Source of the DNA: Clostridia bacterium
GTDB lineage: Bacteria > Bacillota > Clostridia > Oscillospirales > CAG-272
NCBI GenBank assembly: GCA_017463405.1
Contig: JAFTPJ010000171.1
Span: forward strand, 1 to 36,307
Length of the DNA stretch: 36,307 nt
Reading direction: 5' to 3'
The translations under genes and the position numbers were made by a program. Position 1 is the stretch's first letter, and every line of letters begins with the position of its first letter. The notes under the pieces are model-generated. The model did not search any database and was not told where the DNA came from. It worked only from the letters and a program-made list of their open reading frames with translations. Shown here in pieces: positions 1-36,307 of the stretch.

Positions 1-1145
1 AGGTGATCCTTTCCTCTCACATGGGCAAGCCTCACGCTATCTTTACTCCCAACTTTAAGCTTGACAAGAAGGAGCAGAAGAAGGTTGACGAGCTTCCTGA
101 AAACGAGAGAGAGGCAGCAACTGCCGAGCTCAAAGCAAAGGCGCTTGCAAACGATCCCAAGAAGTTCTCCCTCAAGCCCGTTGCAGACCGTTTGAATGCG
201 GAACTTGGCGGGAAGGTTGCATTTGCATCCGATATCATCGGCGACGACGCAAAGGCAAAGATCGCCGCTATGGAAAACGGCACCTGTGTGCTGATTGAGA
301 ACGTACGCTTCGACGCACGCGAGACCAAGAACGATCCCGCATTTGCAAAGGCTTTGGCTGACCTTGCAGGTGAGGGCGGTCTGTACGTCAATGATGCATT
401 CGGCACCGCACACCGCGCACACGCTTCCACTGCAGGTGTTGCAGACTATCTGCCTGCTGTTTGCGGCTACCTGATCCAGAAGGAAATCGGCGTGATGGGT
501 AAGGCTCTGGCGGATCCCGCTCGTCCCTTCGTTGCGATTCTCGGCGGCGCAAAGGTTTCCGATAAGATCGGCGTTATTAACAACCTCATCGAGAAGTGCG
601 ACACGCTCATCATCGGTGGCGGTATGGCATATACCTTCTTCGCAGCACTCGGTCACAGCGTTGGTACGTCCCTGTGCGAGAGAGATAAGATCGACCTTGC
701 GAAGGAAATGATGGACAAGGCAAAGGCAAAGGGCGTCAACTTCCTGCTTCCCGTGGATAACGTGGTTGGTAAGGAGTACGACGAGAATACCGAGTTCATG
801 CCCGTCAATTCCGACGATATTCCCGACGGTTGGATGGGTCTTGACATTGGTGTGAAGACCTGCGAGATGTTCTCCGACGCCATCAAGGGCGCGGGTACGG
901 TTGTATGGAACGGACCGATGGGTGTTTCCGAGTGGAAGAACTTTGCAAACGGTACCGAGACCGTAGCGGCTGCCGTTGCTAACTCCGGCGCAGTTTCCAT
1001 CATCGGCGGTGGCGACTCCGCAGAGGCTGTCGAAAGACTCGGCTTCGGGCCCAAGATGACTCACATCTCCACCGGCGGCGGTGCATCGCTTGAGTTCCTC
1101 GAGGGACTTGAGTTACCCGGTATCGCATGCCTGCTGGATAAATAA
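1..1145 (+). CDS. pgk: Phosphoglycerate kinase, 5' end missing
   Basis: This glycolytic enzyme transfers phosphate from 1,3-bisphosphoglycerate to ADP in the cytosol. The window opens inside the gene; the readable frame starts at base 3, and roughly the first 60 residues of the family lie outside. Visible family signatures are SHMGKP (the usual SHxGRP), [38 protein letters not shown] in the nucleotide region, and the C-terminal GGGDSAEAV and [13 protein letters not shown]. Compared with the usual short linker after SHxGRP, there is an extra charged, Lys/Glu-rich segment of about 35 residues before [10 protein letters not shown]. The visible part alone is 380 residues, so the full protein would be near 440, longer than the usual 390-417. 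It is co-directional with tpiA, 67 bases apart. Identity is certain; the start cannot be seen. Confidence 0.97.
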
Positions 1146-1159
1146 TTAACAAAAAATCA

Positions 1160-1188
1160 ACGGGGAACGGCGTACCGCCGTTCCCCGT
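1160..1188 (+). other. Intercistronic hairpin between pgk and tpiA
   Basis: A 12-bp GC-rich perfect stem (CGGGGAACGGCG at 1161-1172 and its complement at 1176-1187) has a 3-base TAC loop and one more A-T pair at its base. No U tract follows: the next bases are TGTTATCGAG. It is therefore more likely an mRNA-stability or processing hairpin, or a weak terminator, inside a pgk-tpiA transcript than a full terminator. Confidence 0.7.
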
Positions 1189-1212
1189 GTTATCGAGAAA
1201 GGATAAACTACT

Positions 1213-1980
1213 ATGAATCCCTCCAAAAGAAGAACTGTGATCGCGGGCAACTGGAAGATGAACTTCACGCCTGCTGAAGCAACCGCATTTATCAACGAGG
1301 TAAAGCCTCTTGTTGCAGGCAAGAACAACTGCGACGTCATTTTCTGCGCTCCCTACGTAACTATTGCAGCGGCACAGGAGGCCGCAAAGGGCTCTGATAT
1401 CAAGATCGGTGCCGAGAATGTACACTTTGCCGAGAAAGGCGCATACACGGGTGAGGTTTCCGCACAGATGCTGACCGCTTGCGGCGTCGAGTACGTCATC
1501 ATCGGTCACTCCGAGAGACGTCAGTACTTCGGTGAGACCGATGAGACCGTTAACTTGCGCACCAAAGCGGCGCTGGCTGCGGGCATGAAGGTTATTCTTT
1601 GCCTCGGTGAGGTCAAGGACGAGCGTCTCAACGGCATTACCAATGAGGTTGTTTCCATGCAGACCAAGCTCGATTTGAAGGATGTCAGTGCCGAGCAGAT
1701 GAAGAACGTTATCATCGCATACGAGCCCGTTTGGGCGATCGGTACGGGGCTCACCGCAACGCCCGAGCAGGCAGAGGAAACCTGTGGTGTCATCAGAGAC
1801 GTGTTGACTTCGATGTACGGTGCGGAGGTTGCCGAGGGTGTGACCATTCAGTACGGCGGATCGATGAACGAGAAGAACGCGGCAGAGTTATTGGCAAAGC
1901 CCAATGTGGACGGCGGTTTGATCGGCGGCGCATCGCTGGTTGCAGAGAAATTCAAGGCAATCGTTGACGCGGCACAGTAA
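1213..1980 (+). CDS. tpiA: Triosephosphate isomerase
   Basis: Interconverts dihydroxyacetone phosphate and glyceraldehyde 3-phosphate in the cytosol. The 255-residue protein has the normal family length. Visible catalytic elements are NWKMN with Lys15, GHSERR with His99, AYEPVWAIGTG with Glu171, and the phosphate-binding YGGS and GLIGGASL loops near the C-terminus. The ATG lies 8 bases after GAGAAAGGA-type ribosome-site bases. It follows pgk on the same strand and is closed by an intrinsic terminator. Nothing in the protein looks unusual. Confidence 0.98.
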   Translation: MNPSKRRTVIAGNWKMNFTPAEATAFINEVKPLVAGKNNCDVIFCAPYVTIAAAQEAAKGSDIKIGAENVHFAEKGAYTGEVSAQMLTACGVEYVIIGHSERRQYFGETDETVNLRTKAALAAGMKVILCLGEVKDERLNGITNEVVSMQTKLDLKDVSAEQMKNVIIAYEPVWAIGTGLTATPEQAEETCGVIRDVLTSMYGAEVAEGVTIQYGGSMNEKNAAELLAKPNVDGGLIGGASLVAEKFKAIVDAAQ

Positions 1981-1992
1981 AAAGCATATCAA

Positions 1993-2027
1993 AGAGATCG
2001 GTGGTGCACTCACCGACCTCTTTTTTG
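1993..2027 (+). terminator. Intrinsic terminator after tpiA
   Basis: The arms 1993-2003 (AGAGATCGGTG) and 2011-2021 (CACCGACCTCT) form a stem with one A-C mismatch, followed by a run of six Ts. It ends the glycolytic transcript. Confidence 0.85.
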
Positions 2028-2068
2028 TTTGTAAATATGAACCGCCTGTTAACAATTGATTATAGATG

Positions 2069-2097
2069 TAGACATTTTTGATTTTGTATGGTATAAT
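2069..2097 (+). promoter_or_regulatory. Sigma-A promoter for the cpsB cassette
   Basis: TAGACA (2069-2074), a 17-base spacer and TATAAT (2092-2097), preceded by TGG, which makes an extended -10. The start point would be near 2104, about 47 bases before the cpsB ATG. Confidence 0.8.
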
Positions 2098-2150
2098 AAT
2101 TTGGTATCGAATTTTATTGATCGTATGTTTTGGGAAAGAAGGAGGCGCTC

Positions 2151-2876
2151 ATGGGACCGTTTTTTGATTTGCACTGTCATATGCTTTGCGGCGTGGACGA
2201 TGGGGCACAGGATCAGGAAACCATGTTCGCAATGCTGGAAGCGGCTTATGCGGACGGAATCCGCGCGATCTGCCTGACACCTCATTTTTCTCCGTATCTG
2301 TTTGGCGAAACGTATGAGCAATCCGAGGCGGCGTTTGCCGAATTACAGGAGTACGTCGCACAGCATCATCCCGATATGTATCTTTTCATCGGACACGAGT
2401 TGGGATACCACAGCGGATGCTTGCCTGCATTGGAGGACGGAAGATGCCGCACAATCGCGGGGAGCCGATACGTACTGGTGGATTTTCCGGAAAAGGTTAA
2501 TTTTTTTGAGTTAAGCAACGCAATGAACCAATTGCGGAGCATGGGCTTTCACACGATTCTTGCACATACCGAGCGTTACCGTTGCTTGTTCCAGCATTTC
2601 AACTGGATCAGGGAATACGTGGAAGAGGGCGGTATCGTGCAGATCAATGCATCGTCCTTTGACGGTGCATGGGGGACCATCGCAAAGATGCAGTGGAAAA
2701 AGCTGATCAAGGAAGGTCTCGTTCACATTATTTCAACCGATGCGCACAATCTGACGACACGTCCGCCGAAAATGTCTGTCTGCATGGATTATCTGCGAAA
2801 GCACTGTGATCCCGAGACCATTGAAATGCTGACGTGGGAAAACGCATGGCGTGTGGTTGAGGATCGTAACCTTTGA
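2151..2876 (+). CDS. cpsB: CpsB/CapC-type PHP-family tyrosine-protein phosphatase
   Basis: Members of this family are metal-dependent phosphatases that remove phosphate from the tyrosine tail of the partner CpsD kinase and so control export or capsular polysaccharide assembly. The 241-residue protein begins with the PHP metal motif DLHCH (His8 and His10) followed by GVDDG. It also has TPHF, the HTERY motif, and STDAHN near the C-terminus, all metal ligands in PHP proteins. The ATG at 2151 is preceded by AAGGAGG at 2139-2145; an upstream TTG in frame has no such site. It is first in a four-gene cassette with a Wzz-like lipoprotein, CpsC and CpsD, and its stop is only 11 bases before the next ATG. 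Confidence 0.9.
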   Translation: MGPFFDLHCHMLCGVDDGAQDQETMFAMLEAAYADGIRAICLTPHFSPYLFGETYEQSEAAFAELQEYVAQHHPDMYLFIGHELGYHSGCLPALEDGRCRTIAGSRYVLVDFPEKVNFFELSNAMNQLRSMGFHTILAHTERYRCLFQHFNWIREYVEEGGIVQINASSFDGAWGTIAKMQWKKLIKEGLVHIISTDAHNLTTRPPKMSVCMDYLRKHCDPETIEMLTWENAWRVVEDRNL

Positions 2877-2887
2877 GGAGATTGCAT

Positions 2888-3358
2888 ATGAAGCGAATTG
2901 TTTGCGTTTTATTGCTGTTGTCCGCGGTACTTTTGTATGCGGGATGTGCCGCTTTGCAGGAGGTACCGACTTACACCGCCACCGCAACTATTCGGTGGGA
3001 GGAAAACATGGGTGATGCCGTTATAGGAACGGATGAGATGCAATGCATTTATCCGATCGATGACCATGAGAGGCTGATCACATCGTTCTCTGTTCTATCG
3101 CGTGTGATCGAGCGTGAGGCACTGTTATACTCGGAGACAGAATTGAAATCGATGCTTCGGATTCACCGGGAGAAGGATGATTTATTCTTCATTTCCGCGA
3201 CTGCCTCGACGGGCAAGGTGGCGGCACAGATTGCGAATGCTGTGGCAACAATCTTTTGCGATCTCGTCAATGCAATGTATGACGATGGAAAAGCAGGGGT
3301 GAAAATTTGGGATGAGGCAACGGTTTCTACCGTGCCGGATATAAATATACAAGCGTGA
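2888..3358 (+). CDS. Lipoprotein with a lone Wzz-like extracellular domain
   Basis: The 156-residue protein starts with a basic tip and a hydrophobic segment ending in YAGC, a slightly unusual lipobox with Cys20 as the lipidated residue. The mature part resembles the outside domain of the next gene's Wzz/CpsC protein: both have a YTATAT strand, an NxxATxFCxxVNxM helix and a WDEAT motif. It lacks the second membrane helix and the cytoplasmic tail. I infer a paralogue of CpsC reduced to a membrane-anchored outside domain, perhaps a modulator or partner of the CpsC oligomer; no function is known to me. The ATG at 2888 was chosen because GAGGAG lies 8 bases upstream. Start and relationship are well supported, the role is not. 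Confidence 0.75.
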   Translation: MKRIVCVLLLLSAVLLYAGCAALQEVPTYTATATIRWEENMGDAVIGTDEMQCIYPIDDHERLITSFSVLSRVIEREALLYSETELKSMLRIHREKDDLFFISATASTGKVAAQIANAVATIFCDLVNAMYDDGKAGVKIWDEATVSTVPDINIQA

Positions 3359-3376
3359 GAAGAAAGGATTTTTATT

Positions 3377-4201
3377 ATGGAAGAAACGAATAAGGGTATA
3401 GAAATACGCCTGTCCGACCTATGGGAGATTCTGAAGCGTTGCTGGTGGATGATGCTGGCGGCATTGATTGTCGTGTTTGCCGTGGTGTATATTGTTACGG
3501 TCAACACGCATGAGGATCAGTATACCGCGACCGCAACGGTTTGGGCTTTGGGTAGCAATGCATCCTCCTCAAGCTCTACATCCACGTCCGATGTCTCGAT
3601 CGGTACACAGCTGATTCACGACTACAAGGAGCTGATTCTTTCCGAGGGCTTGCTCCGCGAGGTTCTGGAGACATCCGAGATCTCGAGTATTTCGGCAACG
3701 AAGTTGCGAAGCATGATCAGCATCGGAAATACCGAAGGCAGCCGTGTTATGTACGTTTCTGTTTCCACGACGAACAGAGAAACCTCGACGCGCCTTGCCA
3801 ATAGGCTGGCGACCGTGTTCTGTAAGACGGTTAACGATATGAACAAGGAAAGCGATATTACCGAGGAGAAAAAGACGCTGGTACGTGTCTGGGATGAAGC
3901 GACAACGCCGACGAGCGCGTCCAACCCGATCTCTACGTTCCGTATCGTTCTGATCGCGCTGATCGCCGCAATCGCGGTTTACGGTGTATTCTTCGTGATG
4001 TATCTGCTGGATGACAAGATCAGCACTGCCGACGACGTTGAGAAGTACCTCGGCGTCAATATCCTCGGTATGATTCCCAACCGTTACGACGCACAGCGCA
4101 AGAAGAAGGGAAAATCAGGATATTATTATTCTTATTCCGCATATACCGGCTCGGAATCCGAGAACAGTGTGTACGGAAAGCGCACGAAGAGCGAAAAGTG
4201 A
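3377..4201 (+). CDS. cpsC: Wzz/CpsC-type polysaccharide co-polymerase, kinase activator
   Basis: The 274-residue membrane protein has the family layout: a short cytoplasmic start, TM1 at about residues 23-41, an extracellular Wzz domain, TM2 at about 189-212, then a cytoplasmic tail with DDVEKYLGVNILGMIPN. In Bacillota this protein oligomerises, sets polysaccharide chain length and activates the separate CpsD tyrosine kinase through its C-terminal tail. The tail here ends in a Lys-rich and Tyr/Ser-rich stretch (YYYSYSAYTGSES), unusually rich in tyrosine and possibly itself a phosphorylation target (inference). AGAAAGGA precedes the ATG by 8 bases. It lies between the lipoprotein paralogue and cpsD. 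Confidence 0.88.
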   Translation: MEETNKGIEIRLSDLWEILKRCWWMMLAALIVVFAVVYIVTVNTHEDQYTATATVWALGSNASSSSSTSTSDVSIGTQLIHDYKELILSEGLLREVLETSEISSISATKLRSMISIGNTEGSRVMYVSVSTTNRETSTRLANRLATVFCKTVNDMNKESDITEEKKTLVRVWDEATTPTSASNPISTFRIVLIALIAAIAVYGVFFVMYLLDDKISTADDVEKYLGVNILGMIPNRYDAQRKKKGKSGYYYSYSAYTGSESENSVYGKRTKSEK

Positions 4202-4220
4202 TCCTTGCTAATTTCAAAGA

Positions 4221-4255
4221 AAGGAAGTTTTGTTCTGCAAGAACATTGGACATAA
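4221..4255 (+). promoter_or_regulatory. Ribosome-site region with hairpin before cpsD
   Basis: The best ribosome-site bases, AAGGAAG (4221-4227), are about 29 bases from the ATG, too far for normal use. Between them a perfect 6-bp inverted repeat, TGTTCT (4231-4236) and AGAACA (4240-4245), could fold and bring the site close to the start. An in-frame TAA directly precedes the ATG, so no earlier start in this frame can use the AAGGAAG. Confidence 0.4.
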
Positions 4256-5185
4256 ATGAGTATGAAAAAAATCGAATTGCAGCTTGATGAGCAAGCCAGC
4301 TCTAATTATTTTGTCAGAGAAGCGTTCAACTCCCTGCGTGCCAACGTCCTGTTTTCGGGAAAGCACGTCAAGGTGATTGTTATTACCAGTTGCTATGCAC
4401 ACGAAGGTAAAACTTCGGTTTCCTTTGACCTGTGCCGCAATCTCGCGGAATCGGGAAAGAAGATTCTTCTGGTCGATGCCGATCTGCGTAAATCGGTCGT
4501 GGTTTCCCGTTACACCAAGGAGCGCGGCGTTTACGGTCTGAGCCAGATTCTTTCCGGTCAGGTGGATGCGAACGAAGCCATCTATCAAACGAACGTGGAG
4601 GGAATGGATGTCGTATTTGCAGGTCCGTACCCCCCAAATCCCACCGAACTTGTGGGAAGTCCTGCGTTCAAGGAGTTCTTGAACGAGGAGCGTGAAAAAT
4701 ACGATTATGTCATCATCGACGCTCCGCCTCTCGGACTTGTTATTGACGCGGCGGTGATGTCCAGCCTTTGCGACGGTGCGATCCTTGTTATCAATATCGG
4801 TCACGTCAAGTACCGTGTAGCACAGGGCGTCAAGTCACAAATTGAAAAAAGTGGATGCAAGGTCCTCGGTGTCGTTTTGAACCAGGTGGATCGCAAGCGC
4901 TCGCTGAAAAAGGACAATACCTACTATTCCGCCTACGTTTCGGGTAAGGGCGGTGAGTATTCCGCAGAGCTGAAGACAGGAGCGAGACCCGCTTCCGCCG
5001 CACCGAACGGTGCTTCTGCGCAACGACCTGTTACGCGCCCTGTGGTGAACTCCGCACAGCCGACGCGTCCTGTAGCACAGGGCGCAACCCCCGTGCGCCG
5101 TCCCGTTCAGCCAGCACAAGGACAGCAGAGACCCGTTCGTCCGCAACAGACAAGCGCCAATCCGACGACAAAAAAGCCGGAATAA
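4256..5185 (+). CDS. cpsD: CpsD/CapB-type bacterial tyrosine kinase with Pro-rich tail
   Basis: A P-loop BY-kinase that autophosphorylates a C-terminal tyrosine cluster and works with CpsC and CpsB in polysaccharide assembly at the membrane. The 309-residue protein has Walker A ending HEGKTS (Lys52, Thr53), Walker A' LLVDADLRK (Asp74, Asp76), and Walker B YVIIDAPP (Asp155). The tyrosine cluster (NTYYSAYVS ... EYS) lies near residues 220-240, and is followed by about 65 residues rich in Pro, Arg, Ala and Gln with repeated RPV/RPVQ units. Most family members end close to the tyrosine cluster, so the Pro-rich tail is unusual. The start is ATG 4256, or ATG 4262 two codons on. Confidence 0.9.
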   Translation: MSMKKIELQLDEQASSNYFVREAFNSLRANVLFSGKHVKVIVITSCYAHEGKTSVSFDLCRNLAESGKKILLVDADLRKSVVVSRYTKERGVYGLSQILSGQVDANEAIYQTNVEGMDVVFAGPYPPNPTELVGSPAFKEFLNEEREKYDYVIIDAPPLGLVIDAAVMSSLCDGAILVINIGHVKYRVAQGVKSQIEKSGCKVLGVVLNQVDRKRSLKKDNTYYSAYVSGKGGEYSAELKTGARPASAAPNGASAQRPVTRPVVNSAQPTRPVAQGATPVRRPVQPAQGQQRPVRPQQTSANPTTKKPE

Positions 5186-5199
5186 AAAACAAATGACAG

Positions 5200-5231
5200 A
5201 AGGCAGGGAACAACACCCCCTGCCTTTTTTT
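5200..5231 (+). terminator. Intrinsic terminator after cpsD
   Basis: AGGCAGGG (5201-5208) pairs with CCCTGCCT (5218-5225), followed by seven Ts. It separates the Cps cassette from the beta-helix genes. Confidence 0.9.
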
Positions 5232-5240
5232 GATTTTTGC

Positions 5241-5269
5241 TTGACTTTTATCTGGAGATATGATAGACT
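5241..5269 (+). promoter_or_regulatory. Promoter for the beta-helix gene pair
   Basis: TTGACT (5241-5246), a 17-base spacer and TAGACT (5264-5269), preceded by TGA, which gives an extended -10. The -10 matches consensus at four of six bases. Confidence 0.65.
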
Positions 5270-5307
5270 TATAACGCAACACTTTCATTACGAAAAGGAG
5301 AATCGGA

Positions 5308-6810
5308 ATGGTTAAGGGAACGATCGCTTTTTTGAAGCAAACAGATGAGATTGCTGATCGGAGAAGACAGGAAATTTTGAATGCCAAGGATTGTGTACCG
5401 ATTCAGGGTATCTCTTATTATGTAAGCAATCACGGCAACGATGCCAACGACGGAAAAACTCCCGCGAGCGCATGGAGAACGCTTGCACGGGTGTCGGATG
5501 CGGAGCTGTGCGTGGGGGATGCTGTTCTGTTCCGTCGGGGAGACCTGTTTCGCGGTGCAATCAGAACCCGACCCGGTGTGACCTATGCGGCGTACGGTGA
5601 GGGGGAGAAGCCGAAGCTTTACGGCTGGGATAAGGATCTGGCAGATCCTGCGCTTTGGACGCTCTGCAATGCGGAGCAGCATATCTGGAAATACAACGAA
5701 AAGATTCTTGATTGCGGTACTCTGGTATTCAACAGCGGCGAGGCGCACTCGCGCAAGCTGATTCCGTCGTACATCAACGGACAGTTCGTTTGCCGCGATG
5801 ACGAGAGCCGCATGTTTGATATGGCGTGCGAGATGACTGAAGATCTGGACATCGTCTGCTTTTACACGGAGCGCATGGATACAAAACCGAGTAAGGGTGA
5901 GGATTTCCCCGTTCCCGTGATCGATGAGGAGAGCTACGGAGACCTGTATCTGCGCTGTGACAAGGGAAATCCGGGTGACGTGTTTACATCGGTCGAGGCA
6001 CTGCCGCGCCGTTCAATGCTCCGTGTCGGTGACAATGCGAACGTCAGAATCGACAACCTTTGCCTCAAATACATCGGTCTGCACGCGATTGCAGCGGGCG
6101 GCGTATGCAACGGCTTGCATGTGACCAACTGCGAGATCGGCTGGATCGGCGGCACGATTCAGCATTACTGGGGGACAGACCCGAACTATCCCGAGGGCAG
6201 ACGCGGCACCGTGACGCGCTTTGGAAACGGCATAGAGATTTACGGCGGCTGTGACGATTACGTCGTTGAGAATTGCTATATCTATCAGGTTTACGATGCG
6301 GGAATTACGCATCAGGTATCGACTTATAATGGTTCGTTCTTTATGAAGAACATCCGTTATGCGGACAATCTGATCGAGTACTGTGTGTACGGTATTGAGT
6401 ATTTTCTCGATAAAATCAATGGAGACACCGCAAGCTATATCGAAAACTGCGAGATGTGCGGAAATATCATTCGCCATTCCGGCTACGGCTGGGGACAGCA
6501 GCGTCATAACAAGCACACGCCCGCGCATATCAAGGGCTGGAGCTATGAGAACACGGCGCACAATTATTCGATCCACGACAACATTCTCGACCGCGCGGCG
6601 TACCGCATGGTGCATCTGGTGGCAAAGGAGCCGGAGAGCTGTCCTGTGATGTATCGCAATACGTATATCCAGAAGGCGGGCTTGATGTTGGGGCAATACG
6701 GTGCGAATCGTGAAAAAGAACCCGAAATTCTCTATTTTGACAAGCATATTGACGAGAGTGTATATGACGTGATGAAGGATGAGGGCGCAAAGATTTACGT
6801 AATTGAATAA
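5308..6810 (+). CDS. Right-handed parallel beta-helix protein, probable polysaccharide-active enzyme
   Basis: A 500-residue protein. Its N-terminal part YYVSNHGNDANDGKTPASAW (from about residue 36) is the signature that opens many parallel beta-helix polysaccharide lyases and hydrolases. It is followed by GDAVLFRRGDLFRG and a long run of short Asn- and Gly-rich strands such as NVRIDNLCLKYIG, NGLHVTNCEIGWIGG and DDYVVENCYIYQVYDAG, typical helix coils. No signal peptide or membrane segment is visible, so the protein is probably cytoplasmic and would act on imported oligosaccharides. Exact family and substrate cannot be read from the sequence. AAGGAG lies 8 bases before the ATG. The next gene, 39 bases downstream, encodes a second beta-helix protein and is probably cotranscribed. 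Confidence 0.75.
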   Translation: MVKGTIAFLKQTDEIADRRRQEILNAKDCVPIQGISYYVSNHGNDANDGKTPASAWRTLARVSDAELCVGDAVLFRRGDLFRGAIRTRPGVTYAAYGEGEKPKLYGWDKDLADPALWTLCNAEQHIWKYNEKILDCGTLVFNSGEAHSRKLIPSYINGQFVCRDDESRMFDMACEMTEDLDIVCFYTERMDTKPSKGEDFPVPVIDEESYGDLYLRCDKGNPGDVFTSVEALPRRSMLRVGDNANVRIDNLCLKYIGLHAIAAGGVCNGLHVTNCEIGWIGGTIQHYWGTDPNYPEGRRGTVTRFGNGIEIYGGCDDYVVENCYIYQVYDAGITHQVSTYNGSFFMKNIRYADNLIEYCVYGIEYFLDKINGDTASYIENCEMCGNIIRHSGYGWGQQRHNKHTPAHIKGWSYENTAHNYSIHDNILDRAAYRMVHLVAKEPESCPVMYRNTYIQKAGLMLGQYGANREKEPEILYFDKHIDESVYDVMKDEGAKIYVIE

Positions 6811-6849
6811 TGAAAAGAAAATCGCAATCTACCGAGAGGGGAATTGATT

Positions 6850-7914
6850 ATGATAAACGAATTTGTGATTACAGATTTCGGTGCGGTCGGTGACGGCGTA
6901 ACCGATTGCACAAAAGCGATTCAGGCGGCATTGGATGCGGCGGCGGAATGCAGAGGCATTGTGCAGATCCCCGTTGGTGAGTACGCGGTTGGAAAGCTGA
7001 AGATGCATGGCAACAGTGTTTCTATGCACGGTGCCGGCGGATGGGGATATCGCGTAGAGGGCTCGAGCAAGCTCGTGTTGAATGATCCGAGCGCGGATTG
7101 CTTGCTGGATATTACCGGTGCATTTGCCTGTACGATTCAGGGCGTATCGTTTATCGGCAGGAATCTCGGAAGCGGAATTCACGGAATCAAGATCTGTTGG
7201 GAAGAATACAACGGCGGCGGTCAGGAGGATTCAACGACGATTGATCATTGTCAGATCCGCCAATTCAGCGGCGATGGGGTTCATTTCGAGCACGTTTGGG
7301 CATTTTCCGTGCGGCATTCCATGCTTGCAGCAAATGCGGGTGCAGGCTTGTTCGTGGACGGATGGGATGCATTCATTCTGGATAATGAAATTTCGGGAAA
7401 CCGCGGCGGTGGGATCGTGGGCGGCGCTTGCTTCTCGTCCATGACCTGCACAGGAAACCGTATCGAATGGAACCGCGCGGGCGGTGTCATCATTCCGGAG
7501 GGCAACGTTCACAACCTCACGGGGAACTATTTTGATCGTAGCTTTGGTCCCGGACTTCTTTTGGGGGCGAACGGCGGCGTGAAGCACTTGAGCGCAACCG
7601 GAAACGTATTTTACCGAAACGGCGCGTATCGCGATGATTACGCACTTGCCGATCCTTTGCACAGCTGTCACGTGTATATGAAGGACTGTAAGGGTGTGGT
7701 GATCAGTGGAAACACCTTCCGCGTCGGCTGTGACGACAACAGAAAAGGCTACAACAGTCCCGATTACGGATTTGTGCTGGACGATTGCGATGCGTGTATC
7801 GTGAAGGACAATGCCGGCTATTGCGGAGCGCTTAAGGAGATCGTGCTTCTCAAGGGAGACAACTCTACCTGTGTGATTTCCGATAACGTCGCATCATTAG
7901 GATATATTATTTGA
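6850..7914 (+). CDS. Pectate-lyase-superfamily-type beta-helix protein
   Basis: A 354-residue protein opening with FVITDFGAVGDGVTDCTKAI, the strand-turn-helix that starts Pectate_lyase_3 and GH28-like proteins. It then shows repeated beta-helix coils (DGVHFEHVWAFSVRHSML, DAFILDNEISGNRGGGIVGG, GVVISGNTFRVG). No signal peptide is visible. The ATG at 6850 has GAGAGGGG 8 bases upstream; a TTG two codons earlier is possible but less likely. Pairing with the preceding beta-helix gene suggests joint handling of one plant or microbial polysaccharide fragment, perhaps uronate-rich (inference). Enzyme class (lyase, hydrolase or epimerase) is not settled. Confidence 0.75.
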   Translation: MINEFVITDFGAVGDGVTDCTKAIQAALDAAAECRGIVQIPVGEYAVGKLKMHGNSVSMHGAGGWGYRVEGSSKLVLNDPSADCLLDITGAFACTIQGVSFIGRNLGSGIHGIKICWEEYNGGGQEDSTTIDHCQIRQFSGDGVHFEHVWAFSVRHSMLAANAGAGLFVDGWDAFILDNEISGNRGGGIVGGACFSSMTCTGNRIEWNRAGGVIIPEGNVHNLTGNYFDRSFGPGLLLGANGGVKHLSATGNVFYRNGAYRDDYALADPLHSCHVYMKDCKGVVISGNTFRVGCDDNRKGYNSPDYGFVLDDCDACIVKDNAGYCGALKEIVLLKGDNSTCVISDNVASLGYII

Positions 7915-7925
7915 AATACAACAGG

Positions 7926-7966
7926 AGGATCAAATGCGGTTTTGCATTTGATCCTTCTATCTTGAT
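7926..7966 (+). terminator. Terminator-like hairpin between convergent genes
   Basis: A perfect 12-bp stem, AGGATCAAATGC (7926-7937) and its complement (7944-7955), has a GGTTTT loop and is followed by the broken T-rich stretch TCTATCTTGATTTATT. It lies between the stop of the second beta-helix gene and the end of the oppositely directed locus. Confidence 0.7.
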
Positions 7967-7982
7967 TTATTACGTTATTGGT

Positions 7983-8345
7983 TTATTTTTTCAGCTTTCT
8001 CGCGCCGATTCTATCAAGAATTTCCCCGCAAATGTCGGGATGGTCACAGGTAAAGCCAAGCGCGCCGTTTTCAAAGGATTTCCGATAAACCTCTTCGTCC
8101 GTGTTCATTCCGTAATGTACGCAAGATCTGATGTCCATCAGCTCAAACTCCCGATACCTCGCTTTGTCTGCCACGAGGCTGTTGTGTAAAATCGGAAAGC
8201 CTTGGGCATCCCGGTCTCCGTGGTTAAAGATGCATACCTCGTCGTAATATTTATACGGATCGTCCGACTCATATCCCTTCATCCTTACCTTCGGATAGAA
8301 GTCGTGAATATAGAAATCCTCTTTTTCATATCGTGCGCGGAGCTG
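7983..8345 (-). pseudogene. C-terminal remnant of a glycerophosphodiesterase-like gene
   Basis: About 115 codons on the minus strand, ending at a TAA at 7983-7985, read DFYIHDFYPKVRMKGYES ... MNTDEEVYRKSFENGALGFTCDHPD. The last part resembles the final strand and helix of GDPD phosphodiesterases (a W/xNT-dee-GadGitTDyPd pattern), so this is most likely the end of such a gene. It has no start of its own: upstream it runs into egsA/araM sequence in a different reading frame, joined somewhere around 8325-8345. I infer a deletion that fused two gene fragments. The family call is moderate; the remnant status is clear from the frame change. Confidence 0.55.
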
Positions 8346-8776
8346 CCCGAGATGTAGCCGTCCATTGAAGGTGCGGTGCCGACGATGCAATAGGGGATTT
8401 TTGCAATGGCACTGACATAGCGGCAGATGTCGTTGATTGTTCCGCTGCCGACCGCGAGGATCAGATCGGAATCAAGCGCCATTCCCATGGTAAGATTTCC
8501 GATAAAATGCTCGTTGGGGAGGACCGTTGCTTCTTCAAATTGATGTACTTGGAACGAAATCTGCGCGCGCTCCAAGGCGCGACAGACCTCGACGGCGGCA
8601 ACGCGGTAGGTGTTACGGTCGCACACGACCGTGAGCTTATTGTATCCCTTTTCCTTCAGAAATGCGATCAGCTCCCGCCCGATGACACCGCGCTTGATTT
8701 CAATGGTTTCCACCCGCGAGCGATGTGTTTTCCCACAGGTGCAGGCGATGGTTTTGGAAAGATAGCGTTCTATCAT
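8285..8776 (-). pseudogene. egsA/araM (glycerol-1-phosphate dehydrogenase) N-terminal remnant
   Basis: The ATG at 8776 on the minus strand has AAGGAGGT 4 bases upstream. The first roughly 145 residues match the AraM/EgsA branch of the iron-type dehydrogenases: VVCDRNTYRVA, the NAD-loop VGSGTINDICRY, and IVGTAPSMDGYISGSSA, where family members continue for about 200 more residues. Here the frame ends after some 18 unrelated residues, and the other frame continues into a GDPD-like tail. Intact proteins are 350-400 residues and carry metal-binding histidines in the missing half, so the product cannot be active. It lies 10 bases after araD and was probably the third gene of that operon. Confidence 0.75.
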
Positions 8777-8786
8777 AAGTACCTCC

Positions 8787-9485
8787 TTACTTCTGTCCGT
8801 AATAGGCGCCGTCACCGTGCTTGCGGAAGTAATGCTTATCCTGTAGCTCTTGCGACGCGGGGTGTACCTTGTCACCCGTCAGCGTCCTGCACAGAAAGCT
8901 CATGCGGGCGCATTCCTCCAGAACGACGGCGTTCTCAACCGCTTTTTCGGGCGTTGCGCCCCACGTAAACGGACCGTGCTTGCATACGAGAATGGCGGGG
9001 ATTGCCATCGGATCGATGTGTAGCTCGTTCAGGGTTTCCACAATGACCCTGCCCGTGTTGCGCTCGTATCCGTGTTCGATCTCCTCTGGGGTGAGGGGGC
9101 GGGAGCAGGGAACTCTTCCGTAAAAATGGTCGGCGTGCGTTGTTCCAAAGAACGGGATGTCGCTCTCTGCCTGCGCCGTGGCGGTTGCCCATGTCGAATG
9201 CGTGTGGACGACCGCCTTGATTGCAGGGTAATTTTTATAGAGCTCCAGGTGTGTCGCAAGATCGGAGGAGGGGCGCAGATTTCCCTCCACAGCGCATCCG
9301 TCCATGTCGGTGACCACCATCATATCTGCGGTCATTGCGTCGTAGCACACCCCTGACGGCTTAATCACGACATATCGATAATCTTCCGAAATCGCCGACA
9401 CGTTTCCCCACGTCAGCGTAATGAGTCCGTATTCCTTCAATAAAAGGTTTGCGCGGCAAATCTCTGCCTTCAATTGCTCTAACAT
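8787..9485 (-). CDS. araD: L-ribulose-5-phosphate 4-epimerase
   Basis: A class II aldolase-fold, Zn-dependent enzyme that converts L-ribulose 5-phosphate to D-xylulose 5-phosphate. The 232-residue protein has normal length. Visible motifs are TWGNVSAI near the start, KPSGV, RPSSDLATHLELY, the metal-binding VVHTHSTWATA, and CKHGPFTWG. Its ATG overlaps the end of the 3-epimerase gene by 7 bases (ATGTTAG), with AGAGGA 7 bases upstream, so the two are translationally coupled. Together with the 3-epimerase it would bring L-xylulose 5-phosphate into the pentose phosphate pathway. No kinase or transporter lies nearby, so the sugar entering this route is not shown. Confidence 0.95.
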   Translation of the reverse strand: MLEQLKAEICRANLLLKEYGLITLTWGNVSAISEDYRYVVIKPSGVCYDAMTADMMVVTDMDGCAVEGNLRPSSDLATHLELYKNYPAIKAVVHTHSTWATATAQAESDIPFFGTTHADHFYGRVPCSRPLTPEEIEHGYERNTGRVIVETLNELHIDPMAIPAILVCKHGPFTWGATPEKAVENAVVLEECARMSFLCRTLTGDKVHPASQELQDKHYFRKHGDGAYYGQK

Positions 9486-10360
9486 GCTCCAATCCTCTTT
9501 TCATATTGTTTATTCAGCCATTTTGCGGCTTTTTCGATTTCCGCCATGTCCTCCGTACCGTCATGATACCACATTTCGATCATATACGGACCGTGATAAT
9601 GCAACGCTTCAAGTTGCCCGAACAATGCGGGGAAATCCAAACAGCCCATGTCGAACGGTACCCCCTTGAATTGTCCCGCAAAATCCTCGGTCGGCGGTAG
9701 GGTATCCTTCAGATGTATTGCCACGATGCTGCCGATTCCCAACTTCAATTCCGCCTCGGGGTTGTTTTCACGCCATGCAGAGAGATTGCCGAGGTCGGGA
9801 TAAACGCGGTACCAGGGAGAATGGATTTGTCTCTCATACGGCAGATGCTTGCTGATCGAGTTCATAAACGGCGTGTCCATAATCTCCATTGCAAGCATGA
9901 GCTGCGCATTGGCGGCACGCTCCGCCGCCCATGCCATGCCCTCCGCAAAGCGGCGCACGCTGTCCGCGGTCGAATCCTCGTAATATACGTCATAGCCCGC
10001 AAGCTGAATGACGCGAATGCCGAGTGCCGACGCAAAATCAATCGCCTTTTCCATAATTTCGTGCGCGCGGTTTCTGATGGCGGAATCCCGACTTCCGAAC
10101 GGAAATCTTCGGTGACCGCTCAAGCACATGGAACGAAGCGATACACCGGATGCCCATATCGCATCAAGCAACTCCTTTTTCTGCGTACGGCTCCAATCCA
10201 GACGCGAAAGGCGCTCGTCGGTTTCGTCAATGCTGATTTCCATGTAATCGAATCCCAGTCGTGCGGCGCGGTCAAGGCGATCCTGCCAGCCGATGCTTGG
10301 ATTGAATGCTTTTTCGTAAATTCCCGCAGAATGCTTTCCAAACATGTGTTCCGTCTCCAT
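9479..10360 (-). CDS. ulaE: L-ribulose-5-phosphate 3-epimerase (UlaE/SgbU type)
   Basis: A TIM-barrel epimerase that interconverts L-xylulose 5-phosphate and L-ribulose 5-phosphate. The 293-residue protein follows the UlaE family closely: GIYEKAF near the start, MEISIDETDERLSRLDWS, SMCLSGHRRFPFGS, IRVIQLAGYDVYYE, AMEIMDTPFMNSISK, PDLGNLSAW, VAIHLKDT and GPYMIEMW. The metal ligands Glu, Asp, His and Glu lie in these motifs. ATG 10360 has AAGGA at good spacing, while ATG 10345 gives the start expected from family alignment (MFGKHSAGIYEK) with GGAG 9 bases upstream; both are possible. It is the first gene of the minus-strand operon, divergent from the DeoR-type regulator. UlaE and SgbU cannot be told apart here. 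Confidence 0.93.
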   Translation of the reverse strand: METEHMFGKHSAGIYEKAFNPSIGWQDRLDRAARLGFDYMEISIDETDERLSRLDWSRTQKKELLDAIWASGVSLRSMCLSGHRRFPFGSRDSAIRNRAHEIMEKAIDFASALGIRVIQLAGYDVYYEDSTADSVRRFAEGMAWAAERAANAQLMLAMEIMDTPFMNSISKHLPYERQIHSPWYRVYPDLGNLSAWRENNPEAELKLGIGSIVAIHLKDTLPPTEDFAGQFKGVPFDMGCLDFPALFGQLEALHYHGPYMIEMWYHDGTEDMAEIEKAAKWLNKQYEKRIGAC

Positions 10361-10384
10361 ATCCGATCCTTGTTATTCGTCGCA

Positions 10385-10413
10385 AGTATAGCACGCGGAT
10401 GATCGAATGTCAA
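10385..10413 (-). promoter_or_regulatory. Promoter of the ulaE-araD operon
   Basis: Read on the minus strand: TTGACA (10413-10408), a 17-base spacer, then TATACT (10390-10385) preceded by TGC, an extended -10. The spacer holds one copy of the heptamer TCGATCA, read on this strand. Confidence 0.85.
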
Positions 10414-10476
10414 TACTGAAGAGCTTTTTGATGGTTGAAATTGAAAAATCGATCAAAATGTGATATAATTCGATCA
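10400..10476. promoter_or_regulatory. Probable operator cluster of the DeoR-type regulator
   Basis: The heptamer TCGATCA occurs at 10449-10455 and 10470-10476 on the plus strand and at 10406-10400 on the minus strand. The first copy sits in the spacer of the deoR promoter, the second just after its -10 and the third in the spacer of the ulaE promoter. The two plus-strand copies are exactly 21 bases apart, two turns of the helix. This is the placement expected for a repressor controlling both promoters; binding by this DeoR protein is inference. Confidence 0.6.
10441..10469 (+). promoter_or_regulatory. Promoter of the DeoR-type regulator gene
   Basis: TTGAAA (10441-10446), a 17-base spacer and TATAAT (10464-10469), with TGA before the -10. 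The intergenic region is shared with the divergent ulaE promoter. Confidence 0.85.
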
Positions 10477-10503
10477 TAACAGAGAAAGGAAGGGAATTTT
10501 TCA

Positions 10504-11255
10504 ATGAACGACCGCCAGGAAAAAATATTCGCAATCTTGAATAAACGGGGCAGTGCCTCCATCGAACAGCTGCGGCAGGAGATTTTTGCGAGTGAAGCCA
10601 CACTGCGCCGCGATCTGACGCAAATGGAACAGGAGGGCTTACTGATTCGCACATGGGGCGGTGCGGTTTCCACAAGCAATATCCAAAGTGCCCCCCTTCG
10701 TTTGTGCGTTCCAACGCCAACGTCAATGCCAAAAACGCAATTGCAAGAATCGCCATTGGATTTCTGGAGGACAATATGACGGTTTTTCTGGCGGCGGGGA
10801 AAACCGTGACAAGGCTCGCCAAATTTTTTCACAAGTACAAAAATCTTACAGTGATCACAAACGGTCTGGAGACGCTCTCCGCGTTGAGCAACCATTTGTC
10901 CGCCAGGATCATCATTCCGGGCGGCGAGGTATATCAGAATTATGATTTGATCGGAGCGTTGACGGAGAGCGCAATCGAGCAATTCAACGCAGATCTGTTT
11001 TTCTTTTCGTGCAGTGGGATTACCGCCGAGGGCTTCAGCTCGGTGGATATGATGCGGCTGAATATTATTAAGAAAATGAAAAAGAACAGCGCGAAAACGG
11101 TTTTGCTGGTTGATACATCAAAGGTAGGGAAGAAATACATCTGTCGGGGCTTTGGCTTCGACGAGATTGATTACGTTGTGATGGAAACGAAGCCGAACGA
11201 TCCGGATTTGCAAAAGGCGCTTGGGAAAAAGCTGATTGTTGCAAGGAGATTTTAG
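10504..11255 (+). pseudogene. DeoR-family sugar-phosphate-responsive regulator, frameshifted
   Basis: The first frame (from ATG 10504, with AAAGGAAGGG upstream) encodes the helix-turn-helix part: MNDRQEKIFAILNKRGSASI ... SEATLRRDLTQMEQEGLL and the family's GGAV motif. After a run of six Cs at 10691-10696 the family sequence continues in another frame: NAKNAIARIAIGFLEDNMTVFLAAGKTV, VITNGLE, and the C-terminal sugar-phosphate-binding domain to 11255. One more C would restore a protein of about 250 residues, the normal DeoR length. It could be a disrupted gene, a phase-variable one, or a sequencing error in the homopolymer. It probably controls the divergent ulaE-araD operon. Confidence 0.85.
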
Positions 11256-11306
11256 GCGGTTTTGTCTTTTTTGGGTGTTTTTTTCGATTTTTCGTGATGA
11301 AAATTG

Positions 11307-11335
11307 TTGACTTTGTAAGAATTTTGTGATACAAT
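11307..11335 (+). promoter_or_regulatory. Promoter of the uracil salvage operon
   Basis: TTGACT (11307-11312), a 17-base spacer and TACAAT (11330-11335) preceded by TGA, an extended -10. The predicted start near 11342 gives a leader of about 70 bases. Confidence 0.8.
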
Positions 11336-11352
11336 AAAAGATAAGGGTCAAG

Positions 11353-11405
11353 GGGAGAGCAGCTGATGCTTTTCCGGATTCCCGAAAAAATTATATTCGG
11401 AGGAG
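11353..11405 (+). promoter_or_regulatory. Structured leader RNA before the uracil permease gene
   Basis: Two hairpins can form: a 9-bp stem, GGGAGAGCA (11353-11361) with TGCTTTTCC (11367-11375), and a 5-bp stem, CCGAA (11382-11386) with TTCGG (11396-11400). The second touches the ribosome site GGAGGAG (11399-11405). No terminator or PyrR-type site is recognised. Control at translation initiation is possible but unproven. Confidence 0.35.
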
Positions 11406-11411
11406 ATTCCC

Positions 11412-12788
11412 ATGGCAAAGAATTTAGTCTATGACATCCACGACAAGCCGAAGTTCGGCAACATGATCATTTTTGCTCTCCAGCAGCTGCTGGCGATTAT
11501 GGCGGCAACCATCGCCGTTCCCGCAATCGTCGGCAACGGCATGTCCGCCTCCGCCGCTCTGTTCGGTGCAGGTGTCGGTACGTTGGTATACCAGCTGTTC
11601 ACAAAGTTCCGCAGCCCCGTTTTCCTCGGTTCTTCCTTTGCATTCATCGGTTCGATGGTTGCGGCTTTTGCAGGTGCTGTCTCGGCACAGCTTGGCTACC
11701 TTGGCTTGATCATCGGTGCCGTATTCGCAGGTCTCGTTTACGTTATCATTGCAATCGTTGTTAAGTTTGTCGGTGTCGCATGGATTGATAAGCTCATGCC
11801 AGCCGCAGTCATCGGTCCCACGGTTGCCATCATCGGTCTGTCTTTGGCAGGCGCCGCAATCAAGGACGTCTTCTCCTACGGTCCGCAGGATGGAAACGGC
11901 TCGTTTGAGATGAGCGGTAACATCTGGATGTCCTTTATTTGCGCAATGATTACGCTGTTCGTCGTTGTTCTTGTTTCGACGTACGGTAAGAAAATGTTCA
12001 AGTTGATTCCGTTTATCACCGGTATCCTAGTCGGTTACGTGGTTGCTCTGGTGCTGACCGGTATCGGTTATGCGGCAGGCATCGATTGGCTCAAGGTCAT
12101 CGATTTCGCTCCCTTCCAGGCACTGGTTACAGACGGTGTTACCGTAAACACCTTTGTTGCAGTTCCCGAATTCACCTTTCTCGAGGCTATTGAGGGGGTT
12201 AAGGATTTCAGCTGGTCCTACGTTGCAACGATCGCGGTGGCATACATTCCCGTTGCATTCGTCGTATTTGCAGAGCACATCGCCGATCACAAGAATCTGT
12301 CCTCCATCATCGGGACCGATCTGACCAAGGATCCCGGTCTCCATCGCACACTGCTGGGTGACGGTGTCGGTTCGATCGCAGGCGCATTCTTCGGTGGATG
12401 CCCCAACACCACGTACGGCGAGAGCGTTGGATGCGTGGCAATTACGCGCAATGCGTCTGTAATCACCATTACGGCAACGTCGGTGCTGGCAATTCTGATT
12501 TCCTTCTTTTCTCCGTTTGTGGCATTTTTGGATTCGATTCCCGGGTGTATCATGGGTGGCGTTTGCGTCACGCTGTACGGATTTATCGCGGTTTCGGGCT
12601 TGAAGATGATTCAGAAGGTAGACTTTGAGGATAACGCAAACCTCTTTACCGTGTCTGTGATTTTGATCGCGGGTATCGGCGGTATGGCAATGAAGATCGG
12701 TGAGGTGACCATTACCGCGATTGCCTGCGCTCTGATTCTCGGTATCGTTACCAATATTCTGCTCAATGCATTTCAGAAAAAATCTTGA
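11412..12788 (+). CDS. uraA: Uracil permease, NCS2 family
   Basis: A proton-coupled nucleobase importer of the inner membrane. The 458-residue protein has about 14 hydrophobic segments. Family elements are QQLLAIMAATIAVP in TM1, PVFLGSSFAFIG, the AEHIADH motif with the substrate-binding Glu, and GGCPNTTYGESVG with the second functional Glu. Directly downstream, 14 bases away, is uracil phosphoribosyltransferase, which supports uracil rather than xanthine as the substrate. The ATG is preceded by GGAGGAG at 6 bases. It starts a two-gene salvage operon with its own promoter and a short structured leader. Confidence 0.93.
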   Translation: MAKNLVYDIHDKPKFGNMIIFALQQLLAIMAATIAVPAIVGNGMSASAALFGAGVGTLVYQLFTKFRSPVFLGSSFAFIGSMVAAFAGAVSAQLGYLGLIIGAVFAGLVYVIIAIVVKFVGVAWIDKLMPAAVIGPTVAIIGLSLAGAAIKDVFSYGPQDGNGSFEMSGNIWMSFICAMITLFVVVLVSTYGKKMFKLIPFITGILVGYVVALVLTGIGYAAGIDWLKVIDFAPFQALVTDGVTVNTFVAVPEFTFLEAIEGVKDFSWSYVATIAVAYIPVAFVVFAEHIADHKNLSSIIGTDLTKDPGLHRTLLGDGVGSIAGAFFGGCPNTTYGESVGCVAITRNASVITITATSVLAILISFFSPFVAFLDSIPGCIMGGVCVTLYGFIAVSGLKMIQKVDFEDNANLFTVSVILIAGIGGMAMKIGEVTITAIACALILGIVTNILLNAFQKKS

Positions 12789-12802
12789 AACGGGAGCCAA
12801 AC

Positions 12803-13444
12803 ATGAAACATTACGACAATGTAGTTATATTTGATCACCCGCTGATCAGACATAAGATCGCGATCCTGCGTGACGTGAATACAAGCATGAAGGAATTTCG
12901 CGAGTTGGTGGAGGAGATCACGACCCTGATGACCTACGAATGCCTCAAGGAGGATGTTCCTACCGAGGAGAAAGTGGTCACGACACCGTTGGAGACCTGT
13001 ACGCAACGCGTTGTCAAGGACAATGCGATCGCAATCGTTCCGATTTTGCGCGCGGGACTAGGTATGGTCAACGGTATTCACGTACTTTTCCCGTCGGCGA
13101 GAGTCGGACATATCGGTATGTATCGCGACGAGGAGACCTTTGAGCCGCAGTCTTATTATTGCAAGCTTCCCGATGGTATTGAGGACAAGCTGGTGTTGGC
13201 GGTTGACCCGATGCTGGCAACGGGCGGCAGTGCGTGCGACGCGATCAAGGCGCTCAAGGAGCGCGGATGCAAGCACATCAAGTTCATGTCGATCATTGGA
13301 GCACCCGAGGGCGTTTCTCGTGTTGCGGAAGCACATCCCGATGTGAAGATCTACGTTTCCACGTTGGACAGATGCCTCAATGAGAAGGGATACATTCTTC
13401 CCGGTCTCGGAGACGCAGGCGATAGATTGTTCGGTACAAAATAA
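12803..13444 (+). CDS. upp: Uracil phosphoribosyltransferase
   Basis: Makes UMP from uracil and PRPP in the cytosol, trapping the imported base. The 213-residue protein is of normal length. Visible motifs are HPLIRHKIAILRD near the start, ETCTQRVV, VPILRAGLGMV, the PRPP loop VDPMLATGGSA and the uracil-binding end LPGLGDAGDRLFGT. ATG 12803 has GGGAG 6 bases upstream; an upstream in-frame TTG at 12785 overlaps the permease stop and is not needed. It is the second gene of the uracil salvage operon and is followed by a strong terminator. Confidence 0.97.
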   Translation: MKHYDNVVIFDHPLIRHKIAILRDVNTSMKEFRELVEEITTLMTYECLKEDVPTEEKVVTTPLETCTQRVVKDNAIAIVPILRAGLGMVNGIHVLFPSARVGHIGMYRDEETFEPQSYYCKLPDGIEDKLVLAVDPMLATGGSACDAIKALKERGCKHIKFMSIIGAPEGVSRVAEAHPDVKIYVSTLDRCLNEKGYILPGLGDAGDRLFGTK

Positions 13445-13449
13445 TTTAT

Positions 13450-13488
13450 GGTCGGATCCGTGCAAGGCATGGGTCCGACCGCTATTTT
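13450..13488 (+). terminator. Intrinsic terminator after upp
   Basis: GGTCGGATCC (13450-13459) pairs with GGGTCCGACC (13471-13480), a 10-bp stem with one T-G wobble. GCTATTTTTG follows. Confidence 0.88.
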
Positions 13489-13499
13489 TGTCCCAAGCC

Positions 13500-13528
13500 T
13501 TGAAACAAGCGTGATTTTATGGTATAAT
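13500..13528 (+). promoter_or_regulatory. Promoter of the flavoprotein gene
   Basis: TTGAAA (13500-13505), a 17-base spacer and TATAAT (13523-13528), with TGG directly before the -10. Confidence 0.82.
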
Positions 13529-13563
13529 AATTTTAATGATATTATCAAAACAGAGGGAACGAT

Positions 13564-14916
13564 ATGAAAATTGCAGTCATCAACGGAAGTCCAAAGGGAA
13601 AATACAGCATTACCCTGCAAACGGTACGGTATCTGGAGCGGAAATATCCCGCGCATGAATTTTGCGTGCTGAATGCAGGAGCGAAAATCAAGGCGCTGGA
13701 GAGGAATTTTTCTGAAGCGCGGACACTGTTGGAGAGCGCTGATGTGGTGCTGTTTTCCTATCCTGTATATACGTTTCTGGCACCGTCACAGTTGCATCGC
13801 TTTATCGAGCTTTTGAAGCATAACGGTGTTGATTTGCGCGGAAAATTTGCAACGCAGATCTCTACCTCCAAGCATTTTTACGACGTAACTGCGCACAAGT
13901 ACGTGGAAGAAAACGCGCTGGATCTCGGTATGAAGTACGTGCGCGGCTTGTCTGCCGATATGGAGGATCTTTTGAGCGAGGCGGGACGCGCGGATGCGGA
14001 GATGTTTTTCGACCGCTTTTTGTGGTCCGTAAAGGAGAACGTGTATGTACCTTGCGACAACGTATCTTCCAATTACTGCGGTGTTCCGGCCACGGTTCCC
14101 GCAACATGCGAGGAAAAGCAGCAAAAGGACGTGGTGATTCTTACCGACCATACCGATCCGAGCGCCCGCCTTGCCACGATGATTGAGCGCTTCCGTGCGG
14201 TCCTCCCGTATACGACGCGTGTTGTGAATATTTCGGAATATCCCCTATCCGGCGGATGTCTCGGTTGCTTCCGTTGCGCCGTTTCGGAGAAATGCGTTTA
14301 TAAGGATGGATTTGATACGTTTTTGCGTGAAAATATCCAAAAGGCAGATGCGATCGTCTATGCGTTTACGATATCGAATCATTCGATGGGCTCGCGCTTC
14401 AAGATGTATGACGACAGGAACTTCTGCAACGGTCACAGAACCGTAACGGTGGGAATGCCTGTCGGCTACCTTGCATCGGGAAACTATTCTGCGGAGCACA
14501 ATCTGCGCACCGTGATTGAGGCGAGAAGCGAAACGGGAGGAAACTTTCTCTGTGGCGTTGCGACCGATGAACGGGATACCGACGCACGGATCGACGATCT
14601 TGCCAAGAGTCTGGCGTTTGCCTTGGAAACGGGACACACCGCGCCGCAGAATTTCTGGGGCGTCGGTGGCATGAAAATTTTCCGTGATCTGATCTACCAA
14701 ATGCGAGGAATGATGCGTGCCGATCACAAGTTCTACAAAAAACAGGGGATCTACGATTTTCCGCAAAAGAAGCGTTTGACCTCGATGAAGATGTACCTTG
14801 TGGGGATGCTGTTATCAAATGAAAAGATTCTTGCAAAGATGGGAAATCAAATGAACGAGGGCATGCTTGCTCCGTACGAAAAGCTCTTTGCGAAAATGGA
14901 CAAGGAACAAAAATAA
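13564..14916 (+). CDS. Two-domain NAD(P)H-dependent FMN reductase / iron-sulfur flavoprotein-like protein
   Basis: A 450-residue protein made of two flavodoxin-fold halves. The first opens with MKIAVINGSPKGKYS, the phosphate loop of FMN reductases, and has SADVVLFSYPVYTF. The second starts near residue 190 (DVVILTDHTDPSARLATM) and carries YPLSGGCLGCFRCAVSEKC with Cys232, Cys235, Cys238 and Cys244. That C-x2-C-x2-C-x5-C spacing resembles the compact 4Fe-4S motif of Isf-type flavoproteins, though single-domain oxidoreductases with a similar GCxGCxxC exist without a cluster. The first half lacks these cysteines. About 80 residues of helical C-terminus follow. The gene is monocistronic, with its own promoter and terminator. 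Electron donor and substrate are unknown. Confidence 0.78.
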   Translation: MKIAVINGSPKGKYSITLQTVRYLERKYPAHEFCVLNAGAKIKALERNFSEARTLLESADVVLFSYPVYTFLAPSQLHRFIELLKHNGVDLRGKFATQISTSKHFYDVTAHKYVEENALDLGMKYVRGLSADMEDLLSEAGRADAEMFFDRFLWSVKENVYVPCDNVSSNYCGVPATVPATCEEKQQKDVVILTDHTDPSARLATMIERFRAVLPYTTRVVNISEYPLSGGCLGCFRCAVSEKCVYKDGFDTFLRENIQKADAIVYAFTISNHSMGSRFKMYDDRNFCNGHRTVTVGMPVGYLASGNYSAEHNLRTVIEARSETGGNFLCGVATDERDTDARIDDLAKSLAFALETGHTAPQNFWGVGGMKIFRDLIYQMRGMMRADHKFYKKQGIYDFPQKKRLTSMKMYLVGMLLSNEKILAKMGNQMNEGMLAPYEKLFAKMDKEQK

Positions 14917-14943
14917 AGCGCATGCGGCTCGACATGCGTGAAT

Positions 14944-14976
14944 CGGGACAGATTTCTGATATCTGCCCCGTTTTTT
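14944..14976 (+). terminator. Intrinsic terminator after the flavoprotein gene
   Basis: CGGGACAGAT (14944-14953) pairs with ATCTGCCCCG (14961-14970) with one A-C mismatch, then six Ts. A smaller stem, CGCATG/CATGCG (14919-14938), lies just before it. Confidence 0.88.
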
Positions 14977-15026
14977 GATCTTTAACAAAACAAAAACATT
15001 TCAAAAAAAAAACAAAAACAAACGCT

Positions 15027-15035
15027 TGATATAAT
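15027..15035 (+). promoter_or_regulatory. Extended -10 promoter of the small membrane protein and ABC cluster
   Basis: TGATATAAT provides a perfect -10 (15030-15035) with a TG extension. There is no -35 match at the right distance; instead a long A-rich stretch (about 14988-15022) lies upstream and could act as an UP-like element. Confidence 0.6.
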
Positions 15036-15065
15036 GGGAGCACAAAAGCAAGAGAGGTGAAGAAT

Positions 15066-15434
15066 ATGAACAGAAACGATCAACAGTTTATGGCACAAAA
15101 GATCCGCGCGCAGTACATGGAAAAGGAGACAACAGAGCTGGATTCGCTCCGTAAGCTCGATGCTAGAGTCAAGCGCCCCGCAAATGTATTTTCCTATGTA
15201 TTCGGAAGTATTTCTGCGATCATTATGGGAGTGGGGATGAGCCTTGTGATGACAGACATCGGTGCGACAGTCGGGCTTGCAGGCGGTGCGATGGTACCCG
15301 GAATTGCAATCGGTATCGTCGGAATGGTGCTGGCGCTTATTAATTATCCGATTTACAGAGGAATTTTAAATTCCCGCAAGAAGAAGTACGGTGCGGAAAT
15401 TCTAAATCTCAGTGAAAAGCTTATGAATGCATAA
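15066..15434 (+). CDS. Small two-TM membrane protein, paralogue of the protein at 24103
   Basis: The 122-residue protein has a charged N-terminal helix with LDSLRKLDARV, two hydrophobic segments (about residues 41-63 and 71-94, the first ending GVGMSLVM), then a cytoplasmic end YPIYRGILNSRKKKYGAEIL. The protein at 24103-24507 has the same plan and matching motifs: LRRLDKGV, GFGMSLAM, YPMYH, RKKVAPEIL. I do not recognise a named family with certainty. ATG 15066 follows GAGAGGTG by 7 bases. It leads a cluster with a coiled-coil membrane protein and ABC exporters, while its paralogue follows a two-component system; a link to envelope stress or peptide resistance is only a guess. Confidence 0.8.
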   Translation: MNRNDQQFMAQKIRAQYMEKETTELDSLRKLDARVKRPANVFSYVFGSISAIIMGVGMSLVMTDIGATVGLAGGAMVPGIAIGIVGMVLALINYPIYRGILNSRKKKYGAEILNLSEKLMNA

Positions 15435-15459
15435 AAATAAAATAAAAGGAGATAAGAAA

Positions 15460-15822
15460 ATGGGAAAATCAAGCAAGAAGCCGCTTTTGATTGCGGCAGT
15501 CGGAGCAGGTATTGCAGCAATTACGGTCGGTCTTGGTAAGGCGTTCCGCGATATGAAGGCAAGTGCCAAAGCGCAACACGAGGTTGACAAGGCGGAGTTT
15601 GCGGCTGTGAAGGCAGAATCGAAGGCGAATTTCGAGGAAAACAGAGGTCATAATACCTTCGCCAAGGCAAAGGCTGACGCGAAAAAGAACTGGGACGATG
15701 CGCATATGAGTACCTCCGAGAGAGCCGCGAAGGAGCAGGAGGCACGTGACGCAAGAATTGTCGAAGCAAAGGCGAGAGCCGAGGAGGCAAACGCACGCTA
15801 CGAGGCGGCAAAGAAGCAATGA
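15460..15822 (+). CDS. Membrane-anchored alanine-rich coiled-coil protein
   Basis: The 120-residue protein has one N-terminal membrane segment (KKPLLIAAVGAGIAAITVGL) followed by about 95 highly charged residues rich in Ala, Lys and Glu with heptad-like spacing, so it is probably a long helix or coiled coil. It contains repeated AKA/EAKA-type units, which give weak resemblance to many unrelated helical proteins. AAAAGGAGAT precedes the ATG by about 8 bases, and it lies 25 bases after the two-TM gene, so the two are probably cotranscribed. No function can be assigned. A hairpin follows it before the ABC genes. Confidence 0.75.
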   Translation: MGKSSKKPLLIAAVGAGIAAITVGLGKAFRDMKASAKAQHEVDKAEFAAVKAESKANFEENRGHNTFAKAKADAKKNWDDAHMSTSERAAKEQEARDARIVEAKARAEEANARYEAAKKQ

Positions 15823-15827
15823 ATACA

Positions 15828-15873
15828 AGCACAAGGCGAGGCGTATGCGTACGGCTCGCTTGTGCTGCTTTAT
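15828..15873 (+). terminator. Terminator-like hairpin before the ABC operon
   Basis: AGCACAAGGCGAG (15828-15840) pairs with CTCGCTTGTGCT (15855-15866) around a single bulged G, followed by GCTTTATT. The T tract is weak, so partial read-through into the ABC genes is likely. Confidence 0.6.
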
Positions 15874-15892
15874 TATGACAAAGGAGTAAAAA

Positions 15893-16807
15893 ATGAACGC
15901 TATTGAAATCAGAAATCTTTCAAAAAGTTTTCGCGGCATGTATGCGGTCGACCACTTGAACATGACCGTCCCCGTGGGAGCGATCTATGGCTTTATCGGA
16001 GAGAACGGTTCGGGTAAATCCACCACCGAAAAGCTGATCTGTGGGCACTTGGTTCCCGACGAAGGGGAAATCAAGCTGTTCGGCAGAGATTACACCGACC
16101 CCGGTGTACGTGTCAGAGTCGGTGCGCTGATCGAGAACGCAGGCTGCTTCCCGGGATCCAGCGTGTACCAGAATTTGCGCATGCAGACAATCAATCTGGG
16201 GCTGGAAAATCCCGACGAGGAGATCCGCCGTGTGCTGGAGATTGTGCGTATGGAGGACAACGCTCATCTCAAATTCAAGAGCTGCTCCCTCGGTATGAAG
16301 CAGAGAATCGGTATTGCGATGGCGCTCCTGGGCGATCCCGCGCTGTTGATCCTCGACGAGCCGATCAACGGTCTTGACACCGACGGTATGCGGATTATGC
16401 GGGAGATTCTCGTGGATATTACGCAAAAATACGGCTGTACCGTTCTGATTTCCTCCCACATTCTCGGTGAGCTGGAAAAGATTGCGACGCACTACGGTAT
16501 TATCCGTCAGGGCAAGATGATCATGGAGCTGTCCGCTGCAGAAATGGATAGCCGCGCGCAGGTTTTTGTATCGCTGAAAGTCCGTGATATGCAGGGCGCG
16601 AAAGCGGTTTTGAAGGCAAATTTCGATACCATCAAGGAAGAAGAAGGCTACCTTCGCGTTTACGATGTGGATGACACGGCGGCGAATGTGGAGCTTTTGA
16701 TGAAAAACGGTCATGCGCCGAGCGAGATCAAGAAGAATAAGATCGGTCTTGAGGAATATTACATTGAATTGATGTCGCAGACAGAGACCGAAAAGGAGGA
16801 AAAATAA
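15893..16807 (+). CDS. ABC transporter ATP-binding protein (BcrA-like), first copy
   Basis: The nucleotide-binding subunit of an exporter; it hydrolyses ATP on the cytoplasmic side. The 304-residue protein has Walker A GENGSGKST, Q-loop region ALIENAGCFPG, signature CSLGMKQRIGIAMALL, Walker B LLILDEPINGLD and H-loop ISSHILGE. About 90 C-terminal residues form the accessory domain found in BcrA/lantibiotic-immunity-type ATPases. Asn follows DEPI where Ala or Thr is common. AAAGGAG precedes the ATG. It pairs with the permease whose ATG is one base past its TAA. It is about 60 percent alike by eye to the ATPase at 17662. Confidence 0.93.
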   Translation: MNAIEIRNLSKSFRGMYAVDHLNMTVPVGAIYGFIGENGSGKSTTEKLICGHLVPDEGEIKLFGRDYTDPGVRVRVGALIENAGCFPGSSVYQNLRMQTINLGLENPDEEIRRVLEIVRMEDNAHLKFKSCSLGMKQRIGIAMALLGDPALLILDEPINGLDTDGMRIMREILVDITQKYGCTVLISSHILGELEKIATHYGIIRQGKMIMELSAAEMDSRAQVFVSLKVRDMQGAKAVLKANFDTIKEEEGYLRVYDVDDTAANVELLMKNGHAPSEIKKNKIGLEEYYIELMSQTETEKEEK

Positions 16808-16808
16808 G

Positions 16809-17645
16809 ATGACGCGTGAATTGAATTTTGAATCTCCGAGTTTTGCAAAGCGAATTAAGGGGATGCTTGGCGTGGACTTTTATCGACTGTTCCATACGCC
16901 GTTGTTTTACATTTTTCTGGCGATTTCCGCCATTATTCCAGCGATGGTATCGGCGATGACGATGATGCCCGACCAGAGCGGAAACACGATGGAGCCGCTC
17001 TATTCCAACGTATGGCAGATCATTGCCGCCTCCGAGCCTCTTTACGTCATCAAGGGAATTGCAGATTACGCCAATATGAACATGGTATTCATTTTCGGCG
17101 GAATCATGGTTTCCATCTTCATCGGTCACGACTACAAGTCGGGCTACGTCAAGCAGCTGTTCACCACGCACGCCAAGAAGCAGGACTATATGATGTCAAA
17201 AAGCCTTGTCTGTGCTTTCGCGATGGCTTGCATGTGCATCACGTACCTCATTGGTGGAACGGTCGGCGGATTGCTTGTCGGCTATGATACGGCAGTGAAC
17301 GTTGCCTCTCTCATCATTGCCATTCTCGGCAAAATGATCATGAGCCTGGGTTGGGCGAGTCTTTATACCTTTCTCAATATCATTTTCAGAAGATATTTCG
17401 GTATTTCCATTGCCTCATCATTCTTCTTCGGAACGGGTATTTTGATTATCGGAGCGGCGGCAATCGTTGAGAATCTGTCGATTCCTACATGGTTTCTCAA
17501 TATCTTTCTGTACGGCTCGTCAGTCAATGCGTGCCTTGTAAGCGATATTTGGTCGTTGGTGATTTGTATTGCGGTGTCCATCGCGTGGGCTGTGATCTAT
17601 AATTTACTCGGTACCCGTATCCTCTATAAGAGCGATGTATATTGA
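16809..17645 (+). CDS. ABC-2-type permease (BcrB-like), first copy
   Basis: The 278-residue membrane subunit has six hydrophobic segments (PLFYIFLAISAIIPAMVSAM near the start, MVFIFGGIMVSIFIGHDY, a third with CMCITYLIGGTVGGLL, then three more). The loop after the second segment, GHDYKSGYVKQLFTTHAKKQ, is typical of ABC-2 permeases of antibiotic or lantibiotic efflux systems. The start overlaps the ATPase end region, with AGGAGG inside the ATPase gene, so the two are coupled. The substrate is not visible. It shares plan and short motifs with the permease at 18563 (K-G-M/S-M-L-x-VDF-R near the start). Confidence 0.85.
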   Translation: MTRELNFESPSFAKRIKGMLGVDFYRLFHTPLFYIFLAISAIIPAMVSAMTMMPDQSGNTMEPLYSNVWQIIAASEPLYVIKGIADYANMNMVFIFGGIMVSIFIGHDYKSGYVKQLFTTHAKKQDYMMSKSLVCAFAMACMCITYLIGGTVGGLLVGYDTAVNVASLIIAILGKMIMSLGWASLYTFLNIIFRRYFGISIASSFFFGTGILIIGAAAIVENLSIPTWFLNIFLYGSSVNACLVSDIWSLVICIAVSIAWAVIYNLLGTRILYKSDVY

Positions 17646-17661
17646 TAGGGAGGTCGAAAAC

Positions 17662-18561
17662 ATGAATGCAGTTGAAATCAAGAATTTATCCAAAAATTTC
17701 GGTTCCAAGCAGGCGGTCTGCGGTCTTGATATGACCGTGCCGATGGGGTCGATTTACGGCTTTATCGGGGAGAACGGCTCGGGAAAGTCCACTACAGAGA
17801 AAATGATCTGCGGGCTGATCCCCACAAGCGGCGGATCGATCAAGCTCTACGGTAAGGACTACACCGACGAGTCGGTTCGAGCCAAGATGGGTGTGCTGAT
17901 CGAGTCTCCCGGATGCTTTCCGGGGCTGACCGTATTTGACAACATGATGCTTCAAGCGGCGAATTTGAGTATTCCCGATGCGGAAAAGGAAGTTATCAAG
18001 GTTCTGAAAACGGTCAGAATGGAGGGCGCGGCAGGCAACAAATATAAGAACTGCTCGCTTGGTATGAAGCAGAGGGTCGGCATTGCGATGGCGTTGCTCG
18101 GTAATCCTACGCTGTTGGTGCTTGACGAGCCGCTCAACGGTCTGGATGCCGACGGTATGCGAATCATGCGGGAGGTTTTTTGCAATGTCGTAAAGGACGG
18201 AACGCGCAGTATCATCGTATCTTCGCACCTGCTCGGGGAATTGCAAAAGGTTGCGACGCATTACGGTATTATCCGCCATGGAAAGATGATTGTTGAGATG
18301 ACCGCCGACGATCTGGATGCAAGCTGTCGTACCTACGTGGCGTTACAGGCGGAGGAGATGAACAGGACGAAAATGCTTCTCGGTTATAAGTACTCCCGAG
18401 TGGAGGAGGATGAGGCAGGATATCTCCGAGTGTATGATCTGACCACCCCTGAGGAGATAGTGACCTATCTCTATGAAAACAGCATTTGCGTGACTGAGAT
18501 CAAGACGGACAAGATCGGACTCGAGGAATACTATATCGATTTGATGAAGGAGGGAAAATAA
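17662..18561 (+). CDS. ABC transporter ATP-binding protein (BcrA-like), second copy
   Basis: The 299-residue ATPase is a close paralogue of the one at 15893 along its whole length. It has Walker A GENGSGKST, CSLGMKQRVGIAMALLG, Walker B LLVLDEPLNGLD and H-loop VSSHLLGE, with the same C-terminal accessory domain ending KIGLEEYYIDLM. ATG 17662 was chosen because GGGAGG lies 10 bases upstream and the start MNAVEIKNLSKNF aligns with the first copy (MNAIEIRNLSKSF). A longer in-frame start at 17635 overlaps the permease and has no good site. It pairs with the permease one base past its TAA, exactly as in the first pair. Confidence 0.93.
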   Translation: MNAVEIKNLSKNFGSKQAVCGLDMTVPMGSIYGFIGENGSGKSTTEKMICGLIPTSGGSIKLYGKDYTDESVRAKMGVLIESPGCFPGLTVFDNMMLQAANLSIPDAEKEVIKVLKTVRMEGAAGNKYKNCSLGMKQRVGIAMALLGNPTLLVLDEPLNGLDADGMRIMREVFCNVVKDGTRSIIVSSHLLGELQKVATHYGIIRHGKMIVEMTADDLDASCRTYVALQAEEMNRTKMLLGYKYSRVEEDEAGYLRVYDLTTPEEIVTYLYENSICVTEIKTDKIGLEEYYIDLMKEGK

Positions 18562-18562
18562 G

Positions 18563-19414
18563 ATGGAAGGCTCTGTAAAATTTGAAATCTTTGGCTTTGG
18601 CAAGCGGCTGAAAAGTATGCTGAAGGTCGATTTCAGAAGAATGCTCAAATCAAGACTCTTTTATATTCTCATCGCTTGCGCACTGCTGGTTCCCATCGTG
18701 ATGACAGTGATGCTAACGATGATGGACGGACAGGAATCGGTCAATCAGCAAACGGGTGAGGTTACGATTATGGAGGGACCCGACAGCACATGGCAATCCA
18801 TCGGCACGTTACCCTCCGACGAGCCTGCCGCTACCGATGCGTCGGCTGTTGGCGGAATGGGAGCTATGGGCGGTATGGACGTGATGAGCATGTGCAATAT
18901 CAATATGGCGTTTATGGGCGTGGCTGTGTTTGTCTGCCTGTTCATCTCTGAAGATTTCAGAAGCGGATATGCGAAAAATCTCTTCACCGTTCGCGCAAGA
19001 AAAGGAGAGTATGTCATTTCCAAAACACTTGTGGGTTTTGTTTGCGGCGCTTTGATGCTGATTGCATACTTTATCGGCGCAATGCTCGGCGGTGCGATTT
19101 CAAGCTTGTCCTTCGAGCTTGTCGGCGGTTTGACGGTTGGCAATATCGTGATGTGTATGATCGCAAAAATCTTTCTGATGTTTGTGTTCGTTTCCATCTT
19201 CACACTGATCAGTGTGGCGGCAAAGCAGAAGGCATGGCTGTCGATCTGCGGCTCACTCGGCGGTGGGATGCTGCTGTTTATGATGGTTTCGATGATTACA
19301 CCATTGAACTCTACGCTGATCAATGTCGCACTGTGTCTCGTAGGCGGTCTACTGTTCGCGTTGGGTCTTGGCGCAATCAGCCGTGTGGTTCTGAAAAAGA
19401 CGAGCTTGGTATAA
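18563..19414 (+). CDS. ABC-2-type permease (BcrB-like), second copy
   Basis: The 283-residue protein has six hydrophobic segments. Between TM1 and TM2 it has a long outside loop of about 65 residues (ESVNQQTGEVTIMEGPDSTW ... with a Gly/Met-rich stretch GGMGAMGGMDVM), longer than in the first copy. The motif after TM2, SEDFRSGYAKNLFTVRARKG, again marks the ABC-2 efflux family. The junction with the ATPase (AAGGAGGG, TAA, one base, ATG) copies the first pair, which supports origin by duplication of a two-gene module. A strong terminator follows at 19473. Confidence 0.85.
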   Translation: MEGSVKFEIFGFGKRLKSMLKVDFRRMLKSRLFYILIACALLVPIVMTVMLTMMDGQESVNQQTGEVTIMEGPDSTWQSIGTLPSDEPAATDASAVGGMGAMGGMDVMSMCNINMAFMGVAVFVCLFISEDFRSGYAKNLFTVRARKGEYVISKTLVGFVCGALMLIAYFIGAMLGGAISSLSFELVGGLTVGNIVMCMIAKIFLMFVFVSIFTLISVAAKQKAWLSICGSLGGGMLLFMMVSMITPLNSTLINVALCLVGGLLFALGLGAISRVVLKKTSLV

Positions 19415-19472
19415 TTTTTCGGAGCAGCGCCGTAAAAATGCGATACTACGGAATTTTAACAAAATGATAAGA

Positions 19473-19523
19473 GGGGTGAGTCAAATGCAAAAATGCATTT
19501 GGAACTTACCCCGTCGTTTTTTT
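19473..19523 (+). terminator. Terminator after the ABC operon
   Basis: A long stem: GGGGTGAGT (19473-19481) pairs with ACTTACCCC (19504-19512), continuing into CAAATGCA (19482-19489) with TGCATTTG (19494-19501) across a two-base GA bulge, loop AAAA. GTCG and seven Ts follow. Confidence 0.85.
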
Positions 19524-19594
19524 GTGTTGGGGCTGCGCGAATGACACAGCACCTCTTTGAATCATGATACGAAATGAGGCATTGTGCACGGTCA

Positions 19595-19813
19595 TCAAAC
19601 AAAATTCTGATAATGATCTGTCCTTCCAATGAAATAATCGGCACTGACCTGATAAAACTCGCAAAGTTTTATCAGGTCGTCGATTTTTAATTCCGCTCTT
19701 CCTTCTTCAATATGGCTATATCCTTGCTGAGACTTGTTTATGATAGCACCGACTTCCTTTTGTGTCAGATCCCGATCCTCACGCAAATTTCTCATTCTGA
19801 TACGATAGTTCAT
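19595..19813 (-). CDS. Small XRE-family (Cro/C1-type) transcription regulator
   Basis: The 72-residue protein is a single helix-turn-helix domain: MNYRIRMRNLREDRDLTQKE, then GAIINKSQQGYSHIEEGRAE for the two key helices, and DDLIKLCEFYQVSADYFIGR, typical of XRE repressors, with no extra sensor domain. On the minus strand CGGAG lies 7 bases before the ATG. It is divergent from the membrane-protein gene at 19977, and the shared control region holds two TACTCA-N5-TGAGTA palindromes placed in the promoter spacers. It is therefore most likely the repressor of both directions (inference). Confidence 0.9.
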   Translation of the reverse strand: MNYRIRMRNLREDRDLTQKEVGAIINKSQQGYSHIEEGRAELKIDDLIKLCEFYQVSADYFIGRTDHYQNFV

Positions 19814-19856
19814 TTGATACTCCGTTCATCAATTGTTAATTTTATGTAAAAATCAT

Positions 19857-19884
19857 ATCATACTCACAAATTGAGTATTGACAA
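19857..19884 (-). promoter_or_regulatory. Promoter of the XRE regulator
   Basis: Minus strand: TTGTCA (19884-19879), a 16-base spacer and TATGAT (19862-19857). The spacer holds the operator at 19861-19877, and the -35 lies opposite the -35 of the divergent promoter. Confidence 0.6.
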
Positions 19885-19902
19885 ATACTCATAAATTGAG
19901 TA
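19861..19902. promoter_or_regulatory. Twin palindromic operators
   Basis: TACTCA-CAAAT-TGAGTA (19861-19877) and TACTCA-TAAAT-TGAGTA (19886-19902): two near-identical 17-base palindromes, 25 bases centre to centre. One fills the spacer of the leftward promoter, the other the spacer of the rightward one. They are the natural binding sites for the XRE dimer. Confidence 0.85.
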
Positions 19903-19906
19903 AAAT
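19878..19906 (+). promoter_or_regulatory. Promoter of the two-gene membrane cassette
   Basis: TTGACA (19878-19883), a 17-base spacer and TAAAAT (19901-19906). The second operator lies inside the spacer and overlaps the first bases of the -10. Confidence 0.8.
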
Positions 19907-19976
19907 ATAGATAGCATGATGAAGCAAACGAATATATCAGGCTTTTATACATTTTTATCGAGCGGAGGAATTTGAT

Positions 19977-20699
19977 ATGGAGAAAAAAGAAATACTGTAT
20001 TACTTATGTGATTTCATTGAATCCAAACAAAAAAATGAAACGGACAAAAAAACAGAGCGGCTTCTCTCTGTGTTGAAATCCGTTACCGAGGAAGCCATTT
20101 CCTTTGGCGATGCACCGAGCTATTTTTTTGCATATATTGAGTGCAATTCTACCGGTGTGGGAACAAGCAGCTTTCAAGGAACCGAGACGCAGAGAACGGT
20201 TGCAAGAGATTACGTAACAGATGAATATTTATTTATCGACGGTCATGTGAACGCCGGTGCAAAGGGATTGAGCTTATTTTTCTTAAATCCAAATCAAACA
20301 ATCAATTACTACAAAAAAAGTGATATCGTAAAAGTTGCAAAGGAATTCGGCTTTCGGATTCATTTGCAATACTTCCAAGATTTAAACTTCACTCTATCCG
20401 ATCACAGACTGAACAGACATACCGTAAAAATAACCAAGGGACCGTTCACGTATCCGATTCGCCCTATTTTTGCAACGGTTTCCGAGCAGGGTGAGAAGAT
20501 TACCATTGGGTATATTTATGAAAAAGACGGTCAGGAATATATCATTATCGAGCCGGAGGATTATGGCGAGGTCAGAAAAAAGGCGCATAAATCGGGATGT
20601 GCTCCATGGATGCTTTTCGGACTTGTTTTTCCGCCGATTTTTCTTGTAGCACTGCTTGTGTGGATGATAAAGGCAAAAAAAGAACGTATGGTAGGATAA
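19977..20699 (+). CDS. Uncharacterised protein with C-terminal membrane anchor
   Basis: A 240-residue protein I do not recognise. About 200 residues of mixed charged and aromatic sequence precede one strong membrane segment (PWMLFGLVFPPIFLVALLVWMI, about residues 208-230) and a short basic end KAKKERMVG. The tail-anchor layout puts the bulk in the cytoplasm (inference). The middle has STGVGTSSFQG and SLFFLNPNQTINYY but no known catalytic motif. GGAGGAA precedes the ATG by about 7 bases. Base composition is visibly richer in A and T than the ABC genes to the left. It is transcribed from the XRE-controlled promoter with the next membrane gene 22 bases away. Confidence 0.8.
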   Translation: MEKKEILYYLCDFIESKQKNETDKKTERLLSVLKSVTEEAISFGDAPSYFFAYIECNSTGVGTSSFQGTETQRTVARDYVTDEYLFIDGHVNAGAKGLSLFFLNPNQTINYYKKSDIVKVAKEFGFRIHLQYFQDLNFTLSDHRLNRHTVKITKGPFTYPIRPIFATVSEQGEKITIGYIYEKDGQEYIIIEPEDYGEVRKKAHKSGCAPWMLFGLVFPPIFLVALLVWMIKAKKERMVG

Positions 20700-20721
20700 A
20701 ATCAAAGGGGGAGAAATCAAG

Positions 20722-21276
20722 ATGAATATTATAAACGGAATCAAAGGTTTCCTTAAGAATTTTTTTGACACCTATTCTGCGGCGGAACCAATCCGTGATT
20801 TGGGAGATTATCGGCGGGTGAAAAAATGGATTCGGCAGGCTCGTGTTTTATATACGCTTTTTTCTGTTATTGCGATATTGGAAATCTTTTTTGTAACTTC
20901 CGTACCGTCGCTGTTCGAAATCCCGATTTTTTTGGTGTATACCATTGTTCCCGCTTTGCTCGTTTTAACAAATTTGGGGTATGCAACATTGATTATGTAC
21001 CTGCCAAAGATCATTAAAAGCGTTGTAAGCTCCGGAAGCACCGGATACAATATCGGAGAAAAATTTCAAACAACGCATGTTCGGGTAACACATGAATACG
21101 GAAACAGTTACAGTGTTTCCTCGCATACAGAAAATAAGGGGTGCCTGTTTGCCGTGATTGCAGGAACTGTAAAATTTATGATCTGGGCGTTTTTCTGTGT
21201 GTACATCGGTCCATTCATTACCTTTCGGAAGCTTCGGGAGAGTGTCAAAAACGTGCGTTGCTACAAACCGGATTGA
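20722..21276 (+). CDS. Uncharacterised membrane protein
   Basis: A 184-residue protein with hydrophobic segments at about 42-61 (VLYTLFSVIAILEIFFVTSV), 65-94 (possibly one long or two short) and 140-168 (FAVIAGTVKFMIWAFFCVYI). Between them is a polar loop with GSTGYNIGEKFQTTHVRVTH. The N-terminus is amphipathic and basic. I recognise no family. GGGGGAG precedes the ATG by about 9 bases. It is the second gene of the XRE-regulated cassette and is closed by a terminator at 21328. Like its partner it is AT-rich, which could mean later acquisition of the three-gene unit. Confidence 0.78.
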   Translation: MNIINGIKGFLKNFFDTYSAAEPIRDLGDYRRVKKWIRQARVLYTLFSVIAILEIFFVTSVPSLFEIPIFLVYTIVPALLVLTNLGYATLIMYLPKIIKSVVSSGSTGYNIGEKFQTTHVRVTHEYGNSYSVSSHTENKGCLFAVIAGTVKFMIWAFFCVYIGPFITFRKLRESVKNVRCYKPD

Positions 21277-21327
21277 TCGGAATGACAATCCGCACATGTG
21301 AAATCCGAGAGAGGCTTGGCCATACAG

Positions 21328-21386
21328 TGGGAGGAAATTCAAACGTCAAAACGTTTGGGGATCCTCCCATATTTCTATGTTTTTTG
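21328..21386 (+). terminator. Terminator after the XRE-linked cassette
   Basis: TGGGAGGA (21328-21335) pairs with TCCTCCCA (21362-21369), and inside it CAAACGT (21340-21346) with ACGTTTG (21351-21357). It is followed by TATTTCTATG and then six Ts. Confidence 0.8.
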
Positions 21387-21424
21387 AAAAAACGTAAAAC
21401 GAAAACAAAATCTTAACATTTGTA

Positions 21425-21433
21425 TGATATAAT
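21425..21433 (+). promoter_or_regulatory. Extended -10 promoter of the two-component operon
   Basis: TGATATAAT supplies a perfect -10 (21428-21433) with a TG extension; no good -35 is seen 17 bases upstream. Confidence 0.55.
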
Positions 21434-21473
21434 AAACGCATACAGATGTATTTTGGGCTTGGAGGTGCGTAAG

Positions 21474-22145
21474 ATGTTCAAAATTTTGGTCGTGGAGGAC
21501 GATAAGGATCTAAATCGCTCGGTTTGCTCCTTTTTGAATCACAGCGGGTACGAGGCAATCGGTTGTCTCAGTGCCGAGGCGGCGTATGACGAGATGTATA
21601 AAACAATCTTTGATTTGATTGTGTCGGATATTATGATGCCGGACATCGATGGCTTTGAGTTTGCAAAGACCGTGCGCACGTTGAACAACGATATTCCAAT
21701 TCTGTTTATGACCGCACGCGATGATTTTGCCTCTAAGCAGAGGGGATTCCGCATCGGCATTGACGATTATATGACGAAGCCGATCGATCTTGATGAGCTG
21801 TTCTTGCGGATCGGAGCATTGCTTCGGCGCTCCAAAATCGCGTCGAGCCGACGGATCGAGATCGGTAACTTCGTGATGGATGCGGATGAGCGCTCGGCAA
21901 CGCTGGACGGTGAGGAGATTGCTCTGACCACCAGGGAGTTCGATCTGCTCTATAAGCTGTTGTCCTATCCCAAAAAGACCTTTACCCGTACCCAGCTGAT
22001 GGATGAGTTCTGGGACGTGGATACGCAATCGGGAACGCGTACCGTGGACGTATATATGACAAAGCTGCGCGCAAAGATCGGACGCTGTGAGGCGTTTGAG
22101 ATACAGACGGTTCACGGCTTGGGCTATAAGGCGGTGATCAAATGA
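21474..22145 (+). CDS. OmpR-family response regulator
   Basis: The 223-residue protein has a receiver domain with acidic pocket VVEDD (Glu8, Asp9), phosphoacceptor Asp52 in SDIMMPDIDG, MTARDD and YMTKPID, followed by a winged-helix DNA-binding domain with TTREFDLLYKLLSYP and a recognition part ending VHGLGYKAVIK. ATG 21474 has GGAGGTG at 7 bases. Its stop overlaps the start of the histidine kinase gene by four bases, so the two are a coupled pair. Targets are not visible; the neighbouring membrane genes are the likely ones. Confidence 0.95.
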   Translation: MFKILVVEDDKDLNRSVCSFLNHSGYEAIGCLSAEAAYDEMYKTIFDLIVSDIMMPDIDGFEFAKTVRTLNNDIPILFMTARDDFASKQRGFRIGIDDYMTKPIDLDELFLRIGALLRRSKIASSRRIEIGNFVMDADERSATLDGEEIALTTREFDLLYKLLSYPKKTFTRTQLMDEFWDVDTQSGTRTVDVYMTKLRAKIGRCEAFEIQTVHGLGYKAVIK

Positions 22146-23239
22146 AGGGCGAGCGGCAGCTCCGCTGGGTGATTCGGGCAATCGGTCACTATATTACGTT
22201 TTTTCTGATTGTTGCCTTTGCCATTACCTGTTGCCTGATGCTCTTTGTAACCGCGCTGTCCGAAAGCCTCGGAATCGGGTTGAACGGGGAGAATTTAACC
22301 TCTGCCGCCAAGATTACGTTTTGGAACGTCATTCTGATCAGCCTGTTGTTTACCGTATTCGATGCAATCAGACGCAAGTGGACGGTTGAGCGTCATGTCA
22401 AGCGGATCTCCGCGGCAACCGAGAAAATGATGCGGGGCGATTTCAGCGTCAGAATTCCTACAACCTCCGGCGTGCTGTCGGGTAACCGCTTTGATGAGAT
22501 CATCGGCAGCATCAATAAAATGGCAGAAGAGCTGTCGGGTGTGGAGACTTTGCGCAATGATTTCATTGCAAACGTGTCCCATGAAATGAAGACGCCGCTT
22601 GCCGTGATGCAGAACTACGGGACGCTGCTGCAGGCTCCCGATTTGTCGGATGAGAAGCGCTTGGAGTATGCGAAAGCAATTACCGATGCCTCGCGCCGGC
22701 TTGCCGATATGATGACCAATATCCTCAAGCTCAATCGCCTGGAGAATCAGCAGATCTACCCGAAGGTTGAGGTGTACGATCTCGGTGAGCAGCTTTGTGA
22801 GAGCCTTTTGCAGTATGAAAATGTGTGGGAGAGCCGCAATATTGAAATCGATGCCGATATCAATGAAAACGTATTTGTGGAGGCAGACAGGGAGCTTCTT
22901 TCCCTTGTTTGGAACAATTTGTTTTCCAACGCCTTCAAATTCACCGAAAGCGGAGGAACGGTCTCGTTGTCTCTTTTCGCCGACGGGCAGTATGCCGTCG
23001 TCAGAATTCGGGATACGGGATGCGGAATGTCTCCTGATGTTGGTGCACATATTTTTGAAAAATTTTATCAGGGCGATACCTCCCGCGCAACGCAGGGAAA
23101 CGGGCTCGGGCTGGCACTGGTCAAGCGTGTGGTGGATATCATGCAGGGCGAGATCGGCGTGGAGAGCGCCGTAGGTGTCGGCTCAACCTTTACGGTGAAA
23201 ATCAGGAGGAATGAAAATGGATTGGAAGAAAACCGCTAA
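22142..23239 (+). CDS. Membrane sensor histidine kinase
   Basis: The 365-residue kinase has TM1 (about residues 17-40) and TM2 (about 57-76) with only a very short outside loop between them, a HAMP linker (ATEKMMRGDFSVRI), a dimerisation domain with NVSHEMKTPL and phosphorylated His147, then N-box NNLFSNAFKF, G1 RDTGCGM and G2 GNGLGLALVKRVV. The tiny outside loop fits intramembrane-sensing kinases, which in Bacillota often sense cell-envelope stress through a partner membrane protein. The next gene encodes such a polytopic membrane protein and overlaps this one. The partner role is inference. Confidence 0.95.
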   Translation: MKGERQLRWVIRAIGHYITFFLIVAFAITCCLMLFVTALSESLGIGLNGENLTSAAKITFWNVILISLLFTVFDAIRRKWTVERHVKRISAATEKMMRGDFSVRIPTTSGVLSGNRFDEIIGSINKMAEELSGVETLRNDFIANVSHEMKTPLAVMQNYGTLLQAPDLSDEKRLEYAKAITDASRRLADMMTNILKLNRLENQQIYPKVEVYDLGEQLCESLLQYENVWESRNIEIDADINENVFVEADRELLSLVWNNLFSNAFKFTESGGTVSLSLFADGQYAVVRIRDTGCGMSPDVGAHIFEKFYQGDTSRATQGNGLGLALVKRVVDIMQGEIGVESAVGVGSTFTVKIRRNENGLEENR

Positions 23240-24119
23240 AAAGCTGTTGTTCCCGCATATTGCGGTTATGCTCCTGCTCCTGCCCGTTTCCATCGTTTTT
23301 CTCATATATTCGATGGTGTTTATCGGATCGGAGTCGGTATTTGCGATCGTTTCCTACGTTCTTGCGGCATATACGCTGACCGTCTGGTGCATCCGAATGC
23401 CACAGGTCATCCGATTTTTTGTGAATTTCAAGAATGAAAACAAATATGTAAGGTTTTGGCTGGACGACACGCATTTGCGCATGAAGTTCACACTCTACGG
23501 ATCCACGCTCTGGAACGTGGTGTATGCCGTGTTTCAGCTTTGGCTCGGATTTTATCATGCCACCTTCTGGTTTACATCGCTGGCGCTTTATTATCTTTCG
23601 CTGGCGATTATGCGCTGGTCACTCGCGCGCTATATGAGCAAAAATGTACCGGGAAGGAGAATGTATACCGAGCTGAAACGCTACCGTACCTGCGGGTGGA
23701 TTTTTCTGGTGATGAATCTGATGCTTTCCCTGGTGATCTTCTTCATGGTCTATTGGAACAGGACCTTCCACCACCACGAGATCACGACGATCACAATGGC
23801 GGCGTATACATTTACGTCGTTCACGTTCGCGATTTTGAACGTGATCAAATATCGGAAGTACAACAGCCCCGTCTATTCGGCATCCAAAGCGGTCAGCTTT
23901 GCCGCGGCGTGCGTGTCGATGCTGACGCTTGCCTCCACGATGCTGACGACCTTCGATGACGGTACGATGTCTCTCATGGAGCGCAGGATCATGCTCGGCT
24001 CAATCGGCGGTGCGATCTCGGTATTCGTATTGGCGATGGCGGTGTATATGATTCGGGTAAGTACAAAAAAATTGAAATTGTTGAAAGCAGAGGTAAAAGA
24101 AGATGGAAAACAAGCATGA
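23217..24119 (+). CDS. Polytopic membrane protein of the two-component operon
   Basis: The 300-residue protein has about eight hydrophobic segments, beginning HIAVMLLLLPVSIVFLIYSM, with a Lys-rich C-terminal tail (STKKLKLLKAEVKEDGK). ATG 23217 was chosen because AGGAGG (23204-23209) is 7 bases away; ATG 23211 would be too near. It overlaps the end of the kinase gene by 23 bases and the start of the following two-TM gene by 17, which indicates tight translational coupling. I recognise no family. A possible role as sensor partner or output of the kinase is a guess from position only. Confidence 0.8.
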   Translation: MDWKKTAKKLLFPHIAVMLLLLPVSIVFLIYSMVFIGSESVFAIVSYVLAAYTLTVWCIRMPQVIRFFVNFKNENKYVRFWLDDTHLRMKFTLYGSTLWNVVYAVFQLWLGFYHATFWFTSLALYYLSLAIMRWSLARYMSKNVPGRRMYTELKRYRTCGWIFLVMNLMLSLVIFFMVYWNRTFHHHEITTITMAAYTFTSFTFAILNVIKYRKYNSPVYSASKAVSFAAACVSMLTLASTMLTTFDDGTMSLMERRIMLGSIGGAISVFVLAMAVYMIRVSTKKLKLLKAEVKEDGKQA

Positions 24120-24507
24120 TCAGAATGCTTTTTCATATACGTATTCCGCCAAGGAGCAGGCGGAGCTGAAACGGATCAGAGAAAAATATGCGCCGCGCGA
24201 GGAGGATAAAATGGAGCGGTTGCGCCGGCTGGACAAAGGTGTTACCCAAAAGGCACAGACGGTTGCACTGACTCTCGGTGTGATCGGCGTGCTGGTTCTC
24301 GGCTTTGGCATGAGCCTTGCCATGTCCGAGTTTGCGGCAATTCTCGGCTCGCATAGGGATATGGCACTGCTGCTCGGTATTGTGATCGGTGTGGTCGGCG
24401 GCGTGATAGCGGGGCTTGCATATCCGATGTATCATATCGTTGCCAACCGCGAGCGCAAAAAGGTCGCGCCCGAAATTCTCCGACTGACCGATGAGCTGAT
24501 GAAATAA
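24103..24507 (+). CDS. Small two-TM membrane protein, paralogue of the protein at 15066
   Basis: The 134-residue protein has a polar N-terminus with LKRIREKYAPREEDKMERL and LRRLDKGV, TM1 with GVLVLGFGMSLAMS, TM2 with LGIVIGVVGGVIAGLAYPMY, and a charged end RKKVAPEILRLTDELM. It matches the protein at 15066 in plan and in motifs. AGAGG lies some 9 bases before the ATG, which is inside the preceding gene. No family name can be given with confidence. Occurrence of one copy beside ABC exporters and one in a two-component operon suggests a common role in envelope function. Confidence 0.82.
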   Translation: MENKHDQNAFSYTYSAKEQAELKRIREKYAPREEDKMERLRRLDKGVTQKAQTVALTLGVIGVLVLGFGMSLAMSEFAAILGSHRDMALLLGIVIGVVGGVIAGLAYPMYHIVANRERKKVAPEILRLTDELMK

Positions 24508-24524
24508 GAAAGGGATATACGGAT

Positions 24525-25034
24525 ATGAAAAGACGTCTTTGCTTATTGCTTGCCATAACACTTCTTTTGGTGTCGGGCGGCGGCTGTGCGTCGGAGCCCG
24601 AGAAGCGTACGGAGGATACGGGAACGGCGCCCGATTTTACGGTGCTCGACGGGAACGGAAACGAGGTACAGCTGTCGGATTTTCTCGGTCAGCCGGTGGT
24701 GCTCAATTTCTGGGCGACGTGGTGCTATTATTGTAAGGTAGAGATGCCGGATTTTGATCGGGCGTATGCGGAATATCCCGAGGTGCAGTTCCTCATGGTC
24801 AACGCGACCGACGGGGTCGAAGAGACGGTGGAGAGTGCAAAAAAGTACGTTGCGGATGAGGGATATGCCTTTGATATTTTCTTTGATACTGCGTTTGATG
24901 CGATCAACGCCTACGGCATCAGCGGCTTTCCGACCACCTTTTTCATCGATGCAAACGGAGATGTTGTGACATATAGAAAAGGGATGATCAATTACGAGAC
25001 GCTGGTGAGTGGAATCGGGATGATTACTGAATAA
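24525..25034 (+). CDS. ResA/TlpA-like thioredoxin-fold lipoprotein
   Basis: A membrane-anchored thiol-disulfide oxidoreductase acting outside the membrane. The 169-residue protein has a lipoprotein signal peptide with lipobox SGGGC (Cys21), then the family start APDFTVLDGNGNEVQLSDF, active site WCYYCKVEMP with Cys67 and Cys70, and the cis-proline loop SGFPTTFFID. The CYYC pair is less common than CPPC or CEPC. Family members reduce apo-cytochromes or repair exported thiol proteins; the target here is unknown. It lies 17 bases after the two-TM gene and 12 before the PAS gene, so it probably belongs to the same transcript. Confidence 0.92.
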   Translation: MKRRLCLLLAITLLLVSGGGCASEPEKRTEDTGTAPDFTVLDGNGNEVQLSDFLGQPVVLNFWATWCYYCKVEMPDFDRAYAEYPEVQFLMVNATDGVEETVESAKKYVADEGYAFDIFFDTAFDAINAYGISGFPTTFFIDANGDVVTYRKGMINYETLVSGIGMITE

Positions 25035-25046
25035 AGGAGAATGGTT

Positions 25047-25409
25047 ATGCTGAACAAGCTGTTGAAAAGTATCGTTGATCAGGATCCCGCGCCTGTAGTG
25101 ATCTGTGATCTTGATTCCGTAATCGTTTATATGAATCCGGCATCGGTCGCGCGTTATCACGGCGATCTGACGGGGAGAAGTCTGAAGGCTTGCCACAATG
25201 CCGATTCCAATGCAAAAATCGACCGTGTGCTTACGTGGTTCGGCGAGAGCCGCAAGCACAATATTGTATATACCGCACACAGCGATCGTGAAAATAAGGA
25301 TGTTTATATGGTTGCGCTTCGGGACACAGACGGGCGCTTGATCGGATATTATGAAAAGCACGAATATCGGAATGCGGAAACCGTCGCGTTTTACGAGATG
25401 CCCCAATGA
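25047..25409 (+). CDS. Stand-alone PAS-domain protein
   Basis: The 120-residue protein is a single PAS fold: LLKSIVDQDPAPVVICDLDS, VIVYMNPASVARYHGDLTGRS, then VYMVALRDTDGRLIGYYEKHEY. There is no kinase, cyclase or DNA-binding part, so it acts as a lone sensor or ligand-binding subunit. The cysteine and His in KACHN and the acidic/aromatic cluster might bind a cofactor, but none is evident. ATG 25047 is used since AAAGGAG ends 7 bases upstream; ATG 25041 abuts the site. It is the last intact gene before the region carrying the T-box leader. Confidence 0.85.
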   Translation: MLNKLLKSIVDQDPAPVVICDLDSVIVYMNPASVARYHGDLTGRSLKACHNADSNAKIDRVLTWFGESRKHNIVYTAHSDRENKDVYMVALRDTDGRLIGYYEKHEYRNAETVAFYEMPQ

Positions 25410-25580
25410 AACGGGGATTTGACATGTGAAATGCTGAAAAAGCGCCTTCGGAATCTCGCGCAAGATATTGTGGATGCTAACCTCACGTGAGGTGATACAG
25501 TGAACTCTGTTTGGATAGAAGCTGCAACGTGTCCGCGATTCGAGCCGTTGGCGGGCTTTTGTGCGCGCATATGCTGACGC

Positions 25581-25771
25581 GAGCCGGCGCCGCTTGATCC
25601 GCTTCCGTTCACGGGTATTTATGCCGTGACTAAGAGGGTGCTTGACAAATCGCATACTCGTTACGCATGGGGCTGCAGCTGCTCGGCATCTCGGTTTCGG
25701 TGCTTCGTGCGGGTGCAGTTGATACGGGAATGCTCGGTGCTTTTACCGATGTGCTCAACCGCTTCTGCTGA
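25581..25771 (+). pseudogene. Degraded short-chain dehydrogenase/reductase fragment
   Basis: One frame reads APLDPLPFTGIYAVTKRVLD (from 25587), with the Y-x3-K active-site pattern of short-chain dehydrogenases. The match then continues in another frame from 25667: GLQLLGISVSVLRAGAVDTGM, the strand that follows in the family (RPGxVDTxM), stopping at TGA 25769. About 70 residues of the family remain, with a frameshift and no NAD-binding start. A 19-codon reading frame at 25431 (MLKKRLRNLAQDIVDANLT) may be the old N-terminus, but this is weak. The rest of 25410-25860 shows nothing more than a palindrome CCTCACGTGAGG at 25481-25492. Confidence 0.5.
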
Positions 25772-25881
25772 ATGCTTTGCCGCGGCGGTTGCAATTGTGG
25801 TTGATCTGTCGGATTTTGAAGTGAATCGAACGCCGTTTTAACATGAAAATGTGAAAAAAATATGAATTTTTCAAAAAACTA

Positions 25882-25910
25882 TTGACATCGCAGCTTTAGC
25901 GTGGTAAAAT
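25882..25910 (+). promoter_or_regulatory. Promoter of the branched-chain amino-acid operon
   Basis: TTGACA (25882-25887), a 17-base spacer and TAAAAT (25905-25910), preceded by TGG, an extended -10. The transcript would start near 25917, just before the T-box leader. Confidence 0.85.
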
Positions 25911-25931
25911 AACGGCAATTGAATAACAATA

Positions 25932-26104
25932 AAAGCTGTGACGAAGAATGGTCAGGGTGATCATGCATTTCAGAGAGCCGATGGTTGGTGTAAATCGGTA
26001 TGTAAAATTCCTGTCCTCTCACTTCCGAGCCGGAGCTTGAAGCAGATGTGTGTAGGGCGTCCCGTGTATGCTACGTCAGTGCATAGAGGTTGATAGACTT
26101 CGAT
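25932..26104 (+). ncRNA. T-box Stem I module 1, Leu (CUC) specifier, no own antiterminator
   Basis: The module has the T-box AGAGAG motif (25972-25977), an apical stem CCGAT (25978-25982) with ATCGG (25994-25998) enclosing GGTTGGTG, then the base of the stem GAAG...CTTC. The specifier strand before CTTC is T-CTC-A, so the codon is CUC at 26018-26020, leucine. The downstream part holds a 26-base element at 26061-26086 repeated in module 2. It lacks a TGGNACCGCG sequence and a terminator, so it cannot switch transcription alone. Codon choice follows from alignment with module 2. Confidence 0.8.
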
Positions 26105-26112
26105 ACAATAAA

Positions 26113-26388
26113 GGCGTTGATGAAGAAGGAACCTGCAATGAATTTTCAGAGAGTCGGGGATGGTGTGATCCCGATAAAGGAGTGCGGATGTTCCCATCAC
26201 TTCGGAGCCGGAAGCCCGAACGGTTAACCACCCTGTAGGCGTTTCCCGTGTATGCTACGTCAGTGCATAGGAGTTGATGGACTTCGAAGAGGTGGCGGAT
26301 CGATATCCGCAATTTGAGTGGTACCGCGAGTGTTGAATTTGAATTTGCACCCGTCTCAAAGCAAGAAAAAGCTTTGAGGCGGGTTTTT
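26113..26388 (+). ncRNA. T-box module 2, Ile (AUC) specifier, with antiterminator and terminator
   Basis: AGAGAG (26148-26153), apical stem TCGGG (26154-26158) with CCCGA (26170-26174) around GATGGTGTGAT, lower stem GGAAC (26128-26132) with GTTCC (26190-26194), then C-ATC-A before CTTC: specifier AUC at 26196-26198, isoleucine. Stem III is GCGGAT-CGAT-ATCCGC (26295-26310). The T-box sequence TGGTACCGCG is at 26319-26328. TTTGAG (26313-26318) can pair with CTCAAA (26355-26360), which is also the 5' arm of the terminator, giving the exclusive antiterminator. Uncharged tRNA stabilises the antiterminator and lets the ilv-leu genes be transcribed. Confidence 0.92.
26350..26388 (+). terminator. T-box-controlled intrinsic terminator
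   Basis: CCCGTCTCAAAGC (26350-26362) pairs with GCTTTGAGGCGGG (26371-26383), 13 pairs with one T-G wobble, loop AAGAAAAA, then five Ts. It lies about 60 bases before the ilvA ATG. Confidence 0.95.
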
Positions 26389-26446
26389 GTATTGCCCAAA
26401 GCGGTGTAAACGCATAAACTGAACCGAAAGAAAGGCGGAACGAACA

Positions 26447-27637
26447 ATGTTGTCTCTTGATAAGGTATTCAATGCCCAAACGGTGCTGAAAAGCATTATT
26501 CGCGAAACGAACGTAGTAAGAGCTTACGGAATCGCACCCGATTGCGAGCTGTATCTGAAGCCCGAAAATCTGCAGATTACGGGATCCTTTAAGGTGAGGG
26601 GTTCGGCGTATAAGATCGCGATGCTGTCCGAGGAGGAAAAAGCAAAAGGCGTCATCGCGTGCTCTGCGGGAAATCACGCGCAGGGGGTGGCGCTGGCGGC
26701 GACCAAAAACGGAATCAGGTCTTTGATCTGTCTGCCCGATAGCGCACCGATCTCCAAGGTGGAAGCCACAAAGGGCTTTGGCGCCGAGGTCTGTCTGGTG
26801 GAGGGGTGTTACGACGATGCCTATCAAAGGGCATTGGAATTAAAGGACAGCAAGGGCTACACTTTTGTGCATCCATTCGATGACGAAAACGTCATCGCAG
26901 GACAGGGAACAATCGCGCTGGAGATTCTCAACGAGCTGGACAATATCGATGCGATCGTGGTTCCCATCGGAGGCGGTGGATTGATCTCCGGTATCGCTTA
27001 TACCGCAAAGCAGATCAGACCCTCCGTCAAGGTGTACGGCGTACAGGTGGCGGGTGCTCCGAGTATGTACAACTCGGTCAGAGACGGTGAGATCGAATGT
27101 CTTGCATCGGTATCTACCATTGCGGACGGTATCGCCGTCAAGCAGCCCGGCGAAAACACTTATGCACTTGTGAAGGAGTACGTGGACGATATTGTTCTCG
27201 TCAGCGACGACGAGGTGGCAAGCGCGATCCTCGCCCTGATTGAGAAGCAAAAAATGATTGCGGAGGGCGCCGGTGCTACGGCAGTTGCGGCTGTCATGTC
27301 GGGAAAAATTGATCTGAAAAACAAACGGGTTGTGGCGGTTGTATCCGGAGGGAACATTGATGTCACGAGCCTGTCGCGCGTGATTGACCGCGGACTTCTC
27401 AATTCGGGGCGCTCGTCGAGTCTGCTGATCGAATTGATCGACAAGCCCGGTCAGCTCAAGGAAATCTCCCGCATCATCGCCGACTGCGGCGGTAACGTCA
27501 CCGGTGTTCACTACGAAAAGGGTAATACCGAAAGCGTGAACGGATGCTATTTGCGGATTGAAATGGAAACAAGAGATTTCCGACACGTGCATCTGATCAC
27601 ACAGTCCTTACGTGACGAGGGCTTTAAAATTGTTTAA
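26447..27637 (+). CDS. ilvA: Threonine dehydratase with C-terminal ACT domain
   Basis: PLP-dependent enzyme that deaminates threonine to 2-oxobutanoate, the first step to isoleucine. The 396-residue protein has the cofactor lysine in GSFKVRG (Lys49), SAGNHAQGVA for substrate binding and the phosphate loop PIGGGGLISG. The C-terminal region from about residue 325 (SSSLLIELIDKPGQLKEISR) is a single ACT domain, as in the short IlvA/TdcB-with-ACT class rather than the long biosynthetic form with two. Position as first gene of the Leu/Ile/Val operon behind the T-box argues for the biosynthetic role. AAAGGCGGA precedes the ATG. Confidence 0.95.
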   Translation: MLSLDKVFNAQTVLKSIIRETNVVRAYGIAPDCELYLKPENLQITGSFKVRGSAYKIAMLSEEEKAKGVIACSAGNHAQGVALAATKNGIRSLICLPDSAPISKVEATKGFGAEVCLVEGCYDDAYQRALELKDSKGYTFVHPFDDENVIAGQGTIALEILNELDNIDAIVVPIGGGGLISGIAYTAKQIRPSVKVYGVQVAGAPSMYNSVRDGEIECLASVSTIADGIAVKQPGENTYALVKEYVDDIVLVSDDEVASAILALIEKQKMIAEGAGATAVAAVMSGKIDLKNKRVVAVVSGGNIDVTSLSRVIDRGLLNSGRSSSLLIELIDKPGQLKEISRIIADCGGNVTGVHYEKGNTESVNGCYLRIEMETRDFRHVHLITQSLRDEGFKIV

Positions 27638-27658
27638 TCATGGAAAGGAATCAAATAT

Positions 27659-28036
27659 ATGAGGATGAAAATTCAGACAAATAAGGCACCCGCGGCGATC
27701 GGACCTTACTCGCAGGCAGTGGTTATCGGAAATCTTATTTTTACTTCGGGTCAGATTCCCTTAAATCCCGAAACAGGGCTTCTTGAAGGAAACGATATTG
27801 TCGAGCAGACGCACAGAGTCTGCAAAAATCTGCAGGCAGTGCTGGAAGCATCAGGCAGCTCGCTCAACAACGCCGTCAAAACGGTTTGCTTTTTGAGCAA
27901 AATGGAGGATTTTGCGGCGTTTAACGAGGTGTATGCACAGTATTTTACAGAAAAACCCGCACGGTCCTGCGTGGCAGTAAAGGATCTTCCCAAAGGCGCT
28001 TTGGTCGAGGTGGAAGTGATTGCGGAAAAGGAGTAA
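27659..28036 (+). CDS. ridA: RidA-family enamine/imine deaminase
   Basis: Hydrolyses reactive enamine and imine intermediates released by PLP enzymes, including those from IlvA, to keto acids and ammonia. The 125-residue protein has the family pattern: KAPAAIGPYSQAV near the start, SGQIPLNPETG, the middle VCKNLQAVLEASGSSLNN, and PARSCVAVKDLPKGALVEVE with the key Arg101 near the C-terminus. The gene is 21 bases after ilvA with GGAAAGGA as its ribosome site. Its place beside ilvA fits the known partnership of the two proteins in detoxifying 2-aminocrotonate. Confidence 0.94.
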   Translation: MRMKIQTNKAPAAIGPYSQAVVIGNLIFTSGQIPLNPETGLLEGNDIVEQTHRVCKNLQAVLEASGSSLNNAVKTVCFLSKMEDFAAFNEVYAQYFTEKPARSCVAVKDLPKGALVEVEVIAEKE

Positions 28037-28042
28037 GAAACA

Positions 28043-29719
28043 ATGATGGATGCAAGTAAATACCACGTGGGATATTTCCCCGTAGAAAAAAAATATAACA
28101 AATGGGTCGAAAAGGACCATATCGAGCAGCCCCCTGTTTGGTGCAGTGTGGATATGCGAGACGGAAATCAGAGTCTGGTGATTCCGATGAGCCTGGAGGA
28201 AAAGCTGGAATATTACAAGGTGCTCCTGGAGGTTGGCTTTAAGGAGATTGAGGTCGGCTTTCCCGCGGCGAGCGAGACCGAGTATGAGTTCCTCCGCACG
28301 CTGATCGATAACAATATGATTCCCGAGGATGTCACTGTGCAGGTTCTAACGCAGTGCCGCGAGCATATCATTCGCAAGACTTTCGACGCCTGCAAGGGTG
28401 CTCCGAGCGCGATTATCCACTTTTACAATTCGGTTAGTGTGGCACAGCGTGAGCAGGTGTTTAAGAAGGATAAGGAGGCGATCAAAAAAATCGCCGTGGA
28501 CGGCGCAAAGTTGGTAAAGCGTCTGGCAAGCGAATACGAGGGCAATTTCCGCTTTGAATATTCTCCCGAATCCTTTACGGGAACCGAACCCGAGTACGCC
28601 CTTGAGGTTTGCAACGCCGTGCTGGACGTCCTGGAGCCGAGTGCGGACAATAACGTGATTATCAATCTGCCCGTCACAGTGGAGATGAGCTTGCCGCACG
28701 TTTACGCATCGCAGGTGGAGTACATGAGCGAGAATCTGAAATACCGCGAGTTTGTCACCCTTTCGCTTCATCCGCACAACGACCGAGGAACGGGTGTTGC
28801 GGATACCGAGCTGGCGCTTCTGGCGGGGGCTGACCGCGTGGAGGGCACGCTGTTCGGCAACGGCGAACGTACCGGAAACGTAGATATCATCACGCTGGCG
28901 ATGAATATGTATTCTCACGGTGTGGATCCGAAGCTGGATCTTTCCAACATGAATTATTTGGTTGAAAAATATGAAAAGTGTACCCGTATGCACGTTTACG
29001 AGAGAGCCCCATATGCGGGAGCGTTGGTATTTGCCGCCTTCTCTGGATCGCATCAGGACGCGATTGCAAAGGGTATGAAATACAGAACCAAGAACAAGTT
29101 GCACGAGTGGAGCGTTCCGTATATTCCGATCGATCCGAAGGATATCGGCAGAACCTACGACGCGGATGTGATCCGCGTCAATTCACAATCGGGTAAGGGT
29201 GGCATCGGATATCTGTTGGAGCAGACGTTCGGTTACAATCTGCCGCCTAAGATGCGCGAGCATTTCAGTTATCTGTGCAAGGATATCTCCGATCATGAGC
29301 ACAAGGAGCTTAAGCCCGATGAGGTGCTGGATATCTTTGTCTCGCATTATCTGAATCTGAACGGCGACATTGCGGTTACGGATTTTGACTTTATGCGGGA
29401 AAACGATGCGGTAAAGATCAATATCACCTTCATGAGAAACGGTGAGGAGACCGAACTGGAGGCAGAAGGCAACGGTACCCTCAGTGCAATTAACAATGCG
29501 CTCACCGCCTATACCGAGGAGCAGTATACGCTGCAGGTGTTTACCCAGCACAGCATGCAGGGACAGGGCTCGCAGAGTGTAGCCGCCTCTTATATCGGTC
29601 TGGAGCGCACGGACGGCAAGATGTTCTGGGGCGCGGGTACCGATACCGACGTGATCACGGCAAGCACAAATGCACTTTTGAGTGCTTTCTATAATATGAC
29701 CAAAGGAGATGTGAAGTAA
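28043..29719 (+). CDS. leuA: 2-isopropylmalate synthase, long (type 2) class
   Basis: Condenses acetyl-CoA with 2-oxoisovalerate, the first committed step to leucine. The 558-residue protein starts with a tail of about 30 residues, then [11 protein letters not shown] with catalytic Arg39 and Asp40, [14 protein letters not shown], the metal-binding [11 protein letters not shown] and [10 protein letters not shown]. The C-terminal quarter (about 430-555) is the LeuA regulatory domain that binds leucine, so feedback control is expected. Length and the motif [15 protein letters not shown] place it with the yeast/actinobacterial-type LeuA rather than the 510-residue E. coli type. Two ATGs open it (28043 and 28046). 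The stop shares one base with the leuC start. Confidence 0.95.
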
Positions 29720-30978
29720 TGGGAATGACGATGACGCAAAAAATCCTTGCCGCCCACGCGGGGCTTGACAAAGTGGTTGCAGGTCAGCTGATCAATGCAA
29801 AGTTGGACATTGTTCTGGGCAACGATATTACCACGCCCGTTGCGGTAAATGAGTTTAAAAAGGCGGGCTTTGAGGATGTATTCGATAAGGATCGAGTGGC
29901 AATTGTTTTGGACCACTTTGTTCCCAATAAGGATATCAAGGCGGCGGAGCAGAGCAAAACCTGTCGTGAATTTGCCTGCGCACACTGCGTCAGCCACTTT
30001 TACGACGTTGGTAAAATGGGCATCGAGCATGCGCTTCTGCCCGAGCAGGGAGTTGTGACCGCGGGCGACTGCATCATCGGTGCGGACAGTCACACCTGCA
30101 CGTACGGGGCACTCGGTGCATTTTCTACGGGCGTCGGTTCCACCGATATGGCGGCGGGCATGGCAACGGGAATGGCTTGGTTTAAGGTGCCGTCTGCGAT
30201 TCAGTTTCATCTGACAGGGAAGCTGCCGTCGAACTGTAGCGGTAAGGACGTGATTCTGACCATCATAGGAATGATCGGTGTGGACGGTGCGCTTTACAAG
30301 AGCATGGAGTTTGTCGGAGACGGAGCGCACGGGCTGTCGATGGACGACCGTCTCTGCATTTGCAACATGGCAATCGAGGCAGGCGCAAAAAACGGCATTT
30401 TCCCCGTGGACGACGTAACGCTGGAATACCTCAATGGCAGAAGCGAGCGATCCGCAGTGATCTTTACGGCGGATGCCGACGCCGAATACGAGCGCGTTAT
30501 TGATATTGATCTTTCAAAAATCGTTCCCACTGTTGCATGTCCCCATCTTCCCGAAAACACCCATCCCGCGAGCGAATTGCACGGTATCAAGGTGGATCAG
30601 GTTGTGATCGGTTCGTGCACCAATGGCAGAATGGAGGATATGGAAGCCGCATACAACATCCTGAAGAACAAAAAAATCGCAGACGGAATCCGTTGCATTA
30701 TCATTCCCGGTACGATGCAGATCCTCCGCGAATGCGTGGAGCGCGGCTGGTATACGGCGTTTATTGACGCGGGCGCGGTGGTTTCCACGCCGACCTGCGG
30801 TCCTTGCCTTGGCGGATACATGGGAATTTTAGCGGCAGGCGAGCGTTGTATTGCAACGACCAACCGCAATTTTGTCGGCAGAATGGGACACGTGAACAGT
30901 GAGGTTTACCTTGCATCTCCCCACACAGCTGCCGCAAGTGCGCTGACAGGCTATATTACGGAATATACGGAGGAATAA
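29719..30978 (+). CDS. leuC: 3-isopropylmalate dehydratase large subunit
   Basis: With LeuD it isomerises 2- to 3-isopropylmalate. The 419-residue protein belongs to the short LeuC class common in Clostridia and archaea. The 4Fe-4S cluster ligands are visible: Cys300 in IGSCTNGR and Cys360/Cys363 in TCGPCLGG. Substrate-binding [13 protein letters not shown] and [14 protein letters not shown] are also present. It starts [16 protein letters not shown], as is usual for the class, with AAAGGAG inside the end of leuA. The ATG overlaps the leuA stop by one base and leuD follows after 3 bases. Confidence 0.96.
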
Positions 30979-30981
30979 ACG

Positions 30982-31479
30982 ATGAATACACAGGGAAAGG
31001 CTTTCAAATATCCCGATAACGTGGACACTGACGTCATCATCCCCGCACGGTATCTGAATACCCCCGATGCAAATGAGTTAGCGCTTCACTGCATGGAGGA
31101 CATCGACTCCGCGTTTGTCAAGAACGTGAAAAAGGGAGACGTGATGGTTGCGGGCTGGAACTTCGGCTGCGGATCCTCTCGCGAACACGCACCGCTTGTG
31201 ATCAAGACCTGCGGTACGGGTTGCGTGATTGCAAAAAGCTTTGCAAGAATTTTTTATCGCAACGCGATCAATATCGGCTTGCCGATTCTCGAATGCGAGG
31301 CTGCGGCAGAAGAAATAGCGGCAAATGATGAGGTCCGAGTGGATTTTGATACCGGTGTGATTACCGACATTACCACGGGAAAGACCTATCAGGCGCAGCC
31401 CTTTCCGCCCTTTATCCAGAATATCATCAAATGCGGCGGACTTTTAAAATCCCTGAAGGAAGGAGAAAACAATGGTTAA
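30982..31479 (+). CDS. leuD: 3-isopropylmalate dehydratase small subunit
   Basis: The swivel-domain partner of LeuC, needed to complete the active site. The 165-residue protein opens with [20 protein letters not shown] and has the conserved [18 protein letters not shown] loop, [18 protein letters not shown] and the C-terminal end found in the short class that goes with short LeuC. Its final codons overlap the leuB start by 8 bases, so leuD and leuB are translationally coupled. Nothing unusual is visible. Confidence 0.96.
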
Positions 31480-32539
31480 AAATATAGCGGTGATTCGCGG
31501 CGACGGAATCGGACCCGAAATTGTAGAGCAGGCATTGAAGGTGCTTGACAAGGTGGCGGAGCTTTACGGTCATACCTTCCATTATACCGATGTGGATATG
31601 GGCGGCTGCGCCATCGACAAATACGGAGATCCGTTGCCCGCATCGGAGCTTGAAAAATGCCTTGCCTCCGACAGCGTGCTGCTCGGCGCTGTGGGCGGAA
31701 ACAAATGGAACGACGTGCCGGGTCCCATGCGTCCTGAAAAGGGCTTGCTTCGCCTGCGTGCGGGTATGGGGGTCTATTCCAACAACCGTCCCGCAAAAAT
31801 CTGGCATCAGCTTGCCGATGCGTCTCCTCTGAAAAAGGAGATTGTTGAAAAGGGAATCGACTTTATCATTGTCCGTGAGCTGATCGGCGGTATTTATTTC
31901 GGCGAGCATAAAACCGAGGGCGATGTCGCGACCGACGTGCTGAAATACAGCGAGGCGGAAATCGAACGCATCGGCAGAATTGGCTTTGAAACGGCAAGAA
32001 AGAGAAGCAAAAGGTTGTGCTCGGTGGAAAAGAGCAACGTGCTCGATTCCAGCCGCCTTTGGAAAAAAGTCATGCACAGGCTTGCCGAGGAGTATCCTGA
32101 CGTGGAGCTTTCCGACATGCTGGTGGACAACTGTGCAATGCAGATTGTCAAAAATCCCGCACAGTTTGACGTCGTGGTAACCGAAAACATGTTCGGTGAT
32201 ATTTTGTCCGACGAGGCGTCGATGATTACGGGATCGATCGGTATGATTCCGTCTTCCAGCCTCGGTGCGACAACCTGCGGGCTCTACGAGCCGATCCACG
32301 GCTCCGCACCCGATATCGCGGGCATGGACGTTGCAAACCCGATCGGTACAATTCTGTCGGCAGCGATGATGCTTCGCTTCAGTTTCGACATGCCGCGAGA
32401 GGCGCAAGCGATCGAAAATGCCGTTTCTGCATACCTTGATGCAGGCTACCGCACTGCCGACATTATGAGCGAGGAAATGACACAGGTCGGTTGCTCTGCG
32501 TGCGGTGCACTGATTATCAAACATTTAAAAGGGGAGTGA
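31472..32539 (+). CDS. leuB: 3-isopropylmalate dehydrogenase
   Basis: NAD-dependent oxidative decarboxylase giving 4-methyl-2-oxopentanoate, the leucine precursor. The 355-residue protein has normal length, with [41 protein letters not shown], the substrate loop [12 protein letters not shown], metal-binding [28 protein letters not shown] and [11 protein letters not shown] for the adenine side. The GGIYFG motif and the [11 protein letters not shown] motif separate it from isocitrate dehydrogenases. AAGGAGAAAAC precedes the ATG. It ends 4 bases before ilvB. Confidence 0.97.
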
Positions 32540-32543
32540 TACG

Positions 32544-34213
32544 ATGGTTCTATCCGGTGCAGATATCCTTGTCAGAACATTGATAGAACAGGGCTGTGCA
32601 ACCGTTTTCGGTTACCCGGGCGGACAGATTCTGAACGTATATGACAGCCTTTACAAATACCAAGATGAAATCAATCATATCCTGACGGCGCACGAGCAGG
32701 GAGCGGCACATGCCGCGGACGGTTATGCGAGAACCACGGGTAAGGTTGGCGTTGTGATTTCCACCTCGGGTCCCGGTGCGACCAATCTTGTTACGGGAAT
32801 CGCAACGGCGTATCTGGATTCGATACCCATGGTTGCCATTTGCGGAAACGTGCCGACGACGCAGATCGGAACGGACAGCTTTCAGGAGATCGACATTACG
32901 GGTGTCACCCTGCCGATCACAAAGCACAATTATTTCGTCGGATCCGTAGATCGGCTTGCCGATACGATTCGTGAGGCGTTCACACTTGCCAAATCAGGAA
33001 GACCAGGTCCCGTGCTGATCGACGTACCAAAGGACGTGCAGATCGCAACGTGCGAATATGAGCCGATGCCGCCGGCAGAAAATGACGCGCCCTATGCGGC
33101 AAAGGACATTCGTATTGAAGAAGCAGCAAAGCATATCAACGCCGCAAAGCGCCCGTATATCTATTTCGGCGGCGGACTGATCACTGCAGGCGCGCAGGAG
33201 GAGTTGCTGTCGCTTGCCGAGATGATAGACGCGCCCATCGGGTGCTCCCTGATGGGGCTGTCGGGCATTCCTACCGATCATCCGAGATTTCTCGGCATGC
33301 AGGGCATGCACGGGCATTATGCGTCCTCGATGGCGATGCACAATGCCGACCTCATCCTCTCACTCGGTGTTCGCTTTAACGACCGTGTGACGGGAAACCG
33401 TGCAAAGTTCGCAACAGGAGCAAAGATCATTCACATCGATGTGGACGGCTCCGAGCTTTGCAAGACGGTCAATGCCGTGTGCGGGTTACGCGGAGACGTC
33501 AAGCTGACGTTGCAAAAGCTTCTTCCGATGCTACAGCCATGTGACAAGCCCGATTGGATGGCAACGGTGGAAGGCTTCCGCCGCGAGGAGGCAAGCTGTC
33601 TCGATCAAAGAGAGGGCATGACACCCCGCAGGGCGATTCTGACGCTTAATAAGCATCTGGGGGAGAACACGGCGGTTGCGACCGACGTCGGGCAGCACCA
33701 AATGTGGTCGGCGCAGAGCTTGTCCTTCCGGAAACCGCGCAGATTCGTTTCCAGCGGCGGACTCGGTACCATGGGATTCGGCTTCGGTGCGGCAATCGGT
33801 GCAGCGTTCGGTACCGGGGAGCGCAGTGTTCTCGTCACGGGGGACGGAAGCTTTGGTATGTGCCTCAATGAGCTTGCTACTGCGGTGCGTTACAAAGTTC
33901 CCGTTGTTGTGCTGATTATGAATAACGGCGTGCTCGGTATGGTACGTCAGTGGCAGACGCTGTTTTTCAACAAGCATTATTCCAACACCGTGCTGGATCG
34001 CAAGACCGATTTTTCGGCACTCGCGTGTGCCTTCGGTGCTGCGGGAGAAGCAGTATCCACGCCCGAGGAGCTGGATGCGGCGCTGACCAGAGCCTTTGCA
34101 CAGGACGGACCGTATATCATCGATTGCAAGATCGATCGGGATGAGTTTGTTCTTCCCATGCTTCCGCCCGGCGGCAGTATGGATGATATCATTACGAAGC
34201 TGGAGGTGGAACG

Positions 34214-34217
<4 letters not shown>
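32544..34217 (+). CDS. ilvB: Acetolactate synthase large (catalytic) subunit
   Basis: TPP- and FAD-dependent enzyme making 2-acetolactate for Val/Leu and 2-aceto-2-hydroxybutanoate for Ile. The 557-residue protein starts SGADILVRTLIEQG and VFGYPGGQILNVYD, with the catalytic Glu in AHEQGAAHAADGYA and STSGPGATNLVTGIA. The middle domain has LGVRFNDRVTG and the TPP motif GDGSFGMCLNELATA ... MNNGVLGMVRQWQ. FSALACAFGA and EFVLPMLPPGGS close it. Ends match the anabolic AHAS, not the catabolic ALS. GGGGAG precedes the ATG, and the last four bases overlap the small subunit gene. Confidence 0.97.
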
Positions 34218-35765
<1,548 letters not shown>

Positions 35766-35778
35766 TAGGAGTGAGTTT

Positions 35779-36307
35779 ATGTCAAAGGAAACTATTGTTG
35801 ACGGTGTGCAGAATGCCCCTCACCGTAGCCTGTTCCACGCGTTGGGCTTGACCGAGGAGGAACAGAAAAGACCTCTGATCGGCATCGTCAGCTCTTATAA
35901 CGAAATTGTCCCGGGACATATGAACATCGATAAGGTTGTCGACGCAGTTAAGCTGGGTGTCGCGATGGCGGGTGGAACCCCCATCGTATTTCCCGCGATC
36001 GCCGTTTGCGACGGTATCGCAATGGGACATACGGGAATGAAATATTCTCTTGTGACCCGTGATCTGATTGCCGACAGCACCGAGGCAATGGCTCTGGCAC
36101 ACGGATTTGACGGGCTTGTGATGGTTCCCAACTGCGATAAAAACGTACCGGGGCTGTTGATGGCGGCGGCGAGAGTGAATATTCCGACCGTATTTGTCAG
36201 TGGCGGTCCGATGCTTGCAGGTCATGTCAAGGGACACAAGACCAGTCTTTCCAGTATGTTTGAGGCAGTAGGTGCATATGCTGCAGGCAAGATGACCGAA
36301 GAGGATG
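35779..36307 (+). CDS. ilvD: Dihydroxy-acid dehydratase, 3' end outside the window
   Basis: Removes water from dihydroxy acids to give the 2-oxo acids of Val and Ile; a Fe-S enzyme. About 176 codons are visible, roughly the first third of a 550-residue family protein. It opens [20 protein letters not shown] and has [36 protein letters not shown] with a cluster-ligand Cys, and [18 protein letters not shown] with a second. The ATG at 35779 follows TAGGAGTG by 9 bases. It continues the operon directly after ilvC, 13 bases on, and no stop occurs before the window ends. Confidence 0.96.

Follow-up and report, generated by a model that had tools for sequence, protein, structure and literature searches.

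Upstream of a branched-chain amino acid operon in an uncultured member of the Clostridia lies a T-box leader in which two tRNA-decoding modules, one carrying a leucine and the other an isoleucine specifier codon, stand in series before a single antiterminator and a single terminator. The window, that is, the whole stretch of 36,307 nucleotides that was analysed, is one contig (JAFTPJ010000171.1) of a draft genome that is 82.6% complete, and the leader occupies positions 25882–26384 of its forward strand, with the operon ilvA-ridA-leuACDB-ilvBNC directly behind it. The tandem leader is real and is conserved in many uncultured Clostridia, mostly of animal-gut origin according to their records. 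The comparative sequence evidence leans, by a little over even, towards a two-input T-box riboswitch in which two live inputs would act on one readout, most likely in an OR-like manner.

The leader opens with a promoter-like sequence recognised by its pattern (TTGACA-17-TAAAAT with TG before the −10 element, 25882–25910). Module 1 (25929–26107), defined by its match to the Rfam T-box family RF00230, by alignment and by covariation, comprises Stem I with a K-turn base, a specifier loop and the AGAGA/UGxRA apical motif, then Stem II, the IIA/B pseudoknot and a small hairpin. It has neither a Stem III nor an antiterminator and ends where Stem III would start, with module 2 (26108–26287, by RF00230 match and alignment) following a few bases on. 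Module 2 repeats the same parts with its own specifier and leads into the only Stem III hairpin (GCGGAT/ATCCGC, 26295–26310), the only antiterminator (26313–26360, with the bulge TGGTACC at 26319–26325) and the only intrinsic terminator (26349–26384), the last from a prediction of terminator-like sites.

The initial annotation of this DNA had described two Stem I modules in tandem with the AGAGA motif, and that motif is indeed present in both modules (25972–25976 and 26148–26152). It had also placed the specifiers correctly: register alignment puts CTC (Leu) at 26018–26020 and ATC (Ile) at 26196–26198, each four bases before the end of CTTC and thus in identical register, the module 1 loop reading CTC before ACTTC. 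The repeated element of the IIA/B pseudoknot, which it gave as 26 bases, is identical between the modules as claimed and is 27 nucleotides long (26060–26086 in module 1; 26244–26270 in module 2, recognised as the sequence repeat). This element is conserved across the aligned modules of 39 leaders, so its identity over such a length in the window is nothing unusual.

All genes of the operon lie on the forward strand and agree with the earlier proposal of an operon for Leu, Ile and Val. They encode threonine ammonia-lyase (ilvA, 26447–27637), a Rid-family hydrolase (ridA, 27659–28036), 2-isopropylmalate synthase (leuA, 28043–29719), the products of leuC (29719–30978), leuD (30982–31479) and leuB (31472–32539), the large and small subunits of acetolactate synthase (ilvB, 32544–34217; ilvN, 34214–34720) and ketol-acid reductoisomerase (ilvC, 34749–35765).

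A search with the Rfam T-box model, which the initial annotation had proposed as a check, matched both modules: module 1 at 25929–26093 (62.6 bits, E = 3 × 10−13) and module 2 at 26108–26361 (81 bits, E = 5.6 × 10−18). With both E values below 10−12, we rejected the possibility that the modules are chance matches. A scan of the window at the Rfam gathering threshold was blank, both modules lying below the gathering score of 93, as do 8 of the 11 T-box matches of the genome when these two are included; surveys or default annotation at that cut-off would therefore miss the leader. Three further T-boxes of the genome speak for this specifier register. Those before valS-, ileS- and trpB-like open reading frames (named from their translations rather than by family search) read GTC, ATC and TGG, respectively, the trpB-like one with the bulge TGGC.

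The TGGT of the antiterminator bulge could pair with the ACCA end of tRNAs that carry A73. That it would suit tRNA-Leu had been proposed at the outset, and the genome does hold a tRNA-Leu(GAG) gene with A73 and CCA. In general, tRNA-Ile and tRNA-Val carry A73 as well. The 29 tRNA matches of the draft (82.6% complete) include no tRNA-Ile(GAU) gene, and ARAGORN found none in 25 of the 43 matches of G141, a related genome with its own tandem leader. The genome also contains two T-boxes 2.6 kb apart (C92:4221 and C92:6860; L007 1501–1743 and L008 1501–1754), one reading ATC (Ile) and the other apparently GTA (Val), each before a long open reading frame whose N-terminal sequence looks HTH- and cupin-like by eye. 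T-box pairs at a similar distance occur in several genomes of the same genus, and L069 holds a similar T-box and open reading frame.

Comparison with the leaders of relatives, also suggested at the start, proved productive. A pattern scan of GTDB contigs returned 49 stretches, of which 35 are tandem leaders (34 recognised by script and L090 by eye) and 14, with one module only recognised, were dropped. Tandem leaders occur in 11 of 395 genomes of the family, the window included, and in 8 of its 71 genera. Removal of duplicates left 39 distinct leaders, and the addition of L090, L163 and L171 brought the set to 42. The module 1 specifier is CTC in 38 of these, CTG in 1 and GTC in 3, hence Leu in 39 and Val in 3, and that of module 2 is ATC (Ile) in 41. 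AGARA followed by UGxRA is present in every first and every second module (42/42 each), with the exact AGAGA in 40 first modules, and the first readable gene downstream is ilvA, leuA or, in L090, ridA followed by leuA. A promoter-like site lies at most 90 nucleotides upstream of module 1 in 35 of the 39 leaders, and one of the four without it is cut by the end of its locus; in L097 a loose pattern also gave a promoter-like match inside module 1 (1/39).

Module 1 is the weaker Rfam match in relatives too (55.1 bits in G013, 40.3 bits in G439), and that of G012 (L014) is absent from the RF00230 matches at E up to 0.01. Of nine matches to the CAGARA pattern among 295 genomes of the order, the matched text shows a tandem in just two, the window and G141, and no match to the tandem spacing with the bulge TGGA, TGGC or TGGG was found in 398 genomes of the phylum, scanned for this spacing alone.

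Several leaders depart from the common plan. L090 (2247–2609) is a tandem before ridA-leuA with no ilvA between; its second specifier is not ATC and reads TTC, or GTT with the helix one pair longer, and its Stem I base is changed from GAAG/CTTC to AAAG/CTTT. Three leaders of Fournierella (L080, L092 and L099) carry GTC (Val) instead of CTC as first specifier. In L015 (1501–1720, genome G005), a CTC module 1 runs into the start of a Stem III and then into unrelated sequence near the contig end, and this is either a broken leader or an assembly join.

The presence of a single readout, as first proposed for the window, extends to the relatives. In the window, the antiterminator sequence TGGTACCGCG is present once (26319–26328), downstream of both modules, and no terminator-like site was found between the modules, the only one being that at 26349–26384. 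Across the tandem leaders, TGGNACCGCG occurs exactly once from the start of module 1 to the bulge (39/39), and no run of five T was found at the 3′ end of module 1 (39/39). GGNACC alone occurs in the stretch searched in 9 of the 39 leaders, in all 9 within the 5′ strand of Stem I of module 2; L082 and L112 have an extra GGNACC within module 1, which lacks the remainder of the box. A hidden antiterminator between the modules, which had been named at the outset as a threat to the shared-readout reading, was thus not found, and we rejected it on the strength of the single TGGNACCGCG, the missing run of T and, in the window, the lack of a second terminator-like site. An adjacent-aptamer riboswitch has been defined by aptamers less than about 20 nucleotides apart followed by one expression platform (PMC12452182), and with linkers of 5–9 nucleotides between the modules in 39/39 leaders and one antiterminator and terminator, the leader falls under this definition. 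A platform of its own for each unit, by which complete tandem T-boxes are recognised, was found neither in the window nor in any of the 39 leaders.

On comparative grounds, module 1 is under selection. Its mean identity over the 39 aligned rows is 0.69 (0.78 for module 2), and its specifier columns, weighted over 27 clusters, are C at 0.97, T at 1.0 and C at 0.96. When the T-box structure, written by hand from the known architecture, is laid on the module 1 alignment, 92.6% of cells pair, and sliding the partner by one to three columns lowers pairing to 29–44%; the RNAalifold consensus was mixed, with the T-box fold only in parts. Two-sided changes occur in 18 of 39 pairs, compared with 10.7 in shuffles (0 of 500 as high), a control limited by the fact that related rows may exceed shuffles even without structure. 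These changes lie in distal and middle Stem I, Stem II and IIA, with the base of Stem I invariant and IIB nearly so; pairing is weakest in the middle helix of Stem I (68.7%). The concern that module 1 cannot fold thus did not hold, as its T-box fold covaries across relatives. The minimum-energy fold of the window's module 1 misses the T-box fold (−44.6 kcal/mol, with the nested T-box helices at −18.0 kcal/mol; z = 0.79). This test is uninformative, as neither module 2 nor the valS-like T-box of the genome exceeds shuffles in stability (z = −0.34 and −0.38).

The same platform also occurs in nature with one module. Among 385 genomes of the family, 159 have an ilvA at E up to 10−140, and 33 ilvA are at least 75% identical to that of the window (G624, with a partial ilvA containing a stop, was left out of these orthologues). 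The leaders of 32 of the 33 comprise 11 Leu-Ile tandems, 14 with Ile only and 7 with Leu only. The platform motif GCAATTTGAGTGGTACC is present in 39/39 tandem, 14/14 Ile-only and 9/11 Leu-only leaders tested; L185 and L186 have a single Leu T-box of different build, and in L185 an Rfam Gut-1 RNA match (906–983) lies about 200 nucleotides upstream of the Leu T-box of the ilvA operon. Upstream of seven distant ilvA homologues (L045–L051) no T-box was found at E up to 0.1, and 6 of 17 other homologues at 71% identity or less have one; both sets are excluded from all counts.

In a tree built, with masked specifiers, from 110 decoding modules, to which the single-Ile modules L007, L016 and L034 were added by choice, all 42 first modules and four single-Leu modules (L175, L077, L153 and L156) fall on one side of a branch with support of 96/96, and 41 second modules and eight single-Ile modules on one side of another (100/99). 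These groupings imply that modules of either kind can be found singly on the shared platform. Outside both groups fall the remaining five single-Leu and nine single-Ile modules, so that some Ile-only leaders, including six at 81% ilvA identity, have Ile modules of other descent. The second module of L075 (3137–3570) is unplaced (73/64); it has a Leu-type look with ATC and may stem from a separate duplication and re-specification.

On the ilvA tree, 10 changes among leader states are needed, a count that cannot separate gain from loss, and the outermost operon branches are mostly single-Leu. Together the trees suggest that the Leu-only state is older and that module 1 was lost later in some Ile-only relatives. 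Leaders without ilvA (L066, L101 and L090) or without a readable one are absent from this tree, as are duplicates. A pattern search of 390 family genomes recovered nine single-Leu T-boxes: three before ilvA, one each before leuA, ilvB and a MaoC-like gene, two before another open reading frame and one (ridA-leuA) cut at the contig start. The MaoC-like gene, in L156 (G380), is named from its translation, and the ilvB-like gene, in L157, belongs to G141, where the tandem leader precedes ilvA.

The Leu module goes mostly with leu genes. This was tabulated for 49 leaders, the 61 rows of the ilvA tree minus nine with unreadable downstream genes and three outgroup rows: both are present in 30, neither in 15, the module only in four and the genes only in none. 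The Leu module thus accompanies 30/30 operons with leuA and is absent from 15/19 without leuA in the stretch read. By leader state, leuA is found in 0/13 readable Ile-only, 6/6 Leu-only and 24/28 Leu-Ile tandem operons, the four exceptions (L165, L171, L091 and L106) being tandems whose Leu module is followed by no leuA within the stretch read. The readable Val-Ile leaders precede ilvA-ilvB (L080) and ilvA-ilvBNC (L099), likewise with no leuA in the stretch read, and L092 is too short. Absence of leuA was judged on 0.5 to 9.6 kb, the short stretches being L173 (0.5 kb), L184 (1.3 kb), L080 (1.6 kb) and L091 (2.1 kb). Outside the 49-leader count, L066 and L101 keep the Ile module with leuA as first gene, and L090, without ilvA, has lost ATC. 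Fisher's exact test gives P = 2.5 × 10−9 on the raw table, the rows of which are related (5 × 10−6 on an earlier, smaller gene-content table), and the association corrected for kinship is not significant: five supported independent pairs, 3.3 on average going the same way and none the opposite way (P = 0.125–0.5). The direction of the association is consistent.

We propose that the two decoding modules would fold in series, the Leu module (CUC) ahead of the Ile module (AUC), with a few linker bases between them. An uncharged tRNA would dock, either tRNA-Leu on module 1 or tRNA-Ile on module 2, and its free ACCA end would pair with the single UGGU bulge and stabilise the antiterminator, so that the operon would be read through when either Leu or Ile is short. 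Such OR logic would suit the operon because it makes Leu, Ile and Val. We infer that both tRNAs bind and that either suffices. It speaks against this reading that the tRNA on module 1 would have to reach past module 2, to an antiterminator that for it lies about 180 nucleotides farther downstream. To judge from the Ile-only relatives, module 1 can be lost and so seems not to be indispensable.

The same leader could be put to other uses. AND-like or cooperative logic, in which tRNA-Leu docked on module 1 would stabilise or position module 2 and strong antitermination would demand both uncharged tRNAs, and with them general branched-chain starvation, fits most of the same comparative data. Close packing of the modules in 39/39 leaders speaks for it, as do two precedents: glycine riboswitches, whose tandem aptamers with a single platform are described as cooperative (PMC9481103), and complete tandem T-boxes before branched-chain operons, which are said to require two uncharged tRNAs (PMC12452182). 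Orthologous ilvA operons nevertheless also occur behind Leu-only and Ile-only leaders, which suggests that one input is enough in relatives, and an AND gate would leave the operon off with only one amino acid short; we therefore regard such a gate as unlikely. Much the same holds for a module 1 that merely modulates, binding tRNA-Leu, charged or not, and altering pausing, folding speed or access to module 2 while the tRNA end stays off the antiterminator. The distance of module 1 from the antiterminator would favour this role, as would the fixed order of Leu (or Val) before Ile in 41/42 leaders, which an order-free OR gate does not require, although common descent explains it as well. Modules of the module 1 kind nevertheless stand alone on the same platform in L175, L077, L153 and L156, and the platform of tandem leaders looks unchanged by eye, leaving modulation an outside chance; both this role and AND-like logic fit less well than OR.

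That module 1 is a relic, an old Leu T-box decaying after the loss of its antiterminator, we consider very improbable. Its Rfam score is below that of module 2, and the eight Ile-only leaders with modules of the module 2 kind suggest its loss in relatives, but a Leu or Val specifier is retained in 42/42 leaders at 69% mean identity, covariation and AGARA/UGxRA are intact, and none of the 13 readable Ile-only operons has leuA. Least credible of all would be two independent T-boxes of which the first has a hidden readout, for instance a translational one or a weak antiterminator of module 1. Nothing beyond the tandem layout speaks for it, whereas the only terminator-like site of the window follows module 2, and all 39 leaders combine a single TGGNACCGCG with a module 1 end free of five-T runs and a linker of 5–9 nucleotides. 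The OR-like reading remains the one that we prefer.

The leader is related to several known systems. It shares with the transcriptional T-boxes of RF00230 the Stem I, Stem II, IIA/B pseudoknot, Stem III, TGGTACCGCG antiterminator and terminator, and in both the specifiers match the products of the operon; here, the decoding part is present twice, with two specifiers, and the discriminating part once. The ilv-leu operon of Bacillus subtilis has a single Leu T-box (PMC12452182). Complete tandem T-boxes (trp, thrS and ilv, and that of Clostridioides difficile) also have two decoders per leader. In C. difficile, two T-boxes presumed to recognise two different tRNAs precede homoserine dehydrogenase (PMC11477304), and where T-boxes are contiguous, each tends to form a complete unit with a platform of its own (PMC12452182), whereas here one readout follows both decoders. 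Partially tandem T-boxes, an incomplete repetition of T-box domains, are mentioned in print, in the texts covered here without example, specifiers or logic. Tandem glycine and guanine-PRPP aptamers likewise place two aptamers before one expression platform, the latter with two different ligands and an IMPLY gate (PMC9481103); their ligands are small molecules, whereas here two tRNAs are both expected to be ON inputs, giving OR or AND.

One readout also serves two tRNAs in the two-codon T-box of Clostridium acetobutylicum, where a single specifier loop is read in two registers, for tRNA-Asn and tRNA-Glu. The leader described here differs in having two separate decoding modules. Within the portions of the literature that our search covered (PMC9481103, PMC12452182, PMC11477304, PMC9413887, PMC7778990, PMC2494555, PMC5912903 and PMC4342826), we did not find a Leu-Ile T-box with a shared readout. 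We do not claim partial tandems as such to be new; the Leu-Ile leader with a shared readout is a new conserved variant.

The leader family raises the question of whether a tRNA bound to a decoder at the distance of a whole module can reach the antiterminator of a T-box. The natural occurrence of this platform with either kind of module by itself makes the family more interesting than first noted, and the Leu-only, Ile-only and Leu-Ile relatives on this platform are ready-made deletion controls. In a 2022 survey, OR is given among the logic functions not observed in nature (PMC9481103), and the family is a strong candidate and direct test case for a natural RNA OR gate. We see an even chance that it is the first such gate, one antiterminator satisfied by either of two uncharged tRNAs, in a lineage that would add, remove and re-specify its decoding modules, among Leu, Ile and Val, as the genes of the operon come and go.
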